Shown here: piece by piece, positions 1 to 64,000 of the stretch
How the letters are laid out: every line of letters begins with the position of its first letter
Numbering within the stretch: the first letter of the stretch is position 1
From: Polaribacter sp. Z022
GTDB lineage: Bacteria > Bacteroidota > Bacteroidia > Flavobacteriales > Flavobacteriaceae
NCBI RefSeq assembly: GCF_023555495.1
Contig: NZ_JALCZO010000001.1
Coordinates: 62,001-126,000 of the forward strand
Direction: 5' to 3'
DNA: 64,000 nt
Program-made: the position numbers and the translations under genes
The notes under the pieces: model-generated
Seen by the model: only the letters and a program-made list of their open reading frames with translations
Database searches by the model: none
Told to the model about the DNA's origin: nothing

Positions 1-259
1 CTAACTTAGCTTCTAACTCTAAACGAATTGCTTCTTTCTCCTTACGTTTTTCCTCTCCAACTTCTTTAGATGCTGCTTTTTTATTAGCATCTGTTTCAAA
101 GCCATCAAGTAAAACTTGATAGACGTCTCCTGGAATTTTAGTGGTTGGTCTTGCTTCTATTTCATGACCTTTATCCGCTAAATATTCAACTGCTCTATCA
201 AGAGAAATATTTAATTCTCTTAAAACTTTATTAAGCCTCATTGTTTTGCCTACAGACAT
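1..259 (-). CDS. infB: Translation initiation factor IF-2, N-terminal part (cut by window edge)
   Basis: Only the first 86 codons are in the window; the gene runs off the left edge. The visible part starts MSVGKTMRLNKVLRELNISL and continues with a lysine/glutamate-rich segment. This matches the IF2_N domain and the start of the charged linker seen in Bacteroidetes IF-2. IF-2 is the GTPase that brings initiator tRNA to the 30S subunit; its GTPase domain lies outside the window. It follows nusA by about 60 bp on the same strand, which is the conserved rimP-nusA-infB order. The identification rests on the N-terminal motif plus gene order. Confidence 0.9.
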   Translation of the reverse strand, partial: MSVGKTMRLNKVLRELNISLDRAVEYLADKGHEIEARPTTKIPGDVYQVLLDGFETDANKKAASKEVGEEKRKEKEAIRLELEAKL

Positions 260-319
260 ATATTCTTTTTAACTTTATAATTGTAAAAATATACTTTTTA
301 CTTTACTTCTATACTATAC

Positions 320-1576
320 TTAGTCCTCGAATTCTTCTTTCAAAATTCTTTGAACATCCATAATTGTTTCTTCTTCTAAATCGGTTCTTTTTACCAATTC
401 TGCAACACTAGTTTCTAATACGCTTCTTGCAGTATCTAAACCAATCTTTTTGAATTCTGTAATAACCCAATCTTCAATTTCGTCAATAAATTCTGTTAAC
501 TCTACATCTTCTTCTTCTAAACCTTCTCTTTGAACGTCTATTTCGTAACCAGTTAACTCACTTGCTAAACGAATATTTACACCACCTCTACCAATTGCTT
601 TAGAAACTTCTTCTGGTTTTAATAAAACGCTTACACGTCCTTTTTTACCATTTTTTTCTTCTTCGAACATTTCTATTTCCATTGAAGTCACTTTTGCAGG
701 ACTTAATGCTCTAGAAATAAATAATTGTTCGTTTTTGGTATAGTTAATTACATCTATGTTTTCATTTCCTAATTCACGTACAATTCCATGAATTCTTGAT
801 CCTTTTACACCAACACAAGCTCCAACAGGATCTATTCTATCATCATAAGAATCTACAGCTACTTTTGCTTTTTCTCCAGGAATTCTTGCAACTCCTTCTA
901 CAGTAATTAAACCATCGAATACTTCTGGAATTTCTTGTTCGAATAATTTAGTTAAAAATGCAGGAGATGTTCTTGATAAAATTATAGCTGGTTTATTACC
1001 TCTTAATTCTACTGTTTTTATAACACCTCTAACAGAATCTCCTTTTCTAAAGAAATCTGAACGAATTTGCTCGCTTTTTGGTAATACTATTTCATTACCT
1101 TCATCATCTAACAAAATAATTGCATTATGACGAATATGATGTACTTCTGCACTGTATAAATCTCCTTCTAAGTCTTTAAATTGCTTAAAAATATTAGTGC
1201 TATCGTGTTCGTAAATTTTAGAAATTAAGTTTTGACGTAATGCTAAAATTGCTCTTCTTCCTAAGTCAATTAATTTAACTTCTTCAGATACATCTTCTCC
1301 AATTTCAAAATCTGGTTCAATTAATCTTGCTTCAGCTAATTCTATCTCTTCATTATCATCTTCAGAAAATCCATCTGCAACAACAACTCTATTTCTCCAA
1401 ATTTCTAAATCTCCTTTATCTGGGTTTATAATAATATCAAAATTATCATCAGAACCAAACTTACGTTTTAAGGCAGCTCTAAAAACCTCTTCTAAAATAG
1501 ACATTAATGTTACTCTGTCTATACTTTTATTATCTTTAAATTCTGAAAACGAATCAATTAATGCTATATTCTCCAT
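320..1576 (-). CDS. nusA: Transcription termination/antitermination factor NusA
   Basis: 418 aa. NusA binds RNA polymerase and nascent RNA and modulates pausing, termination and antitermination. Order seen: N-terminal polymerase-binding domain (about 1-130), S1 domain (about 135-200, around GDLYSAEVHHIRHNAIILL), then two KH domains (about 235-350, with VGVKGSRIHGIVRELGNENI and AIGRGGVNIRLASELTGYEI). It ends in a short acidic tail and lacks the long C-terminal acidic repeats of the 495-aa E. coli protein, as is usual in Bacteroidetes. It starts 11 bp after rimP, so the two are surely co-transcribed. A terminator hairpin in the operon leader (2078-2097) may be the target of autoregulation by this protein; that is inference. 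Confidence 0.97.
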   Translation of the reverse strand: MENIALIDSFSEFKDNKSIDRVTLMSILEEVFRAALKRKFGSDDNFDIIINPDKGDLEIWRNRVVVADGFSEDDNEEIELAEARLIEPDFEIGEDVSEEVKLIDLGRRAILALRQNLISKIYEHDSTNIFKQFKDLEGDLYSAEVHHIRHNAIILLDDEGNEIVLPKSEQIRSDFFRKGDSVRGVIKTVELRGNKPAIILSRTSPAFLTKLFEQEIPEVFDGLITVEGVARIPGEKAKVAVDSYDDRIDPVGACVGVKGSRIHGIVRELGNENIDVINYTKNEQLFISRALSPAKVTSMEIEMFEEEKNGKKGRVSVLLKPEEVSKAIGRGGVNIRLASELTGYEIDVQREGLEEEDVELTEFIDEIEDWVITEFKKIGLDTARSVLETSVAELVKRTDLEEETIMDVQRILKEEFED

Positions 1577-1587
1577 TACATTTTTGC

Positions 1588-2049
1588 TTAAAATACAATC
1601 TTAACTTTTGTTTCTTTAATATCTTTATAGTCTAAAGTTACCGATTTTTGAACCGTAACTTTTCCTTTTCCTATTGGTTTTGGCTCTCTTGCTTTCCAAT
1701 TCAAAACAATTTTATCTTCATCTGCTTCTACTAAAGTTCCTTCAAATTCTTCTTCTGAAGTTTTTACTTTTAATATTCTACTGATGTTTTTTATATATTG
1801 TCTTTTAACTTTTAGTGGATGTGCAATATCTGGAGTGGTAACTTCTAAAGAAAAATCTTCTTCCTCTCTATCAAAATTACCATCTACACTCCTACTTATT
1901 CTTATACATTCACTTAAAGGAACTCCTTTATCTCCATCTACAGTAACTTGAATTTTATTATTTGCAGAAATAGTTAAATCTATTAAAAACAAAGAATCAT
2001 TCAGAGCTATTGCTTCATCTACTAAATCTTTTACTTTAGTGTAGTCCAT
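1588..2049 (-). CDS. rimP: Ribosome maturation factor RimP
   Basis: 153 aa, normal family length. RimP is needed for maturation of the 30S ribosomal subunit. The N-terminal half carries the DUF150 alpha/beta domain, with VTVDGDKGVPLSECIRISRS followed by DFSLEVTTPDIAHPL, which fits the family core motif of Asp-Lys/Ser-Gly and a conserved S-P-G-like turn. The C-terminal half is the SH3-like domain (FEGTLVEADEDKIVL). First gene of the rimP-nusA-infB operon. Its start lies about 70 nt downstream of the predicted transcription start, and an intrinsic terminator sits in that leader. Confidence 0.93.
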   Translation of the reverse strand: MDYTKVKDLVDEAIALNDSLFLIDLTISANNKIQVTVDGDKGVPLSECIRISRSVDGNFDREEEDFSLEVTTPDIAHPLKVKRQYIKNISRILKVKTSEEEFEGTLVEADEDKIVLNWKAREPKPIGKGKVTVQKSVTLDYKDIKETKVKIVF

Positions 2050-2071
2050 TTTTAATCTTAAAATAAAGTAT

Positions 2072-2097
2072 AAAAAGAGGGGACTTTTTAGTCCCCT
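2072..2097 (-). terminator. Intrinsic terminator inside the rimP-nusA-infB leader
   Basis: Read on the minus strand: perfect 8-bp stem AGGGGACT / AGTCCCCT with a 4-nt loop, then C and five Ts. It lies between the predicted promoter (2127-2156) and the rimP start codon (2049). The facing plus-strand gene begins only at 2225, so there is no upstream minus-strand gene that this could terminate. It therefore looks like a leader terminator (attenuator) for the operon. Confidence 0.8.
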
Positions 2098-2126
2098 TCC
2101 TTCTTCATTTATTGTAAATTTCGCTG

Positions 2127-2156
2127 CAAATATACTAAATGTTTGGGATTTACCAA
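2127..2156 (-). promoter_or_regulatory. Promoter of the rimP-nusA-infB operon
   Basis: On the minus strand, TTG (2156-2154), a 19-bp spacer, then TATATTTG (2134-2127). This fits the Bacteroidetes -33/-7 consensus (TTG, about 19-21 bp, TAnnTTTG) exactly. The transcript would start near 2121, giving a leader of about 70 nt. Confidence 0.75.
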
Positions 2157-2224
2157 ACTAAGTTTAAGTCAATTATTTTTTGTAACTTTAGATATACTGA
2201 TATTAATTTTTAAATTTTTGTGAG

Positions 2225-3052
2225 ATGAAAAATATTTTAGTTCCTATAGATTTTTCGAAATCCTCTGAATATGCATCAAAAGTGGCTTCTAAAATAGCAA
2301 AAAAAACAGGTGCAACTATTTATTTAATTCATTTAATAGAATTACCAAAAGGAGTAATTGACATAGCTTCTAGCAGTAAATTTAGCATTCCTGAAAGCAT
2401 GTTATATTTAAGAAAAATTAGAGAGAAAATTTTATTATTTAGAGATCAGTTTTTTAACAAATCTATAAAAGTTGAATATTTCATAAAATTAAATAATCCA
2501 CTTGATGGTATTATAAAATATGCTGATAAAATTGATGCAGATATAATTATAATGGGTTCTAAAGGATTATCTGAACTAGAAGAAATTACTATTGGATCTA
2601 ATACCGAAAAAGTAGTAAGAACCTCTAAAAGACCTGTTATTGTTGTAAAAAAAGATTTTGAAAAATTTAAATTAAAAAACCTTGTATTTGCTTCAAACTT
2701 TAAAGAAGAAAACAAAGAAGTGTTTGACAAATTTGTACATTTTGCAAACACCTTTAATAGTAAAATTCATTTATTAAAAGTAAATACTCCCGCAAATTTT
2801 CAGGTTACTTCTGAAACGAAACAAGAAATTCAAAATTTTATATCAGATTTTAATTTAAAAAAACACAAAATAAATGTTTACAATGATGTTTCTGTTGAAA
2901 AAGGAATTTTAAATTTTTCTAAAGAAATAAATGCAGATTTAATTGCTTTAAGCACACATGGTAGAAGTGGTTTAGCCCATTTATTTACTGGTAGCGTTAC
3001 TAAAACACTGTCTAAAAACGCATTAAAACCTATGTTTACTATTAAAGTTTAA
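2225..3052 (+). CDS. Universal stress protein, tandem UspA domains
   Basis: 275 aa, two UspA domains of about 140 aa each. Such proteins bind ATP and support stress survival; the exact role is unknown. Domain 1 has the ATP-binding motif G-2x-G-9x-G-S intact (GSKGLSELEEITIGS). Domain 2 has THGRSGLAHLFTGS, with Ser in place of the first Gly, so it may bind nucleotide differently. It is monocistronic: divergent from rimP and closed by a terminator at 3088-3119. An imperfect -7 box (TAACTTTA, 2183-2190) lies upstream. Confidence 0.92.
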   Translation: MKNILVPIDFSKSSEYASKVASKIAKKTGATIYLIHLIELPKGVIDIASSSKFSIPESMLYLRKIREKILLFRDQFFNKSIKVEYFIKLNNPLDGIIKYADKIDADIIIMGSKGLSELEEITIGSNTEKVVRTSKRPVIVVKKDFEKFKLKNLVFASNFKEENKEVFDKFVHFANTFNSKIHLLKVNTPANFQVTSETKQEIQNFISDFNLKKHKINVYNDVSVEKGILNFSKEINADLIALSTHGRSGLAHLFTGSVTKTLSKNALKPMFTIKV

Positions 3053-3087
3053 AAAATACAGACTACTATTTAAATAAGTGTAAATAA

Positions 3088-3119
3088 AAAAAAAGCTTCC
3101 TTAATTGGAAGCTTTTTTT
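3088..3119. terminator. Bidirectional terminator between the usp gene and gapN
   Basis: Perfect 13-bp inverted repeat AAAAAAAGCTTCC / GGAAGCTTTTTTT with a 6-nt loop. It has a T run on both strands and lies between two convergent genes. Confidence 0.9.
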
Positions 3120-3140
3120 ATGAATTAATGTTGTTACTGT

Positions 3141-4733
3141 TTATAAAAGATAATCAGTACTTATAAAGTTTGATGCTTTTTTTTCTAATAACTCTTTTAA
3201 AATATCATTATTATATGGTGTGTCTTTAGATGCAACAAATGTTCTTATAGAAAATGCCCTTAAAGCATCGTGTACACTTAAAGTAGAAACAGCAGAATCT
3301 TTTCTACCCGTAAACGGATAAACATCTGGTCCTCTTTGAGCAGCACTATTTAAGTTTACCCTACACACTAAATTAACTAAAGCATCTATTAAAGGGGCTA
3401 AAGTTTTTACCTCGCTACCAAAAACACTTACTTGTTGTCCGTAATTAGAATCTGCCATATCATCTAAAGGTTCTTGAATATTTTTAAAAGAAACTACAGG
3501 AGTTACTGGTCCAAATTGTTCTTCTTTAAAAACTCTCATCTCTTTTGAAACTGGAAACAAAACAGAAGGAAAAATATAATTATCAGTAGTTTCTCCACCT
3601 TTTTTGTTAATTACTGCAGCTCCTTTTTCTTTTGCATCATCTATTAGTTCTTGTATGTAAGCTGGTTTTCCTGGTTCTGGTAAAGGAGTTAACTTCACTC
3701 CATCTTCCCAAGGATTACCAAATTTTAACGCATCTACAGCTTCTGCAAATCTTTTATTAAACTTATCTACAATATGTTCATGTACATATAACACTTTTAA
3801 AGCTGTACATCTCTGTCCATTAAATGAAGTAGCTCCAGATAAACATTCACTTATAGCTAAATCTAAATCTGCATCTGGTAAAACAATAGCTGGGTTTTTA
3901 GCTTCTAAACCTAAAACCAAACGTAATCTATTTTTAAAAGGATGATTTGCTTGAATAGCATTCGCAGATTTACTATTACCAATTAAAGCCAAAACATCTA
4001 CCTTACCAGTTTTCATAATAGGAGTTGCTAAAACACGACCTCTACCATAAATAACATTAACTACACCTTCAGGAAAACTATTTTGAAAAGCCTCCATTAA
4101 TGGTGATAACAATAAAACTCCATGTTTTGCAGGTTTAAAAACAGCTGTATTCCCCATAATTAATGCAGGGATTAACAATGCAAAAGTTTCATTTAAAGGA
4201 TAATTATAAGGCCCCAAACACAATACAACCCCTAAAGGTCCACGTCTAATATGTGCATGAACTCCGCTGTTTTTTTCAAACTTTGCAGAATTACGATCCA
4301 TTTGCTTATAATCTTCAATAGTGTCGTAAATATATTCTATTGTTCTGTCAAATTCTTTTTCAGAATCAGGCAAAGATTTACCAATCTCCCACATTAACAA
4401 TTTCACTACCTCTTCACGTTTGGTTTTCATTTGCTCTGCAAACTCCTCCATACATTCAATTCTATCTACAACCCTCATTGTTGGCCATAAACCTTGACCT
4501 TTATCATATGCTCTATATGCAGAACTTAAAGCCTCTAAAGCTTCATTTTCTGTTAAATCTGGCACAGTACCTAATAAGGTTGGTTTATATTCTTTGGTTG
4601 ATGATATTGTAGAATAAACCTCAGCCATTTTTCCTTTCCACTCTCTTAATTCACCACTAACTAAATACGTTTTTTGATGTAAAAGTGATTGTATTTTATA
4701 AGCTTCTGGTATTTCTTTAACTTGTTTTTTCAT
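3141..4733 (-). CDS. gapN: NADP-dependent glyceraldehyde-3-phosphate dehydrogenase-type aldehyde dehydrogenase
   Basis: 530 aa, aldehyde dehydrogenase superfamily. Visible catalytic residues: Asn177 (GPYNYPLNE), Glu277 (LGLEAKNP) and the nucleophile Cys309 ([10 protein letters not shown]). The GQRCTA context and overall length point to the GapN group, which oxidises glyceraldehyde-3-phosphate irreversibly to 3-phosphoglycerate with NADP and so bypasses the ATP-forming step of glycolysis. The Glu lies in an unusual LGLEAKNP rather than the common LELGGK. It seems monocistronic; 160 bp separate it from ilvA, with no terminator seen. Another aldehyde substrate cannot be excluded from sequence alone. 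Confidence 0.8.
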
Positions 4734-4896
4734 AAATTATATTGTCGTAAAAACCTTAAAACTAATTTTAGTTCTCAAATTTTTATAAAATAATAAGTTC
4801 AAATTAACAAAAAATAAGACTATATTATCTTATAATTTAAATCTATTCACGAAAAGGTTTTCGATATTTTTATCTTTAGTCTTTATTAAAAGACTT

Positions 4897-6159
4897 TTAT
4901 ACTAAAAATTGAAATAAATCTGGTTTGTCATTTAAGTAGTCGCCAAAAAAATTATTTTCTTTCATCCTTTGAATTAAAGGAGCTAAATCTTTAGAAGATT
5001 TTAATTCTAAACCAACCACTGCTGCACCATTTGTTCGATTATTTTTCTTGGTATATTCAAAATGTGTAATATCATCATTTGGACCCAAAATGTCAGCCAC
5101 AAACTCTTTTAATGCTCCTGCTCTCTGTGGAAACTTTACAATAAAGTAATGTTTTAAATTTGCATGTAGCAATGCACGTTCTTTAATTTCTGCAGTTCTA
5201 GTTATATCATTATTACTTCCACTAACAACACAAACTACGTTTTTCCCTTTTATATCTTCTGCCATTAAATCTAAAGCAGAAATACTTAATGCACCTGCTG
5301 GCTCAACTACAATTGCATCTTTATTATATAAATCTAATATAGTTTGACAAATTTTCCCTTCTGAAACAGTAATTACATCATCTAAATTCTTAAGACAAAT
5401 AGCAAAATTTAAATCGCCTACTTTTTTTACTGCAGCTCCATCAACAAAAGGGTCAATTTTTTCTAAAGTTGTATTTTTTTTGTTGTTTAAAGAAGTCAAC
5501 ATTGAAGGTGCTCCTTCTGGTTCTACACCTATAATTTTTGTTTCTGGAGATAAATTTTTAAATACAGTTGATAAACCTGATGACAAACCTCCTCCTCCAA
5601 TAGGCACAAATACATAGTCTATTTTATCTGATGCTTGTTCTAATATTTCTAATCCAACAGTTGCTTGACCTTCTATTACTTTTTGATCATCAAAAGGATG
5701 AATAAATGTTTTGTTTTTTGAATCGCATTCTTGTTTTGCAGCATTATAGGCATCATCAAAAGTATCTCCACCAATTACAACTTCAATAAAATTTTCGCCA
5801 AACATTTTTACTTGGTTAATTTTTTGATTAGGAGTTGGAGAAGGCATAAAAATTGTTCCTTTTATCTTTAGCAATTTACAAGATAATGCAACTCCTTGTG
5901 CATGATTACCTGCACTAGCACAAACAATTCCACATTGTTTTTCTTCATTACTTAAAGAAGACATTTTATTAAAAGCTCCTCTAATTTTATAGGAACGAAC
6001 TACTTGTAAATCTTCTCTTTTAAAGAAAATATTTGCTCCTAATTCTTTAGATAGATTAAAGTTTTTATTAAGAGGTGTTTTAGTTGCTACATCTTTTAAA
6101 TTTTCAGCAGCAGTTCTTACACTTTGTATACTTGGAAAATAAATTGGTTTTGTTTGCAT
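4897..6159 (-). CDS. ilvA: Threonine ammonia-lyase (threonine dehydratase)
   Basis: 420 aa. A PLP enzyme that converts threonine to 2-oxobutanoate, the first committed step to isoleucine. The PLP lysine is Lys58 (RSYKIRGAFNKM); the phosphate-binding glycine loop is VPIGGGGLSSGL (about residue 190). A single ACT-like regulatory domain occupies about 335-415 (FIVKFPQRAGALKEFVADIL), the usual isoleucine-sensing part. It lies at the 3' end of the ilv cluster, behind the DUF3592 gene (56 bp gap) and beyond the terminator that follows ilvC. It may therefore be expressed separately from ilvDBHC. No leader peptide is visible in front of it. Confidence 0.95.
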   Translation of the reverse strand: MQTKPIYFPSIQSVRTAAENLKDVATKTPLNKNFNLSKELGANIFFKREDLQVVRSYKIRGAFNKMSSLSNEEKQCGIVCASAGNHAQGVALSCKLLKIKGTIFMPSPTPNQKINQVKMFGENFIEVVIGGDTFDDAYNAAKQECDSKNKTFIHPFDDQKVIEGQATVGLEILEQASDKIDYVFVPIGGGGLSSGLSTVFKNLSPETKIIGVEPEGAPSMLTSLNNKKNTTLEKIDPFVDGAAVKKVGDLNFAICLKNLDDVITVSEGKICQTILDLYNKDAIVVEPAGALSISALDLMAEDIKGKNVVCVVSGSNNDITRTAEIKERALLHANLKHYFIVKFPQRAGALKEFVADILGPNDDITHFEYTKKNNRTNGAAVVGLELKSSKDLAPLIQRMKENNFFGDYLNDKPDLFQFLV

Positions 6160-6215
6160 TATAAAAATGAATTCTACAATTTTAATATTTAGTTTTATCT
6201 ATAATAAAGAAAAGA

Positions 6216-6710
6216 TCAAACACTTTTAGATTTTCTGATAAAAACAACTGTTAAGAAAATAAAAAAGATATTTATAAAAGTGAATATTATTTTCACTTTA
6301 CTAACACCTTCACTACCTTTTTCTAATACAACCTGCTTTATGTTTTTTGGGTTGTAGTATACTGAAACTTTTTTATTAACAGGATAATATTTTTGTTTTA
6401 TTAATAATTGTTGCTTATTAGTACTTTGAGTTTTAAAGGAAATTGTATTACCTATATATTCATAATCATTAACCTTATATTTATATTTTAATATTAATTT
6501 ACTCCTTACCATATTACCCAAATTTTCAGTATCTAATGAATACTCTGAAGTTTCTATTTGACTATATGTTATAACACCTTGGGTTTTATTCCAATTATTA
6601 GAATTATTAGCAACTATATCAGTAACCCAAAGCTTGTAAACAATATATATTAAAAATATTGAAACAAAGCCTGTAATGCAATACATTTGTTTAAATGTTT
6701 TTTTCGACAT
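6216..6710 (-). CDS. DUF3592-like membrane protein, function unknown
   Basis: 164 aa. One transmembrane helix near residues 10-30 (ITGFVSIFLIYIVYKLW) and one near 140-160 (IIFTFINIFFIFLTVVFI) flank an extracytoplasmic beta-rich domain. The pattern WNKTQGVITYSQIE followed by YKVNDYEYIGNTISF and KVSVYYNPKN fits DUF3592 proteins, which have no settled function. It sits between ilvC and ilvA on the same strand and is separated from ilvC by a strong terminator. Its product has no obvious link to isoleucine synthesis, so its position is probably accidental. Confidence 0.7.
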   Translation of the reverse strand: MSKKTFKQMYCITGFVSIFLIYIVYKLWVTDIVANNSNNWNKTQGVITYSQIETSEYSLDTENLGNMVRSKLILKYKYKVNDYEYIGNTISFKTQSTNKQQLLIKQKYYPVNKKVSVYYNPKNIKQVVLEKGSEGVSKVKIIFTFINIFFIFLTVVFIRKSKSV

Positions 6711-6770
6711 TCTTCTTAAAAGCTATTTTATTAATAATATTAATTCAAATCAGGATATTAATATAAAAAG

Positions 6771-6804
6771 AAAACCTGTCAGAAAGTGAATTCTGACAGG
6801 TTTT
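6771..6804 (-). terminator. Terminator after ilvC
   Basis: Perfect 14-bp inverted repeat AAAACCTGTCAGAA / TTCTGACAGGTTTT with a 6-nt loop, 24 bp downstream of the ilvC stop codon. The right arm ends in a run of Ts on the minus strand. It ends the ilvD-ilvB-ilvH-ilvC transcript and separates it from the DUF3592 gene and ilvA. Confidence 0.9.
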
Positions 6805-6828
6805 TATAAAATTTAAAAACTTACTTAA

Positions 6829-8304
6829 TTATGCAGTTTTTACTACTTTCATTGCTGTCATAGACTCTCTTAACCAATCTCCCACTTTTTCTACTGGGTG
6901 GTTTCTAATAATTTTATTAATTCTTATTAATTCTTGGTTATCAACACCGTTTTCAGAACTAAATGGCTTACCAATTACGTTTGTAGAAACTGTTTTCATA
7001 AAATCTGTTAACAAAGGCTTACAAGCGTGATCGAATAAATAACATCCATACTCAGCAGTATCAGAAATAACACGATTCATTTCTGCTAACTTCATTCTTG
7101 CAATTGTATTTGCAATTAATGGAGTTTCATGTAAAGATTCATAATATGCAGAAGCATCAATAATTCCAGATTCAGTCATTGCTTCAAAAGCTAACTCAAC
7201 ACCAGCTCTTACAAAAGCAACTAATAAAGTTCCATGATCAAAGTATTCTTGTTCTGGAATTTCTTGGTCTGTAATAACTTGTTTTTCAAAAGCAGTTTCT
7301 CCTGTAGCTGCTCTCCAAGTTAATAAGTTTTTATCATTATTAGCCCAGTCTTCCATCATTGTCTTAGAAAAATGACCAGTCATAATATCATCCATATGCT
7401 TTTGGAATAATGGACGCATAATATCTTTTAATTCTTCAGATAATCTAAATGCTTCAACTTTAGCAGGATTAGATAATCTATCCATCATGTTAGTAATACC
7501 TCCATGTTTTAAAGCTTCTGTTACAGTTTCCCAACCATATTGAATTAATTTAGCTGCATAACCAGCATCAATTCCTTCTTCAACCATTTTATCAAAAGAT
7601 AAAATTGCACCAGTTTGTAACAAACCACATAAAATAGTTTGCTCTCCCATTAAATCAGACTTTACCTCAGCAACAAAAGAAGATTCTAAAACACCTGCTC
7701 TATTACCACCAGTTGCAACTGCATATGCTTTAGCTTGTGCCCAACCTTTACCTTGAGGATCATTTTCTGGGTGAACCGCTGTTAATGTTGGTACACCAAA
7801 CCCTCTTTTATATTCTTCTCTAACCTCAGACCCTGGAGACTTAGGAGCCACCATAATTACAGTTAAATCTTCACGAACTTTCATTCCTTCTTCTACAATA
7901 TTAAAACCGTGAGAATAAGATAAAGTTGCTCCTTCTTTCATTAAAGGCATAACTGCTTTTACAACATTTGTGTGTTGTTTATCTGGAGTTAAATTAATTA
8001 CCAAATCTGCTGTTGGTAACATTTCTTCATACGTACCAACCTCAAAATTGTTTGAAGTTGCATTGATATAAGAATCTCTTTTTTGATCGATAGCAGATTG
8101 TCTTAAAGTATAAGAAATATCTAAACCAGATTCTCTCATATTTAAACCTTGGTTTAAACCTTGTGCTCCACAACCTACAATAACAATTTTCTTTCCTACT
8201 AATGCTTCTACTCCGTCTTCAAATTCTGAAGCGTCCATAAAACGACATTGTCCTAATTGCTCTAATTTCTCTCTTAATGTTAATGTGTTAAAATAATTTG
8301 ACAT
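6829..8304 (-). CDS. ilvC: Ketol-acid reductoisomerase (class II)
   Basis: 491 aa, the long class II form found in E. coli rather than the roughly 330-aa class I form. It isomerises and reduces acetolactate and acetohydroxybutyrate in valine, leucine and isoleucine synthesis, using NADPH and Mg. N-terminal Rossmann domain with [20 protein letters not shown] near residue 42. The duplicated C-terminal helical knot domain fills the rest and includes [20 protein letters not shown]. The start is 10 bp after ilvH, so it is in the ilvDBHC operon, and a terminator follows. Confidence 0.97.
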
Positions 8305-8314
8305 TTTTATTTAT

Positions 8315-8845
8315 TTAGTTGTTGTATGTTTCTAATAATGTTGAAATTTTCATTTCTTCTTTTGTAATAGCTATTCTTCCTGAACGTGTATATTGCATAA
8401 TACCAAATTCGCTTAATTGTTCGTGTAAACCAACAATTTCTTCTTTTTTTCCTGATTTTTCAAGAACAAAAAACTCTTTATTTACAGTAACAATTCTTGC
8501 ATTACTTTCTTTAATTATATTTTGAATCTGACGTTCTTCAAATAACAATTCTGATTTAATTTTAAACAAACCAGAAATTTGATAAATTGTTTCATCATCA
8601 TTATGGTAGTAAGCCTTAATAACCTCTACTTGCTTTTCTAATTGACCAATAATTTTCTTAATATTTACCTCAGTCATTTTTACAACAATTGTAAATTTAG
8701 AAACCCCTACAATTTCAGATGGAGATGTATTTAAACTCTCTATATTTATGTGCCTTCTTTGGAAAATTGCTGAAATCCTATTCAACAACCCAATATTGTT
8801 TTCAGTATATATTGATACTGTAAAAAGTTGTTTTTCTGTACTCAT
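8315..8845 (-). CDS. ilvH: Acetolactate synthase small (regulatory) subunit
   Basis: 176 aa. The regulatory subunit activates IlvB and gives valine feedback inhibition. The N-terminal ACT domain (about 5-80) reads FTVSIYTENNIGLLNRISAI then RRHINIESLNTSPSE; a second ACT-like domain is at about 90-165. Its start follows the ilvB stop codon by 1 bp, so translation is probably coupled. The symbol ilvN would serve equally. Confidence 0.95.
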   Translation of the reverse strand: MSTEKQLFTVSIYTENNIGLLNRISAIFQRRHINIESLNTSPSEIVGVSKFTIVVKMTEVNIKKIIGQLEKQVEVIKAYYHNDDETIYQISGLFKIKSELLFEERQIQNIIKESNARIVTVNKEFFVLEKSGKKEEIVGLHEQLSEFGIMQYTRSGRIAITKEEMKISTLLETYNN

Positions 8846-8846
8846 C

Positions 8847-10580
8847 TTATTCTAATCTTATATCTGAAACACTTGCTCCTGAAGGAATCATTGGAAATAC
8901 GTTATCTTCTTTTTCTACACAAACCTCTAAGAAATAAGCCTCTTTACTTTCCATCATTTCTTTAACAGCCTCTGCTAATTCTTCTCTTTTTGTTACTTTT
9001 TTTGCTTTAATATAGTAACCTTCTGCAATAGCAACAAAATTAGGATTTGTCATTTCTGTAGAAGCATACCTTTTATCAAAAAACAATTGTTGCCACTGAC
9101 GAACCATCCCTAAGAAATCATTATTTAAAACCACCACTTTTACAGCTGCTCTTTGCTGAAAAATAGTACCTAGTTCTTGAATTGTCATTTGGTAACCTCC
9201 ATCACCAGATATAGAAACTACTTCTCTTTCTGGGGCAGCCATTTTTGCTCCAATAGCCGCTGGTAAACCAAAGCCCATTGTTCCTAATCCTCCAGAAGTA
9301 ATATTACTCTTAGATTTATTAAACTCTGCATATCTACAAGCAATCATTTGATGTTGTCCTACATCTGATACAATTGCAGCTTCTCCTTTACTTTGAATGT
9401 TAATTTCTTTTAAAACCTCTGCCATTGTTATACCCTCTTTAGTAGGATATAAATCATTTTTTATAACTTTTTCGTACTCAATATTATATAAGTCAGTAAA
9501 TTTCTGACGCCATTCTGTATGAGTATTTTTGTTTATCATTGGTAATAAAGCCTCTAAACTAGCTTTTGCATCACCTAAAACAGCTACATCTGTTTTTACA
9601 TTTTTATCAACTTCTGCAGGATCAATCTCAAAGTGAATAACTTTAGCTTGTTTTGCATATGTATCTAAACTACCAGTTACACGATCATCAAAACGCATCC
9701 CTATTGCAATTAAGGTATCACATTCATTTGTTAAAATGTTTGGAGCATAATTACCATGCATACCAACCATACCAACATTTAATGGATGAGAAGTAGGAAT
9801 TGCTGAAGCACCTAAAATTGTCCAAGCAGCAGGAATTCCTGCTTTTTCAATAACTGCTTTTAACTGCTCTTCTGCCTCACTTAAAATTACACCCTGACCC
9901 CAAACTACTAAAGGTTTTTTTGCTTCATTAATTAATTTAGCAGCAGCTTCAACAGAAGCAATTTCTGTTTTTGGAACCGGATTATAACTTCTAACTCCTG
10001 TACATTTTTCATAAGAAAAATCGAACTCTTCAAACTGAGCATCTTTTGTAATATCTACCAAAACAGGACCTGGCCTACCACTTTTTGCTATATAAAAAGC
10101 TTTTGCAATAGCTTCAGGTATCTGAGAAGCTTTTGTTACTTGACAGTTCCATTTAGTAACTGGTGTAGAGATACCTACAATATCTGTTTCTTGAAATGCA
10201 TCTGAACCTAATAAATGAGAAGGAACCTGACCTGTTATACACACCATTGGTGTAGAATCTATTTGAGCATCTGCAATACCTGTAATTAAATTTGTTGCTC
10301 CAGGACCAGAAGTGGCTATTGCCACACCAACTTTTCCAGAAATTCTTGCATAACCTTGAGCAGAATGTGTTGCTCCTTGTTCATGACGTGTTAATACATG
10401 GTGTATTTTACCTTGATATTTATATAACTCATCATAAACTGGCATAATTGCTCCTCCAGGATATCCATAAATGATATCTGCTCCTTCTTCAATTAAACAT
10501 TTTACAATTGCCTCACTACCAGAAATACGTTCTGTAGTTTTTGTAGTTGAGTTACTATTTTTTATGGTTTGTGCTTCCAT
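8847..10580 (-). CDS. ilvB: Acetolactate synthase large (catalytic) subunit
   Basis: 577 aa. A thiamine-diphosphate enzyme that forms acetolactate or acetohydroxybutyrate. The catalytic Glu lies in TRHEQGATHSAQGYAR (near residue 65). The thiamine-diphosphate motif runs from GDGGYQM to VVLNND in the C-terminal third. The three domains of the family are all present at normal length. It starts 12 bp downstream of ilvD and leads into ilvH, in the order ilvD-ilvB-ilvH-ilvC. Confidence 0.97.
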   Translation of the reverse strand: MEAQTIKNSNSTTKTTERISGSEAIVKCLIEEGADIIYGYPGGAIMPVYDELYKYQGKIHHVLTRHEQGATHSAQGYARISGKVGVAIATSGPGATNLITGIADAQIDSTPMVCITGQVPSHLLGSDAFQETDIVGISTPVTKWNCQVTKASQIPEAIAKAFYIAKSGRPGPVLVDITKDAQFEEFDFSYEKCTGVRSYNPVPKTEIASVEAAAKLINEAKKPLVVWGQGVILSEAEEQLKAVIEKAGIPAAWTILGASAIPTSHPLNVGMVGMHGNYAPNILTNECDTLIAIGMRFDDRVTGSLDTYAKQAKVIHFEIDPAEVDKNVKTDVAVLGDAKASLEALLPMINKNTHTEWRQKFTDLYNIEYEKVIKNDLYPTKEGITMAEVLKEINIQSKGEAAIVSDVGQHQMIACRYAEFNKSKSNITSGGLGTMGFGLPAAIGAKMAAPEREVVSISGDGGYQMTIQELGTIFQQRAAVKVVVLNNDFLGMVRQWQQLFFDKRYASTEMTNPNFVAIAEGYYIKAKKVTKREELAEAVKEMMESKEAYFLEVCVEKEDNVFPMIPSGASVSDIRLE

Positions 10581-10592
10581 ATTTATATTTTA

Positions 10593-12269
10593 TTAAGCAT
10601 CAGTTACACATCCTTTAGATGCTGATGCTACTGATTTTGCGTATTTATATAAAATTCCTTTATTATGTTTTAAAGCTGGTGCAGTCCAATTAGCTTTTCT
10701 TGCAGCTAATTCTTCTTCAGAAATTAAAACATTTATAGAATTGTCTTCTGCACTAATTCTAATTTTATCTCCAGTTTCAAGAATACCAATGGTTCCTCCT
10801 GATTGTGCTTCTGGAGTAATATGTCCGACCACAAAACCATGTGTACCTCCAGAGAAACGACCATCTGTAATTAAAGCTACAGATTTTCCTAAACCTGCTC
10901 CCATAATTAGTGAAGTTGGTTTTAACATTTCTGGCATACCTGGTCCTCCTTTAGGCCCAACATACCTAATGACGACTACATCTCCTTTTTCTACTTCTCC
11001 ATTAGAAATACCTGTATTTGCTGCTTGTTCACCATCATAAACAACTGCTTTTCCTTCAAACAATAAACCTTCATTTCCAGATATTTTTGCTACAGCACCT
11101 TCTTCTGCAAGGTTACCATATAAAATTTGCAAGTTACCCGAAGATTTTAATGCTTTATCTGCAGGAAAGATTACATCTTGTTCTTCAAATTCCATAGCTT
11201 CAACATCTGCTAAATTTTCAGCCAATGTTTTACCTGTAACAGTCATACAATCTCCATGTAAATATCCATTTTCTAATAAATATTTCATAATTGCTGGTGT
11301 ACCACCAACTCCATGAACATCTTCCATTAAGTATTTACCAGATGGTTTTAAATCTGCAATTAAAGGTGTTCTATCTGAAACTCTTTGAAAATCTTCTAAA
11401 GTAAACTCAATATCTGCAGCATGTGCAATTGCTAAAAAGTGCAACACAGCATTTGTAGAACCACCCAATGCATTAACTAGTGCAATAGCGTTTTCTAAAG
11501 ATTTTTTAGAAATAATATCTAAAGGTTTTAAATCCAATTCTAATAAATTTTTAATTGCCAAAGCAGTTCTTTCTGCTTCAGACAATTTATTTGGATTTTC
11601 TGCTGGAATAGATGAATTATAAGGCAATGCAAAACCCATACACTCAATAGCAGATGCCATTGTGTTTGCAGTATACATTCCTCCACAAGCTCCTGCTCCT
11701 GGAATTGCTCTTTTTATTATTTCTCTATATTCGTCTTCTTCTATTTCTCCTGCTACTTTTTGCCCTAAAGCTTCAAAAGCAGAAACAATATTTAATTTTC
11801 TTCCTTTGTAATTTCCAGAAGCAATTGTTCCTCCATACATCATTATAGAAGGACGATTTAAACGTAACATTGCAATTACAGCTCCTGGCATGTTTTTATC
11901 ACAACCTACTACAGAAACTAATGCATCATAACTTTGAGCGTTCATTACAGTTTCTATAGAATCTGCAATTATATCTCTAGATGCTAAAGAATAATTCATA
12001 CCAGAAGTTCCCATAGAAATACCATCTGAAACTCCAATTGTATTAAAACCTAAACCGACTAAACCTGCAATTTTGCTTTCTACCTTGACCTCTGCAGCCA
12101 AATTATTTAAATGCATATTACATGGGTTACCATCATAACCAGTACTCGCAATTCCTACTTGCGCTTTCTGCATGTCTTCATCAGTTAAACCTACTGCATA
12201 CAACATTGCTTGTGATGCTGGTTGAGATTCATCTTGTGTTAATCTGCTACTGTGTTTGTTAAGTTTCAT
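10593..12269 (-). CDS. ilvD: Dihydroxy-acid dehydratase
   Basis: 558 aa. An iron-sulfur enzyme that dehydrates dihydroxy acids to the 2-oxo acids of valine and isoleucine. Cluster cysteines are visible in CNMHL (about 51), [11 protein letters not shown] (about 123) and [12 protein letters not shown] (about 195). First structural gene of ilvDBHC. About 300 nt of leader upstream holds a leader peptide (12503-12565) and an intrinsic terminator (12439-12467), so expression is probably controlled by attenuation in response to Ile/Val supply. Confidence 0.97.
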
Positions 12270-12438
12270 TTAATGTTCTGTTCAATTTGTTGACTAAATT
12301 ACTATGTTTCTCTATTTTTATTAAATAATACTCAATACTATTCTTTAAATTCAGGTGTTAAAAAAACAACATAAACATCTTATTATCAATTATTTAATTG
12401 TTTTTATTTATGACATTCAAGTATTAAAATAAATCCAT

Positions 12439-12467
12439 AAAAAAACCTTCCATTTTACAAGAAGGTT
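12439..12467 (-). terminator. Attenuator terminator of the ilvDBHC leader
   Basis: On the minus strand: AACCTTC, 10-nt loop, GAAGGTT running into a T tract (seven Ts counting the end of the stem). It lies 36 nt after the stop codon of the leader peptide and about 170 nt before ilvD. The 5' arm region ACCTTCTT (12466-12459) can instead pair with AAGGAAGT (12501-12494; seven of eight positions, counting one G-T pair). This segment lies just after the leader stop codon, giving a plausible antiterminator. Confidence 0.75.
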
Positions 12468-12502
12468 CTATTTAAAATTATATTATAAATATCACTTCCT
12501 TA

Positions 12503-12565
12503 TCAAGACGTAATTATTACGTTGACTATGATAATAGAAATTATATTTACAAATTGTTTTTTCAT
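12503..12565 (-). CDS. ilv operon leader peptide (20 aa, Ile/Val-rich)
   Basis: A short frame, MKKQFVNIISIIIVNVIITS then TGA. Seven of 20 residues are Ile and three are Val. It lies about 60 nt downstream of a predicted promoter and directly upstream of a small hairpin (ACGTAAT / ATTACGT, overlapping its last codons) and the terminator at 12439-12467. This is the arrangement of ribosome-mediated attenuation known for enterobacterial ilvL. The analogy is from established knowledge of ilvGMEDA; the call here is inference from composition and position. I know of no named Bacteroidetes homologue. Confidence 0.8.
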   Translation of the reverse strand: MKKQFVNIISIIIVNVIITS

Positions 12566-12628
12566 TGTTCAAATATTGTGAATTTTTATTTAGAAAAGCA
12601 ACTATTTTTATTTTTTTATGAAAATCTA

Positions 12629-12765
12629 CAAACAAAGTTAGCTCAGATTAACCCCTCTTTTATATTTCTTTTGAGTCATAGAATTCCCTAGGTTTGAAAT
12701 GTTTTTTTGAGTTTTTTAAAGCAATAAAAGCGAGTAATGAAAGCTGGAAATAGCTTCTAAAAAAA
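12629..12765 (-). repeat. Dispersed intergenic stem-loop element, copy A
   Basis: A non-coding element directly downstream of the leuB stop codon. Positions 12727-12769 resemble 29038-29080: AAAGCGAGTAATGAAAGCTGG against AAAGCGAGTAGTGAGAGCAGG, then a shared AGCTTCTAAAAAA tract ending in the stop codon of a minus-strand gene. The left ends are also similar (CAAACAAAGTTAGCTC against CAAACAAGTTTAGCCC). This copy is diverged inside. Together with the ilv leader it fills the 496-bp gap between leuB and ilvD. Confidence 0.6.
12633..12640 (-). promoter_or_regulatory. -7 box of the ilv leader promoter
   Basis: TAACTTTG on the minus strand fits TAnnTTTG. No clear TTG lies 19-21 bp upstream. The predicted start near 12627 gives a 62-nt untranslated stretch before the leader peptide. 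Confidence 0.55.
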
Positions 12766-13887
12766 TTAAATAATAGTACTTTGTCCCATATAAATATTCT
12801 TGAAATTCATACTACTATCTTCTTGATTTTGAATATAATCTGCAATAAAATCTCCTACTTTAGAAGTAGATGCAGAGTACTGCCCAACTCCTTTTAAATC
12901 TTTTGTTGTTAACCCTAGATCTAAAGATTTTTCTACTGCTCTATGTATTGCATCTGCTTCATCTAACAAACCTAAATGCTCTAACATCATTGCTGCAGAT
13001 AAAATTGAAGCCAAAGGATTTGCTATGTCTTTACCTTTTGCTTGATGATAAGAACCATGAATTGGCTCAAACATTGCATTTTTTTCTCCTATTGAGCTAG
13101 AAGCTAACACTCCTATTGAACCTCCAATAGCACAAGCTACATCTGACATTACATCTCCTAAAAGGTTTTCTGTTAAGATAACATCAAACTGTTTTGGATT
13201 TAAAACAATTTGCATTGCTGCATTATCTATTAACAAAACTTCTAATTCTACATCTTTATATTGCTTTGCAATTTCAACAACGGTTTTTCTCCATAAACGA
13301 GAAGTTTCTAAAACGTTTGCTTTATCTACAAGGGTAACTTTTTTCTTTCGTATTTGAGCAGCCTCAAAAGCAAGATGTGTAACTCTGGTTATTTCATCTA
13401 CAGAATAAGCACAAGCATCATAGGCTTGTTTACCATCTTTACTTATTTCTTTTCTTCCAAAATAAATACCGCCAGTTAACTCTCTAAAAATTGCGATATC
13501 TGTACCAGAAATAATTTCTTTTTTAAGTGGAGAATTTTTTAATAGTTTAGGATATGCTTTAATTGGCCTAACATTACAAAATAAATCTAACTCTTTTCTT
13601 AGATTTAAAAGACCTTGTTCTGGTCTTATTCTTAATGTTGGGTCATTGTCATATTTTGCATCTCCAATTGCGCCAAATAAAATTGCATCTGCATTTCTAC
13701 ATATTTCAATAGTTTCTTTTGGTAAAGGATCTCCAGTTGCATCAATTGCACAAGCTCCCATTTGAGCTTCTTTATACAAAAAAATATGATCATATACTTC
13801 AGCTACAGCTTCTAAAGCTTTTTTAGCTTGAGTAGTTACTTCTGGCCCAATACCATCTCCAGGAATTACTGCAATTGTATATTTCAT
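12766..13887 (-). CDS. leuB: 3-isopropylmalate dehydrogenase
   Basis: 373 aa. NAD-dependent oxidative decarboxylation of 3-isopropylmalate in leucine synthesis. Characteristic segments: VIPGDGIGPEVT at the N-terminus, REL-TGGIYFG substrate loop near residue 140, and the C-terminal NAD-binding stretch EPIHGSYHQAKGKDIANPLA. The C-terminus (STSKVGDFIADYIQ and a short tail) extends slightly past the usual end. It has its own candidate promoter at 13974-13981, just after leuA, and an inverted repeat in its leader. Confidence 0.96.
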   Translation of the reverse strand: MKYTIAVIPGDGIGPEVTTQAKKALEAVAEVYDHIFLYKEAQMGACAIDATGDPLPKETIEICRNADAILFGAIGDAKYDNDPTLRIRPEQGLLNLRKELDLFCNVRPIKAYPKLLKNSPLKKEIISGTDIAIFRELTGGIYFGRKEISKDGKQAYDACAYSVDEITRVTHLAFEAAQIRKKKVTLVDKANVLETSRLWRKTVVEIAKQYKDVELEVLLIDNAAMQIVLNPKQFDVILTENLLGDVMSDVACAIGGSIGVLASSSIGEKNAMFEPIHGSYHQAKGKDIANPLASILSAAMMLEHLGLLDEADAIHRAVEKSLDLGLTTKDLKGVGQYSASTSKVGDFIADYIQNQEDSSMNFKNIYMGQSTII

Positions 13888-13920
13888 TTGTATTATATCT
13901 TAAATTTATTCTGTAATCTA

Positions 13921-13966
13921 AGGTAGTTGATTCAATTAATAGTTGACTTAAAATTCACAACTACCT
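13921..13966 (-). promoter_or_regulatory. Stem-loop in the leuB leader
   Basis: Perfect 9-bp arms AGGTAGTTG (13921-13929) and CAACTACCT (13958-13966). A further AGTTG (13941-13945) lies between them and could compete for the same partner, so two alternative folds exist. The element would begin at the 5' end of a transcript started from TAACTTTG at 13981-13974. No T tract follows, so it is not a terminator. Confidence 0.5.
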
Positions 13967-13973
13967 AAGAAGA

Positions 13974-13981
13974 CAAAGTTA
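13974..13981 (-). promoter_or_regulatory. -7 box candidate for leuB
   Basis: TAACTTTG on the minus strand, 14 bp past the leuA stop codon. It gives a leader of about 80 nt. No TTG is found at the usual distance. Confidence 0.45.
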
Positions 13982-13994
13982 ACTTTAAATATTT

Positions 13995-15170
13995 TTATGC
14001 TGTAGCAATTTTTGATGTTTTACTGACTTCTTTCATAATATTATGAATATCCTCGTCTTTAACTTCTTTTTGCTTATCTGCTGTTTCTAAAAAAGCAGTA
14101 TAAGCAACATCTAATTGTACTTTTGTAAGCTCATAACCTATCTTTTTTGCTCTATAAGCTAAGGCTGCTCTACCACTTCTTGCAGTTAAAACAATTGCAC
14201 TTTCTGTAACACCAACATCTTCAGGATCCATAATTTCATATGTTTCTCTGTTTTTAATAACTCCATCTTGATGAATACCAGAACTGTGTGCAAATGCATT
14301 TGCACCTACAATTGCTTTATTTGGTTGTACTGGCATTCCCATGCTTTCACGAACCATTATACTTGTATCATACAATAGTTTTGTATTGATGCTTGTTTCT
14401 AAATTTAAATACGGATGTTGTTTTAAAACCATAACAACCTCTTCTAAAGCTGTATTTCCTGCTCTTTCTCCAATACCATTAATTGTACACTCTATTTGAC
14501 GTGCTCCATTAATAACTCCTGAAATTGAGTTTGCAGTTGCCATTCCTAAATCGTTATGACAGTGACAAGAAAGAATTACATTATCTATCCCTTTTACGTT
14601 TTCACGTAAATATTTCATTTTTGCTCCATATTCTTCTGGCAAACAGTAACCTGTTGTATCAGGAATATTTAACACTGTAGCACCAGCTTTAATAACTTCT
14701 TCACAAACTCTTGCTAAGTATTCATTATCTGTTCTTCCTGCATCTTCTGCATAAAACTCTACATCTTCTACAAAAGACTTTGCATAAGAAACTGCTTTAA
14801 CTGCTCTTTCTATAACTGCTTCTCTAGAAGAATTGAATTTAAATTGAATATGAGAATCACTAGTACCAATACCTGTATGAATTCTAGGATGCTTTGCGTA
14901 TTTTAAAGCTTCTGCAGCTACTTTTATATCGTTTTCTACAGCTCTAGTTAAACCACAAACTGTAGCATTTTTAACAATTTTTGAGATTTGAGTTACCGAA
15001 TTAAAATCTCCAGGGCTAGATACAGGAAAACCTGCTTCTATTACATTTACACCCAATAAGTCTAATCTTTCTGCAATTACTAATTTTTGTTTAGTATCTA
15101 ACTTACATCCAGGAACCTGTTCTCCATCTCTCAATGTTGTGTCAAAAATTTGTACCTTGTTATCTTGCAT
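13995..15170 (-). CDS. leuA: 2-isopropylmalate synthase, short form without regulatory domain
   Basis: 391 aa. Condenses acetyl-CoA with 2-oxoisovalerate, the entry step of leucine synthesis. The HMGL-like TIM barrel carries [13 protein letters not shown] near the N-terminus and the metal-binding SCHCHNDLG near residue 200; the linker with HSSGIHQDG follows. The protein ends at about residue 391, whereas the E. coli enzyme has 523 aa. The C-terminal LeuA dimer domain that binds leucine is therefore missing. Homocitrate synthase is a related possibility, but leuB next door favours LeuA. leuC and leuD are not in this window. Confidence 0.9.
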
Positions 15171-15201
15171 AATTTCTGTAAAGATTATCTTAATTAATAA
15201 T

Positions 15202-15209
15202 CAAATGTA
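15202..15209 (-). promoter_or_regulatory. -7 box of leuA
   Basis: TACATTTG on the minus strand, about 32 bp before the leuA start codon. The short leader leaves no room for a leader peptide, unlike ilvD and thrA. Confidence 0.5.
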
Positions 15210-15302
15210 TATATAGAGATTAAAATAAATAGTTATTTTTACCAATTCATACGATTTCTAATATCATTTAAGAAAACTTAAATATTTGAATATCAATTTT
15301 TT

Positions 15303-16862
15303 ATGAGTAAAAGCATTACATCAGCCAATCATCAAAATGATGCTCTTTTTGTTTTAATTAAGTCTTTAACTAAATCAGAAAAGAGACAATTTAACTTATA
15401 TGTAGGTAGATTAGGAGGGAATATTGATGCCAAATTCTTCTCTCTTTTTAAGTTTTTAGAACGATTAAAAAGTTATGATGAGAAGATTATTATAGGAAGT
15501 GGTATTGTTTCTAAACAACAACTTTCTAATTTAAAAGCACACCTTTACAAACAAATATTAATAAGTCTTCGTTTAAACCCTGCACATAAAAATGTTCGTA
15601 TTCAAATTAGAGAACAATTAGATTTTGCAACTGTTTTATATCAAAAAGGACTTTACAAACAAAGTTTAAAATTGTTGGAAAAAGCCAAAAATATGGCTTT
15701 AGATAATGAAGAAAAAAACATTGCTTATGAAATTGTAGAACTTGAAAAAGTAATTGAAACTCAATATATAACTAGAAGTTTAAGCAACAGAGCTGACCAA
15801 CTTTCTATTCAAGCTAAAGAATTAAGTCAGCAAAACGTAATTGCAAGTAAACTTTCTAATTTGTCTTTACAATTATATAGTCATTTAATTCAAAATGGGT
15901 ATGTAAAAAATAGTGATGAACTAAAGTTTGTAGATAAATACTTTAATGATAGGATGCCTAAATACGACTATCAAACTTTAGGCTTTAGAGAAAAATTATG
16001 GTTATTTAAAGCTCATTTATGGCATAGTTTTTTAGTACAAGATTTTTTATCGAGTTATAAATATGCTTTAAAATGTGTAAACTTATTTGACAATCAAAAG
16101 TTAATAAATTTACATCCTGTATTTTATTTAAAATCTAAAAACTACTTATTAGAAGCCTCTTTTTTGGTGAAAAAAGTTTCTACATTTAAAAAAGAACTAA
16201 CTCATTTTGAAACTGAAATTGATGAAAAATCAATTCCAATGAATACAAATACAGAGTTATTAATCTTCTTATATTTTTATTCTAACAAATTGCATTTACA
16301 CTTTTTAGAAGGTTCTTTTGAAAAAGGAGAATATTTAGTAGAAATTATAAACAGTAAAATAGAAAAATACAAAAACAGGTTAGACAATCATTACGTAGTT
16401 TTATTATATTATAAAATTGCTTGCTTGTATTTTGGAATGGGTAAAAACAAGCTATGTATTGCCTATTTACAAAAAATAATACGCTCTAAAAACATAAGTA
16501 CTGCAGAAGATTTACAATGTTTTGCTCGTATTTTAAATTTAATTGCTCATTATGAATGTGGATTAGATTACGACCTTGAAAGACAATTTTTAGACACTTA
16601 TAAATTTTTACTTAAAATGGAAAATTTACAAGAAGTTCAAAAAGTGTTTTTAGAATCTATTAGAGATTTAAGCGATGTTTTTCCACATGAAATTAAAAAC
16701 GAATTCAAAAAAATTCACACTAAATTAAAGGTTTTCGAAAATCATCCTTATGAAAAAAGAGCCTTTTTATATTTAGATATTTTATCTTGGTTAGAAAGCA
16801 AAATTCAAAACAAACCTATTGCTTTAATAATTAAAGAAAAAACAAATCAACTTGCAAAATAA
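15303..16862 (+). CDS. Unknown 519-aa helical protein
   Basis: I do not recognise a named family. No signal peptide or membrane segment is visible. The sequence is strongly helical, with repeated amphipathic segments such as FATVLYQKGLYKQSLKLLEK and VVLLYYKIACLYFGMGKNKL that look like divergent TPR repeats across about residues 100-480. The N-terminal segment is rich in Lys and Leu (FVLIKSLTKSEKRQFNLYVG). It stands alone between divergent leuA and the thr leader, with about 130 bp upstream and no terminator seen downstream. A cytoplasmic scaffold role would fit TPR-like structure, but this is a guess. Confidence 0.75.
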   Translation: MSKSITSANHQNDALFVLIKSLTKSEKRQFNLYVGRLGGNIDAKFFSLFKFLERLKSYDEKIIIGSGIVSKQQLSNLKAHLYKQILISLRLNPAHKNVRIQIREQLDFATVLYQKGLYKQSLKLLEKAKNMALDNEEKNIAYEIVELEKVIETQYITRSLSNRADQLSIQAKELSQQNVIASKLSNLSLQLYSHLIQNGYVKNSDELKFVDKYFNDRMPKYDYQTLGFREKLWLFKAHLWHSFLVQDFLSSYKYALKCVNLFDNQKLINLHPVFYLKSKNYLLEASFLVKKVSTFKKELTHFETEIDEKSIPMNTNTELLIFLYFYSNKLHLHFLEGSFEKGEYLVEIINSKIEKYKNRLDNHYVVLLYYKIACLYFGMGKNKLCIAYLQKIIRSKNISTAEDLQCFARILNLIAHYECGLDYDLERQFLDTYKFLLKMENLQEVQKVFLESIRDLSDVFPHEIKNEFKKIHTKLKVFENHPYEKRAFLYLDILSWLESKIQNKPIALIIKEKTNQLAK

Positions 16863-16966
16863 TAGCAAAACAATATTTGAAGCGAGTAAATTTTAACAAT
16901 ACTGCATAAATCAGTTAAAATCACGAAATAATCTCTATAGAAAGGCTTAAAATTAAATAATACTAT

Positions 16967-16974
16967 TATTTTTG
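16967..16974 (+). promoter_or_regulatory. -7 box of the thrABC leader promoter
   Basis: TATTTTTG fits TAnnTTTG. It is overlapped by the A/T palindrome AAATAATA-C-TATTATTT (16955-16971). The start would be near 16980, giving a leader of about 200 nt. Confidence 0.55.
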
Positions 16975-17038
16975 CCTTGTGAATTTATCTAATACACATA
17001 TTAAATCTACAAAAACTACAAACGTGGTTTGTATTTCT

Positions 17039-17080
17039 ATGCGCACAATTATTCGCACATCTACAACAATTACCCTTTAG
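17039..17080 (+). CDS. thr operon leader peptide (13 aa, Thr/Ile-rich)
   Basis: Frame MRTIIRTSTTITL then TAG: five Thr and three Ile in 13 residues. It resembles the core of the enterobacterial thr leader (RISTTITTTI). It lies about 60 nt after the predicted transcription start and 100 nt before thrA. A hairpin ACCC / GGGT overlaps its stop codon (17072-17084), and a second one, TTGTTTC / GAAACAA, lies at 17117-17140. Neither is followed by a T run, so the termination step of a classical attenuator is not visible. The same frame is open back to a GTG at 16979, but that is at the predicted start of the RNA. Confidence 0.7.
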   Translation: MRTIIRTSTTITL

Positions 17081-17180
17081 GGGTTCTACTATATTCATAT
17101 CACCATAGGTCATATATTGTTTCGTATAATACAGAAACAAACTCAATAAAATATTAAATTACACAAACTATTCATTAAAA

Positions 17181-19619
17181 ATGAAAGTATTAAAATTTGG
17201 CGGTTCATCTGTCGCAAACACAGAAAACATAAAAAAAGTCTTAGCAATAGTTAAGGAAGCTTCTAAAAACCAAAAAGTTGCAGTAGTAGTTTCTGCTTTT
17301 GGCAAAACAACCAATAATCTTTTAGCTGCTGCAGAAGAAGCTTTAGAAGATATAACTACTTCAAAAGATATTTTAGCAAAAATTAAAGAATTACATTTTA
17401 CTGTAATTGATGATTTAGTTATTAAAAATAAAAAAGAAGTTTCTGAAGAAATAACTTATTTGTTTGAAAGATTGCAAGCTATTTATGAAGGTATTTTCTT
17501 GTTACAAGAATTATCTGACAAAACTTTAGCAAAAGTTTCTAGTTTTGGAGAAAGACTTTCTTCTTTTGTAATTGCAAATGCTGCAAAAGAATTAATGGAC
17601 GCTACTCACAAAGAAAGCAGAGATTTAATTATTACAAATGATAACTTTTTAAACGGACAAGTAAACTTTGATGTTACTAACAAAAATATTGTTTCTTTTT
17701 TCGAAGAAAACAAACATCAAGTTACACTTTTAGGTGGGTTTATTTCTTCTAATATTGCAGGAGAAACTACAACTTTAGGTAGAGGTGGTTCTGATTTTTC
17801 TGCATCTATTTATGCTGCTGCAGTAGATGCTGATGAATTATTGATTTATACAGACGTAAGTGGAATGTTTACAGCAAACCCTAGAGTTGTTAAGCAAGCT
17901 TTTCCTATCTCTGAAATTTCTTATGAAGAAGCAATGGAATTATCACACTTTGGTGCAAAAGTTTTATACCCACCAACAATTCAACCTTCATTAAGAAAAA
18001 ACATTCCTATTAGAATTAAAAATACTTTTGAACCAGAAAACTTTGGAACTTTAATTTCTAATGACCCAAATAACGGAAATGAAGTTAAAGGAATTTCTCA
18101 TATAGAAGACATTAGTTTAATAACATTAGAAGGTGGTGGAATGATTGGAATTCCTGGGTTTTCTAAACGTTTGTTCGAAACGCTTTCTGTTGCAAAAATA
18201 AATGTTGTGTTTATTACACAAGCATCATCAGAACATTCAATTTGTGTGGGTGTTTTTGAAAATGACGCTGCAAAAGCAAAAGAGCTTTTAGATGATGTAT
18301 TTAGCATAGAAATAGACAAGAAAAAAATAAAACCAGTAATTGTAGAAAACGATTTGGCAATTATTGCTGTGGTTGGAGAAAGCATGAAAAACTACCAAGG
18401 TTTAAGCGGACAAATGTTTGCTGCTTTAGGTAGAAACAATGTTAATGTAAGAGCAATTGCACAAGGTTCATCAGAAAAAAACATATCTGCAGTAATTAAC
18501 AAATATGATGCTGACAAAGCTTTAAATACTTTGCACGAACAGTTTTTTGAAGAAAAAACAAAGCAATTAAACTTATTTGTTACTGGTGTTGGTAATGTTG
18601 GAGAACGCTTTTTAGCACAGATTAATCAACAAAAAGAATTTTTAAAAGAAAATCTAAAACTTAATATTAAAGTAGTTGGTATTGCTAATTCTAGAAAAAT
18701 GCATTTTGATACCAATGGAATTGATTTAGAAAACTGGAAAGAAAGTTTAGAAAACGGAGAGCCTGCAACTTTAGAGAGTTTCCATATTAAAGTAAAAGAA
18801 AGCAACTTAATTAATAGTGTTTTTGTTGATAATACAGCAAATCAAGCAGTTTCTGAAGTATATGAATCTTATTTAAGAGAAAGTATTTCTGTGGTTACTT
18901 GTAATAAAATTGCTTGTGCATCTAATTTTGATAACTATAAAACTTTAAAAGAAGTTTCTAGAAAATACAATGCATCTTTCTTATTTGAAACTAATGTTGG
19001 TGCAGGTTTACCAATTATAGATACACTTAAAAACCTAATCAGTTCTGGTGATAGAGTTCATAAAATTCAAGCTGTATTATCTGGAAGTTTAAACTTTGTA
19101 TTCAATAATTTTGATGAAAATTCAACTTTTCATGATGTTGTTGCTGCTGCTCAAAAAGAAGGATATACAGAACCAGATCCAAAAATTGATTTAAGTGGTG
19201 TTGATGTAGCAAGAAAAATTTTAATTCTTGCAAGAGAAAGTGGTTACAAAATGGAATTGGAAGATATTGCAAACAATTCTTTTTTAACTGAAGAAAGCTT
19301 AAAAACTGACAATAATGATGACTTTTATGCTTCTTTAACAAAGAACGAAGCTCATTTTCAACAAATTTTTAAAGAGGCAAATGACAAAAATTGTCGTTTA
19401 AAATATGTAGCAGAATTTATTGATGGGAAAGCAAATGTAGGTTTACAACACATCCCTTCTGATCATCCTTTTTACAATTTAGAAGGAAGTGATAATATTG
19501 TTTTATTCTTTACAGACAGGTATCCAGAAAACCCATTATTAATAAAAGGTGCTGGTGCTGGTGCAGATGTAACTGCTTCTGGTATTTTTGCAGATGTAAT
19601 TAGAATTGGAAATCAATAG
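17181..19619 (+). CDS. thrA: Bifunctional aspartate kinase / homoserine dehydrogenase
   Basis: 812 aa, the E. coli ThrA architecture. Aspartate kinase domain at about 1-290 with KFGGSSVAN at the N-terminus and GRGGSDFSAS near 205; two ACT domains at about 310-455, the threonine-sensing part; homoserine dehydrogenase at about 460-810 with LFVTGVGNVGERFL (NADP binding) and the catalytic stretch with LSGSLNFVFN. It performs the first and third steps from aspartate to threonine. First gene of thrABC. A Thr/Ile-rich leader peptide lies upstream. Confidence 0.97.
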   Translation: MKVLKFGGSSVANTENIKKVLAIVKEASKNQKVAVVVSAFGKTTNNLLAAAEEALEDITTSKDILAKIKELHFTVIDDLVIKNKKEVSEEITYLFERLQAIYEGIFLLQELSDKTLAKVSSFGERLSSFVIANAAKELMDATHKESRDLIITNDNFLNGQVNFDVTNKNIVSFFEENKHQVTLLGGFISSNIAGETTTLGRGGSDFSASIYAAAVDADELLIYTDVSGMFTANPRVVKQAFPISEISYEEAMELSHFGAKVLYPPTIQPSLRKNIPIRIKNTFEPENFGTLISNDPNNGNEVKGISHIEDISLITLEGGGMIGIPGFSKRLFETLSVAKINVVFITQASSEHSICVGVFENDAAKAKELLDDVFSIEIDKKKIKPVIVENDLAIIAVVGESMKNYQGLSGQMFAALGRNNVNVRAIAQGSSEKNISAVINKYDADKALNTLHEQFFEEKTKQLNLFVTGVGNVGERFLAQINQQKEFLKENLKLNIKVVGIANSRKMHFDTNGIDLENWKESLENGEPATLESFHIKVKESNLINSVFVDNTANQAVSEVYESYLRESISVVTCNKIACASNFDNYKTLKEVSRKYNASFLFETNVGAGLPIIDTLKNLISSGDRVHKIQAVLSGSLNFVFNNFDENSTFHDVVAAAQKEGYTEPDPKIDLSGVDVARKILILARESGYKMELEDIANNSFLTEESLKTDNNDDFYASLTKNEAHFQQIFKEANDKNCRLKYVAEFIDGKANVGLQHIPSDHPFYNLEGSDNIVLFFTDRYPENPLLIKGAGAGADVTASGIFADVIRIGNQ

Positions 19620-19623
19620 AACT

Positions 19624-20553
19624 ATGAAATATCTAAAAATATTTGCTCCTGCAACTGTTGCCAATGTTTCTTGTGGTTTTGATTCTCTAGGTTTTGCTGT
19701 TGATGCTGTTGGTGATGAAATGACATTTACAAAAACAGCAGAAAAAGGAGTAAAAATTACAAATATTACTGGTGCAAATTTAACTTATGATGTAGATAAA
19801 AATGCTGCAAGTGCTGTAGTTAAAAAGATGTTGATTGAAGCAAATGCAGATTTTGGAATTGAATTAACAATACACAAAGGGTTTTCTCCAGGAAGTGGAT
19901 TAGGTAGTTCTGCTGCAAGTGCTGCTGGTGCTGCTTTTGGCGCAAATCAACTTTTAGGAAACATATACTCTGAATTAGAGTTGACAAAATTTGCAATGTT
20001 TGGAGAAGAAGTTGCTTGTGGAACTCCAATTGCAGATAATGTTTCTGCAGCCATTTATGGTGGATTTGTTTTGGTAAGAAGTTACAATCCTTTAGAAATT
20101 ATAAAATTACCTGTTCCTAACGAATTACGAGTTGTAGCAATTCATCCACAAATAGAAGTAAAAACAAAAGATGCAAGAGATGTTTTACCTACTGAAATAG
20201 CTTTAAAAGACGCTGTAACTCAATGGGCAAATGTTGGAGGATTAATAGCTGGTTTATATGCAGATAATTACGAACTAATCAGCAATTCTTTAGTAGATAT
20301 TATTGTAGAACCTGTTCGTAAAACGTTAATTCCTCATTTTGATGATGTAAAAAAAGCTGCTTTAAATGCAGGAGCTTTAGGTGCAGGAATTAGTGGTTCT
20401 GGACCAACAATTTTTGCGCTTTGTAAAGGTGATGCTATTGCAGAAGATGTTTACAAAAGCATACAAGAAAGTTATAAAAATACAGGCATTGACTTTGAAA
20501 TGTTTATTTCTAAAGTGAATCCTAATGGAATGAAAATATTAAATAGTTATTAG
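19624..20553 (+). CDS. thrB: Homoserine kinase
   Basis: 309 aa from the ATG at 19624, giving MKYLKIFAPATVANVSCGFD, the usual start of the family. An in-frame ATG at 19606 would add six residues and overlap thrA; it is less likely. GHMP kinase fold with the ATP loop PGSGLGSSAASAAGAAFGAN near residue 90 and the C-terminal SGSGPTIFAL motif. It phosphorylates homoserine. It starts 4 bp after the thrA stop, so translation is probably coupled. Confidence 0.96.
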   Translation: MKYLKIFAPATVANVSCGFDSLGFAVDAVGDEMTFTKTAEKGVKITNITGANLTYDVDKNAASAVVKKMLIEANADFGIELTIHKGFSPGSGLGSSAASAAGAAFGANQLLGNIYSELELTKFAMFGEEVACGTPIADNVSAAIYGGFVLVRSYNPLEIIKLPVPNELRVVAIHPQIEVKTKDARDVLPTEIALKDAVTQWANVGGLIAGLYADNYELISNSLVDIIVEPVRKTLIPHFDDVKKAALNAGALGAGISGSGPTIFALCKGDAIAEDVYKSIQESYKNTGIDFEMFISKVNPNGMKILNSY

Positions 20554-20622
20554 TTTTTAGTGCTTAGTTGTTAGTTAAAACACAACTCAGAACTCAAAAT
20601 TTAAAACTCAAAACTTTAAAAA
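20554..20622 (+). repeat. Short AACTCA-type repeats between thrB and thrC
   Basis: The 69-bp spacer is low complexity. AACTCA occurs three times (from 20584, 20591 and 20605), preceded by a TTAGT-rich stretch (TTTTTAGTGCTTAGTTGTTA). A spacer of similar style lies between purK and purE. No function is known to me. Confidence 0.5.
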
Positions 20623-21906
20623 ATGAACTACTATAGTTTAAATCATAAATCGCCAATATCAACTTTTAAAAATGCAGTTGTAAACGGAATTGCACCAGAC
20701 AGAGGTTTGTATTTTCCAGAATCTATTACACCTTTATCAAAAGATTTTATTGAAAATATTGGTAATTATTCAAATCACGAAATTGCTTTTGAAGTAATTA
20801 AACAATTTGTTGGTAATGAAATTCCTACAGATAAATTACAAGAAATTATTGCAGAAACGGTTTCTTTCGATTTTCCTGTTGTTCCTGTTGATGACAATAT
20901 TGGTTCTTTAGAATTGTTTCATGGACCAACCATGGCTTTTAAAGATGTTGGCGCAAAGTTTATGGCAAAGTGTTTAGAATACTTTAACCAAGGTAATAAA
21001 GAAGAAGTTACAGTATTAGTTGCAACTTCTGGAGATACTGGTGGTGCTGTTGCTAACGGATTTTTAGGTGCAAAAGGAGTAAATGTTGTTATTTTATATC
21101 CTTCAGGAAAAGTAAGTGATATTCAAGAAAAACAATTAACAACATTAGGGCAAAATATTACAGCTTTAGAAGTAGATGGTGTTTTTGACGATTGTCAAGA
21201 AATGGTAAAAACTGCTTTCTTAGATAAAGAAATTACAAGAACATTAACCTCAGCAAACTCAATTAATGTTGCACGTTGGTTACCTCAAATGTTTTACTTT
21301 TTCTTTGCTTACAAAGAATTACAAAAGAAAAATAAAGACTTAGTAGTTTCTGTACCTAGTGGAAATTTCGGAAATATTTGTGCAGGAATCATGGCTCAAA
21401 AATTAGGTTTACCAATTAAACATTTTGTTGCTTCAACAAACGTAAATGATACAGTTCCTAATTATTTAAAAGACGGAGTTTACAATCCTAAACCATCTAA
21501 AGCAACAATTTCTAATGCTATGGATGTTGGTAACCCAAGTAACTTTATCAGAATTCAAGAATTGTTTAACAATGATTTAAAAGCGCTTAAAAGTGCATTT
21601 TCTTCTTACAGTTTTTCTGATGATGCTACTCGTAAAACTATGAAAGATATTTATGCTAATTCTGGTTATGTTTCAGATCCTCATGGAGCAGTTGGTTATT
21701 TAGGATTACAAAAACACGGTTTACAAGATAACGAATATGGAATCTTTTTAGAAACTGCACATCCTGTAAAGTTTTTAGATGTAGTAGAAGAAACTTTACC
21801 AGTTACAGTTGAAATTCCAGCTCAAATTCAAAAAGTAATGAACAACACTAAAGTAGCTATTAAAGCAAGTTCTTATGAAGATTTAAAAGCTTTTTTATTG
21901 AAGTAA
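20623..21906 (+). CDS. thrC: Threonine synthase
   Basis: 427 aa. A PLP enzyme that makes threonine from O-phosphohomoserine. The PLP lysine lies in HGPTMAFKDVGAKFM (about residue 108); phosphate-binding region VATSGDTGGAV follows. The N-terminus MNYYSLNHKSPISTFKNAVV is typical of the long (E. coli-like) threonine synthases. Last gene of thrABC, closed by a terminator at 21929-21966. Confidence 0.97.
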   Translation: MNYYSLNHKSPISTFKNAVVNGIAPDRGLYFPESITPLSKDFIENIGNYSNHEIAFEVIKQFVGNEIPTDKLQEIIAETVSFDFPVVPVDDNIGSLELFHGPTMAFKDVGAKFMAKCLEYFNQGNKEEVTVLVATSGDTGGAVANGFLGAKGVNVVILYPSGKVSDIQEKQLTTLGQNITALEVDGVFDDCQEMVKTAFLDKEITRTLTSANSINVARWLPQMFYFFFAYKELQKKNKDLVVSVPSGNFGNICAGIMAQKLGLPIKHFVASTNVNDTVPNYLKDGVYNPKPSKATISNAMDVGNPSNFIRIQELFNNDLKALKSAFSSYSFSDDATRKTMKDIYANSGYVSDPHGAVGYLGLQKHGLQDNEYGIFLETAHPVKFLDVVEETLPVTVEIPAQIQKVMNNTKVAIKASSYEDLKAFLLK

Positions 21907-21928
21907 ACTAAGTCAAATTATAAATTTA

Positions 21929-21966
21929 AAAATCCTAACAATAGATTTGTTGGGATTTTTTGTTTT
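21929..21966 (+). terminator. Terminator of the thrABC operon
   Basis: AAAATCCTAACA / TGTTGGGATTTT with one G-T pair and a T-rich tail, 23 bp after the thrC stop codon. Confidence 0.85.
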
Positions 21967-22284
21967 TAACTGGGTATTTAAAATCTAAACATATAAGACT
22001 TCCAGTTTCTTTATTAATACCAAAGGTTTATAATCCCATCTTGCCCAATCATTTTGAGTCTATTATCACCAAAATACCATACAACTTCTGCATCTCTAGC
22101 CAATAATTAAATTTCCAATAAAACTTTGTATCTAATCTCATTGTATTAAGAATTTTCTTCTTGTTATTTGTGACTAAGAAATCTATTTTATTGATATGTT
22201 GTGAATAAATTTGAAATTTAAAAAAGGTTTATCTTGATTGTTTTCACTAATTTCTAAGTAATTAAAACTAATGTTTACCTTATT
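21962..22284 (-). pseudogene. Decayed protein-coding remnant, family unknown
   Basis: On the minus strand the three frames together read as one protein broken by shifts and stops. Frame 1 gives YLEISENNQDKPFLNFKFIH then NISIK and a stop (22183). The next frame carries on with IDFLVTNNKKKILNTMRLD and KFYWKFNYWL. Another gives ARDAEVVWYFGDNRLKMIGQ. Further shifts give DYKPLVLI and KETGSLICLDFKYPVKN. Each switch continues natural-looking protein sequence, which is unlikely in random A/T-rich DNA. I do not recognise the parent family. The remnant accounts for about half of the 596-bp gap between thrC and the next gene; 22285-22502 shows nothing clear. Confidence 0.5.
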
Positions 22285-22502
22285 TCATTTTTATAACTTA
22301 CCTTCTATTTTGTTTTGAGAAATTAAAAATTAAATTCTGAGTTAAGAACAATTAAGAAAGAATTAAATTTACAGAAATACTAAATTGATGAATAACAAAA
22401 AACGAGCAAACTCTAAAACAAATAATGTAAGCGAGTGTTTTATTATTAGCATACAATAAGATATAAAAATAATATTATTACATTTCGGTTTTAAACAAAA
22501 AA

Positions 22503-24605
22503 ATGAAACAACTAATTTTTAATTTACTGTTAAGCCTTTTTCTTTTTATTTCTTGCTCAAAAAATAAAGTTGCAACTATTGGAAATGAACTTTCATTAGA
22601 AACAAGTCCTTACTTACTACAACATGCTAAAAATCCAGTTAATTGGAAAGCTTGGAATGAAAAGACATTAAATACTGCACTAAAAGAAAACAAATTAATA
22701 ATTGTTTCTATTGGTTATTCTGCATGTCATTGGTGCCATGTAATGGAGGAAGAAAGTTTTGAAAACGACAGTATTGCTAAAATAATGAATGAAAACTTTA
22801 TAAACATAAAAGTTGATAGAGAAGAAAGACCAGATGTAGATAATATTTATATGAATGCAGTGCAATTAATGACTGGTAAAGGTGGTTGGCCACTTAATTG
22901 TATTACCCTGCCCAATGGTAAACCAATATTTGGTGGCACTTATTTTACCAAAAATCAATGGAAAAAAATCTTAAACGACATTTCTAAACTTTATAAAGAA
23001 AATCCAAAGAAAGCAATTGAATTTGCTGATAAACTTACAGATGGAATTCAACAATCTGGATTGATTAAATTAAACGAAGACGAGGTTAACTTTAATGATA
23101 TTGATATAAAAAATAGTATAAAAAAATGGCAAAAAGACTTTGACCTTTCTTATGGTGGAGCTAAAGGAGAAATAAAATTCCCATCTCCAAACTCTTTAGA
23201 ATTTTTATTAAGATATAGTCATCAATTTGAAGATGAATCAGTAATGAATCATGTAACAAATACCTTAACAAAAATGGCTTATGGTGGTATTTACGATCAT
23301 ATAAATGGAGGCTTTTCAAGATATTCTACTGACAAAAAATGGCACATTCCACATTTTGAAAAAATGCTTTATGATAATGCTCAATTGGTAAGTTTATACT
23401 CTAAAGCATATCAAAAAAACAAAAACGAACTCTATAAAACTATTATAAAAGAAACATTAAATTTTGTAAAAAATGAATTAACTGCAGAAAATGGAGCTTT
23501 CTTTTCTTCTTTAGATGCAGATAGTAAAAATATTAAAAATGAATTAGAAGAAGGTGCCTATTATTATTGGTCTGAAAACGAATTAAAGAGTTTAATTACT
23601 GAAAATTATGCTCTTTTTAAAGATTATTATAATATTAACGAATTTGGTTTGTGGGAAAAAGACAGATACGTTTTAATTAGAAATACCTCTAATAAGGAAT
23701 TTTCTAAAAAGCACAATATAAGTTTAGAAACTCTTTTAACTAATGTAAAAAACTGGAAAACTACACTTAGAAAAGCTAGAAAAAATAAAAATAAACCAAA
23801 TTTAGATGACAAAGTATTAACCTCTTGGAATGGCTTAATGCTTAAAGGATATGTAGATGCTTACAAAGCCCTTAAAGATGAAAGCTATTTAAATGTAGCC
23901 TTAAAAAACGCGAATTTTATTTTAGACAATCAGCTTCAAAAAGATGGTAGTCTTTATCGAAATTATAAAAATAATAAAAGCTCAATAAATGCATATTCTG
24001 AAGATTATGCAATTGTAATTGAATCTTTTATGAGTCTTTATGAAGTAACTTTTGATGAGAAATGGCTAAAACATGCTAAAAGTTTGATGGATTTAACTAT
24101 TGTTAATTTCTTAAACAAAGACAACAACATGTTCTATTTTACCTCTCATAAAGACAATATTTTAATATCCAAATCTATAAAAGTAGTAGATGAAGTAATT
24201 GCTTCACCTAACTCCATTTTAGCAAATACCTTATTTAAACTAGATCTTTATTATACAGATTCTAACTATAAAGAAATAGCTTATCAAATGCTTAAAAACC
24301 TTAAAAATGATGCTTTAGAAACTCCTTCTGGTTATAGTAATTGGTTGCAGTTAATGGTAAATTACACAAGGCCTTACTTTGAAATTGCTATTTCTGGAAA
24401 TGATGTAAACACTATTAAAAATGAACTTTTAGACTATTATATTCCAAATATAATTATAGCTGGTTCAGAAAAAGAGAACTCTAATATACCCTTATTACAA
24501 AATAAGTTTATAGAAGGTGAAACTTTTATCTACGTTTGCAATTTAGGCACTTGTAAGCTCCCTCAAAAAAATACTAAAGAAGCTATTAAGTTAATTTCTA
24601 AATAA
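22503..24605 (+). CDS. SPATA20/YyaL-like thioredoxin-domain lipoprotein
   Basis: 700 aa. N-terminal lipoprotein signal (LFLFISC, Cys at about 18). A DUF255 thioredoxin-like domain follows (about 28-190) with [19 protein letters not shown]: a CHWC redox pair near residues 74-77. The rest (about 200-690) is an alpha/alpha toroid like N-acylglucosamine epimerases and six-hairpin glycosidases, with [20 protein letters not shown] and [12 protein letters not shown]. The family is conserved from bacteria to humans, yet its reaction is unknown. The lipoprotein signal places it in the periplasm or on the outer membrane. The gene stands alone. Confidence 0.85.
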
Positions 24606-24906
24606 CTTTTTAAATTTATCTCATAAATAAAAAAAGGGTAAACTCTAAAATTGTATTTCATACAGATGCTGATAAAATTTGAAATAATAAAGACAATCTT
24701 TGATTAGATGAATAAAGACTGGAAAAGTACCAAAAAAATAAAACCCTATTTGACTTTCATACCATCAAGTGAAAATGACTTTATTTTTTTTATCAAGTAG
24801 ATACTTCAAATATTGATTTTAAATAGTATATTTTATATATATAACAAACTTCAGAGTTATATTATTTACTTAAAAAATATAGTTGCGGGTACACATAAGG
24901 GTGCTA
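24606..24906. other. Non-coding stretch before the tRNA-Gln terminator
   Basis: About 300 bp without a convincing frame, hairpin or promoter. The open frame that crosses 24813-25073 on the plus strand runs through the tRNA and its terminator and is not a gene. Confidence 0.5.
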
Positions 24907-24948
24907 AAAAAAAACAAATCCTTTCAAACTTAGCGTTTGAAAGGATTT
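24907..24948 (-). terminator. Terminator of tRNA-Gln
   Basis: Perfect 14-bp inverted repeat AAATCCTTTCAAAC / GTTTGAAAGGATTT with a 5-nt loop, followed on the minus strand by G and nine Ts with one interruption. It lies 15 bp past the 3' end of the tRNA. Confidence 0.9.
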
Positions 24949-24962
24949 TGAAGTTGCTTTTG

Positions 24963-25034
24963 TTGGCCTACAAGGACTCGAACCTTGAATGTCGGTACCA
25001 AAAACCGGTGTGTTGCCAATTACACCATAGGCCA
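24963..25034 (-). tRNA. tRNA-Gln (anticodon TTG)
   Basis: 72 nt on the minus strand. Acceptor stem TGGCCTA / TAGGCCA, D arm GTGTAATTGGCAAC, anticodon stem CCGGT / ACCGA with loop TTTTGGT (anticodon TTG), and T arm AAGG-TTCGAGTC-CTTG. The top pair of the anticodon stem appears as a C-A mismatch. The 3' CCA is not encoded. It has its own promoter and terminator and no other tRNA nearby. Confidence 0.95.
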
Positions 25035-25051
25035 ATGCTTCTTAGCGGATG

Positions 25052-25081
25052 CAAATTTAATGCAAAGTTTTAAACTTGCAA
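25052..25081 (-). promoter_or_regulatory. Promoter of tRNA-Gln
   Basis: TTG (25081-25079), 19-bp spacer, TAAATTTG (25059-25052) on the minus strand: a full match to the Bacteroidetes promoter. The start near 25046 is about 12 bp before the mature 5' end. Confidence 0.75.
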
Positions 25082-25203
25082 ACTTTTTTTGATAATTTTT
25101 ACCTTTAACAAAGTTTTAAGATGATATTATTGTTTTTAAATGCCTATCACAACTATTTTTATTCATATTTATTAGTAAATTCGCCACACATTATTTATTA
25201 ACT

Positions 25204-28200
25204 ATGACGTCAGCAAACTTTAATAAATGGAATATCATCTTAGGATGGGTTACATTTGCCATTGCTTTAATTACTTATTCTTTAACATTAGAACCTACAG
25301 TAAGTGCTTGGGATTGTGGAGAATATATTTCTACCTCTGTTAAACTAGAGGTTGGACACCCACCTGGAGCACCATTATTTCAAATGTTAGGAGCATTTTT
25401 TGCAATGTTTACATCTAGTTTAGATCAAATTGCTAAAATGGTAAACTTCATGTCTGCATTAGCTAGTGCGTTTACAATTCTATTTATGTTTTGGACCATT
25501 ACTAATTTAGCAAAAAAATTAGCATTAAAAACTGGCGAAATTTCAGAAGGTAAATACATTGCTATTCTAGGAAGTTCTATTATAGGCTCTTTATCTTACA
25601 CATTTTCTGATAGTTTTTGGTTTAGTGCTGTAGAAGGAGAAGTATATGCAATGTCATCTTTTTTAATGGCTTTGTTATTTTGGTTAGGCTTAAAATGGGA
25701 AAGCGAAATACATACAGCAAGAGGTAATAAGTGGTTAATCTTAATTAGTTTTGTAGTTGGTTTATCATTTGGTGTACACATCTTATCTTTATTAGTAATT
25801 CCAGCAATTGTAATGTTGTATTTCTTTAGAACTTATAAAGAAATAAATCTAAAAACTACAGCAATTGCATCTGTAGTATCTGTAATCGTTTTAATGTTTG
25901 TATTTAAATTTTTATTTCCATTTACATTAAAATTCTTTAGTGCATCAGAATTGTTTTTTATCAATTCTATTGGAATGCCATATAACTCTGGAAGTATCAT
26001 TGCTGCACTTATTCTGGTTGCTTTATTTTATTTCGGACTTAACTATACTCGTAAGAAAAATAAAATTCATACAAACACATTAATTTTATCTGTTATGTTT
26101 ATTATGATTGGTTTTTCATCTTGGATGATGTTACCAATTAGAGCAAATGCAAACACTACAATTAATGAAAACGACCCATCTAGTGCACGTGAATTATTAG
26201 CATATTATGAGCGTGAACAATATGGTGATGCTAACGTTTTTTATGATACTTATTACTCTAATTCTTATCAAAGAGAACAAGATGCTAATAAACCTTATAA
26301 AGATGACAAACCAAAGTATGAAAAAAGAAATGGTAAATACGAAATTGTAAATAACTACAAAGGTGTTGTACCTAATTGGTCTGATAAACACAAAGGTTTT
26401 ATACCAAGAATGGTAAATTCTGCATCAGAAAAAATGTACAAACAAATTGCAGGAATACCACAAAACAGTAAACGTAGACCAACATTTGCAGAAAACATAA
26501 AGTTTATGATGAGTTTTCAGTTTGGTTATATGTATGGTCGTTATTTTATGTGGAACTTTGTTGGAAGACAAAATGATATTCAAGGAAATTTAGACCTTTT
26601 TAATGGAAACTGGATTAGCGGAATTGATGCTCTTGATGAAATTAGATTGGGTTCTCAAAAAAGTTTACCATCTCAGGTTTTAGATAATAAAGGAAGAAAT
26701 AAATATTACTTTTTACCATTAATACTAGGTATTATTGGTTTATTATTTCAAATAAAATGGGACAAAGAAAATTTTTATACACTATTATTATTTTTCCTAT
26801 TTACTGGTGCAGCAATTATTTTTTACACAAACCCTAGACCTTTTGAACCTAGAGAAAGAGATTATGCTGTTGTAGGAAGTTTTTACATTTTTGCTATATG
26901 GATTGGTTTTGGTGTACTTGCTTTGTATGAGTATCTAAAGAATTTTGGACCTAAAAAAGCAATGGCTATTGCAATAACATTTGTTTGTTTTGTAGCTGTA
27001 CCTTCTTTAATGGCTTCAGAAAATTGGGATGATCATGATCGTTCTAACAGATATACAACTCATTTAAATGCACAAGCTTATTTAGAAAGTTGCGATAAAA
27101 ACGCAATAATGTTTACTATTGGAGATAATGATACTTTTCCTCTTTGGTACATGCAAGAAGTAGAAGGTATTAGAACCGATGTAAAATTAGTAAATACATC
27201 TCTTTTTGCTACTGATTGGTATATAGATCAAATGAAACGTGCAACTTATGATGCACCTCCTATTCCTTCTCAACTAGTACATGACCAATATAAATACGGA
27301 ACCTTAGATGTTGCATATTCTCTAGATCATCCTCGTTTTAAAGACTCTATAATGACCATAAAAAACTTTATGAGATGGATAGCTTCTGATAGTGATGTAA
27401 CGTATGTTGAAACAGAAAACGATTCTAAAGAAAAATTTTATCCTACCAATAAAATCAGAATTCCTGTTAACAAGCAAAAAGTTTTAGAAAACGGAATTGT
27501 AGCTCAAAAAGATGCAGATAAAATTGTACCCTATATTGATATAGAAATTGATGACAGAGCACTATTTAAAAATAGAATTTTAATGTTAGATATTCTTGCC
27601 AATAATGATTGGGAAAGACCTATTTACTTTACTGGAGGTGCAAATGCAGATGAAGAATACCTTTGGTTAAAAGATTACTTACAATTAGATGGTTTATCTT
27701 ATAAATTGGTACCAATTAAAACCCCAATGGCTAAAAAGAGCTTGTTTGATATGGGGCGAATTGATCCAGAAAAAATGTACACTAATATTCAAAAATGGAA
27801 TTGGAGAAACATTAACGATGGTAAAATTTATTTAGACGAACAAACTAAAAGAAACACTATTTCTATGCGAAATGCATTGCTACGTTTGTCTGAAACTTTT
27901 GCTAAAAAAGGAGATACTCTTAAAGCAATAGAAGTTTTAGATTTATCTTTAGAAAAAATGCCTATAAAAGACTTTGATCATTATAGTTTATCTATTGGCT
28001 ATCCTGAAGCATACTATAGGCTAAACAATACCTTAAAAGCTAGAGAAACAACCAAAACATTAGTTACACTTTTAACAGAAAAGTTAATTTGGTTAAGTAC
28101 ATTTGATACAAACGATGTAGAACTTATTTTTGAAGACATAGACACTACATTATATATGTACAGAAATATTGTTACACAAGCTCAAGAAGGAGAAGTTGAC

Positions 28201-28281
28201 AAAGAATATTTAGAAAACTTACAAACAGAATTTGTAAATACTGTAAAACTATTTAGTCATTTAATACCAAGTGAAGAATAG
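25204..28281 (+). CDS. DUF2723 multi-spanning membrane protein
   Basis: 1025 aa. The N-terminal half (about 1-600) has a dozen or more membrane helices; the first part carries the DUF2723 signature SAWDCGEYISTSVKLEVGHP and PPGAPLFQMLGAFFAMF. The C-terminal half is soluble (about 620-1025) with IGDNDTFPLWYMQEVEGIRTD and a TPR-like end (LKAIEVLDLSLEKMPIKDF). Homologues include the human TMEM260 O-mannosyltransferase, so a GT-C type sugar transfer from lipid-linked donors to secreted proteins is plausible. That role is inference from family. It is followed after 9 bp by a polysaccharide deacetylase gene, probably in one transcript. Confidence 0.85.
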   Translation: MTSANFNKWNIILGWVTFAIALITYSLTLEPTVSAWDCGEYISTSVKLEVGHPPGAPLFQMLGAFFAMFTSSLDQIAKMVNFMSALASAFTILFMFWTITNLAKKLALKTGEISEGKYIAILGSSIIGSLSYTFSDSFWFSAVEGEVYAMSSFLMALLFWLGLKWESEIHTARGNKWLILISFVVGLSFGVHILSLLVIPAIVMLYFFRTYKEINLKTTAIASVVSVIVLMFVFKFLFPFTLKFFSASELFFINSIGMPYNSGSIIAALILVALFYFGLNYTRKKNKIHTNTLILSVMFIMIGFSSWMMLPIRANANTTINENDPSSARELLAYYEREQYGDANVFYDTYYSNSYQREQDANKPYKDDKPKYEKRNGKYEIVNNYKGVVPNWSDKHKGFIPRMVNSASEKMYKQIAGIPQNSKRRPTFAENIKFMMSFQFGYMYGRYFMWNFVGRQNDIQGNLDLFNGNWISGIDALDEIRLGSQKSLPSQVLDNKGRNKYYFLPLILGIIGLLFQIKWDKENFYTLLLFFLFTGAAIIFYTNPRPFEPRERDYAVVGSFYIFAIWIGFGVLALYEYLKNFGPKKAMAIAITFVCFVAVPSLMASENWDDHDRSNRYTTHLNAQAYLESCDKNAIMFTIGDNDTFPLWYMQEVEGIRTDVKLVNTSLFATDWYIDQMKRATYDAPPIPSQLVHDQYKYGTLDVAYSLDHPRFKDSIMTIKNFMRWIASDSDVTYVETENDSKEKFYPTNKIRIPVNKQKVLENGIVAQKDADKIVPYIDIEIDDRALFKNRILMLDILANNDWERPIYFTGGANADEEYLWLKDYLQLDGLSYKLVPIKTPMAKKSLFDMGRIDPEKMYTNIQKWNWRNINDGKIYLDEQTKRNTISMRNALLRLSETFAKKGDTLKAIEVLDLSLEKMPIKDFDHYSLSIGYPEAYYRLNNTLKARETTKTLVTLLTEKLIWLSTFDTNDVELIFEDIDTTLYMYRNIVTQAQEGEVDKEYLENLQTEFVNTVKLFSHLIPSEE

Positions 28282-28290
28282 TTAATTGTA

Positions 28291-28932
28291 ATGAAAACTT
28301 ATTTCCCCAGAACGCCACGTCTTATGATGAGAATTTTCTCAAAATATACGTGGCGTTTTCCATCTAATAAAAAAGAAATATTTTTAACTTTTGATGATGG
28401 ACCAACTCCAGAAATTACTGAATTTGTATTAGATGAGTTAAAAAAGTACAATGCAAAAGCTACTTTTTTTTGTATTGGAAAAAACATAAAAAATCATCCT
28501 GATATTTTTGATAAAATTGTTTCTGAAGGTCATTCTATAGGAAACCATACACAAAACCATTTAAAAGGATGGAAAACAAATTCTAAAAATTATATTGAAA
28601 ATGTTTTAGAGTGTGAGAATATTATTTTGAGTGAAGTTAAGAAATCTCAACAATTTAAACTCTTTAGACCTCCTTATGGAAAAATTAAAAAAAATCAAGC
28701 TAAGAAATTATTAGAAAAAAAATATAAAATTATTATGTGGGATGTTTTATCAGCAGATTTTGATACTACTATTTCTAAAGAAAAATGCTTGCAAAACGTT
28801 TTAAAAAACACAACTAAAGGAAGCATCATTGTTTTTCATGATAGTATTAAAGCTGCAGAAAAAATGCAATATGCTTTACCAATTGTTCTAAAAGAATTTT
28901 CTGAAAAAGGTTTTATTTTTAAAGCTATTTAA
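28291..28932 (+). CDS. Polysaccharide deacetylase (NodB homology domain)
   Basis: 213 aa, a carbohydrate esterase family 4 type protein. Motifs in order: TFDDGPTP (catalytic base and metal Asp, near residue 35), HSIGNHTQNH (metal His pair, near 85), RPPYG (near 129), WDVLSADF, and IVFHDS near the C-terminus. It would remove N-acetyl groups from peptidoglycan, chitin or an exopolysaccharide. No clear signal peptide is seen; the N-terminus is basic (YFPRTPRLMMRIFSKYTWRF). It lies 9 bp after the DUF2723 gene. Confidence 0.88.
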   Translation: MKTYFPRTPRLMMRIFSKYTWRFPSNKKEIFLTFDDGPTPEITEFVLDELKKYNAKATFFCIGKNIKNHPDIFDKIVSEGHSIGNHTQNHLKGWKTNSKNYIENVLECENIILSEVKKSQQFKLFRPPYGKIKKNQAKKLLEKKYKIIMWDVLSADFDTTISKEKCLQNVLKNTTKGSIIVFHDSIKAAEKMQYALPIVLKEFSEKGFIFKAI

Positions 28933-28965
28933 TACTTACTTAGTTATTTGAAACAACCAATAATT

Positions 28966-29079
28966 TGCAAACAAGTTTAGCCCTGATGGAACTATTTGTT
29001 TGAGCTCTTTTTGTTTTACATTTTTTAGTAAAACAAAAAAGCGAGTAGTGAGAGCAGGATAAAGCTTCTAAAAAATTAA
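28966..29079 (-). repeat. Dispersed intergenic stem-loop element, copy B
   Basis: A non-coding element directly downstream of the stop codon of the thioredoxin-like gene. Outer pairing: AAGTTTAGCCCTG with CAGGATAAAGCTT (imperfect). Inner hairpin: TTTTTGTTTTAC (29008-29019) and GTAAAACAAAAA (29028-29039), a perfect 12-bp stem. The right flank matches copy A at 12727-12769. It fills the space between two convergent genes and may act as their 3' end structure. Confidence 0.65.
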
Positions 29080-29369
29080 ACGTACTGTTGCACTAAGTTA
29101 ATTAAAGTGTGTGCATCTTGAAAACCTGTTTGACGCCATTTCATTTCACCATTTTTATAAATCATAAAGGTTGGATTACCTTTTACACGAAGAGCTTCTG
29201 CAAGAATTTCGTTCTTTTTAATATCTATCTTAATTACTTTTGCTTTATCTCCTAAAGCTACAGTAACATCTCTTAAAGTATGAACGGTTTTTTCTAAATC
29301 GTTATAATCAAAATAAAAATCGATAAGCACTGGTTTTTCAACATTAATTAAGTCGCCAAATTTTGCCAT
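29076..29369 (-). CDS. Thioredoxin-fold protein without active-site cysteines
   Basis: 97 aa, thioredoxin length. VLIDFYFDYNDLEKTVHTLR aligns with the active-site helix of thioredoxin, but W-C-G-P-C is replaced by Y-N-D-L-E. The protein contains no Cys at all. The cis-proline region is kept (KGNPTFMIYKNGEMKWRQTG). It cannot act as a dithiol reductase and is more likely a binding or chaperone-like domain. It is on the same strand as the metallophosphoesterase, 86 bp downstream, with a candidate promoter of its own. Confidence 0.85.
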   Translation of the reverse strand: MAKFGDLINVEKPVLIDFYFDYNDLEKTVHTLRDVTVALGDKAKVIKIDIKKNEILAEALRVKGNPTFMIYKNGEMKWRQTGFQDAHTLINLVQQYV

Positions 29370-29430
29370 TTTATAAAGTTTTTTAAGGGGGAAAAACGTT
29401 AAATTTTATTTTATTTGTAACAAATATAAA

Positions 29431-29459
29431 CAAAACTAAGCAAACGTGCTGATTATCAA
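29431..29459 (-). promoter_or_regulatory. Promoter candidate of the thioredoxin-like gene
   Basis: TTG (29459-29457), 18-bp spacer, TAGTTTTG (29438-29431) on the minus strand. A second -7-like box, TATATTTG, is at 29428-29421. Confidence 0.5.
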
Positions 29460-30679
29460 CCTTTTTTAAGTTCTATAACCGTTATTTCTGGCCAAATACC
29501 AACTCTACCAGGAAAAGCATGATACCCAAAACCTCTGTTTACATTTATGTATCTACCATACTCTTCATACAAACCTGCCCATTGTTTGTATACAAATTTA
29601 GAAGGGCTCCATTTTATCCAACCAGGAATTTCAATTCCCATTTGTAAACCATGTGTATGACCACTTAGAGTTAAATGGTAATTAAATTCGTCTTGTTTTA
29701 CTTTATGTTCCCAATGACTTGGGTCGTGAGACATTAATATTTTAAAATCTTCTTTTTTAATTTCTTTAGACGCTTTTTCTAAATCGCCTTTTTCTTTAAA
29801 ACCTCTACCCCAATTTTCTACACCAACAAGGGCTATTTTTTGTCCGCCTTTTTCTAAATAGCGATGTTCATCTAACAATAAATCGAATCCTATTTTTTTA
29901 TGAATATCTTTTACTGCTTTAAAATTATCTATTTTTTCTTGTTTGTTGCTCCAGTCCATATAATCTCCATAATCATGATTACCAAGAACAGAATATTTTC
30001 CTTCTTTAGCTTCTAATTGAGCAAAAACATCAATCCAATTATCCATTTCATCAGCTTTATTATTTACAATATCACCAGTAAATAACATTAAGTCAGATTT
30101 TTGTTCGTTAATTAAATCTACACCATATTGTATTTTCTCTTTATTGGTAAAACTACCAGAATGTATGTCTGAAATTTGGGTAATTGTATAACCATCAAAA
30201 GCATCTGGCAAGTCTTTAAAACTTAATTGATATTTTAAAACTTTGTAGTTGTATTTACCTTGAATAATTCCGTAAATAAAAGATGCAAAGGGTATTGCTG
30301 CCAACCCTAATGCAATTTGTGAAATAAATTTTCTTCTACCTGCTAGTGGCTTTGTTTCATTGTTAGAAATTGCAGATATCAGTTTTAAAATCCATCTATA
30401 AATATCTTCTCCAAAAAGTAAAATAATAATTACTAATTTAGGTATAGAAACTGTTAGCAATAAACCCATTGCCATTTGAAACTGTGGTGTTTGCCCATCA
30501 CTTCTAGAATAAGTAAAAACAGTAATAAAAAAATTAATATAAACAACTATACTTACCAACAAAAAAGAATAACGAACAATTTTACTTTTAGAAACTGTTT
30601 TAAAAGCTTGAAAAGTGTAAATCTCTACAAGTGTTATAATTACAGTTAAAATAATTAGAGGAAAAACCCAACGTGGCAT
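29456..30679 (-). CDS. Membrane-anchored metallophosphoesterase
   Basis: 407 aa. Four hydrophobic helices in the first 145 residues (IILTVIITLVEIYTF to LGLAAIPFASFIYG), then a calcineurin-like phosphoesterase domain. Metal-ligand motifs in order: ISDIHSGSF, TGDIVNN, LGNHDYGDY, SHDPSHW and LSGHTHGLQMG. These match the YkuE/YaeI-like group, of which some act on UDP-diacylglucosamine or related lipid substrates; the substrate here is unknown. A -7 box TATCTTTG lies upstream at 30708-30701. Confidence 0.9.
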   Translation of the reverse strand: MPRWVFPLIILTVIITLVEIYTFQAFKTVSKSKIVRYSFLLVSIVVYINFFITVFTYSRSDGQTPQFQMAMGLLLTVSIPKLVIIILLFGEDIYRWILKLISAISNNETKPLAGRRKFISQIALGLAAIPFASFIYGIIQGKYNYKVLKYQLSFKDLPDAFDGYTITQISDIHSGSFTNKEKIQYGVDLINEQKSDLMLFTGDIVNNKADEMDNWIDVFAQLEAKEGKYSVLGNHDYGDYMDWSNKQEKIDNFKAVKDIHKKIGFDLLLDEHRYLEKGGQKIALVGVENWGRGFKEKGDLEKASKEIKKEDFKILMSHDPSHWEHKVKQDEFNYHLTLSGHTHGLQMGIEIPGWIKWSPSKFVYKQWAGLYEEYGRYINVNRGFGYHAFPGRVGIWPEITVIELKKG

Positions 30680-30700
30680 AAAAATAATTTAAAATGTTAG

Positions 30701-30708
30701 CAAAGATA
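30701..30708 (-). promoter_or_regulatory. -7 box of the metallophosphoesterase gene
   Basis: TATCTTTG on the minus strand, 22 bp before the start codon. The implied leader is about 15 nt. Confidence 0.45.
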
Positions 30709-30824
30709 ACTGTTTAAATATCATATGATTTTAACGTCTTGTTAAAGTTTTGTACCTTTCTCGAATATCTAAAACATCTTTTTAGATTACAATTTTTCAA
30801 CACTTTAATCACTGAATCAATAGA

Positions 30825-33674
30825 ATGTCAGACCAAAAAAGACTTTTTTTAGTTGATGCTTATGCATTAATTTTTCGAGGATATTATGCTTTTATAAAAA
30901 ACCCAAGAATAAACAGCAAAGGTTTAGATACCTCTGCAATAATGGGTTTTATGAACTCTTTATTAGATGTTATAAAACGTGAAAGACCAGATCATTTAGC
31001 AGTTTGTTTTGATAAAGGAGGCTCTGTAGACAGAGTAGAAATGTTTGAAGCTTACAAAGCCAATAGAGATGCAACACCAGAAGCCATAAAATTAGCTGTT
31101 CCCTATATTTATGAGATTTTAAAAGCAATGCACATACCAATTATGGTAAAAGAAGGGTTTGAAGCTGATGATGTTATTGGAACCCTTTCTAAACAAGCAG
31201 AAAAAGAAGGCTATAAAACTTTTATGGTAACACCAGATAAAGATTTTGCTCAATTAGTTTCTGAAAATATATTTATGTACAAACCACGTTTTGGAGGTGG
31301 TTATGATATTTGGGGTGTACCAGAAGTAAAAGAAAAATTTGGAGTAGAAACTCCAGAACAAGTCATCGATTTTTTAGGAATGATGGGAGATTCTGCAGAC
31401 AACATACCTGGTTTACCTGGAGTTGGAGAAAAAACTGCAAAAAAGTTTTTAGCTGCATATGGTTCTATGGAAAACCTTTTAGCCAACACACATGAGTTAA
31501 AAGGAAAAATGAAAGAAAAAATTGAAGCAAATGGAGAATTAGGTTTGCTTTCTAAACAACTTGCAACAATTATGCTTGATGTTCCTGTTACTTTTGATGC
31601 TGATGATTTTACCTTAGATCAACCAGATAAAGAAAAAGTAACTGAAATTTTTAACGATTTAGAGTTTAGAAATTTATTGACTAACTTTTTAAGAACTTTT
31701 AATACAGAAACTACAACTGATAAAAAAGAAGCTATCACTTCAAACGCAGTCGAGAAATCTCAATCTCAAACAAAAAAAGCAACTTCAAACACAGAAGGTC
31801 AATTCGATTTGTTTGCTGCTCCAGGAACTGGTTCTGTTTCTGAAGAAGAAAGTTTATCGGGTTTTAAAACTATAAAAAATACCAATCATTTTTATCAACA
31901 TATAGATACTCCTTTATCTAGAAAATTATTTTTAAAGAAATTAATGCAACAAAACTCTGTTTGTTTTGATACTGAAACTACAGGTTTAAAAGCTTTAGAA
32001 GTAGAATTAATTGGTATTGCTTTTTCTTGGGAAAATGGTAAAGGGTATTATATTTCTTTTCCTGAAGACCAAAATGAAACAGCATCAATTTTAGAAGAAT
32101 TTAGACCATTTTTTGAATCTGATATCGAAAAAGTTGGACATAATTTAAAATACGACATCAAAGTTTTATCAAACTATAATATGCCTGTAAAAGGTAAATT
32201 GTTTGATACCATGATTGCACATTATTTAATTAATGCAGATATGCGTCATAATATGGATGTTTTAGCAGAAACGTATTTAAATTATCAACCTGTTTCTATC
32301 ACAGAATTGATTGGTAAAAAAGGGAAAAATCAACTTTCTATGAGAGTGGTTCCTATTGCAGATCAAACAGAATATGCAGTAGAAGATGCAGACATCACTT
32401 TTCAATTAAAAGAACATTTTACTAAAGAATTAGAGAGTGGAAATCTTACCAAGCTTTTTAACACCATAGAATTGCCTTTGGTTTCTGTTTTAACAGCTAT
32501 GGAAATTGAAGGTATAAATGTAAATACAGATTTCTTAAAAGAATTGTCTATTGCATTAACCGAAGACATTCATCAACTAGAAAAAGATATTTACGAACAA
32601 GCAGGAGAAGAGTTTAATATTGCTTCACCTAAACAATTAGGTATTGTTTTATTTGAAAACATGAAACTAGTTGATAAGCCTAAAAAAACCAAAACAGGTC
32701 AATATAAAACAAGCGAAGACATTTTATCTTTCTTAGCAAAAGACCATAAAATTATTAGAGATATTCAAGAATATCGTCAGTATAAAAAATTACTAAGTAC
32801 TTATGTAGATGCATTGCCAAATGAGGTAAATCCTAAAACAGGAAGAATACATACAGTGTATGCTCAAGCTGTTGCTGCTACTGGTAGATTGAGTTCTAAC
32901 AATCCTAATTTACAAAACATTCCTATTAGAACAGAACGTGGAAAAGAAGTAAGAAAATCGTTTGTTCCTAGAGATGAAAATCATGTTTTATTAGCTGCAG
33001 ATTATAGTCAAATTGAATTAAGAATTATTGCTGCTTTAAGTGAAGAAGAAACAATGATAGAAGCTTTTAAAAATGGTGAAGATATTCATGCTTCTACTGC
33101 TGCAAAAGTTTTTAATGTTCCTTTAAGTGATGTTACTCGTGAACAACGTAGCAATGCAAAAACAGTTAATTTTGGAATTATTTATGGAGTTTCTGCTTTT
33201 GGCTTAAGTAACCAAACAGATTTATCTAGAAGTGAAGCAAAAGAATTAATTGAAACGTATTATGAAACCTATCCTAAATTAAAAGCATACATGTCTGCTC
33301 AAGTAGATTTTGCTAGAGAACATGGTTATGTAGAAACGGTTTTAAACAGACGTAGATATTTAAAAGACATCGATTCTAGAAATGCAATGGTAAGATCTGG
33401 AGCAGAAAGAAATGCCGTAAATGCACCCATACAAGGTTCTGCTGCAGATATTATAAAATTAGCAATGATTAACATTTACAATCGTTTTGAAAAAGAAGGT
33501 TTTACATCTAAAATGTTATTGCAAGTGCATGATGAATTGGTTTTTGATGCTCATAAAGACGAGTTAGAAACAATAAAACCAATTATTAAAGAAGAAATGG
33601 AAAATGCTTTTAAAATGAGTGTTCCATTAGATGTAGAAATGGGAATAGGAGAAAATTGGTTACAAGCACATTAA
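30825..33674 (+). CDS. polA: DNA polymerase I
   Basis: 949 aa with all three activities. 5'-3' exonuclease at about 1-290 (LVDAYALIFRGYYAF, EADDVIGTL, TPDKDFAQL). The 3'-5' proofreading domain (about 345-540) keeps its DxE (CFDTETTGLKALE), so proofreading should be active, unlike in Thermus or Bacillus forms. Polymerase domain at about 550-949 with motif A DYSQIELRIIAALS, motif B RSNAKTVNFGIIYGVSAFG and motif C QVHDELVFD. Between exo domains lies a variable linker (SQSQTKKATSNTEGQFDLF) that includes QFDLF, a possible sliding-clamp binding peptide (inference). It is followed 8 bp later by a small unknown gene. Confidence 0.97.
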   Translation: MSDQKRLFLVDAYALIFRGYYAFIKNPRINSKGLDTSAIMGFMNSLLDVIKRERPDHLAVCFDKGGSVDRVEMFEAYKANRDATPEAIKLAVPYIYEILKAMHIPIMVKEGFEADDVIGTLSKQAEKEGYKTFMVTPDKDFAQLVSENIFMYKPRFGGGYDIWGVPEVKEKFGVETPEQVIDFLGMMGDSADNIPGLPGVGEKTAKKFLAAYGSMENLLANTHELKGKMKEKIEANGELGLLSKQLATIMLDVPVTFDADDFTLDQPDKEKVTEIFNDLEFRNLLTNFLRTFNTETTTDKKEAITSNAVEKSQSQTKKATSNTEGQFDLFAAPGTGSVSEEESLSGFKTIKNTNHFYQHIDTPLSRKLFLKKLMQQNSVCFDTETTGLKALEVELIGIAFSWENGKGYYISFPEDQNETASILEEFRPFFESDIEKVGHNLKYDIKVLSNYNMPVKGKLFDTMIAHYLINADMRHNMDVLAETYLNYQPVSITELIGKKGKNQLSMRVVPIADQTEYAVEDADITFQLKEHFTKELESGNLTKLFNTIELPLVSVLTAMEIEGINVNTDFLKELSIALTEDIHQLEKDIYEQAGEEFNIASPKQLGIVLFENMKLVDKPKKTKTGQYKTSEDILSFLAKDHKIIRDIQEYRQYKKLLSTYVDALPNEVNPKTGRIHTVYAQAVAATGRLSSNNPNLQNIPIRTERGKEVRKSFVPRDENHVLLAADYSQIELRIIAALSEEETMIEAFKNGEDIHASTAAKVFNVPLSDVTREQRSNAKTVNFGIIYGVSAFGLSNQTDLSRSEAKELIETYYETYPKLKAYMSAQVDFAREHGYVETVLNRRRYLKDIDSRNAMVRSGAERNAVNAPIQGSAADIIKLAMINIYNRFEKEGFTSKMLLQVHDELVFDAHKDELETIKPIIKEEMENAFKMSVPLDVEMGIGENWLQAH

Positions 33675-33682
33675 ACTTTTAA

Positions 33683-34069
33683 ATGGAAATAGATTACCTT
33701 GAAAATATAGACGGACATGAACAAAACATTGTTCGTTTGTATAACTTTAATAAAACAGAAGCAATATTATTTAGAGATTTATTGATTGATACTGTAATTA
33801 TAAAAAAGCAAAAATTAAACTTAGCAGAAGTAGACTTTATTACTCCTAGAAATTGCAATTTAATTTTTGGTTTATTTAAAACTGATGAAGGAATTTTAAC
33901 AAAAGATAATGAAACTTTTTTCTGTGTTTTAACTTTAGAAGGTTTTACAAATATGATTAAGTTGATAGAACCTTTTTGTAAGAAAGAATCTAGAGGATTT
34001 CAATATTTATATGACATAGACAATCCTATTGACTTATTATTTTGTCCTTCTGCAAGTTTTGATGAATAA
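33683..34069 (+). CDS. Unknown 128-aa protein downstream of polA
   Basis: No family recognised. Soluble, acidic, no signal peptide. Begins MEIDYLENIDGHEQNIVRLY and has a central LAEVDFITPRNCNLIFGLFK. It starts 8 bp after polA and is probably co-transcribed. The alternation of hydrophobic residues suggests a small alpha/beta domain. No catalytic motif is visible. Confidence 0.75.
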   Translation: MEIDYLENIDGHEQNIVRLYNFNKTEAILFRDLLIDTVIIKKQKLNLAEVDFITPRNCNLIFGLFKTDEGILTKDNETFFCVLTLEGFTNMIKLIEPFCKKESRGFQYLYDIDNPIDLLFCPSASFDE

Positions 34070-34088
34070 TAGATTTATAAAAGGTTAA

Positions 34089-34817
34089 ATGCAAATACGA
34101 ATTACAAGGCTTTCTCTTTTTTTGTTTATTTTTTTTACATTTTATAATTGTTCTACACTAAACAATTTACTAATGAAAAAGACAACTCCTTTTGTAGAAA
34201 ATTTTGAAAATTTAAACTCTTTTAATATACATTGGGAAGACAATTCTTGGAAAAGTCCTGCTTCTTACACCTTAGAAAATAAGCAACTAAAAATAACCAC
34301 CAGACCTAATTCTAAAGACAGAGTAAAAGTAAGAACTAAAAGAAACAACTTTACAACTGGTATTTATGAATGGCGCATTTTTATACCCAAATTTAAATTG
34401 TTTGACCAAGTTAGTATTGGTGCATTTTTATATCATAATAAAAAAGAAGAATTCGAATTTGATTTCGAAATTGGTTCTGGGCAAAAGTTAGATAGAGAAA
34501 AAATAAATTTAAAAAATGATGAAGCTATTGTTTATTGTGTTTCGCAATTTTCACCATCAAACTCAAGTCATTTTTCTGTAAAAACAAATGAATATTCTAC
34601 CTTTAAAATGGAATTAATAGATGTTAACGGACTTTATTTAGTAAAATGGTATATAAATAATAGTTTGGTAAAAGAACTACAAACACAGGTTAAGAGCAAT
34701 ATTAAGTTTAGAGTTCATAATAGTTTAGAAAACTTAAAGTTTATGGGTAATCATAAAACTACTTCAATAAACTATGTCCTTTTTGATTCTTTTAGCTATA
34801 AAAACAATTCTTTTTAG
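34089..34817 (+). CDS. GH16-like jelly-roll lipoprotein
   Basis: 242 aa. Lipoprotein signal with lipobox TFYNC near residue 21. The mature part resembles a concanavalin-A/GH16 fold: GIYEWRIFIPKFKLFDQVSI followed by EFDFEIGSGQ. Glu-x-Asp-x-Glu is the catalytic signature of GH16 beta-glucanases, so hydrolytic activity is possible; many relatives only bind sugars. Likely surface or periplasmic. It lies 19 bp after the polA-linked unknown gene, so the three may form one transcript, although their functions appear unrelated. Confidence 0.65.
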   Translation: MQIRITRLSLFLFIFFTFYNCSTLNNLLMKKTTPFVENFENLNSFNIHWEDNSWKSPASYTLENKQLKITTRPNSKDRVKVRTKRNNFTTGIYEWRIFIPKFKLFDQVSIGAFLYHNKKEEFEFDFEIGSGQKLDREKINLKNDEAIVYCVSQFSPSNSSHFSVKTNEYSTFKMELIDVNGLYLVKWYINNSLVKELQTQVKSNIKFRVHNSLENLKFMGNHKTTSINYVLFDSFSYKNNSF

Positions 34818-34865
34818 TGATTTGAAACATTTATAAAATGTAAGAAATATTCTCTTTTTATTTAC

Positions 34866-34898
34866 TTGCATAAAAATTGAATTTTATCCGTAATTTTG
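34866..34898 (+). promoter_or_regulatory. Promoter of the threonylcarbamoyl-AMP synthase gene
   Basis: TTG (34866-34868), 22-bp spacer, TAATTTTG (34891-34898). The start codon is at 34909, so the leader would be only about 5 nt. Confidence 0.6.
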
Positions 34899-34908
34899 CA
34901 TCCGAATT

Positions 34909-35868
34909 ATGAGCATTATTTCTAAAGACATACAAAAAGCTATACAACTGTTAACTGATGAACAATTGGTAGCAATACCTACTGAAACAGTTTATGGTTT
35001 AGCAGGAAATATTTTTAGCGAGAAAGCAATAAAAAGTATTTTTTCTACAAAAAAAAGACCTTTTTTTAACCCACTAATTGTGCATGTTCCTTCTGTTAGT
35101 TCTTTAGAAAATATTGTAACACATATTCCTAAAAAAGCAAAGTTGTTAGCAGATGCTTTTTGGCCTGGGTCTATGACTATGGTCTTAAAAAAGAGTTCTA
35201 AAATTCCAGATTTAATAACTGCAGGTAAAGATACTGTTGCTGTACGTGTTCCTAATCATAAGGTAACTTTAGAACTTTTAAAACAATTACCTTTTCCTTT
35301 AGCAGCTCCAAGTGCAAATCCTTTTGGAAGCATCAGTCCTACTAAACCTACACATGTAGAATCTTATTTTAAAGATGATATAAAAATGGTTTTAGATGGT
35401 GGTTCTTGTACAAATGGTATAGAATCTACCATTATTGGTTTTGAAAATGATGAACCTATTATTTATAGATTAGGTGCATTAGCTTTAGAAGATATTGAAG
35501 CTGTTGTTGGTAAAATTTCAATCAAAAATAAAAAAGAAGTCAGTCCAGATGCTCCAGGAATGTTAGCAAGACATTATGCACCTTCTACTAAAACTTTTTT
35601 AGTTGATGATGTTGCTCTAGAAGTAACAAAACATCAAGGAAAAAAAATTGGTGTTTTGGTATTTAATCAGTCTTTAAACAATGATTCTTTAACAGAAATC
35701 ATTTTATCAGAAGAAAAATCTATGCAAAAGGCTGCTTCTAAATTATATGATTCTTTACACGAGTTAGATCATTTAAATTTAGATGTAATTATTGCTGAAA
35801 GGTTTCCAGATAATGGATTAGGGAAATCTATTAACGATAGATTACAAAGAGCTACTTTTAGTCTTTAA
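34909..35868 (+). CDS. tsaC: L-threonylcarbamoyladenylate synthase (Sua5/TsaC type)
   Basis: 319 aa. Makes threonylcarbamoyl-AMP from threonine, bicarbonate and ATP for the t6A37 modification of ANN-decoding tRNAs. YrdC domain at about 5-200: AIPTETVYGLAGN, KRPFFNPLIVHV, and SANPFGSISPTKPTHVESYF. After a linker (VSPDAPGMLARHYAPST) there is a C-terminal Sua5 domain, so this is the longer Sua5 form. The very short leader suggests a near-leaderless transcript. The pseudouridine synthase gene follows 10 bp downstream; both act on RNA modification. Confidence 0.93.
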   Translation: MSIISKDIQKAIQLLTDEQLVAIPTETVYGLAGNIFSEKAIKSIFSTKKRPFFNPLIVHVPSVSSLENIVTHIPKKAKLLADAFWPGSMTMVLKKSSKIPDLITAGKDTVAVRVPNHKVTLELLKQLPFPLAAPSANPFGSISPTKPTHVESYFKDDIKMVLDGGSCTNGIESTIIGFENDEPIIYRLGALALEDIEAVVGKISIKNKKEVSPDAPGMLARHYAPSTKTFLVDDVALEVTKHQGKKIGVLVFNQSLNNDSLTEIILSEEKSMQKAASKLYDSLHELDHLNLDVIIAERFPDNGLGKSINDRLQRATFSL

Positions 35869-35878
35869 AAAAATTAAT

Positions 35879-37549
35879 TTGACTTATTTCCAAAATTTTA
35901 AAGCAAATATTTCTAACATAAAGCTTCCAGAAAAATTTACTTTTCCTTTTTATTATGAACCTCATTTGTTAGCAGAAATTGCAACAAAAGAAGTGCAAGA
36001 ATATTTAGAAAAACAAACTGATTTTGAGCATAATTTCGGAATAAATTCAGATAATAAATCTACAGCTATTGGTAAAATGTTTGGGGTTTTAGTTGTTAAA
36101 AACCAGCAAAATGAATTAGGTTATTTAGCAGCATTTTCTGGAAAACTAGAAGACAATAGTTTTCCTGATAAATTTGTACCTCCTGTTTTTAATATGAGAA
36201 CTGAAGGAAGTTTCTTTTTAAAAGGTGAAGAAGAAATTAATGAAATAAACAAACGTTTATCTACTATTAAAAATGATAAAAACTATTTATCAATAAAACA
36301 ATCTTTTAAAAAAACATTACAAGATATAAACCAAGATTTATCATTTGAAAAAGAAAAGTTAAAGCTTCAAAAAAAGGATAGAAAATTAAGAAAGCAAATT
36401 GGTAAAGCTACCTTAAATAAAGTCGACTTTAATTCTTTAAATAAAAAACTGGTACAAGAAAGCTTTAATGATCAGTTTTACATAAAAGAACTTCAAGAAT
36501 ATTATGATGATAAACTTGATGAAATTAGAGTAAAACTCACACTTTTTGAAGACGAAATTTCATCATTAAAAAGCAAAAGAAAAGAAATATCAAACCATTT
36601 ACAACAAACTTTATTTAAAAATTATTCATTCTTAAATAAACTAAAAGAAAAAAAGAATTTATTAGATATTTTTAAAGATCCAGCAATAAAACCACCTGCA
36701 GGTTCAGGAGAATGTTCTGCTCCAAAACTTTTGCAATATGCTTTTTTACATGATTTAGAACCTGTTTGTATGGCAGAATTTTGGTGGGGAATTTCACCCA
36801 GCTCAGAAATTAGAAAACATAAAAACTTTTATCCTGCTTGTCAAGGAAGGTGCAAACCTATTTTAACCCATATGTTAGATGGAGTTGAAATGGATGACAA
36901 TTTATTGTTAGAAAATTTAGCCGAAAAACAAGAGCTAGAAATCATTTTTGAAGACGATGTTTTAATTGTGGTAAATAAGCCTGCTGAGTTTTTATCTGTT
37001 CCTGGAAAAAATATTACAGATTCTGTTTACACTCGTATCAAAGAAAAATATCCACAAGCTACAGGTCCATTAATTGTACATCGTTTAGACATGTCTACCT
37101 CTGGAATTTTGTTATTAACCAAAACTAAAGAAGCAAATAAGGTTTTACAAAGTCAATTTATAAAAAGAACTGTTAAAAAACGTTATGTGGCTCTTTTAGA
37201 TGGAATTGTAAAAGATAAAAAAGGAACAATAAAATTACCTTTAAGAGTAGATTTAGATGATAGACCTAAACAATTGGTAGATTTTGTACATGGAAAAAAT
37301 GCTGAAACTCTTTGGAAAAGTATAAAGACAGAAAATGGTAAAACACGTATTCGTTTTTATCCAATAACAGGAAGAACACATCAATTAAGAGTACATGCAG
37401 CTCATAAAGATGGATTAAATACTCCTATTATTGGAGATGATTTGTATGGTAAAAAAGAAAATAGATTGCATTTACATGCAGAATTTATTGAATTTTCTCA
37501 TCCTATTACAAATGAAAAAATGAGTTTTACTGTTCATCCAAATTTTTAA
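35879..37549 (+). CDS. RluA-family RNA pseudouridine synthase with long N-terminal extension
   Basis: 556 aa from a TTG start; no ATG occurs before residue 68, and the family-like sequence begins right after the TTG. The C-terminal third is the catalytic domain with VHRLDMSTSGILLLTK (catalytic Asp near residue 403) and the RTHQLRVHAAH motif. The first 340 residues are an extension: an N-terminal part, a charged coiled coil (about 140-260) and a segment with PAGSGECSAPKLLQYAF and ACQGRCKPIL whose cysteines could bind metal. Target RNA is unknown. Its stop overlaps that of the convergent gene by 4 bp. Confidence 0.88.
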   Translation: MTYFQNFKANISNIKLPEKFTFPFYYEPHLLAEIATKEVQEYLEKQTDFEHNFGINSDNKSTAIGKMFGVLVVKNQQNELGYLAAFSGKLEDNSFPDKFVPPVFNMRTEGSFFLKGEEEINEINKRLSTIKNDKNYLSIKQSFKKTLQDINQDLSFEKEKLKLQKKDRKLRKQIGKATLNKVDFNSLNKKLVQESFNDQFYIKELQEYYDDKLDEIRVKLTLFEDEISSLKSKRKEISNHLQQTLFKNYSFLNKLKEKKNLLDIFKDPAIKPPAGSGECSAPKLLQYAFLHDLEPVCMAEFWWGISPSSEIRKHKNFYPACQGRCKPILTHMLDGVEMDDNLLLENLAEKQELEIIFEDDVLIVVNKPAEFLSVPGKNITDSVYTRIKEKYPQATGPLIVHRLDMSTSGILLLTKTKEANKVLQSQFIKRTVKKRYVALLDGIVKDKKGTIKLPLRVDLDDRPKQLVDFVHGKNAETLWKSIKTENGKTRIRFYPITGRTHQLRVHAAHKDGLNTPIIGDDLYGKKENRLHLHAEFIEFSHPITNEKMSFTVHPNF

Positions 37550-38082
37550 AAGAAAGAAAAGCCTAATCCTAAAGAAACACTGTCTAATCTATTATTATCA
37601 AAGCCAATAATTCCTTTTCTATGAAAATCTAAGCGAATTATAGTGTTCCATCTTTTTGCTCCTTTTACTTGGGTTCCAAATCCTACTCTGTAATAATTTC
37701 CATCAGGATAATTTGAAGATGGACGCCACATTTTTCCATAACTAACTTCTGTAAAAAAGTTATCTCCTTGATCTTCTGTAATATTGTACTTTAAACTAAA
37801 ATACGTTGGAAAAGCACTTACAGCATAATTCCAATGATAATCAAAACCACCATTTACACTTATTGCTATTCGTTTTTTAAATTCGTATCCAAAACCCATT
37901 CTTAAAAAAATAGCATTTGGCACTAAAAAAGGTTCTCCATCATCTGGATCTAAAGTATAATGTTCGTTTACAGCAAAAGTTACATTTCCTGAGCCAGTAA
38001 AAAAAGGTTTACCTATTTTTTCTTGTGAAAAAGAGAAGGATGAAATTGCTAAAAAAGTAATTAAAAGTAATAATGGTTTCAT
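37546..38082 (-). CDS. Small outer-membrane beta-barrel protein, unknown
   Basis: 178 aa from the ATG at 38082, which opens a clear signal peptide MKPLLLLITFLAISSFSFSQ. An upstream in-frame ATG at 38115 would add 11 polar residues and is unlikely. The mature part alternates hydrophobic residues and ends in LGLGFSFF with a terminal aromatic, typical of barrel proteins. No enzyme motif. Its 3' end overlaps the pseudouridine synthase gene by 4 bp, tail to tail, with no terminator between. Confidence 0.75.
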   Translation of the reverse strand: MKPLLLLITFLAISSFSFSQEKIGKPFFTGSGNVTFAVNEHYTLDPDDGEPFLVPNAIFLRMGFGYEFKKRIAISVNGGFDYHWNYAVSAFPTYFSLKYNITEDQGDNFFTEVSYGKMWRPSSNYPDGNYYRVGFGTQVKGAKRWNTIIRLDFHRKGIIGFDNNRLDSVSLGLGFSFF

Positions 38083-38145
38083 ATTGATAGTTTTGGGTTG
38101 CTTGAACTGAAACAATAATTATTCCATTTTTTTATAATTAAGAAA

Positions 38146-38772
38146 TTAAGTTTTAAGAATATCTAAAAAATATTCTCTTTTTATTTCTCTTGCACCCAAA
38201 CTTGCTAGGTGTTCATTATAAATTTGACAATCTATCAATTTATATTTTTTATTTTTTGCTAAGTGAATAAAAGCTAATTTTGAGGCATTAGATATTTTAC
38301 TAAACATACTTTCTCCACAAAAAATATTATTTATTTCTAAACCATATAAACCTCCTACCAATTCATTTCCACTCCACACTTCTATAGATTTTGCAACACC
38401 TAAATTATGCAAATTTATATATGCTTGTTCCATATCATTAGTAATCCATGTTCCTAAACCATCACTCCTATCAATATTTTTACAATTATAAATTACCTCT
38501 TTAAATGCTTTGTTTTCTGTAATTGTAAATTGGTTTTTATTGATAATTTTTCGCATCGACTTTGAAACCCTTATTTCATCAGGAAACAATACCATTCTTT
38601 CAAAAGGGCAATACCAAACTATAGGTTCTCCTTCAGAAAACCATGGAAAAATTCCGTTTTTGTAGGCAAAAATTAACCTGTTTTCAGACAAATCTCCTCC
38701 TAAAGCAATAATACCATCTTCTGTTGTAAATTCATATGGTGGAAATTCTATGTTTTCTGAAAGCCAAATCAT
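38146..38772 (-). CDS. aat: Leucyl/phenylalanyl-tRNA--protein transferase
   Basis: 208 aa, close to the usual length (E. coli 234). Adds Leu or Phe to proteins with basic N-termini, marking them for ClpAP under the N-degron rule. Conserved segments: FPPYEFTTEDGIIALGGDLS, YKNGIFPWFSEGEPIVWYCP, and GGLYGLEINNIFCGESMFS. A terminator hairpin lies just 20 bp before its start codon on the same strand, so its transcript either begins very close to the ATG or comes from read-through of the mini-ORF unit. Confidence 0.95.
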   Translation of the reverse strand: MIWLSENIEFPPYEFTTEDGIIALGGDLSENRLIFAYKNGIFPWFSEGEPIVWYCPFERMVLFPDEIRVSKSMRKIINKNQFTITENKAFKEVIYNCKNIDRSDGLGTWITNDMEQAYINLHNLGVAKSIEVWSGNELVGGLYGLEINNIFCGESMFSKISNASKLAFIHLAKNKKYKLIDCQIYNEHLASLGAREIKREYFLDILKT

Positions 38773-38789
38773 TCTGCAAAAATAAGTAA

Positions 38790-38821
38790 CAAAAAAGCCT
38801 CATCAAAAATTGATGAGGCTT
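38790..38821 (-). terminator. Terminator of the mini-ORF transcript, upstream of aat
   Basis: Perfect 11-bp inverted repeat AAGCCTCATCA / TGATGAGGCTT with a 5-nt loop, running into six Ts on the minus strand. It lies 43 bp after the mini-ORF stop and 20 bp before aat. Confidence 0.85.
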
Positions 38822-38863
38822 ATATCCAAAATTAGAAGACAAATTTAAATGTTGAATAATATT

Positions 38864-38980
38864 TTATTGAGCAAATAACTCTGCTTGTATTGTTAAAAGT
38901 ATAATGAATGTCAAAAAATAATTAACCATCGAAAATCTTTTTTTTGTAATTGTTTTTAGGGAAAATAATATTGCTTTCAT
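38864..38980 (-). CDS. 38-aa signal-peptide-like mini-ORF behind an operator
   Basis: ATG at 38980 gives MKAILFSLKTITKKRFSM, then VNYFLTFIILLTIQAELFAQ and a stop. It has a basic N-region, a hydrophobic core and a final A-x-x-F-A-Q, so it looks like a complete signal peptide with almost nothing after the cleavage site. The N-terminal style recalls the long signal peptides of SusC-type TonB receptors. It has its own promoter, operator and terminator. It may be a truncated outer-membrane gene, a real small protein, or the coding part of a regulatory RNA. No ribosome binding site is evident. Confidence 0.5.
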   Translation of the reverse strand: MKAILFSLKTITKKRFSMVNYFLTFIILLTIQAELFAQ

Positions 38981-38986
38981 AAAAAG

Positions 38987-39019
38987 ATATTTGGTTAACC
39001 AGATTGGTTAACCAAATAT
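38987..39019. promoter_or_regulatory. Perfect inverted-repeat operator with two GGTTAACC boxes
   Basis: Arms ATATTTGGTTAACC (38987-39000) and GGTTAACCAAATAT (39006-39019) are perfect inverted repeats around AGATT. Each arm contains the palindrome GGTTAACC. TTGGTTAACCAA resembles the TTGGTATACCAA type of operator known for GntR-family UxuR/ExuR regulators; that link is inference. The right arm overlaps the -7 box of the minus-strand promoter. Confidence 0.7.
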
Positions 39020-39020
39020 A
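39013..39020 (-). promoter_or_regulatory. -7 box of the mini-ORF promoter
   Basis: TATATTTG on the minus strand fits TAnnTTTG and lies within the operator arm. A start near 39007 would fall between the two GGTTAACC boxes, as expected for repression. Confidence 0.6.
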
Positions 39021-39073
39021 AGCATTATTTTTTATATAATAGTTCTTAAAATTATATTAATCTACATTTTTTA

Positions 39074-39106
39074 TTGGTATTTATATATTAGAAGTCACTA
39101 TTTTTG
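39074..39106 (+). promoter_or_regulatory. Promoter of the VTT-domain gene
   Basis: TTG (39074-39076), 22-bp spacer, TATTTTTG (39099-39106). Start codon at 39128. Confidence 0.55.
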
Positions 39107-39127
39107 CAAACTGTTTAATAAAATTAA

Positions 39128-39760
39128 ATGTCTAGAATAACAAAGAGAAAAAGAATAAAAACTAAAAAAGAGAGGGCTAAGTTAATGCACAGCTACTACT
39201 CTAGAACTGGTTTTTATATGTTTATTTGGGAAAGTCTAAAAAAAGCTTTTGTACCAATAGTAACTGTTGTTATAGGTCTTTTTTTAATAAACAGATATGT
39301 TTATAATATAAATGAGGGTTTAGAATCTATTACAGAAACATTTTCTAGACCAGGAATTTTTTCGTTTTTCTTTACTTCAGAAACGCTTTTAGGGTTAATA
39401 CCACCAGAGATTTTTATTGCTTGGACTAAGAAAACTACAGAACCTATATTAAACTTATCTATACTTGCAACTTTATCTTACTGTGGAGGTCTTGTATCTT
39501 ACTTTATTGGAAAAACTGCTTTAAAAATAGAAACTGTAAAAAACTATTTAGAAGTAAAAATGGCAAAACACTTAAAAAACTCTAAAAAATGGGGAGGTTT
39601 TTTAATATTAGTAGGTGCATTGTTACCTGTTCCTTTTTCTATTTCTTGTACTGCAGCTGGTATGATAAAATATCCTTTTAAAAATGTAGTTTTATTTGGG
39701 TTATTTCGTTTTGCAAGATTTGCAATATATGCTTGGGCCATTTTTAAAGTAGTAGATTAA
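39128..39760 (+). CDS. VTT-domain (DedA/YqaA-like) membrane protein
   Basis: 210 aa with a very basic N-terminus (TKRKRIKTKKERAKL) and about four membrane helices. GLIPPEIFIAW near residue 98 and GALLPVPFSISCTAAGMIKY near residue 165 match the re-entrant helix motifs of the VTT/DedA family, whose members move or scramble lipids and polyisoprenyl phosphates. The exact substrate is not predictable. The next gene (DUF1456) starts 20 bp later and is probably co-transcribed. Confidence 0.8.
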   Translation: MSRITKRKRIKTKKERAKLMHSYYSRTGFYMFIWESLKKAFVPIVTVVIGLFLINRYVYNINEGLESITETFSRPGIFSFFFTSETLLGLIPPEIFIAWTKKTTEPILNLSILATLSYCGGLVSYFIGKTALKIETVKNYLEVKMAKHLKNSKKWGGFLILVGALLPVPFSISCTAAGMIKYPFKNVVLFGLFRFARFAIYAWAIFKVVD

Positions 39761-39780
39761 AAAATAATTACATTTGCCTT

Positions 39781-40026
39781 ATGGGATTAACAAACAACGA
39801 CGTTTTTAAAAAATTAAGAGTAGCACATAAATTTCGTGATACAGATATTATAGAAATTTGTGCTTTAGTAGATTTTAAAGTAACAAAAGGAGAAATAGGT
39901 TCTATTTTTAGAAGTGAAGATCATCCTAAATATATGGAGTGTGGAGATCAGTTTTTAAGAAATTTTTTAAATGGATTGGTTATTCATATGAGAGGACCAA
40001 TGCCTAAAAAAGGAGAAAAGAAATAG
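39781..40026 (+). CDS. DUF1456 (YehS-like) protein, single repeat
   Basis: 81 aa. NNDVFKKLRVAHKFRDTDII then FKVTKGEIGSIFRSEDHP is the DUF1456 unit; YehS of E. coli (156 aa) has two such units in tandem. Here there is only one, followed by a basic tail (MPKKGEKK), so two copies may associate. Function unknown. It is second in a two-gene unit and is closed by the terminator at 40051-40092. Confidence 0.85.
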   Translation: MGLTNNDVFKKLRVAHKFRDTDIIEICALVDFKVTKGEIGSIFRSEDHPKYMECGDQFLRNFLNGLVIHMRGPMPKKGEKK

Positions 40027-40050
40027 GTTGTTTAACAACTTATTTATTAG

Positions 40051-40092
40051 AAAAAAAAGAGAGAATACATTAAAAGTATTCTCTCTTTTTTT
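40051..40092. terminator. Bidirectional terminator between DUF1456 and DUF3127 genes
   Basis: Long inverted repeat AAAAAAAGAGAGAATAC / GTATTCTCTCTTTTTTT with a 7-nt loop, with T runs on both strands, between convergent genes. Confidence 0.9.
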
Positions 40093-40110
40093 ATTCAAGA
40101 AATCTAATTT

Positions 40111-40479
40111 CTAGAATGGTAAATCATCTGGTTCTGCATCAGAAACATTAGATGCTGGTTGAAACTGATCAACTGGAGGTAAATTACTTGGAGCTGCAGC
40201 TTGAGATAAGTTTTCGATTCTCCAACCTACAATAGAATTAAAATATCTAGCTTCTCCTTGTGGGTTAATCCACTCTCTACCTCTTAAATTGATAGAAACT
40301 TTTACATCTTGTCCAACAGAATAATTGTTTAATAAATCACATTTATCTTGATGAAACTCTACATTAATCATTTGAGGATATTGATCATCAGTTGTAACTA
40401 CCATTTCTCTTTTTTGAAAACCGTTAGCTCCAAAAGTTTGAACCTCACCAATTAATTTTATTTTTCCAATAACTTCCAT
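40111..40479 (-). CDS. DUF3127 protein, OB-fold/SSB-like
   Basis: 122 aa. MEVIGKIKLIGEVQTFGANG and the beta-rich middle (VSINLRGREWINPQGEARYF then NSIVGWRIENL) fit DUF3127, a Bacteroidetes family with an OB-type fold. The C-terminus is acidic and ends DAEPDDLPF, much like the DDDIPF tip by which single-stranded DNA-binding protein recruits partners. A DNA-related role is likely but unproven. A perfect 18-bp palindrome lies 13 bp upstream of the start codon. Confidence 0.8.
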   Translation of the reverse strand: MEVIGKIKLIGEVQTFGANGFQKREMVVTTDDQYPQMINVEFHQDKCDLLNNYSVGQDVKVSINLRGREWINPQGEARYFNSIVGWRIENLSQAAAPSNLPPVDQFQPASNVSDAEPDDLPF

Positions 40480-40491
40480 AATTTCTATTTT

Positions 40492-40509
40492 AATAAAAGT
40501 ACTTTTATT
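40492..40509. promoter_or_regulatory. 18-bp palindrome in the DUF3127 leader
   Basis: AATAAAAGTACTTTTATT is a perfect palindrome located between the predicted transcription start (near 40540) and the start codon. It could be an operator or an RNA hairpin. No T tract follows, so it is not a terminator. Confidence 0.5.
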
Positions 40510-40545
40510 GTACTTTCTACATCATTCATTTATAATACTGTTGGG

Positions 40546-40577
40546 CAAATGTATGTTATTTTATGGGTTTTAATCAA
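40546..40577 (-). promoter_or_regulatory. Promoter of the DUF3127 gene
   Basis: TTG (40577-40575), 21-bp spacer, TACATTTG (40553-40546) on the minus strand. Confidence 0.6.
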
Positions 40578-40720
40578 ATAATCTGTGTATGTTCTTTACC
40601 AAAGTTATTAACAGTTTTCTTCAAAAACAATAGTTAATAAGACTTTTGAAACAGTAATTATAATATAAATAGGGTTGCTAATACTATGCTTTAAATAAAT
40701 GAGTTATATACAAGAAACCT

Positions 40721-40728
40721 TATATTTG
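40721..40728 (+). promoter_or_regulatory. -7 box of the histidine kinase gene
   Basis: TATATTTG ends 5 bp before the ATG at 40734. The predicted start falls on or next to the start codon, so the mRNA may be leaderless. Confidence 0.55.
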
Positions 40729-40733
40729 TTTTG

Positions 40734-41885
40734 ATGAATTTTTTAACAAACAACATTCTTTTTAAGCGCTTTGCAATAATAATTTCTTTAATTATTGTTT
40801 CTTTAATATTATGGAATACCTATATTTTCTTTCAAAAATTTAAACAAGAAGAGCGTATTAAAATGGAAATTTTGGCAACTGCTCAAAAAGAAATTGCTAC
40901 TAATACAGATTTAAACGCAAATGTAGATTTACCCCTAAAAGTCATTGAGAATAATAACAATATTCCTATGATTTTAGTAAATGCAAAAGGAGAGATCGAA
41001 TATTTTCAGAATCTTGATTCTAAAAAAGCTGAAAATCCTAAATATTTAGAAAACCAATTGGCAAAAATGAAAACAGAAAATGAGCCAATTGAAGTTAGTT
41101 ATAAAGGTAAAAACAGACAGTATATTTACTATAGAGATTCAGATTTATTAAACAAGCTTTCTTATTACCCTATAGCTTTAATTCTTATTCTATTCTTATT
41201 TTTAAGTGTTATTTATATGTTTTACAACTCTAACAAAGCTGCTGAAACTAATAAATTATGGACAGGAATGGCAAAAGAAACGGCTCATCAAATAGGCACA
41301 CCTTTGTCTTCTCTTTTAGGATGGATTGCAATTTTAAAAATGGAAAAAATTGATGAAACCTACGTAAATGAAATAGAAAAAGATGTACATAGATTAAATA
41401 CAATTGCAAATAGGTTTTCTAAAATAGGCTCTATTCCAGAATTAAAAAAAGAAAACATAGTAGATATAACTAAACAGGCTTTTGATTACTTAGAATCTAG
41501 GAGTTCTAAGCAAATATCTTTTTCTTTTAATACGATAAACAATGAAATTTACACCAATTTAAATACAGAGTTATTTGGTTGGGTAATAGAAAACCTCATT
41601 AAAAATGCAATTGATGCAATGTTGGGTAAAGGAGAGTTAATACTGAAGATAGAAAATACATCTAAAAAAGTAAAAATTACCATTTCTGATACTGGAAAAG
41701 GAATGCCAAAAAAACTTTTTAAACAGATTTTTAAACCTGGTTTTACAACCAAAAAAAGAGGTTGGGGATTAGGATTATCTCTATCTAAAAGAATTGTTGA
41801 AGATTACCACAAAGGAAAAATATTTGTACAAAAATCTGAAATAGGAAAAGGTACTACTTTTGAAATTTTATTAGAGAAAGTCTAA
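40734..41885 (+). CDS. Orphan sensor histidine kinase
   Basis: 383 aa from the ATG at 40734 (a TTG lies directly before it). Two membrane helices (about 11-32 and 140-160) flank an extracytoplasmic sensor domain with a PAS-like look (IPMILVNAKGEIEYF). The cytoplasmic part has the H-box AKETAHQIGTPLSSLLGW (His near 185), then N-box ENLIKNAIDAMLGKG, G1 ISDTGKGMPKKL and G2 GWGLGLSLSKRI of the HATPase domain. No response regulator is adjacent, so partner and signal are unknown. Its stop codon overlaps that of the convergent DinB gene by 4 bp. Confidence 0.93.
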   Translation: MNFLTNNILFKRFAIIISLIIVSLILWNTYIFFQKFKQEERIKMEILATAQKEIATNTDLNANVDLPLKVIENNNNIPMILVNAKGEIEYFQNLDSKKAENPKYLENQLAKMKTENEPIEVSYKGKNRQYIYYRDSDLLNKLSYYPIALILILFLFLSVIYMFYNSNKAAETNKLWTGMAKETAHQIGTPLSSLLGWIAILKMEKIDETYVNEIEKDVHRLNTIANRFSKIGSIPELKKENIVDITKQAFDYLESRSSKQISFSFNTINNEIYTNLNTELFGWVIENLIKNAIDAMLGKGELILKIENTSKKVKITISDTGKGMPKKLFKQIFKPGFTTKKRGWGLGLSLSKRIVEDYHKGKIFVQKSEIGKGTTFEILLEKV

Positions 41886-42346
41886 TCTATAAGTTTATTT
41901 ATCAAAGAAATTTGAACTAAATGATAGTAACTATGTTCTATCATTCCTTCAATATTTCTATAATAAGTTCCATATTTTTCATCAACAAAAACACTTTCTA
42001 ACTCTGTTTCAGATAGACTTTCTATATAGTTTGCAAATTTTTCTGCATTTGTAAATAGCGTATTTTTTAATGAAATCCATTCACTTTCTGAAGTTATCTT
42101 AGGTGCGTCAAAACTATATTTATCTCTAATTTCTAATTTTCCCCCTTCAAAAACATTTAAAACTCCAGCAACATAATAATTAATATGAAAAGTTAAGACA
42201 GCAATAGTATTTAAAGAATTTACTTTTGTAGTTGCTTTTTTATATGAAATAGCCTCTAAAACCTTTTTGTAGTTTGTATTAGCTACCCAAGTACCATCAA
42301 GAAAAACTTCTCTAAATCTATTTGCTAATTCTTTGTTTTTTTTCAC
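41882..42346 (-). CDS. DinB-like four-helix protein
   Basis: 154 aa from a GTG start just after the HIT gene. Four predicted helices and His residues at positions expected for DinB/YfiT-type metal binding (TFHINYYVAG and IEHSYYHLVQISL). Such proteins are thiol- or metal-dependent transferases of unclear substrate. The start is 4 bp after the HIT stop codon, so these two form one unit. Confidence 0.75.
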   Translation of the reverse strand: MKKNKELANRFREVFLDGTWVANTNYKKVLEAISYKKATTKVNSLNTIAVLTFHINYYVAGVLNVFEGGKLEIRDKYSFDAPKITSESEWISLKNTLFTNAEKFANYIESLSETELESVFVDEKYGTYYRNIEGMIEHSYYHLVQISLINKLID

Positions 42347-42350
42347 TTAG

Positions 42351-42737
42351 TTAAAAATTTTCAGAAATCTTATTAGCCAAAGCAACAAACTCTTCATTTG
42401 TTAATTTTTCTTTTTTGGTAAACTGCATATCTGCCATTGCATTTGTTGGCACTAAATGAACGTGTACATGAGGTACTTCTAAGCCAATAACACTCATACA
42501 AACTCTTTTACAGTCAACTGCTTTTTCTAATGCTTTTGCAACTCTATAAGAGAAATCCATTAGACTTAAATACTCTTCTTTAGATAAATCGAATAATTTA
42601 TTTTCTTCTTTCTTTGGTACAACTAAAGTGTGTCCTTTTGCATTAGGATTGATATCTAAAAAAGCAATAAAATTATTGTCTTCTGCAACTTTGTAACAAG
42701 GAATTTCTCCGTCAATTATTTTTGTAAATATGCTCAT
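42351..42737 (-). CDS. HIT-family (histidine triad) hydrolase
   Basis: 128 aa. Begins SIFTKIIDGEIPCYKVAEDN and carries the histidine triad HVHVHLVPTN near residue 94. HIT proteins hydrolyse nucleotide phosphoramidates or dinucleoside polyphosphates. The gene lies behind greA, beyond the greA terminator, and is coupled to the DinB gene. Confidence 0.93.
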   Translation of the reverse strand: MSIFTKIIDGEIPCYKVAEDNNFIAFLDINPNAKGHTLVVPKKEENKLFDLSKEEYLSLMDFSYRVAKALEKAVDCKRVCMSVIGLEVPHVHVHLVPTNAMADMQFTKKEKLTNEEFVALANKISENF

Positions 42738-42780
42738 AATATCAATCTTAAGTGTATTTTTTTTGATGAGTAGTAAATAT

Positions 42781-42820
42781 AAAAAAGAATTCGGGTTTCA
42801 GCAATGCCAAAACCCGAATT
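42781..42820 (-). terminator. Terminator of greA
   Basis: Perfect 11-bp inverted repeat AATTCGGGTTT / AAACCCGAATT, then C and six Ts on the minus strand. It starts 26 bp after the greA stop codon. Confidence 0.9.
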
Positions 42821-42845
42821 TATAATTTAATCTGTTGAATAAAAT

Positions 42846-43319
42846 CTATCTTGAAATATCTACAATTTCAAATTTCATAATTCCATTTGGTACTTTAATT
42901 TCAGCAATATCACCAACTTCTTTACCTAATAAACCTTTTCCAATAGGAGAGTTTACAGATAGTTTTCCATTTCTAACATCTGTTTCAGAATCTGCAACTA
43001 ATGTGTAAGAAAACTCCATACCATTTGCAGTATTTTTAATCTTTACAATAGAATGTATTAATATTTTAGATGTATCTAATTGAGATTCATCTATGATACG
43101 TGCATTTGCTACTACATTTTTTAATTTAGCAATTTTAAATTCTAAATGAGATTGTTCTTCTTTAGCTGCATGATATTCTGCATTTTCACTTAAATCTCCT
43201 TTATCTCTTGCATCTGCAATTTCTTGTGTTACTCTAGGACGTTCAACTTGCTCAAGTTGCACCAATTCATCCTTCAATTTCTTTAATCCTTCTGCTGAAT
43301 AATACGATATGTCGCTCAT
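42846..43319 (-). CDS. greA: Transcription elongation factor GreA
   Basis: 157 aa from the ATG at 43319 (MSDISYYSAEGLKKLKDELV). An upstream in-frame ATG at 43343 would add MGFLNYIT, which is not family-like. The N-terminal coiled coil (about 10-75, with ARDKGDLSENAEYHAAKEEQ) carries the acidic tip that enters the polymerase channel and triggers cleavage of backtracked RNA. The C-terminal FKBP-like domain ends in GKEVGDIAEIKVPNGIMKFE. Monocistronic: promoter at 43371 and terminator at 42781. Confidence 0.96.
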   Translation of the reverse strand: MSDISYYSAEGLKKLKDELVQLEQVERPRVTQEIADARDKGDLSENAEYHAAKEEQSHLEFKIAKLKNVVANARIIDESQLDTSKILIHSIVKIKNTANGMEFSYTLVADSETDVRNGKLSVNSPIGKGLLGKEVGDIAEIKVPNGIMKFEIVDISR

Positions 43320-43370
43320 AGTAATATAATTTAAAAATCCCATTACCTAAATAGGAATGAGATTGTCTTA

Positions 43371-43378
43371 CAAATGTA
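43371..43378 (-). promoter_or_regulatory. -7 box of greA
   Basis: TACATTTG on the minus strand, 52 bp before the chosen start codon at 43319. The position supports the shorter protein, although it would also lie upstream of 43343. Confidence 0.5.
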
Positions 43379-43426
43379 CAAAATAATTGTAAATTGCCAT
43401 CGTTCTTTTAGTATTGAAAGATAATT

Positions 43427-43852
43427 ATGATTAAAAAAACATTACTCTTATTTTCGTTTATATTCTTTATAAATTGCTCTAATAATGACGATTTAGATAG
43501 CTGTATACAATCTTTACCTTTAAGTTATACTTCCGATTTAAATAACCCTCAATTAATTAATGCTTTGGTTCCTGGTGGATATGTAGAATTGAATGCTGGT
43601 TCTAAAGGAATTTTATTAATGAATGTTAATGGTAGTGATTTTGTTGCTTACGATAAAATTTGTCCTGCAAGAGATTGTAATTCTCCTATGACTTTCGAAA
43701 AAGGTATTGTTTTAAAATGCCAATGTGATGGTAGCGAATATGGTGTAGGAAAAGGTATTGGAGGAGCTCCACAAACTGAAGGTTTTATTTGTCCTGCAAT
43801 AGAATATAGAGTTACTAAAATTGGTACAGTTTTGCGAATCACAAATTTTTAA
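43427..43852 (+). CDS. Rieske-like lipoprotein lacking the histidine ligands
   Basis: 141 aa. Lipoprotein signal with lipobox FFINC near residue 17. The pattern ICPARDCNS and then LKCQCDGSEYGVGKGIGG resembles the two cluster-binding loops of Rieske proteins (C-x-H and C-P-C-H-G-S). Both His ligands are replaced (Ala and Asp), while four Cys are kept. A normal Rieske 2Fe-2S cluster is therefore unlikely; disulfides or another metal site are possible. It stands alone upstream of purK. Confidence 0.65.
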   Translation: MIKKTLLLFSFIFFINCSNNDDLDSCIQSLPLSYTSDLNNPQLINALVPGGYVELNAGSKGILLMNVNGSDFVAYDKICPARDCNSPMTFEKGIVLKCQCDGSEYGVGKGIGGAPQTEGFICPAIEYRVTKIGTVLRITNF

Positions 43853-43875
43853 TAGCATACATACTTTAAGTTGCT

Positions 43876-43883
43876 TATTTTTG
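43876..43883 (+). promoter_or_regulatory. -7 box of purK-purE
   Basis: TATTTTTG, 22 bp before the GTG start of purK. It implies a leader of about 17 nt. Confidence 0.5.
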
Positions 43884-43905
43884 CAGAAACACAACATTAA
43901 GCAAC

Positions 43906-45069
43906 GTGAAAAACTATTTTTCTTCAAATTTTAAACTAGGTGTTCTTGGAGGAGGACAATTAGGAAGAATGCTTTTAGCAGAAACTCAAAAATTCGACAT
44001 TCATACTTCTATTTTAGAAAATAATAAAAATGCACCATGTGCAGAAATTTGCAACACATTTGTTGTTGGAGATTTATTAGATTTTGATGCTGTTTACAAC
44101 TTCGGAAAAACTGTAGATTTATTAACTATAGAAATTGAAAATGTAAATTTAGATGCTTTAGATAAATTAGAAGACGAAGGCTTAACAATTTATCCAAAAC
44201 CTCAAGATTTACGAATAATACAAAGTAAAGCAAGACAGAAAAATTTTTATGTAGATCATCAAATTCCTACTGCAGAATTTTCTCATTATGCATATGTAGA
44301 AGAATTAAAACATTCTTTTGAAAATAATATCATTGATTTTCCTTTTGTTTGGAAAGCTGCACGTTTTGGTTATGATGGAAATGGTGTTAAAATTGTTAGG
44401 AATACAGATGATTTAAACAGTTTACCAAATGTAGAATGTATTACAGAAAAATTAATTCCGTTTAAAAACGAATTGGCTGTAATTGTAGCAAGAAATGCAA
44501 ATGGAGAAACAACAACTTACCCTGTAGTTGAAATGGAATTTCACCCAGAAGCCAACCAAGTTGAGTATGTTATTTGTCCTGCAAGAATTGATAGTAAAGT
44601 AGCAGAAAAAGCAAGAGAAGTTGCTTTAAAGGTTGTTAGTGATTTAGATTTTGTTGGTTTATTAGCTGTAGAAATGTTTCAAACAGTAGATGACAAAATC
44701 TTAGTAAACGAAGTTGCTCCAAGACCACATAATTCTGGACATTATTCTATAGAAGCAAGTTATACCAATCAGTTTGAACAACATTTACGTTCCATTTTAA
44801 ACCTTCCTTTAGGAAATACAAACAGTAAAGTTGCTGGAATAATGGTAAATTTAGTTGGTGATGAAGGTTTTTCTGGTGATGTTGTTTACCAAAATATAGA
44901 AGATATCTTAAAAATTGATGGAGTTACGCCTCATATTTATGGGAAAAAAGAAACAAGACCATTTAGAAAAATGGGACATGTTACTATTGTAAATTCTGAT
45001 ATTGGTAAAGCTAGAGAAATAGCGCAAAAAGTTAAAGAAACAATTAGAGTAATAAGTAAAAACAATTAA
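43906..45069 (+). CDS. purK: N5-carboxyaminoimidazole ribonucleotide synthase
   Basis: 387 aa from a GTG start; the first in-frame ATG comes after the conserved LGVLGGGQLGRMLL motif, so GTG is required. ATP-grasp enzyme that carboxylates aminoimidazole ribonucleotide with bicarbonate and ATP in purine synthesis. ATP-binding and catalytic segments: WKAARFGYDGNGVKIV and LVNEVAPRPHNSGHYSIEA. Followed after 78 bp by purE, which uses its product. Confidence 0.96.
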   Translation: MKNYFSSNFKLGVLGGGQLGRMLLAETQKFDIHTSILENNKNAPCAEICNTFVVGDLLDFDAVYNFGKTVDLLTIEIENVNLDALDKLEDEGLTIYPKPQDLRIIQSKARQKNFYVDHQIPTAEFSHYAYVEELKHSFENNIIDFPFVWKAARFGYDGNGVKIVRNTDDLNSLPNVECITEKLIPFKNELAVIVARNANGETTTYPVVEMEFHPEANQVEYVICPARIDSKVAEKAREVALKVVSDLDFVGLLAVEMFQTVDDKILVNEVAPRPHNSGHYSIEASYTNQFEQHLRSILNLPLGNTNSKVAGIMVNLVGDEGFSGDVVYQNIEDILKIDGVTPHIYGKKETRPFRKMGHVTIVNSDIGKAREIAQKVKETIRVISKNN

Positions 45070-45147
45070 CAATAATTCAATAAACAATTATCATTAAGTA
45101 TATGCTACTTTTAAAATGATAACTGTTTACTGATAACTGAAAGTAAT

Positions 45148-45627
45148 ATGGTAGGAATAATAATGGGAAGTGATTCTGATCTTCCAATAATGCAAGAAGC
45201 AATAGATATTTTAGAGAGTTTTGATATTAAAATTGAAGTTGATATTGTATCTGCTCACAGAACTCCAGAAAAATTAGTAGACTACTCTAAAAATGCCCAT
45301 AAAAGAGGTGTACAAGTAATTATTGCTGGTGCAGGTGGTGCTGCTCATTTACCAGGAATGGTTGCAAGTATGAGTCCTTTACCTGTTATTGGAGTTCCAG
45401 TAAAAAGTAGAAACTCTATTGATGGTTGGGATTCTGTTTTATCTATTTTACAAATGCCAGGGGGCGTACCTGTTGCTACTGTAGCTTTAGATGGAGCAAA
45501 AAACGCTGGTATTTTAGCTGCTCAAATTATTGGTGCATCTAATGAGTTAATTTTAAATAAAATTATAGCTTATAAAGAAGAGTTAAAATTAAAAGTTAAC
45601 AAAGCTTCAGAAAGAGTTAGAAAATAA
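45148..45627 (+). CDS. purE: N5-carboxyaminoimidazole ribonucleotide mutase
   Basis: 159 aa, class I PurE. Converts N5-CAIR to CAIR. Conserved IIMGSDSDLPIMQEA at the N-terminus, SAHRTPEKLVDY near residue 40 (substrate His), and GAGGAAHLPGMVAS near 70. Pairing with purK agrees with the two-step bacterial route. A terminator follows. Confidence 0.97.
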   Translation: MVGIIMGSDSDLPIMQEAIDILESFDIKIEVDIVSAHRTPEKLVDYSKNAHKRGVQVIIAGAGGAAHLPGMVASMSPLPVIGVPVKSRNSIDGWDSVLSILQMPGGVPVATVALDGAKNAGILAAQIIGASNELILNKIIAYKEELKLKVNKASERVRK

Positions 45628-45634
45628 ATTTTCT

Positions 45635-45673
45635 AAAAAAAGCTCAAAACTAAATAAGTTTTGAGCTTTTTTT
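45635..45673. terminator. Terminator after purE, also facing the LamG gene
   Basis: Perfect 16-bp inverted repeat AAAAAAAGCTCAAAAC / GTTTTGAGCTTTTTTT with a 7-nt loop, between convergent genes and with T runs on both strands. Confidence 0.92.
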
Positions 45674-45686
45674 AATAGGTATTATC

Positions 45687-48600
45687 CTAATTAGTAATTA
45701 CTATTTTTTTTATTCGTTTTTTATTATTGTCTAAACTTGCTTTTACAATATAAACTCCTGTTTCTAAATTAGAAACATCTTTACTATCATTAATAGAATA
45801 ACTTTTTACTTCTGATCCTAAAATAGTATACAAAGTCACTTTTTTAATTTGATCTAAGTTTTTATAATTTATAATCAATTCTTTTGATGAGTTTACACTA
45901 ACAAAAAAACTATTATCCTTTAAAACCTCATCATTAATTGTAAGTGTTTCTTTCTTTTCTTTAGAATAGATAATTTTAAATCTTGTATTATTTGTTCCTA
46001 TAGTATTTATTAAAAATGAATACGATTGTTTTCTTAAATCTGTAATCGTATTTTCTTCAGTATCTTTTAAATAAATATTATAATTTTCATTAATATATTC
46101 ATCTTTAATACTAATTGTATGCTCTCCTGTTTCATCAATTACAAAACCAAGCTGAATTACTTTTTCATCTTCTTCAAGTAATGGTAGTCCTTGAATTGTT
46201 AAACGAGTATCTTCTTCTGCAATAGAATAAAAACCTAATTTTTCTTGATTTATATCAAACAAACCATCATAAATTCTATCATAATCATTTGTAGCACCAT
46301 CTACAAAACCAATTAACAGCGTATTTATTTTATTTCCGTTAGAAAACTGAAACCAAGATCTTCCTAATTTATTAGCTGTAACTGTTGTTTTTTCTGATTT
46401 ATAAAATTCAGTATTGTCTCCAGCTACCTGATGAGTTGGTTTTAATTTTAAAGTTGTTGCTGCAGTAGTTTTAACAAAAAAAGCTTGAGCTGTTCCTATT
46501 TTACCAGTAACCCCAGGTGATGAACCTCCAGTATTGTTATACTGTAAATAATCAGAAACATTATTATCTCCAGCATTTGCAGATTGTTGATTCCAAAAAT
46601 AGATAGTACCCTCTATATTTTGATTGTCTGTATCTTCTATTATTAAACCCCAATCTATGGCAGATGCATATGGATTTCCAATTAAATTATCTCCTTCTTC
46701 AGACCAAATATTACCTGTTTCTCCTTGATCTTCATTTGTACTAAAATACAATGTTAAATCTGTACCTGCTTCATTTATGGTTCCTGAAAAAGTACGTACT
46801 TGTCCTCCAGTACCTTCGTTTTGAATAGCATATCCAACACCTTTTTGCATAATACCACCAACTCCAATCCAATTAGCGTCATCTGAACTAGCATCAAATA
46901 AATAAATTTCTTCAGCATCTGGAAAAACGGAACTTGTTGTTTCTCCTATCACAGGCGAACTCCAATATGAAAAGAAATTATCATCACCATAAGTAGGAGT
47001 ATTTCTAATTACATCAAAAGTACCAGAACCAGTAATAGCACTATTACAATTATGATAAATTAACGCCCCTCCATCTTCAATAGTTATGGTTCCGTTATTA
47101 TCTAAGCCATAATAAACATTTAAAGTTGCTCCACTTTCTATTATTAATTCTACGCCAGAATTAATTGTTAAAAAGCCAACACTGATTTCTGTTGTTAAAA
47201 CTGGGTCAAAAGTACCTCCATCTGGTATGGCTACTTTTTGTTTTCTTGTGGCATCAGGAGCTATATCTGACAACCAATTTGTTGTTGTAGACCAAACATC
47301 AGAATCACTACCATCCCAAGTAATTAACCCTGCTGCATCTTCTGTAGCAGTTATTGAACTTCCTCCATTTGGTTGGTAATTCATTTGAGTCCCACTTTGG
47401 TAAGCTACTAAATCTGTTTCAGAAGTAATTAAAATTTCTTTATTGGTATCTATTTCAGTTTGTGTTCTTGCAACATTCCAAATTCTAAAAAGATCGAAAT
47501 CACCAGAAAAATTATATGCAGATCCATCAGAATTTACAGCATCTTCATAATATTCTCCACCAACAGTTCCTGCATTCCATCCTAATACTAAATCATTTGG
47601 AAATCTAATACTACCTCCAGATCTTCCAATATTTATATCTCCAGAATGATTATCAACTGTTAACCCTGTTCTAGAGTCTTGCTCTACTCCATCTAAAAAC
47701 CATTTTAAAGTTGTTCCAGATTCTAAAGTTATGGCCACATGATACCATTGGTTAAAGACCACATCTCCAATATCTGACCTAAAAAATTTTCTATCTCCTG
47801 TAACTCCTGCATTATTTCTATAAACACCAAAATAAAATTGTCCACCATCTATAAAAGCGGTTATAGCATTTACATTTCCTCCTTCTTCATAAAGTACTTG
47901 TCTAGATGTCATATCTGTAGCTCTAAATCGAAACTCTACAGTTCTATCATTAGTGTCTTGTAGATTAATAGCATCTGTATTTGGAATTGTTGTGTATTGA
48001 GTACTGATAGAAACAAAGGCAGTTAAAGAAATTTCGTCTTCACCATTTGGTTCATAATAAATTCGATCTTGATCTGAATAAGCTACCAGATTAGTTTCAT
48101 TGGTAATAAAAGTAGATTTATTATCATCTACTTCTGCATCTGTTCTAGTATCATCCCAAATTCTAAAAAGAGAAATATCTCCAGAATAATACAATGCAGT
48201 AGTATCACCACCAGTAAAAGCACCATTGTAAGTTTCAGAATCTTCTCCTCCACTTGCAGACCAATCAACATCTGCTAAACTATTTGGAAACCTTAAACCA
48301 TCTCCATTTCTACCAAATGTTATAGAGCCTGAATGTGTATTAACTTGTAGACCATCTTGTGTATCTTGTAAAACTCCGTTTAAATACCATTTTAAAGTTA
48401 GGTCTGGAATTGCTGTATCCTCTAAAGTTAGAGCAACATGATACCAATTGTCTACTTCTATTACACTTGCTACAGATCTAAAAAATCTTTTATCAGCTGC
48501 TGCTGTTCCATCATTTCTATAAGCTCCTAAATATATTCTACCTCCTTCTAAATATATTATAAATGCATTTACTGTACCTCCTTCTTCATAAAGTACCTGT

Positions 48601-48794
48601 TTTGTAGTAATATCGGATGTTTTAAACCATAATTCTATGGTTTTATTTCTTGTATTCTGAAGATTTATAGCGTCTGTATTAACTAAAGTAATAAAGTCAT
48701 CTGCACCATTTAATGAAGTACCTGTAGAACAAGGAATTTGTGCAAACAGTATGTTTGTAAAAAACAATAAAATTAAGGGGAATGCTTTTTTCAT
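45687..48794 (-). CDS. Secreted T9SS protein with two LamG-like domains (paralogue 1)
   Basis: 1035 aa. Signal peptide MKKAFPLILLFFTNILFAQ, then two LamG/concanavalin-A-like domains in tandem (about 20-245 and 262-470) that are copies of each other: TIELWFKTSD..KQVLYEEG and TVEFRFRATD..RQVLYEEG. A beta-rich middle part (about 480-840, with SYWSSPVIGE and GDNLIGNPYASAIDW) follows, then a C-terminal type IX sorting domain ending LETGVYIVKASLDNNKKRIK-KIVITN. Secreted and probably attached to the surface; LamG domains suggest glycan or protein binding. Its 821-aa neighbour has one LamG domain, so the extra copy is likely a duplication. No -7 box of its own is clear; it may share the transcript of paralogue 2. 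Confidence 0.85.
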   Translation of the reverse strand: MKKAFPLILLFFTNILFAQIPCSTGTSLNGADDFITLVNTDAINLQNTRNKTIELWFKTSDITTKQVLYEEGGTVNAFIIYLEGGRIYLGAYRNDGTAAADKRFFRSVASVIEVDNWYHVALTLEDTAIPDLTLKWYLNGVLQDTQDGLQVNTHSGSITFGRNGDGLRFPNSLADVDWSASGGEDSETYNGAFTGGDTTALYYSGDISLFRIWDDTRTDAEVDDNKSTFITNETNLVAYSDQDRIYYEPNGEDEISLTAFVSISTQYTTIPNTDAINLQDTNDRTVEFRFRATDMTSRQVLYEEGGNVNAITAFIDGGQFYFGVYRNNAGVTGDRKFFRSDIGDVVFNQWYHVAITLESGTTLKWFLDGVEQDSRTGLTVDNHSGDINIGRSGGSIRFPNDLVLGWNAGTVGGEYYEDAVNSDGSAYNFSGDFDLFRIWNVARTQTEIDTNKEILITSETDLVAYQSGTQMNYQPNGGSSITATEDAAGLITWDGSDSDVWSTTTNWLSDIAPDATRKQKVAIPDGGTFDPVLTTEISVGFLTINSGVELIIESGATLNVYYGLDNNGTITIEDGGALIYHNCNSAITGSGTFDVIRNTPTYGDDNFFSYWSSPVIGETTSSVFPDAEEIYLFDASSDDANWIGVGGIMQKGVGYAIQNEGTGGQVRTFSGTINEAGTDLTLYFSTNEDQGETGNIWSEEGDNLIGNPYASAIDWGLIIEDTDNQNIEGTIYFWNQQSANAGDNNVSDYLQYNNTGGSSPGVTGKIGTAQAFFVKTTAATTLKLKPTHQVAGDNTEFYKSEKTTVTANKLGRSWFQFSNGNKINTLLIGFVDGATNDYDRIYDGLFDINQEKLGFYSIAEEDTRLTIQGLPLLEEDEKVIQLGFVIDETGEHTISIKDEYINENYNIYLKDTEENTITDLRKQSYSFLINTIGTNNTRFKIIYSKEKKETLTINDEVLKDNSFFVSVNSSKELIINYKNLDQIKKVTLYTILGSEVKSYSINDSKDVSNLETGVYIVKASLDNNKKRIKKIVITN

Positions 48795-48894
48795 CTTATT
48801 ATACGTAAATAATAAGTAAAGCTAAAAAAAGAATTTTAATTTAAAAAACAAATGTGATAGTTAAACAAAATACTAAAATTTACAATTGTTATTC

Positions 48895-51360
48895 TTAATT
48901 TGTGATTATAATTTTTTTGTTAAACACTCTATTGTCTTTTAAAACAGCTATCACAACATAAACCCCTCTTGATAAGCTAGATACATCTTTCTTTTGAGCA
49001 CCATTAAATAAAGCTACTTTTTTACCCTGGATATTAATCAATGCTATTTCTTTAATATTATCTTCATCAAAATCGTATTCTACAATTAATTCTTTTGCTC
49101 CATCAACATAAACAGTAAAATCTTTAGAGTCTATTTCCTCTACAGTATAAGATTCTTTACCTGTATTTTTTTGAGTAGCATTTCTTTTCTTTTTTGTATA
49201 AATAACTTTGAACCTTGTATTATTTTCACCTATAGAATCTATAGTAAAGCTATAATCTCTTTGTCTTAAATCTACAGTTATTTTCTTCTCTGTATCTCTT
49301 AAATAAATATAATAATCTTCATCTATTTGTTCATCTTGAATACCTATAGAATAATTACCTACTTTATCTACAATAAAACCTAATTTAACTACTTTTTTAT
49401 CTCTTTTTAATATTGGCAACCCTTGTATTGAAGCTTTATCTACACCTTTTACCAAAGAGTAAAATCCTAAAGATTTTTCGTTGATATCATACTCTGCATC
49501 ATATAATCTATCAAATCTATTTGTAGCTCCATCAATAAAACCAACTAGTAAAGTATTTGTTTTACCCTCATGATTAAAAGCAAACCAAGATCTACCATCT
49601 TTTTTCTGAGTATTTACTATTGATTCTCCTTTAAAAAACTGTGTGTTATTTGCAACAATTTGATGTGTTGTTTTAAATGTAATTTTACTATCTACACTCG
49701 TTTTTACAAAAAATCCTTGACCTGTACCAATTTTACCTGTGGCTGTATTAGATACACCACCTGTTTTATTATATTGTAAATAATCAGATACGTTATTATC
49801 TCCATTTTCTGCAGTATTTTGATTCCAAAAATAAACAGTTCCATCAATATCAGAATTGTCTGTATCTTCTATAATTAAGTCCCAATCAATTGCAGAGGCA
49901 TATGGATTACCTACTAAATTATCGCCAGCAAGAGACCAAACATTATTTGCATCTGTACTTGCTAAATTTGTATTATAATAAACATTTACTTCTACATCTC
50001 CTTCATTAATTTTTCCTGTAAAAGTTCTTAATTGTCCACCTAAGCCTTCGTTTTGAATTGCATAACCTAAACCTGTTTTTAAATTAGCAGAACCATTATA
50101 CACCCAATCTGCATTAGACACTCCTGCACCAAAAGAATATATTAATTCTGCATCTGGAAAAATTGAACTAGGGCTAGAGTCTGATTCTATGATTGGAGAA
50201 CTCCAGTATGAATAAAAATCATTACCTGCATAAGTTGGAGTTTGTCTTTTTATGTTAAAATCTCCAGAACCTTGAATGGTAGAATTACAAGAATGAAAAA
50301 TTAAAGCCCCACCATCTTCAACAGTTATGGTTCCATTATTTGTTAATTCATAAAAAACATTTAATGTACCTCCACTTTCTACAATTATTTCTGCACCTGC
50401 ATCTACTGTTAATCTTCCAATAACTACTTCTGTTAAAATTTTAGGGTCATTTGTTCCGCTATTTATAATTACTGTTTGTGTTTTTGTAATATCTGGTGAA
50501 TTTGCAGACCAATTAACATCATTTGTAAAATCTGTTGATGTTCCTCCTGTCCAAGTATAACTTGTTGCACTTCCGTTTGCAGAAGCGTTTGCATTTATAG
50601 TAGTATCATTATTAGAATCATACTCCATATTATCTCCATCTTGAAATGCCACTAAATCTGTTCCAGCATTTAAAAATGTAGATTTATTATCATCAATTTC
50701 TGTTACATTTCTGGCAACATTCCAAATTCTTAACAATGCAATATTTCCTTCAAAATTATGATTATTTCCATCTTGACCTCCAAAAGTTCCATTATAAGTT
50801 CCTGTTCCACTTCCTCCCCAATTTGTATCTGCTAAACTAGTTGGATACCTTACATTACCCCCATTTCTACCAATAGAAATATTACCAGAATGTTGACTAA
50901 CTTGTAAACCATCTTGAGTATCTTGTAAAACACCATCTAAATACCATTTAAAAGTAATATCTGGATTTGTTGTATCTTCTATAGTAAAAGCTATGTGAGT
51001 CCATTTATCTACTGCAATGTCTCCAATAGCAGATCTAAAAAAACGTCTTCTTGTAGCATTATCTGCATTATTTCTATATCCACCAACATAAACTCTACCT
51101 CCTTCAATATAAAAAAGAATAACGTTTACTTGTGCTCCTTCTTCATATAATACTTGTTTTGTTGTAACATCTGAGGGCTTAAACCAAAATTCTACTGTTC
51201 TATTTCTGGTATTTTGTAAGTTAATTGCAGCTGTATTTGGTATGGTAATAAAATCATCATTCCCATTTGCATTAAATCCAGATGTACATGGAATTTGAGC
51301 CACAATAAACTGAGAAACAAATAGCAATGTAATTAATAAATGGTTTTTTAATGTCTTCAT
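48895..51360 (-). CDS. Secreted T9SS protein with one LamG-like domain (paralogue 2)
   Basis: 821 aa. Signal peptide MKTLKNHLLITLLFVSQFIV-AQ. One LamG domain (about 25-245) with TVEFWFKPSDVTTKQVLYEE, then the shared middle region (TWTGGTSTDFTNDVNWS, SYWSSPIIES, AGDNLVGNPYASAIDWDLII) and a C-terminal sorting domain ending SRGVYVVIAVLKDNRVFNK and KIIITN. Strongly similar to both neighbours over its whole length. A regulatory motif at 51456-51468 and a -7 box at 51402-51409 lie upstream, matching those of paralogue 3. Function unknown; extracellular binding is likely. Confidence 0.87.
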   Translation of the reverse strand: MKTLKNHLLITLLFVSQFIVAQIPCTSGFNANGNDDFITIPNTAAINLQNTRNRTVEFWFKPSDVTTKQVLYEEGAQVNVILFYIEGGRVYVGGYRNNADNATRRRFFRSAIGDIAVDKWTHIAFTIEDTTNPDITFKWYLDGVLQDTQDGLQVSQHSGNISIGRNGGNVRYPTSLADTNWGGSGTGTYNGTFGGQDGNNHNFEGNIALLRIWNVARNVTEIDDNKSTFLNAGTDLVAFQDGDNMEYDSNNDTTINANASANGSATSYTWTGGTSTDFTNDVNWSANSPDITKTQTVIINSGTNDPKILTEVVIGRLTVDAGAEIIVESGGTLNVFYELTNNGTITVEDGGALIFHSCNSTIQGSGDFNIKRQTPTYAGNDFYSYWSSPIIESDSSPSSIFPDAELIYSFGAGVSNADWVYNGSANLKTGLGYAIQNEGLGGQLRTFTGKINEGDVEVNVYYNTNLASTDANNVWSLAGDNLVGNPYASAIDWDLIIEDTDNSDIDGTVYFWNQNTAENGDNNVSDYLQYNKTGGVSNTATGKIGTGQGFFVKTSVDSKITFKTTHQIVANNTQFFKGESIVNTQKKDGRSWFAFNHEGKTNTLLVGFIDGATNRFDRLYDAEYDINEKSLGFYSLVKGVDKASIQGLPILKRDKKVVKLGFIVDKVGNYSIGIQDEQIDEDYYIYLRDTEKKITVDLRQRDYSFTIDSIGENNTRFKVIYTKKKRNATQKNTGKESYTVEEIDSKDFTVYVDGAKELIVEYDFDEDNIKEIALINIQGKKVALFNGAQKKDVSSLSRGVYVVIAVLKDNRVFNKKIIITN

Positions 51361-51401
51361 ATTTTTACTTTTATATTTTCACTTCGTAAAATGAGTGTAT
51401 A

Positions 51402-51409
51402 CAAAACTA
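51402..51409 (-). promoter_or_regulatory. -7 box of LamG paralogue 2
   Basis: TAGTTTTG on the minus strand. The near edge of the TTTATCGATATAA motif lies 47 bp upstream of the first base of the box. Confidence 0.5.
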
Positions 51410-51455
51410 ATACCGAAGACAGTTTTTATTTTTAAAAATTCGTTAAAACGAATTC

Positions 51456-51468
51456 TTATATCGATAAA
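51456..51468 (-). promoter_or_regulatory. Shared upstream motif TTTATCGATATAA (copy 1)
   Basis: Contains the palindrome TATCGATA. Together with flanking bases it matches copy 2 over 19 positions with one difference (GAATTCTTATATCGATAAA here on the plus strand). Likely an activator site. Confidence 0.55.
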
Positions 51469-51540
51469 TGGAAGATTATTAGATATTTATAACTTACAAA
51501 CACTAAAAAAAGTGAATCTATCTTATTTAGATTAGAGCTT

Positions 51541-54036
51541 TTAATTAGTAATTAAAACTTTTTTAGTTAACGTATTGTTGTCTTGAAGTTTTACACTTAT
51601 AATATAAACACCTGTAGAAATTTTAGAAACATCTATTGTTTGATTATTCATAAAAGTATTCATTTTTCTACCTTGAATGTTATATAAAGAAATATCTTTT
51701 ACACTATTGTTGTCATTACTATACTTAACAATTAATTCTTTTACATTGTTTACATAAACGTTTAATAAACTAGAGTTTAAACTTTCTATAAATGTTTCGT
51801 TACTTAAGGTGTTCTGTTTGGTATACACAATTTCGAATCTATCATTATTTTCTCCAATTGTATCAACATTAAACTTATAACTTCCTTGTCTTAAATCTGA
51901 GGTTATATTCTGTTCTTTATCTCTTAAAAAAATATTATATTCTTCATTTATAAACTCACTTTGAATGCCAATAGAATACTCTCCAATTTCATCAATTACA
52001 AAACCTACATTTACTTTTACCTCATCAGATTCTAATGTTGGAAGCCCTTGTATAGTTGCTTTTTTATCACCGTTAACTAATGTATAAAAACCCATAGATT
52101 TTTGGCTAACATCAAAAGGTGCATCATACAATCTGTCAAATGAGTTTGTTGCTCCATCTACAAAACCAACAAGCAACGTATTTGTTTTCTTTTTATGATT
52201 AAACGTAAACCAAGATCTATTAATAGTTTTATCTGTTTTAGCAATATTATTACTTTTATAAAAAGTACTATTATTTGCAGCTACTTGATGCGTTGTTTTA
52301 AAAGTAATTGTACTAGCACTCAGTGTTTTTATAAAAAATCCTTGACCAGTTCCTATTTTACCATTAGTGGTAGTTGATGCTACAGATGATCCTGTAATGT
52401 TATATACCACATATTCATCAACATTATTTTCTCCTATTTCTGCATTTTGCTGATTCCAAAAATAAATTTCACCACTCAATCCTGGATTATCTGGGTCAGT
52501 AACAACTAAATCCCAATCTATAGCAGCAGGATAAGGGTTTCCAACTAAATTATCTCCTTCTGTAGACCATTCATTTCCATCACTACCTTCTCCTTCTAAA
52601 TTAGAAGTATTGTATATATTAACTGTAATATCTCCAGAATTTACGGCTCCAGAAAAAGTTCTTAATTGACCTCCTGTTCCTTCATTTTGAATAGCGTAAC
52701 CAATTCCTTGTTCAAAATCTGAAGTGCCATGAAAAGCCCAATCTGAATTATTTGCACTAGCATTAAAATGATAAATAAGTTCTGCATCAGGAAAAACAGA
52801 AGCAATATTAGAATCTCCACTTATAACAGGAGAACTCCAATAAGAATAAAAATCATTACCTCCATAAGTTGGTGTTAGTCTTTCTACATTATAAACTCCT
52901 GATCCTCCTAAATCTTTCTTTTCTCTTAATACTAAACTTCCACTTTCTTCAACATTAATAGTACCATTATTAATAATATCATAACTTACCTCTAGAGTTC
53001 CACCACTTTGTACTGTAATACTTGCACTTGAATTAACTTGTAAGTCTCCAGCAACTACATGAGTTCCAGAAGTTATAATAGGATAATTTGTTGAAGCTTG
53101 AATTTCTACAGCTTCCTTTGTTAGTACATTTGGTACAGTACCTCCAACCCAATTAGAACCAGTGTTCCAATCTGAAGATGCAGCAGTAGCACTCCAAATA
53201 ATAGTAGTTACAGGAGAAACTGTAGCTTCAGATGTTGTAGAATTATCATTTGTACTTAAATATGTAAATGTATCACCATCTAAAATTGCAACTAAATCAT
53301 CTGTACCAACTGTTGTAATAATATCTGCTTTATAATCGTCTATTTCTGCAGGTGTTCTAACATCGTTCCAAAGTCTAAATCCCCATAAATATCCTTCAAA
53401 ATAATTTGTACCTGAATAACTTGTTAAAGCTGAAGATGCATAAAAATATTCAGAATTTAATTGACTTGTCCATGTTGCTGTACTTAGAGGAAATCTAACA
53501 TTTGCATCTTTATACCCCACCCTCATTGTATTATGTCCTCCAAATTGGTACCCAGAATTTTCTCCAATTAAAGTTCCATCCAAATAAAACTTTAACGCAG
53601 TATTTTGATTAGCTCCCATTAAATTTGTTGTATTGTTGGCAGCTAATGCATTGTCTAAAACCAAAGCTACATGATACCATGTATCTGCAGTAATTGCCTT
53701 TCTAAAAAAGGTTCCTTGCCATTGAGGTGAATAATCTGCTCTATTATACCCACCTACAACTAAATACCCATCTTCTATATAAATTAATACAGCTCTTGTA
53801 CCAGCACCTTCTTTCATAATAAATTGCCTACTAGTAACTTCTTCTGCTTTAAACCAAGTTTCATATGTTCTATTATTGGTTGTAGTAGTATTAATTTGAG
53901 GTATATTAGTATTTGATGCACCACCTACATTTATATAATCATCTACTCCATCAAAATAAAAGCCATCATTTTCAGTTTGAGCAATACTCATAAAAGAAAA
54001 CAGCAATGCAATTAAAGTTAAAAATGTGTTTTTCAT
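51541..54036 (-). CDS. Secreted T9SS protein with one LamG-like domain (paralogue 3)
   Basis: 831 aa from the ATG at 54036, which opens the signal peptide MKNTFLTLIALLFSFMSIAQ; a start at 54057 would put MGKRKRI before it. LamG domain (about 25-255) with YETWFKAEEVTSRQFIMKEG, then the middle region (SYWSSPVISG, EGDNLVGNPYPAAIDWDLVV) and a T9SS sorting domain ending STGVYIISVKLQDNNTLTKK-VLITN. It lacks the early Cys found in the two paralogues (IPCSTG, IPCTSG) and is the most diverged of the three. It is first in transcription order and has its own promoter elements. Confidence 0.86.
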   Translation of the reverse strand: MKNTFLTLIALLFSFMSIAQTENDGFYFDGVDDYINVGGASNTNIPQINTTTTNNRTYETWFKAEEVTSRQFIMKEGAGTRAVLIYIEDGYLVVGGYNRADYSPQWQGTFFRKAITADTWYHVALVLDNALAANNTTNLMGANQNTALKFYLDGTLIGENSGYQFGGHNTMRVGYKDANVRFPLSTATWTSQLNSEYFYASSALTSYSGTNYFEGYLWGFRLWNDVRTPAEIDDYKADIITTVGTDDLVAILDGDTFTYLSTNDNSTTSEATVSPVTTIIWSATAASSDWNTGSNWVGGTVPNVLTKEAVEIQASTNYPIITSGTHVVAGDLQVNSSASITVQSGGTLEVSYDIINNGTINVEESGSLVLREKKDLGGSGVYNVERLTPTYGGNDFYSYWSSPVISGDSNIASVFPDAELIYHFNASANNSDWAFHGTSDFEQGIGYAIQNEGTGGQLRTFSGAVNSGDITVNIYNTSNLEGEGSDGNEWSTEGDNLVGNPYPAAIDWDLVVTDPDNPGLSGEIYFWNQQNAEIGENNVDEYVVYNITGSSVASTTTNGKIGTGQGFFIKTLSASTITFKTTHQVAANNSTFYKSNNIAKTDKTINRSWFTFNHKKKTNTLLVGFVDGATNSFDRLYDAPFDVSQKSMGFYTLVNGDKKATIQGLPTLESDEVKVNVGFVIDEIGEYSIGIQSEFINEEYNIFLRDKEQNITSDLRQGSYKFNVDTIGENNDRFEIVYTKQNTLSNETFIESLNSSLLNVYVNNVKELIVKYSNDNNSVKDISLYNIQGRKMNTFMNNQTIDVSKISTGVYIISVKLQDNNTLTKKVLITN

Positions 54037-54084
54037 AATTCTTTTTCTTTTACCCATTTTAAATTTTCAGATAAACTGAACAAC

Positions 54085-54092
54085 CAAAAATA
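54085..54092 (-). promoter_or_regulatory. -7 box of LamG paralogue 3
   Basis: TATTTTTG on the minus strand, at the same 47-bp distance from the TTTATCGATATAA motif as in paralogue 2. Confidence 0.5.
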
Positions 54093-54138
54093 ATTCGTTA
54101 TTAATTTACACACATCCATTTTTCGACAAATAGAATTT

Positions 54139-54151
54139 TTATATCGATAAA
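54139..54151 (-). promoter_or_regulatory. Shared upstream motif TTTATCGATATAA (copy 2)
   Basis: Flanked as GAATTTTTATATCGATAAA on the plus strand. It lies 103 bp upstream of the paralogue 3 start codon; copy 1 lies 96 bp upstream of paralogue 2. Confidence 0.55.
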
Positions 54152-54197
54152 ATGATATTTTCTAAAGATTTTTATTATAAAAAATTAACAGAATATC

Positions 54198-54205
54198 TAT
54201 ATTTG
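54198..54205 (+). promoter_or_regulatory. -7 box of the M3 peptidase gene
   Basis: TATATTTG, 20 bp before the ATG at 54226. Confidence 0.5.
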
Positions 54206-54225
54206 ACCTTTATACATATAGATTT

Positions 54226-56241
54226 ATGAATCCACTTTTACAAGATTTTAATACAGCTCCATTTTCAAAAATTACAACTAAAGATTACAAACCAGCAATT
54301 AAAAAAGGAATAGAAATTGCAAAATCTGAAATAAATGAAATTGTAATAAATACTGAAAAACCTACTTTTGAAAATACAACTGTTGCTTTAGATTTTACAG
54401 GTGAAAAATTAAATAGAATTACCAGTATTTTTTTTAATTTAAATTCTGCAGAAACTAATGAAGAAATTCAGAAAATTGCTCAAGAAGTTTCTCCTTGGTT
54501 AAGTGAATTTGCAAATGATATAACATTAAATGAAGCTTTATTTAAAAAAGTAAAAGCTGTTTTTGATAACAGAAATAATTTAAAATTAACACCAGAACAA
54601 GAAACATTGTTAGACAAACAATACAAAAGTTTTGCAAGAAATGGTGCTAATTTAAATGAAGCAGATAAAACCACACTTCGTGAAATAGACGCAAAACTTT
54701 CTAAACTATCTTTAAAATTTGGTGAAAATGTTTTAGCAGAAACTAATGCTTTTGAATTACATTTAACAGATGAAAATGATTTAGCAGGATTGCCAGAAAG
54801 TGTAAAAGAAGCTGCAAAAGAAGTAGCAAAATCTAAAGAAAAAGAAGGGTATGTTTTTACTCTAGACTACCCAAGTTATATTCCTTTTTTAACCTATGCA
54901 GATAATAGAGAATTGCGTAAAAAAATGGCTATTGCTGCTGGAAAAAAAGCATTTCAAAACAATGAATTTAACAATGAACAAATTGTTTTAGATATTGTAA
55001 ACCTTAGACAAAAAAGAGCCAATTTATTGGGTTATAAAACACATGCTCATTTTGTTTTAGAAGAAAGAATGGCAGAAACACCAGAAAATGTTATTAATTT
55101 TTCTAATAATTTACTTGAAAAAGCAAAACCAGCTGCTTTAAGAGAATTTAAAAACTTAGAAAATTACGCTAAAAAATTAGATGGAATTAATAAACTTCAA
55201 AAATGGGATGGTGCTTATTATTCTGAAAAATTAAAGAAAGAATTGTTTGATTTAGATCAAGAAATTTTAAAACCTTACTTTAAATTAGAAAATGTAATTG
55301 AAGGTTCTTTTGAAATTGCAAATCGTTTATTTGATTTACATTTTGAAGAAGTTTTTACAATAGAAAAATATCATGAAGATGTAAAAACATATAACGTTAC
55401 TGATTCTAATGGTAATTTTATTGCTGTTTATTATGCAGATTTTCATCCAAGAAAAGGAAAACGCAATGGTGCGTGGATGACTAGTTACAAGCCACAACAA
55501 ATAAAAAACGGAATTAACGAAAGACCTCACGTTTCTATTGTATGTAATTTTACAAAACCTACAGAAACGAAACCTTCATTATTGACATTTAATGAAGTTA
55601 CTACATTGTTTCACGAATTTGGTCATGCTTTACATGGTATGCTAGCAAACACCACATATAATAGTTTATCAGGAACTTCTGTTTCTTGGGATTTTGTGGA
55701 ATTACCAAGTCAGGTTATGGAAAATTGGTGTTTTGAAAAAGAGGCTTTAGAGTTGTTTGCAAAACATTATGAAACTGGAGAAAGTTTACCAATGGAATAT
55801 GTAGAAAAAATAAAAGAATCTGCTAGTTTTAATGAAGGAATGCAAACTTTACGTCAATTAAGTTTTGGCTTATTAGATATGCAGTGGCATGGACAAGATC
55901 CTTCAGAAATAACCTCTATAAAAGAATTTGAAAACAATGCTTTTGCTGAAACAAAATTATATCCTGATGTTGCAGAAAACTGTATGAGTACTGCTTTTTC
56001 TCATATTTTTCAAGGAGGGTATTCTTCTGGATATTATTCTTATAAATGGGCAGAAGTTTTAGATGCAGATGCTTTTGATTACTTTTTAGAAAAAGGAATT
56101 TTTAACAAAGACGTTGCAACAAAATTTAAAGAAAACGTACTATCTAAAGGTGGTACAGAAAAACCTATGGTATTATATAAACGCTTTAGAGGAAAAGAAC
56201 CTAAACCAGATGCATTGCTAAAAAGAGCAGGTTTAATCTAA
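54226..56241 (+). CDS. M3 family metallopeptidase (oligopeptidase A / Dcp type)
   Basis: 671 aa, cytoplasmic, no signal peptide. The zinc site HEFGHALHGM lies near residue 463, and the third ligand Glu falls in the following helix (WDFVELPSQVMENWCFEKEA). The C-terminal FQGGYSSGYYSYKWAEVLDAD is typical of the M3A subfamily, which holds oligopeptidase A and peptidyl-dipeptidase Dcp. It degrades short peptides, including cleaved signal peptides. Sequence alone does not decide between prlC and dcp. A weak hairpin (AAGCAATTTGCTT, 56254-56266) follows. Confidence 0.93.
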   Translation: MNPLLQDFNTAPFSKITTKDYKPAIKKGIEIAKSEINEIVINTEKPTFENTTVALDFTGEKLNRITSIFFNLNSAETNEEIQKIAQEVSPWLSEFANDITLNEALFKKVKAVFDNRNNLKLTPEQETLLDKQYKSFARNGANLNEADKTTLREIDAKLSKLSLKFGENVLAETNAFELHLTDENDLAGLPESVKEAAKEVAKSKEKEGYVFTLDYPSYIPFLTYADNRELRKKMAIAAGKKAFQNNEFNNEQIVLDIVNLRQKRANLLGYKTHAHFVLEERMAETPENVINFSNNLLEKAKPAALREFKNLENYAKKLDGINKLQKWDGAYYSEKLKKELFDLDQEILKPYFKLENVIEGSFEIANRLFDLHFEEVFTIEKYHEDVKTYNVTDSNGNFIAVYYADFHPRKGKRNGAWMTSYKPQQIKNGINERPHVSIVCNFTKPTETKPSLLTFNEVTTLFHEFGHALHGMLANTTYNSLSGTSVSWDFVELPSQVMENWCFEKEALELFAKHYETGESLPMEYVEKIKESASFNEGMQTLRQLSFGLLDMQWHGQDPSEITSIKEFENNAFAETKLYPDVAENCMSTAFSHIFQGGYSSGYYSYKWAEVLDADAFDYFLEKGIFNKDVATKFKENVLSKGGTEKPMVLYKRFRGKEPKPDALLKRAGLI

Positions 56242-56253
56242 GAATAAATATTT

Positions 56254-56279
56254 AAGCAATTTGCTTATATTTCTTTTTT
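56254..56279 (+). terminator. Weak terminator candidate after the M3 peptidase
   Basis: A small hairpin AAGC / GCTT, extended by two A-T pairs in AAGCAATTTGCTT, followed by a T-rich stretch (ATATTTCTTTTTT). The stem is short. Confidence 0.35.
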
Positions 56280-56322
56280 AAAAAAAGAAATAACTTTAGT
56301 TAGTCATTAAATTCCCCAAAAA

Positions 56323-56844
56323 ATGGTTAAACTAAAACTTATATTATTAATACTTTTTCTGACATTCGGATTTGAAATTTTCTGTCAAAATTCTTTTGAT
56401 TTATCAATACATCAAGACACTAAATTTATATTTGTAGGAGATGATAGAGGCAATCATAGAGGAACTTTAGATATAATTATAAAACTTGAAGTACCTATAA
56501 AAAGATTTTCTAAAAGTCAAATTAGTATTTTTCCGTTATTCGAGCATGCTGCTCTACATAGTGGTTCTTTACAACGCTATGCAATTGGTGCATCTTATGT
56601 TTATAAAGATTTTTTTATTAAAAAAATAAATTTAGGTCTATATCCTAATTACGGTTTTATAACAAGATTTAATGACACCAATTCAAGTGCAGGTATAGAT
56701 ATTGATATTTCATATAGATTAACCAAACGTGTTTCTATTAGTTATGTGCATCAAATAATTGAAAGGACAGATTTAAAAACTACTTATAATGAAAGTGATT
56801 ATATTAGAAATAGTAGCTTTTTAGGTTTTAAAGTTCATTTTTAA
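56323..56844 (+). CDS. Small secreted beta-barrel-like protein, unknown
   Basis: 173 aa. Signal peptide (LKLILLILFLTFGFEIFCQ), then beta-strand-like alternation and a final FLGFKVHF with terminal Phe, as in outer-membrane barrels. GASYVYKDFFIKKINLGLYP and YRLTKRVSISYVHQIIER are typical strand pairs. No enzyme motif. The stop overlaps that of the convergent glycosyltransferase by 4 bp. Confidence 0.7.
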   Translation: MVKLKLILLILFLTFGFEIFCQNSFDLSIHQDTKFIFVGDDRGNHRGTLDIIIKLEVPIKRFSKSQISIFPLFEHAALHSGSLQRYAIGASYVYKDFFIKKINLGLYPNYGFITRFNDTNSSAGIDIDISYRLTKRVSISYVHQIIERTDLKTTYNESDYIRNSSFLGFKVHF

Positions 56845-58082
56845 CTTTTGTTTTTCTCTTCAATCCATTTACTCATAAATTTTGTTGCTTGTACAGTTTG
56901 ATGTTGCAATAAGTTTCCCAAAAAATTATGAGTTCTATGATATTTTAAATTGTCTTGAACATTAATAATCTTATTAATAAATGGATCACTAATTTTTTCT
57001 TTGTCATAAATCTGATTGATAATTTCTATCCCTTTTTGCTGCGATTTTTTCCAAAGATTTTCATCAGTATATAATTGTATTGCTTTTTCTGAAAATGAGT
57101 TATAATCATCTTCAACAAAACCATTCCATGGTAAATTATTATGCATACCCTCTGCTCCAATATTTGTGGTTACACTTGGCGTTCCACAAATCATTGCCTC
57201 AGTTAATTTTCCTTTTATTCCTGCACCAAAATTTAAAGGAGCCAAAACTACTTTCGCATTTTTTACAACTGCATTAGCATCTTCAGCAAAACCTTTTATA
57301 ATAAAACCTTCATTTTTATTATGTAATTGGTTTATTTGCTGATTGGCATAGGCACCATAAATATGAATTTCAGCTTTGGGTAGTTGTTTTCTAATGCGTC
57401 TCCAAATATATTTCTTTAATGTTAAAACTGCATCTACATTGGGTTTATGAAAGAAATTACCTATAAAAACAAAATGGTTTCTTTCTTCGAACGACTTCCA
57501 TTTATCAACCTTTTTTTTGTCAATTTTATTTAATAAAAAAGGTAAATAACAAAGTAGGTTTTCATCAACCTTAAAAACAGATTTTAACAAATCCATTTCA
57601 TAAGTAGAAATAATTAAACTCAAATCGCATCTTAAAATAGATGCAATTTCTCTTTTTGTATCATTAGAATCTAATAGAGCTTCAGTTGTATATTTTTCTC
57701 CTTTTTTAAATTGATTTTGGCGTGTTTTTCGTAAAAAATGTAAATCTTCAGTATCTAAAACTCGTAAAGCATTTGGACAGTTTTCTGCAACCCTCCAACC
57801 AAATTGTTCTTCCATCATAAAACGATCGAACATTACAATTGTAGGTTGTAATTTTTTTATAAAATCATCAAAAGAAGACGAATTTAACTCAATAGAAACC
57901 TCATCAATCCCTAAAGAACTTAAACTTGTTGCATTTTTACTTTTTTGAGCTGGAGAAGCAAATGTAATATTCCAGTTTTGTTTTAAAAACTGCTCTATTA
58001 ACTGCATCATTCTACTACCAGCAGCAGAAGAATTAGGCTCTACCCAAACATAACCAATAATTAAAACGTGTTGTTTATTCAA
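56841..58082 (-). CDS. Glycosyltransferase, GT4-like
   Basis: 413 aa from a TTG start directly after the stop of the haem-binding gene; the next in-frame ATG (SRMMQL) would cut off the conserved N-terminal strand VLIIGYVWVEPNSSAAGSRM. Rossmann-type N-domain, then a C-domain with FVFIGNFFHKPNVDAVLTLK, VVLAPLNFGAGIKGKLTEAM and GTPSVTTNIGAEGM: the E-x7-E region of GT-B enzymes. Retaining sugar transfer to an unknown acceptor. It is translationally coupled to the upstream gene, although no functional link is evident. Confidence 0.82.
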   Translation of the reverse strand: MNKQHVLIIGYVWVEPNSSAAGSRMMQLIEQFLKQNWNITFASPAQKSKNATSLSSLGIDEVSIELNSSSFDDFIKKLQPTIVMFDRFMMEEQFGWRVAENCPNALRVLDTEDLHFLRKTRQNQFKKGEKYTTEALLDSNDTKREIASILRCDLSLIISTYEMDLLKSVFKVDENLLCYLPFLLNKIDKKKVDKWKSFEERNHFVFIGNFFHKPNVDAVLTLKKYIWRRIRKQLPKAEIHIYGAYANQQINQLHNKNEGFIIKGFAEDANAVVKNAKVVLAPLNFGAGIKGKLTEAMICGTPSVTTNIGAEGMHNNLPWNGFVEDDYNSFSEKAIQLYTDENLWKKSQQKGIEIINQIYDKEKISDPFINKIINVQDNLKYHRTHNFLGNLLQHQTVQATKFMSKWIEEKNKS

Positions 58083-58556
58083 TTATTTAGAGTTCATTTG
58101 TTGTTTATAATCTGCTTGTACTTTTTTACCCCAAGCAACAACAGCATCAATTTGATCTTGAGATAAATTTGCTTCTGTATGTGTCCAAGTGTAAGAGTTT
58201 AAAGGCATGTGCTTCTTTTCTACTTCTTCATGAAGTTCATCCATTTTATGTTCTTTACGTTTTAAAGAATATTCATTCCATTTAGAAAAATTTAACTTTC
58301 TTTTTCCAACTTTTACATGATCGTTCATCCAATAATTAACAGGTGTAATATTACTGTACCATGGATACTTAGTAACATTTGAATGACAATCATAACAACT
58401 TTCCTTTAAAATTTTATGTACGTTTTCTGGCGGATTTGTTTCAGAAATAAAAGCCTCTAAAGAAGTTAAAGATCCTTCATTTTTTTCAGGCCCAAAAAAT
58501 TGTACTATTATTAAAACTAATAACAAAAAGAACCCAATTTTTTTTATTGTTTTCAT
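58083..58556 (-). CDS. Haem-binding domain protein (cytochrome c-like, CxxCH)
   Basis: 157 aa. One N-terminal membrane anchor or signal (IGFFLLLVLIIVQFFG), then a haem-attachment motif SCYDCHSN near residue 53. WYSNITPVNYWMNDHVKVGK and LNFSKWNEYSLKRKEHKMDE match the haem-binding domain family (Haem_bd) common in Bacteroidetes. A Met in KKHMPLNSY is the likely distal ligand. It probably acts in periplasmic electron transfer. First of two genes with the glycosyltransferase. Confidence 0.88.
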   Translation of the reverse strand: MKTIKKIGFFLLLVLIIVQFFGPEKNEGSLTSLEAFISETNPPENVHKILKESCYDCHSNVTKYPWYSNITPVNYWMNDHVKVGKRKLNFSKWNEYSLKRKEHKMDELHEEVEKKHMPLNSYTWTHTEANLSQDQIDAVVAWGKKVQADYKQQMNSK

Positions 58557-58625
58557 TGCGAAAATTTTAAAATTATCTTGATAGTAAATCTACTGAATTA
58601 TCTCCTTATTCTATGAAAATATCCG

Positions 58626-58633
58626 TATTTTTG
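58626..58633 (+). promoter_or_regulatory. -7 box of lpdA
   Basis: TATTTTTG, 58 bp before the lpdA start codon. Confidence 0.5.
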
Positions 58634-58691
58634 TCAACTATTAATAAAGAAAAAACCGAAAGGTTACATTATACGCAAAAATTAACCACAA

Positions 58692-60092
58692 ATGAAATAC
58701 GACATTATAGTAATTGGATCTGGTCCTGGAGGATACATTTCTGCAGTTAGAGCTTCTCAATTAGGAAAAAAAGTAGCAATTATCGAAAAATATCCTACTT
58801 TAGGAGGAACATGTTTAAATGTTGGTTGTATTCCATCAAAAGCGTTGTTAGATTCTTCTCATCATTATTATGATGCTGTTCATCACTTTGAAGAGCATGG
58901 AATTTCTGTTGAAAAACCTTCTTTTGATTTTGGTAAAATGGTTGATAGAAAAGCTAAAGTTGTTGAAACTACAACTGGAGGAATTAAATACTTAATGGAC
59001 AAAAACAAGATTGATGTTTATGAAGGTGTTGGTTCTTTTGAAGATGCAACTCATGTTAAAGTTACTAAAAGTGATGGTTCTTCAGAAATAATTGAAGGAA
59101 CAAATACAATTATAGCTACAGGTTCTAAACCTTCTACATTGCCTTTTATATCTTTAGATAAAGAACGTGTAATTACCTCTACTGAAGCTTTAAAATTAAA
59201 AGAAGTACCAAAACATTTAATTGTAATTGGTGGTGGAGTTATTGGTTTAGAGTTAGGCTCTGTTTACAAACGTTTGGGTGCAGATGTTTCTGTTGTAGAA
59301 TATGCTCCAAAAATTACGCCTACTATGGATGCAGATGTTTCTAAAGAACTTACAAAAGTTTTAAAGAAACAAGGAATGAAATTTAATGTAAGTCATGGAG
59401 TAACTTCTGTAGAAAGAAATGGAGATGAGGTTATAGTAAAAGCTACTAACAAAAAAGGTGTTGAGGTTGAGTTTAAAGGTGATTATTGTTTAGTTGCTGT
59501 TGGACGTAGAGCTTATACTGATGGTTTAGGTTTAGAAAAAGTTGGTGTTGAGGTTAACGAACGTGGACAAGTTTCTGTTAACGACCATTTACAAACAAAT
59601 ATATCTAATATTTATGCAATTGGTGATGTTGTTAAAGGTGCAATGTTAGCTCATAAAGCTGAAGAAGAAGGAGTTGTTGTAGCAGAATATTTAGCTGGAG
59701 AAAAACCACATATTGATTATAACTTAATTCCTGGTATTGTTTATACATGGCCAGAAGTTGCTGCTGTTGGTAAAACAGAACAAGAATTAAAAGATGCTGG
59801 TGTAGCTTATAAAGCTGGTAAATTTTCTATGAGAGCTTTAGGAAGATCTAGAGCAAGTGGAGATATAGATGGTTTTGTAAAAGTATTAGCAGATAAAAAT
59901 ACAGATGAGGTTTTAGGAGTTCATATGGTTGGTGCACGTGTTGCAGACTTAATTATGGAAGCTGCTGTTGCAATGGAATTTAGAGCTTCTGCAGAAGATT
60001 TAGCAAGAATTTGTCATGGTCATCCAACATATTCTGAAGCTGTAAAAGAAGCTGCAAAAGCTGCTTGGGATGGAAAACCTTTAAATGCCTAA
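58692..60092 (+). CDS. lpdA: Dihydrolipoyl dehydrogenase (E3)
   Basis: 466 aa. FAD disulfide reductase shared by pyruvate and 2-oxoglutarate dehydrogenase complexes and the glycine cleavage system. FAD site VIGSGPGGYISAVRASQLG, redox disulfide GGTCLNVGCIPSK (near residues 40-50), NAD site VIGGGVIGLELGSVYKRLG and the C-terminal catalytic HGHPTYSEAVKEA (His-Glu base). It stands alone, away from genes for E1 and E2, which is common in this group. A perfect terminator follows. Confidence 0.97.
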   Translation: MKYDIIVIGSGPGGYISAVRASQLGKKVAIIEKYPTLGGTCLNVGCIPSKALLDSSHHYYDAVHHFEEHGISVEKPSFDFGKMVDRKAKVVETTTGGIKYLMDKNKIDVYEGVGSFEDATHVKVTKSDGSSEIIEGTNTIIATGSKPSTLPFISLDKERVITSTEALKLKEVPKHLIVIGGGVIGLELGSVYKRLGADVSVVEYAPKITPTMDADVSKELTKVLKKQGMKFNVSHGVTSVERNGDEVIVKATNKKGVEVEFKGDYCLVAVGRRAYTDGLGLEKVGVEVNERGQVSVNDHLQTNISNIYAIGDVVKGAMLAHKAEEEGVVVAEYLAGEKPHIDYNLIPGIVYTWPEVAAVGKTEQELKDAGVAYKAGKFSMRALGRSRASGDIDGFVKVLADKNTDEVLGVHMVGARVADLIMEAAVAMEFRASAEDLARICHGHPTYSEAVKEAAKAAWDGKPLNA

Positions 60093-60104
60093 TAGCATTT
60101 AAAT

Positions 60105-60143
60105 AAAAAAATCTCGAAATAATGATTATTTCGAGATTTTTTT
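60105..60143. terminator. Bidirectional terminator overlapping the DUF4230 gene end
   Basis: Perfect 18-bp inverted repeat AAAAAAATCTCGAAATAA / TTATTTCGAGATTTTTTT with a 3-nt loop. The right arm also encodes the last codons (KKISK and stop) of the minus-strand gene. Confidence 0.93.
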
Positions 60144-60737
60144 ATTTCCTTCATTTGTTTCTAAAGCAGTATAATCTAATTTCCATCCAATAGTTTCAAC
60201 CAAACTTTCCATTAACAATATAGCTTCTAAAGCTTCTTTATTTGCCAATTGAATTAAATTACTATCTGGTATTTTATTTAAAACATGATCTTTTGCTTCT
60301 TTATTTAACGTAGTTAAATCTTCTGTATCAAACTTGTTTAAATAACCGTTTTTAATATCGTAAAACTTTGTATCTGTTTCTATTGATAAAATTTCTGGTG
60401 CTGGAAATTCTGATAAAATAATTTTCTTTTCTTTAGTGTCAGATTGTAGTTTTATCTTTCTAAAGTCGAAACCAATATGAGCTTTTGCTGTTATTAAAAT
60501 AATTGCCTTTTTTTTACTTACAATACTTCCCCAGAATTTTTCCTTAGTATTTTCATGATGATAAATTTCAGAAAAATCTCCTTCTACAGTAATTAACTTT
60601 GATACTTTTCTAATTTTATCTAATAAAATAACAGATTGTTTTTCTGTTAAACTTTTTTTCTTTGATAAAGAGAATTTTTGAGAAATCAGAAACGATACTC
60701 CAAAACCAACAACTAAACCTAAAATAATTAATTCCAT
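60126..60737 (-). CDS. DUF4230 membrane-anchored protein
   Basis: 203 aa. One N-terminal membrane helix (LIILGLVVGFGVSFLIS), then a soluble domain with ITVEGDFSEIYHHEN and KAIILITAKAHIGFDFRKIK, the DUF4230 pattern. Function unknown. The end of the coding sequence lies inside the terminator shared with lpdA, so the final residues are dictated partly by the hairpin. Confidence 0.82.
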   Translation of the reverse strand: MELIILGLVVGFGVSFLISQKFSLSKKKSLTEKQSVILLDKIRKVSKLITVEGDFSEIYHHENTKEKFWGSIVSKKKAIILITAKAHIGFDFRKIKLQSDTKEKKIILSEFPAPEILSIETDTKFYDIKNGYLNKFDTEDLTTLNKEAKDHVLNKIPDSNLIQLANKEALEAILLMESLVETIGWKLDYTALETNEGNKKISK

Positions 60738-60818
60738 AATGTAAATATACTATTGTCAAAATAAATACAACCTTTGTGCCATTCGTTTTCTTTTTATAAA
60801 GTTTCTTATTTTTATGGC

Positions 60819-62039
60819 ATGAAAAAAATTGCACTCGTATTTTTTACTTGCTTCATTTGTTTAAACTTAAGTAGTCAAGAAAAAACACCATCTAAAGCTC
60901 AACCATCAGATTTTTTATCAAAAGCTTATTACAGTATTAATTTTGGTGGAATTTTTTATCCTTTTTCTAATGATAATTTAATTGATGGATACAAAACAGA
61001 TACTTATAGCAGAAATTATTTTTCAGGAAGATTGTTATTAGGGTACAAAATAAAACCAAACTTAGCTGTACAATTTGGTACAATAAGACCTGCTTCTTGG
61101 TTTAAATATGATAATGTAAATAACATAGGCTATGAAAGAAGTGTTTGGATTAATGCTTGGTCTTTATCACTAAAACAAAACTTAAATTTAAATAAAAAAC
61201 TCTCTGTTTATGGAGAAGCTGGTATTGCAAATGTTACAAGAAGTGGTTTTTCTATAAACGATAAAGTAATTTATGAAGATGCACATTTTGGAAGCTTGCT
61301 TTATGGTTTTGGTTTCAATTATAAGTTAAATCATAAGTTTCGCTTAAATTTAAACGGAACTTTTATACCAGAATCTAAAAAAGAAAATCAACCATCAATT
61401 TCTCAAGTTTCCTTTGGTTTTGAGTATCATATAAATAAACTTCCCAAAGAAAAAGTAGAAACATTTACAAACAATGGCTACTTCTTTCCAAATAACTTAA
61501 TACAAGTTAGTTACGGAACCAGTAAAATTGGTTTTGGAATGAATCGTTTTTTTGGAATGAGTTTAAAAGTTGGAAACTTTGAAAGTTTTGGAATTCCTGT
61601 TTTTTGGGTAGGAGAATCTAAAGCAGCAAATGCATTTTCTATAACTTATCAAAAATTAGCATTTAGAACCGAAAAGATTTTTTCTTTAGATTGGGGTGTA
61701 AGTATTACTGCTTTTAACACAGAAGCTACAAATGAAAAGGTTTTGGCATTTTCTGTTTTTCCTTCTATGAGATTTTATTTAATGAGAAGAAAAGGTTTTG
61801 ATTTTTACACAAATTACTCTTTAATAGGTCCTACATATTTAACGGTTAATAATATTGACAAACTAAATACAGGTCCTAAAATTACTTTTCAAGACACCAT
61901 GGGTTTTGGTGTTTTCTTCGGAAAAAAACGTAATTATAATGCAGAACTAAGAATTATGCATTATTCTAATGGAAATAATTTTACAGACAACTCTGGTGTA
62001 GCAATTCCTATTCAATTTACTTTTGGAAAAACTTTTTAA
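60819..62039 (+). CDS. Outer-membrane barrel with PagL-like (acyloxyacyl hydrolase) C-terminal domain
   Basis: 406 aa from the ATG at 60819, which opens the signal peptide MKKIALVFFTCFICLNLSSQ; the earlier ATG at 60774 adds a non-signal segment. The N-terminal 200 residues look like one beta-barrel (RLLLGYKIKPNLAVQFGTIR). A second barrel at about 225-406 ends with ELRIMHYSNGNNFTDNSGVA, which matches the His-x-Ser-Asn catalytic region of lipid A 3-O-deacylase PagL. It may trim acyl chains from lipid A. The two-barrel layout is longer than classical PagL (about 150-190 aa). Confidence 0.65.
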   Translation: MKKIALVFFTCFICLNLSSQEKTPSKAQPSDFLSKAYYSINFGGIFYPFSNDNLIDGYKTDTYSRNYFSGRLLLGYKIKPNLAVQFGTIRPASWFKYDNVNNIGYERSVWINAWSLSLKQNLNLNKKLSVYGEAGIANVTRSGFSINDKVIYEDAHFGSLLYGFGFNYKLNHKFRLNLNGTFIPESKKENQPSISQVSFGFEYHINKLPKEKVETFTNNGYFFPNNLIQVSYGTSKIGFGMNRFFGMSLKVGNFESFGIPVFWVGESKAANAFSITYQKLAFRTEKIFSLDWGVSITAFNTEATNEKVLAFSVFPSMRFYLMRRKGFDFYTNYSLIGPTYLTVNNIDKLNTGPKITFQDTMGFGVFFGKKRNYNAELRIMHYSNGNNFTDNSGVAIPIQFTFGKTF

Positions 62040-62130
62040 GATACAAGGTTTCTATATTATTAGATAATTACACCATACAATTACACAAATAAACAGTTAG
62101 TCTTTTTTACAATTTAAAGAATAAGAATTG

Positions 62131-62138
62131 TATTTTTG
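62131..62138 (+). promoter_or_regulatory. -7 box of pabB
   Basis: TATTTTTG, 8 bp before the ATG at 62147. The predicted leader is 2-4 nt, so the mRNA is nearly leaderless. Confidence 0.55.
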
Positions 62139-62146
62139 GCACGAAT

Positions 62147-63448
62147 ATGCAAAGAACCATACGTACTTTTTCTGTAGAAAACATTCAGAAGTTTAAAGAC
62201 AATTTGTTATGCTGGTCTCAGCAATTTGACACTGTTATTTGGTTAGATTCTAACAATTATCAACAAAAATATTCTAGTTTTAATTGTGCTTTGGCAGCAG
62301 ATGATTTTACTTCTATAAAAACTGATTATTACAATGCTTTTGATAAGTTAAAAGAATATCAAACAATTACAAAAGATTACATTTTTGGGTACATAACTTA
62401 TGATGTTAAAAATGATGTAGAAAAACTGTCTTCAACAAATTTTGATGGTTTAGATTTTGCAGACATGTATTTCTTTCAACCCAAAAAACTTGTTTTTATA
62501 AAAGAAAACTCGGTAGAATTTCATTATTTAAAATTGGTAGATGACGAAATTGAAACTGATTTTAAAGAAATAGAAAAATACAAAAAATACAAAAAACAAG
62601 ATTCTGAAAGTGAAATCAAAATAAAACTTCGCATTCATAAAGACGAGTATCATTCTAAAGTAACCAAAGTTTTAGAGCATATACATAGAGGAGATATTTA
62701 TGAAGCCAATTTTTGTCAAGAGTTTTATGCAGAAAATGCCACTATAAATCCTGTAGAAGTTTACAACCATCTAAATCAAATTTCAGAGCCTCCTTTTGCG
62801 TCGTTTTTAAAACTTGAAGATACATATACTCTATGTGCTTCTCCAGAAAGGTACCTAAAAAAAGAAGGTTCAAAAATTATTTCACAACCCATAAAAGGAA
62901 CTGCAAAAAGGTTGGTTAGTGAAATTGATGATGCTCAATTAGCATCAGATTTAATGAGAGATGAAAAAGAACGTGCAGAAAATGTAATGATTGTAGATTT
63001 GGTAAGAAACGATTTATCTAAAACTGCAAAAAAAGGGAGTGTAAAAGTAGAAGAATTATGCAAAGTCTATTCTTTTAAACAAGTTCATCAATTAATTTCT
63101 ACAGTAGTTTCTGAAGTTAAAGAAACTACACATCCTGTAGATGTTATAAAAGATACTTTCCCTATGGGAAGTATGACAGGTGCTCCAAAAGTTTCTGCTA
63201 TGAAAATTATAGAAAACTTAGAAGAAACAAAACGTGGTTTGTATTCTGGTACAATTGGTTATTTTACTCCAGAAAATAATTTTGATTTTAATGTAATTAT
63301 TAGAAGTATATTATATAATGAAGCAAAAAAATACATTTCTTATTCTGTTGGTGGTGCAATTACAGCTAAATCTGTAGTAGAAAAAGAGTATGAAGAGTGT
63401 TTATTAAAAGCCAAAGCAATGAAATATGTTTTGCTAAATTCTAAATAG
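62147..63448 (+). CDS. pabB: Aminodeoxychorismate synthase component I (PabB-like)
   Basis: 433 aa, chorismate-binding enzyme family. The PIKGT motif (SQPIKGTAKRLV) is that of PabB, whose Lys attacks chorismate; TrpE has PIAGT here. Further motifs: HIHRGDIYEANFCQEFYA, DLVRNDLSKTAKKGSVKVEE, and TFPMGSMTGAPKVSAMKIIE. It would make 4-amino-4-deoxychorismate for folate with a glutamine amidotransferase that is not nearby. Anthranilate synthase is less likely because of the Lys and the lack of an adjacent trpG. Confidence 0.88.
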   Translation: MQRTIRTFSVENIQKFKDNLLCWSQQFDTVIWLDSNNYQQKYSSFNCALAADDFTSIKTDYYNAFDKLKEYQTITKDYIFGYITYDVKNDVEKLSSTNFDGLDFADMYFFQPKKLVFIKENSVEFHYLKLVDDEIETDFKEIEKYKKYKKQDSESEIKIKLRIHKDEYHSKVTKVLEHIHRGDIYEANFCQEFYAENATINPVEVYNHLNQISEPPFASFLKLEDTYTLCASPERYLKKEGSKIISQPIKGTAKRLVSEIDDAQLASDLMRDEKERAENVMIVDLVRNDLSKTAKKGSVKVEELCKVYSFKQVHQLISTVVSEVKETTHPVDVIKDTFPMGSMTGAPKVSAMKIIENLEETKRGLYSGTIGYFTPENNFDFNVIIRSILYNEAKKYISYSVGGAITAKSVVEKEYEECLLKAKAMKYVLLNSK

Positions 63449-63475
63449 AATTTTACCTTTAGAAAAAAAAAGAAA

Positions 63476-64000
63476 ATGGCTAAATATTGGACTTCAAAAA
63501 ACAATAAAAATATAGATGTTGTTTTAATTGATAATAATAGTATTTATAAAGGGAACATTAAATTTGAAGCCCTAAACCACTTTACTAAACAAATTGAAAA
63601 CAATAAAATTCCTGAAGGATTGTTTTCAATCCCTTTTTCATATATATCAAGAATAGAAAATCAAAAAAATAAGGAAGAAATTAAAATTTACTTCAATAAA
63701 GATTCTGAAGAAGAATTAATTTCTAAAAATGAAACCGTAAAAAATGAAATGTTTAGTTATTTAAGAGACGTTCTCCCAAAACTGGTTTACTCAAAAAAAA
63801 CTCCTTCTTTTTTTAAATATTTAAAACCTCAATTATTCGCAATATTTTTTACAATTGTTATTTTTTTATGGTCTTTATATTATGCAATTCAGATAGAAAA
63901 TGGAGTTGAATATGTTTTAAAAGGAAGAGCAGGTTTACTCTCTCTAATTTATTCAATAGGATTATTGGGTGTAACAAAAGTAATTCTACTTTTTACAATA
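63476..64000 (+). CDS. Membrane protein of unknown function, cut by window end
   Basis: The frame starts MAKYWTSKNNKNIDVVLIDN and stays open for 175 codons to the window edge. About 120 residues of soluble, charged sequence (including FSIPFSYISRIENQKNKEEI) precede a membrane helix FAIFFTIVIFLWSLYYAI and a second hydrophobic segment near the edge (LLSLIYSIGLLGVTKVILLF). No family recognised. It starts 27 bp after pabB on the same strand. Confidence 0.7.
   Translation, partial: MAKYWTSKNNKNIDVVLIDNNSIYKGNIKFEALNHFTKQIENNKIPEGLFSIPFSYISRIENQKNKEEIKIYFNKDSEEELISKNETVKNEMFSYLRDVLPKLVYSKKTPSFFKYLKPQLFAIFFTIVIFLWSLYYAIQIENGVEYVLKGRAGLLSLIYSIGLLGVTKVILLFTI

Follow-up and report, generated by a model that had tools for sequence, protein, structure and literature searches.

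In the enterobacterial ilvGMEDA and ilvB attenuators, a short leader carries branched-chain codons, its RNA has alternative 1:2, 2:3 and 3:4 pairings, and an intrinsic terminator stands before the ilv genes. The window, i.e., the whole 64,000-nt stretch of Polaribacter sp. Z022 analyzed here, appears to contain an element of this kind between leuB and ilvD. It resembles the enterobacterial leaders in its branched-chain codons, its predicted 1:2, 2:3 and 3:4 alternatives and its intrinsic terminator, but its leader has no Leu codons, the genes under control would be ilvD-B-H-C, there is no Rfam match, and its start codon is predicted to lie at the 5' end of the RNA (a 5' UTR of 0-9 nt in 47 of the 71 first leaders). 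Based on folds, co-change across lineages and conservation in relatives, we put at about 0.87 the probability that the region 12439-12640 subjects ilvDBHC to ribosome-mediated transcription attenuation of the classical kind. The ilv leader would belong to a known attenuator type, and its interest lies in its occurrence in a poorly charted phylum, and in its regularity. The control of amino-acid synthesis in Bacteroidota is itself poorly charted, and Rfam 15 gave no family for these leaders.

The closest account within the family is that of F. psychrophilum, where structured 5' regions before amino-acid operons are reported and "strong clues" of leader-peptide attenuation are mentioned in a single sentence, with elements ahead of hisG and pheA named as occurring in other genera (PMC9723704). 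However, "ilv" is unnamed in the main text of that paper, and an antiterminator, co-change and tandem units are missing from the sections covered. Among the literature matches listed, only this one speaks of leader-peptide attenuation in Flavobacteriaceae; the initial annotation of this DNA had called the mechanism little described in Bacteroidetes, which fits the literature searches, although given these clues it is not undescribed. In Bacteroides, sORFs reminiscent of leader peptides have been noted (PMC7366714). Actinobacterial ilvB leaders are also similar, as they have Ile/Val/Leu leader ORFs with terminators, and the ilvL of Streptomyces lividans is leaderless (PMC1262725, PMC8079986). 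Nevertheless, this likeness is by description only, the codon runs there overlap the terminator hairpins, and the S. coelicolor mechanism is not classical: changes in the ilvB leader codons were reported to be without effect, which counts as a caution against a classical reading (PMC1262725). Finally, the leader RNA of Sinorhizobium meliloti trpL begins at the AUG of the leader ORF (PMC7298713), as is predicted here, but that system is a Trp leader of an alphaproteobacterium with a reported start site, whereas ours is a prediction only.

Organization of the ilv locus and its leader frame

On the minus strand, the gene order is leuA-leuB, a gap of 496 nt, ilvD-ilvB-ilvH-ilvC, an ORF of 164 aa, and ilvA. 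The leader frame, the post-stop element and the predicted terminator are all within the gap.

13995-15170, minus strand: leuA, upstream of ilvD and on the same strand
12766-13887, minus strand: leuB, upstream of ilvD and on the same strand
12503..12565, minus strand: leader ORF MKKQFVNIISIIIVNVIITS plus TGA, from the sequence and kept within the genus; predicted transcription start at or next to 12565 (leaderless)
10593..12269, minus strand: ilvD, dihydroxy-acid dehydratase (ncbifam TIGR00110), first gene of the putatively controlled run
8847-10580, minus strand: ilvB, within the gene run 4897..10580
8315-8845, minus strand: ilvH, assigned by position, with no ncbifam match at 1e-30
6829-8304, minus strand: ilvC
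6216-6710, minus strand: ORF of 164 aa between ilvC and ilvA
4897-6159, minus strand: ilvA

The initial annotation had described a 20-codon frame with ten Ile/Val codons, an element just past its stop codon, and ilvD 170 nt downstream, and all three were found. The frame lies at 12565..12503 and has 7 Ile and 3 Val among its 20 codons; the element AAGGAAGT is at 12501..12494, beginning two bases past the last base of the stop codon; and ilvD starts at 12269, which is 170 nt beyond the end of the terminator. When the leuB-ilvD gap was shuffled with its dinucleotides preserved, an equally Ile/Val-rich ORF of 12-30 codons appeared in 7 of 5000 shuffles, with conservation not counted in; the Ile/Val frame in this gap therefore exceeds chance. 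The indels within the leader ORF were all of 3 or 6 nt in an alignment of 24 sequences. The pN/pS value of the ORF was 0.61, a weak contrast with the 0.70 of frame +1, and so codon-substitution bias alone is no proof that the leader is translated. That control would be by Ile and Val only, as had been proposed, agrees with the window leader, which has no Leu codon, but not with the full set of 76 leaders (see below), where Leu accounts for about one tenth of the branched-chain codons when the four commonest codons of each residue are counted. Inspection by eye of the window sequence preceding leuA revealed no such leader.

Predicted terminator and alternative pairings

The following RNA elements are predicted, all on the minus strand:

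12483..12552, minus strand: predicted 1:2 hairpin, in which the post-stop element pairs with codons 5-14 of the leader (fold of -18.9 kcal/mol, z -4.1; RNAalifold consensus)
12522..12508, minus strand: small apical hairpin of 1:2 (fold)
12494..12503, minus strand: segment 2, predicted 5' strand of the antiterminator, AUAAGGAAGU, overlapping the last base of the stop codon (co-change, folds)
12457..12466, minus strand: segment 3, predicted 3' strand of the antiterminator, ACCUUCUUGU, also in the terminator 5' arm (co-change, folds)
12439..12469, minus strand: predicted 3:4 intrinsic terminator of 10 bp with a loop of 8 nt, stem 12469..12442 and T tract to 12439 (our own terminator scan, folds, RNAalifold)

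A stem of 10 bp at 12469..12442 was obtained by our scan and by folding, and ACCTTCTT, which had been read earlier as the 5' arm of a terminator with a T tract, lies inside its 5' arm at 12466..12459. The terminator begins 36 nt past the first base of the stop codon. A generic terminator scan did not report it, probably because the stem runs into the T tract. The pairing proposed between the post-stop element and the terminator arm was also recovered: AAGGAAGT and ACCTTCTT pair at seven of eight positions on reading the sequence, with one G-U and one A-C mismatch, and the fold lengthens this duplex to 9 bp. Moreover, AAGGAAGT pairs with leader codons, forming a 1:2 stem that was absent from the initial annotation. 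The hairpin ACGTAAT/ATTACGT described there is present, but it has 6 bp and a loop of 3 nt and is just the tip of the long hairpin 12552..12483.

The leader was then folded with and without the segment that a ribosome would cover. With the ribosome at codon 9, 11, 13 or 16 and the RNA extended through segment 3, the minimum-energy fold has the 2:3 pairing, a predicted antiterminator of 7-9 bp plus an extension of 6 bp, both at 37 and at 10 degrees. With the ribosome at the stop codon, or with none, 2:3 is missing from the minimum-energy fold. In all cases computed with segment 4 already out, including those with a stalled ribosome, the minimum-energy fold contains the terminator, and antitermination must therefore be kinetic; textbook attenuators likewise switch kinetically. 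An intrinsic terminator, an antiterminator exclusive with it, and a 1:2 stem protecting segment 2 when there is no ribosome are thus all predicted in this region.

In the proposed mechanism, transcription would start at or next to the leader AUG, and a ribosome would trail the RNA polymerase along the leader. With ample Ile- and Val-tRNA, the ribosome would reach the stop codon and cover segment 2, so that 3 pairs with 4 and transcription ends. When Ile or Val is scarce, it would stall on the Ile/Val codons, covering segment 1, and the freed segment 2 would pair with 3 before segment 4 emerges, allowing the polymerase to continue into ilvD. In the absence of a ribosome, 1:2 would lock up segment 2, and the terminator would form.

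An RNAalifold consensus of 24 sequences, L002 and 23 from the genus, contained 1:2 and 3:4, with double changes at only 3 of its 28 pairs. When compared with synonymous resamples, the real leaders fold better (mean of -17.5 versus -11.8 kcal/mol), with p<=0.05 in 44 of the 76 leaders. The window leader gave p=0.07 for its fold and p=0.08 for its apical hairpin, values that are weak alone; for the apical hairpin, p<=0.05 was reached in 31/76 leaders. The same synonymous-codon test restricted to the ORF against the post-stop element alone was weak, with p<=0.05 in just 16/76.

Co-change of the post-stop element and the terminator arm

The predicted attenuator finds its strongest evidence in co-change: the element next to the leader stop codon tracks the 5' arm of the terminator. 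When the antiterminator duplexes of the 76 units were computed with their own partners, they summed to -770.8 kcal/mol, against a mean of -588.3 (sd 16.1) with swapped partners, and none of 20,000 permutations matched the own pairings. Since relatedness inflates this permutation result, a stricter test was made, in which 4-7 units were drawn 200 times such that no G/C-bearing 5-mer was common to their 5' arms. The own sums then averaged -64.5, against -43.6 (sd 6.7) when swapped, and in 193 of the 200 draws no more than 5% of the swaps were as good (median 0.4%, worst 15.4%). This replaced a test on "13 divergent types" (-133.2 versus -95.4, sd 7.9, 0/20,000), discarded because a single CCTTCC arm had entered it in at least four registers, each taken for a distinct type; the 5-mer test is weaker, but still favorable.

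The commonest combination, found in most loci, is a GGAAG-like element with a CTTCC arm, and the others include TGATACAG with CTGTATCA, where the stop codon is inside the element, AAGGGAT with ATCCCTTT, GAATGG with CCATTC, and TTGAGA with TCTCAA. Counted from the first base of the stop codon, the median start of the paired element is +1 (5-95% range, -11 to +6), where it would be covered by a ribosome that has reached the stop codon. The window is not among the strongest cases: its antiterminator duplex (-6.3) ranks 59th of 76, and 58 of 75 foreign arms pair with its element more strongly.

Recurrence in relatives

For this analysis, we collected 139 ilvD loci, which are the best-scoring part of each search (best 30 of 87 matched genomes, best 80 of at least 595 confirmed, and best 30 of 55), and the counts therefore lean to close relatives. 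The nearest named IlvD proteins among the matches listed are from Polaribacter, with 95% and 92% identity. The loci were scanned by script for a short Ile/Val-rich frame followed by a terminator within 140 nt, a scan that misses leaders more than 650 nt upstream of ilvD. The raw result was 82 pairs in 77 loci; six loci (L003, L016, L021, L035, L067 and L126) were dropped because the scripted frame did not resemble a leader, leaving 76 pairs in 71 of the 139 loci. Among the best-scoring loci of each set, the family-wide one (a single genome for each genus) contributed 22 of 30, the named records 25 of 80, and the additional genomes of the window's genus 24 of 29. The script found no leader-terminator pair in the other 68 loci; at least three of these are script failures, as L003, L035 and L128 have the pair on reading by eye.

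Within the genus of the window, 26 of the 30 loci examined have a leader and a terminator (25 by script and L128 by eye), and one named Polaribacter record (L031) was seen by eye to have the shortened frame MNKQVLNIISTVKTR. Among named records, the pair was found in Lutibacter (L036-L038), Algibacter (L034), Winogradskyella (L055), Aquimarina (L048 and L060), Gaetbulibacter (L065) and Flavobacterium (L063, L071, L084, L087, L091 and L097), and also in the more distant Saprospiraceae (L052, L069, L089 and L105) and Sediminibacterium (L099). Typical frames are MKNQFLNTISIIVIVIISQR (L034) and MQISIIITSVFVVNVIHTSAAGMV (L091). The ends of the leader peptides vary widely (ITS, SQG, ITNW), while the Ile/Val codons stay. 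Relatives lacking either the Ile/Val frame or the terminator would have spoken against the initial annotation, but many relatives keep both.

Predicted promoter and transcription start

The elements considered here are:

12633-12755, minus strand: degenerate dispersed intergenic repeat related to Flavo-1 (RF01705), from genome copy counts and Rfam scan
12599..12601, minus strand: predicted -33 element TTG, 21 nt from the -7 box, from the sequence
12570..12577, minus strand: predicted -7 element AATATTTG, with five of the six defined bases of TAnnTTTG, from the sequence and relatives

What is conserved before the leader is TTG(G), a spacer of about 20 nt, and AATATTTG; in the window this reads TTG-N21-AATATTTG, ending 4 nt ahead of the ATG. 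Of the 71 first leaders, 47 have a TTTG that ends 3-13 nt ahead of the start codon, as compared with 23 of 228 control windows, and similar TTG/TTAG motifs at about that spacing were seen by eye in many of these 47 loci. The remaining first leaders have no such box or have it at another place, which in some Flavobacterium is about 20 nt away. A sigma-70 scan of the window gave matches at chance level.

The -7 box of F. psychrophilum is reported to span -12 to -5 of the transcription start (PMC9723704), and this position, together with the 4-nt distance of TTTG from the ATG in the window, places the predicted start at the A of the ATG. The leader mRNA is thus predicted to be leaderless, starting at or next to 12565, and the 47 leaders would imply a 5' UTR of 0-9 nt. 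Such a start would be unusual, since the leaderless share of F. psychrophilum mRNAs is reported as 5.5% (PMC9723704), and about 3.7% of 5' UTRs in Bacteroides are reported to be under 10 nt.

The promoter box proposed in the initial annotation did not hold. The sequence TAACTTTG is present at 12640..12633, but it is the altered end of the dispersed Flavo-1-like repeat and not a conserved promoter. This repeat end, CAATCTGGGCTAAACTTGTTTG, has 27 copies in the genome at no more than 3 mismatches (the diverged copy of the window excluded), against 0 for a reversed-pattern control, and the other end, AGCTATTTCCAGCTTTC, has 12 copies at no more than 1 mismatch, the window copy included. When three copies were scanned with Flavo-1 (RF01705), one scored 65.7 bits and two had no match at the gathering score; the window copy reached only 15.1 bits (E 2.6). 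The leader is kept without the repeat DNA in L128, L133 and L134.

Leader losses and the ilvD-proximal box

12294-12301, minus strand: TAATTTAG, 32 nt ahead of ilvD, conserved in most leader-bearing relatives

This box might be a second, cryptic or alternative promoter past the terminator. We compared 33 loci (L001, L002, L031, L032 and L111-L139), and the leader was absent in five, of which L032 equals L137 in the stretch compared, so that four are distinct. A perfect TAnnTTTG was present 30-32 nt ahead of ilvD in three of these four, and none in L126. Among the 28 leader-bearing loci, only one (L133) had a perfect box at that place, and four others had it elsewhere within 125 nt. The pattern fits a swap of an attenuated distal promoter against a plain proximal promoter.

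The box also bears on an alternative in which the hairpin would be the end-of-unit terminator of leuAB, the frame incidental, and the ilvD promoter downstream. The position of leuB, which lies on the strand of the leader and ends about 200 nt ahead of it, the conservation of TAATTTAG, and the perfect -7 box in three of four distinct leader-less loci would all suit it. It is nevertheless improbable: the terminator 5' arm co-changes with the element beside the leader stop codon, the Ile/Val frame is kept in 26/30 genus loci, and the perfect ilvD-proximal box occurs where the leader is lost and is rare where it is kept (1/28).

Other amino-acid leaders

Similar frames precede other amino-acid operons. 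Ahead of trpE, a WWW frame was present in 25 of 25 genus loci (MKENTNNTWWWNSLI in the genome of the window), and ahead of hisG, a His-rich frame in 24 of 26 (MNFIQLHHRHFYNCSQAI); the Trp and His leaders of this genome are on other contigs (L178 and L140), and those of relatives are among L141-L190. A hairpin and a T run follow the Trp frame in 25 trp loci, and were also seen in the his locus of the window's genome and in the 19 his loci whose His frame was picked by script, in all cases by eye. In 23 of 25 trp loci, a post-stop GTGAG or GTGGG stands opposite CTCAY or CTCGC in the terminator hairpin. In the His leader, the C-terminal residues CxQA are conserved, possibly owing to RNA pairing. 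A further frame is found in the window itself:

16979-17080, plus strand: Thr-rich, GTG-started frame of about 33 codons ending in RTIIRTSTTITL, ahead of thrA (17181-19619), identified by eye

This frame starts 4 nt past TATTTTTG and is predicted to be leaderless, and similar Thr-rich frames were found by script ahead of thrA in 9 of 15 relatives. A terminator scan of the window thrA leader found none, which suggests that not all such leaders need one. Together with the non-classical ilvB leaders of Streptomyces (PMC1262725), this would favor a leader peptide that acts on translation, or via peptide-specific stalling or Rho, instead of transcription attenuation dependent on charged tRNA. For the ilv leader, such a mode of action is most unlikely, given an intrinsic terminator that starts 36 nt past the first stop-codon base and peptide ends that differ widely while the Ile/Val codons persist; in addition, the terminator ends 170 nt ahead of ilvD and is therefore unlikely to mask its initiation. 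If the frame were incidental and the leader a metabolite-binding riboswitch or bound by a protein, the long stable hairpin ahead of the terminator would fit, but this is hardly credible, since frames in the same position carry Trp (trpE) or His (hisG) and Rfam 15, searched with all families including the amino-acid leaders, gave no match at the gathering score at the window leader, at the leaders of the ilvD loci of seven relatives, or at the own his and trp loci.

Beyond the ilv attenuator, we incline towards a broader proposal, that Bacteroidota including Flavobacteriaceae have a widespread and uncharted class of attenuators (ilv, thr, trp, his). Their frames would lie at or near the RNA 5' end, where ribosomes independent of Shine-Dalgarno sequences would load at once behind the polymerase; the antiterminator would be built around the stop codon, drifting freely if the terminator arm follows; and some lineages would stack two Ile/Val units. 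The ilv, trp, his and probably thr leaders suggest the tight transcription-translation coupling needed for attenuation, in a phylum mostly without Shine-Dalgarno sequences, and the predicted leaderless start is a possible way for the ribosome to load in time. The leader would offer a simple reporter for testing this coupling.

Tandem units

The window ilv locus has a single unit, but two complete Ile/Val leader-terminator units in series were found by script in 5 of the 71 loci (L013, L038, L060, L065 and L139), and by eye in a sixth (L051). The two leader ORF/attenuator units in series resemble the arrangement of Salmonella mgtCBR (PMC3641672), where, however, the units are reported to sense different signals, whereas both leaders are Ile/Val-rich in all six ilv loci. 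In the five scripted tandems, the second start codon is close behind the first terminator, and no TTTG box was seen between the units. The second unit of L013, L038, L065 and L139 has an antiterminator similar to TGATACAG/CTGTATCA. Separately, a SAM-II riboswitch match of 44.6 bits (cut-off of 44) was observed near the ilvD locus of another relative (L011, 3656-3745).
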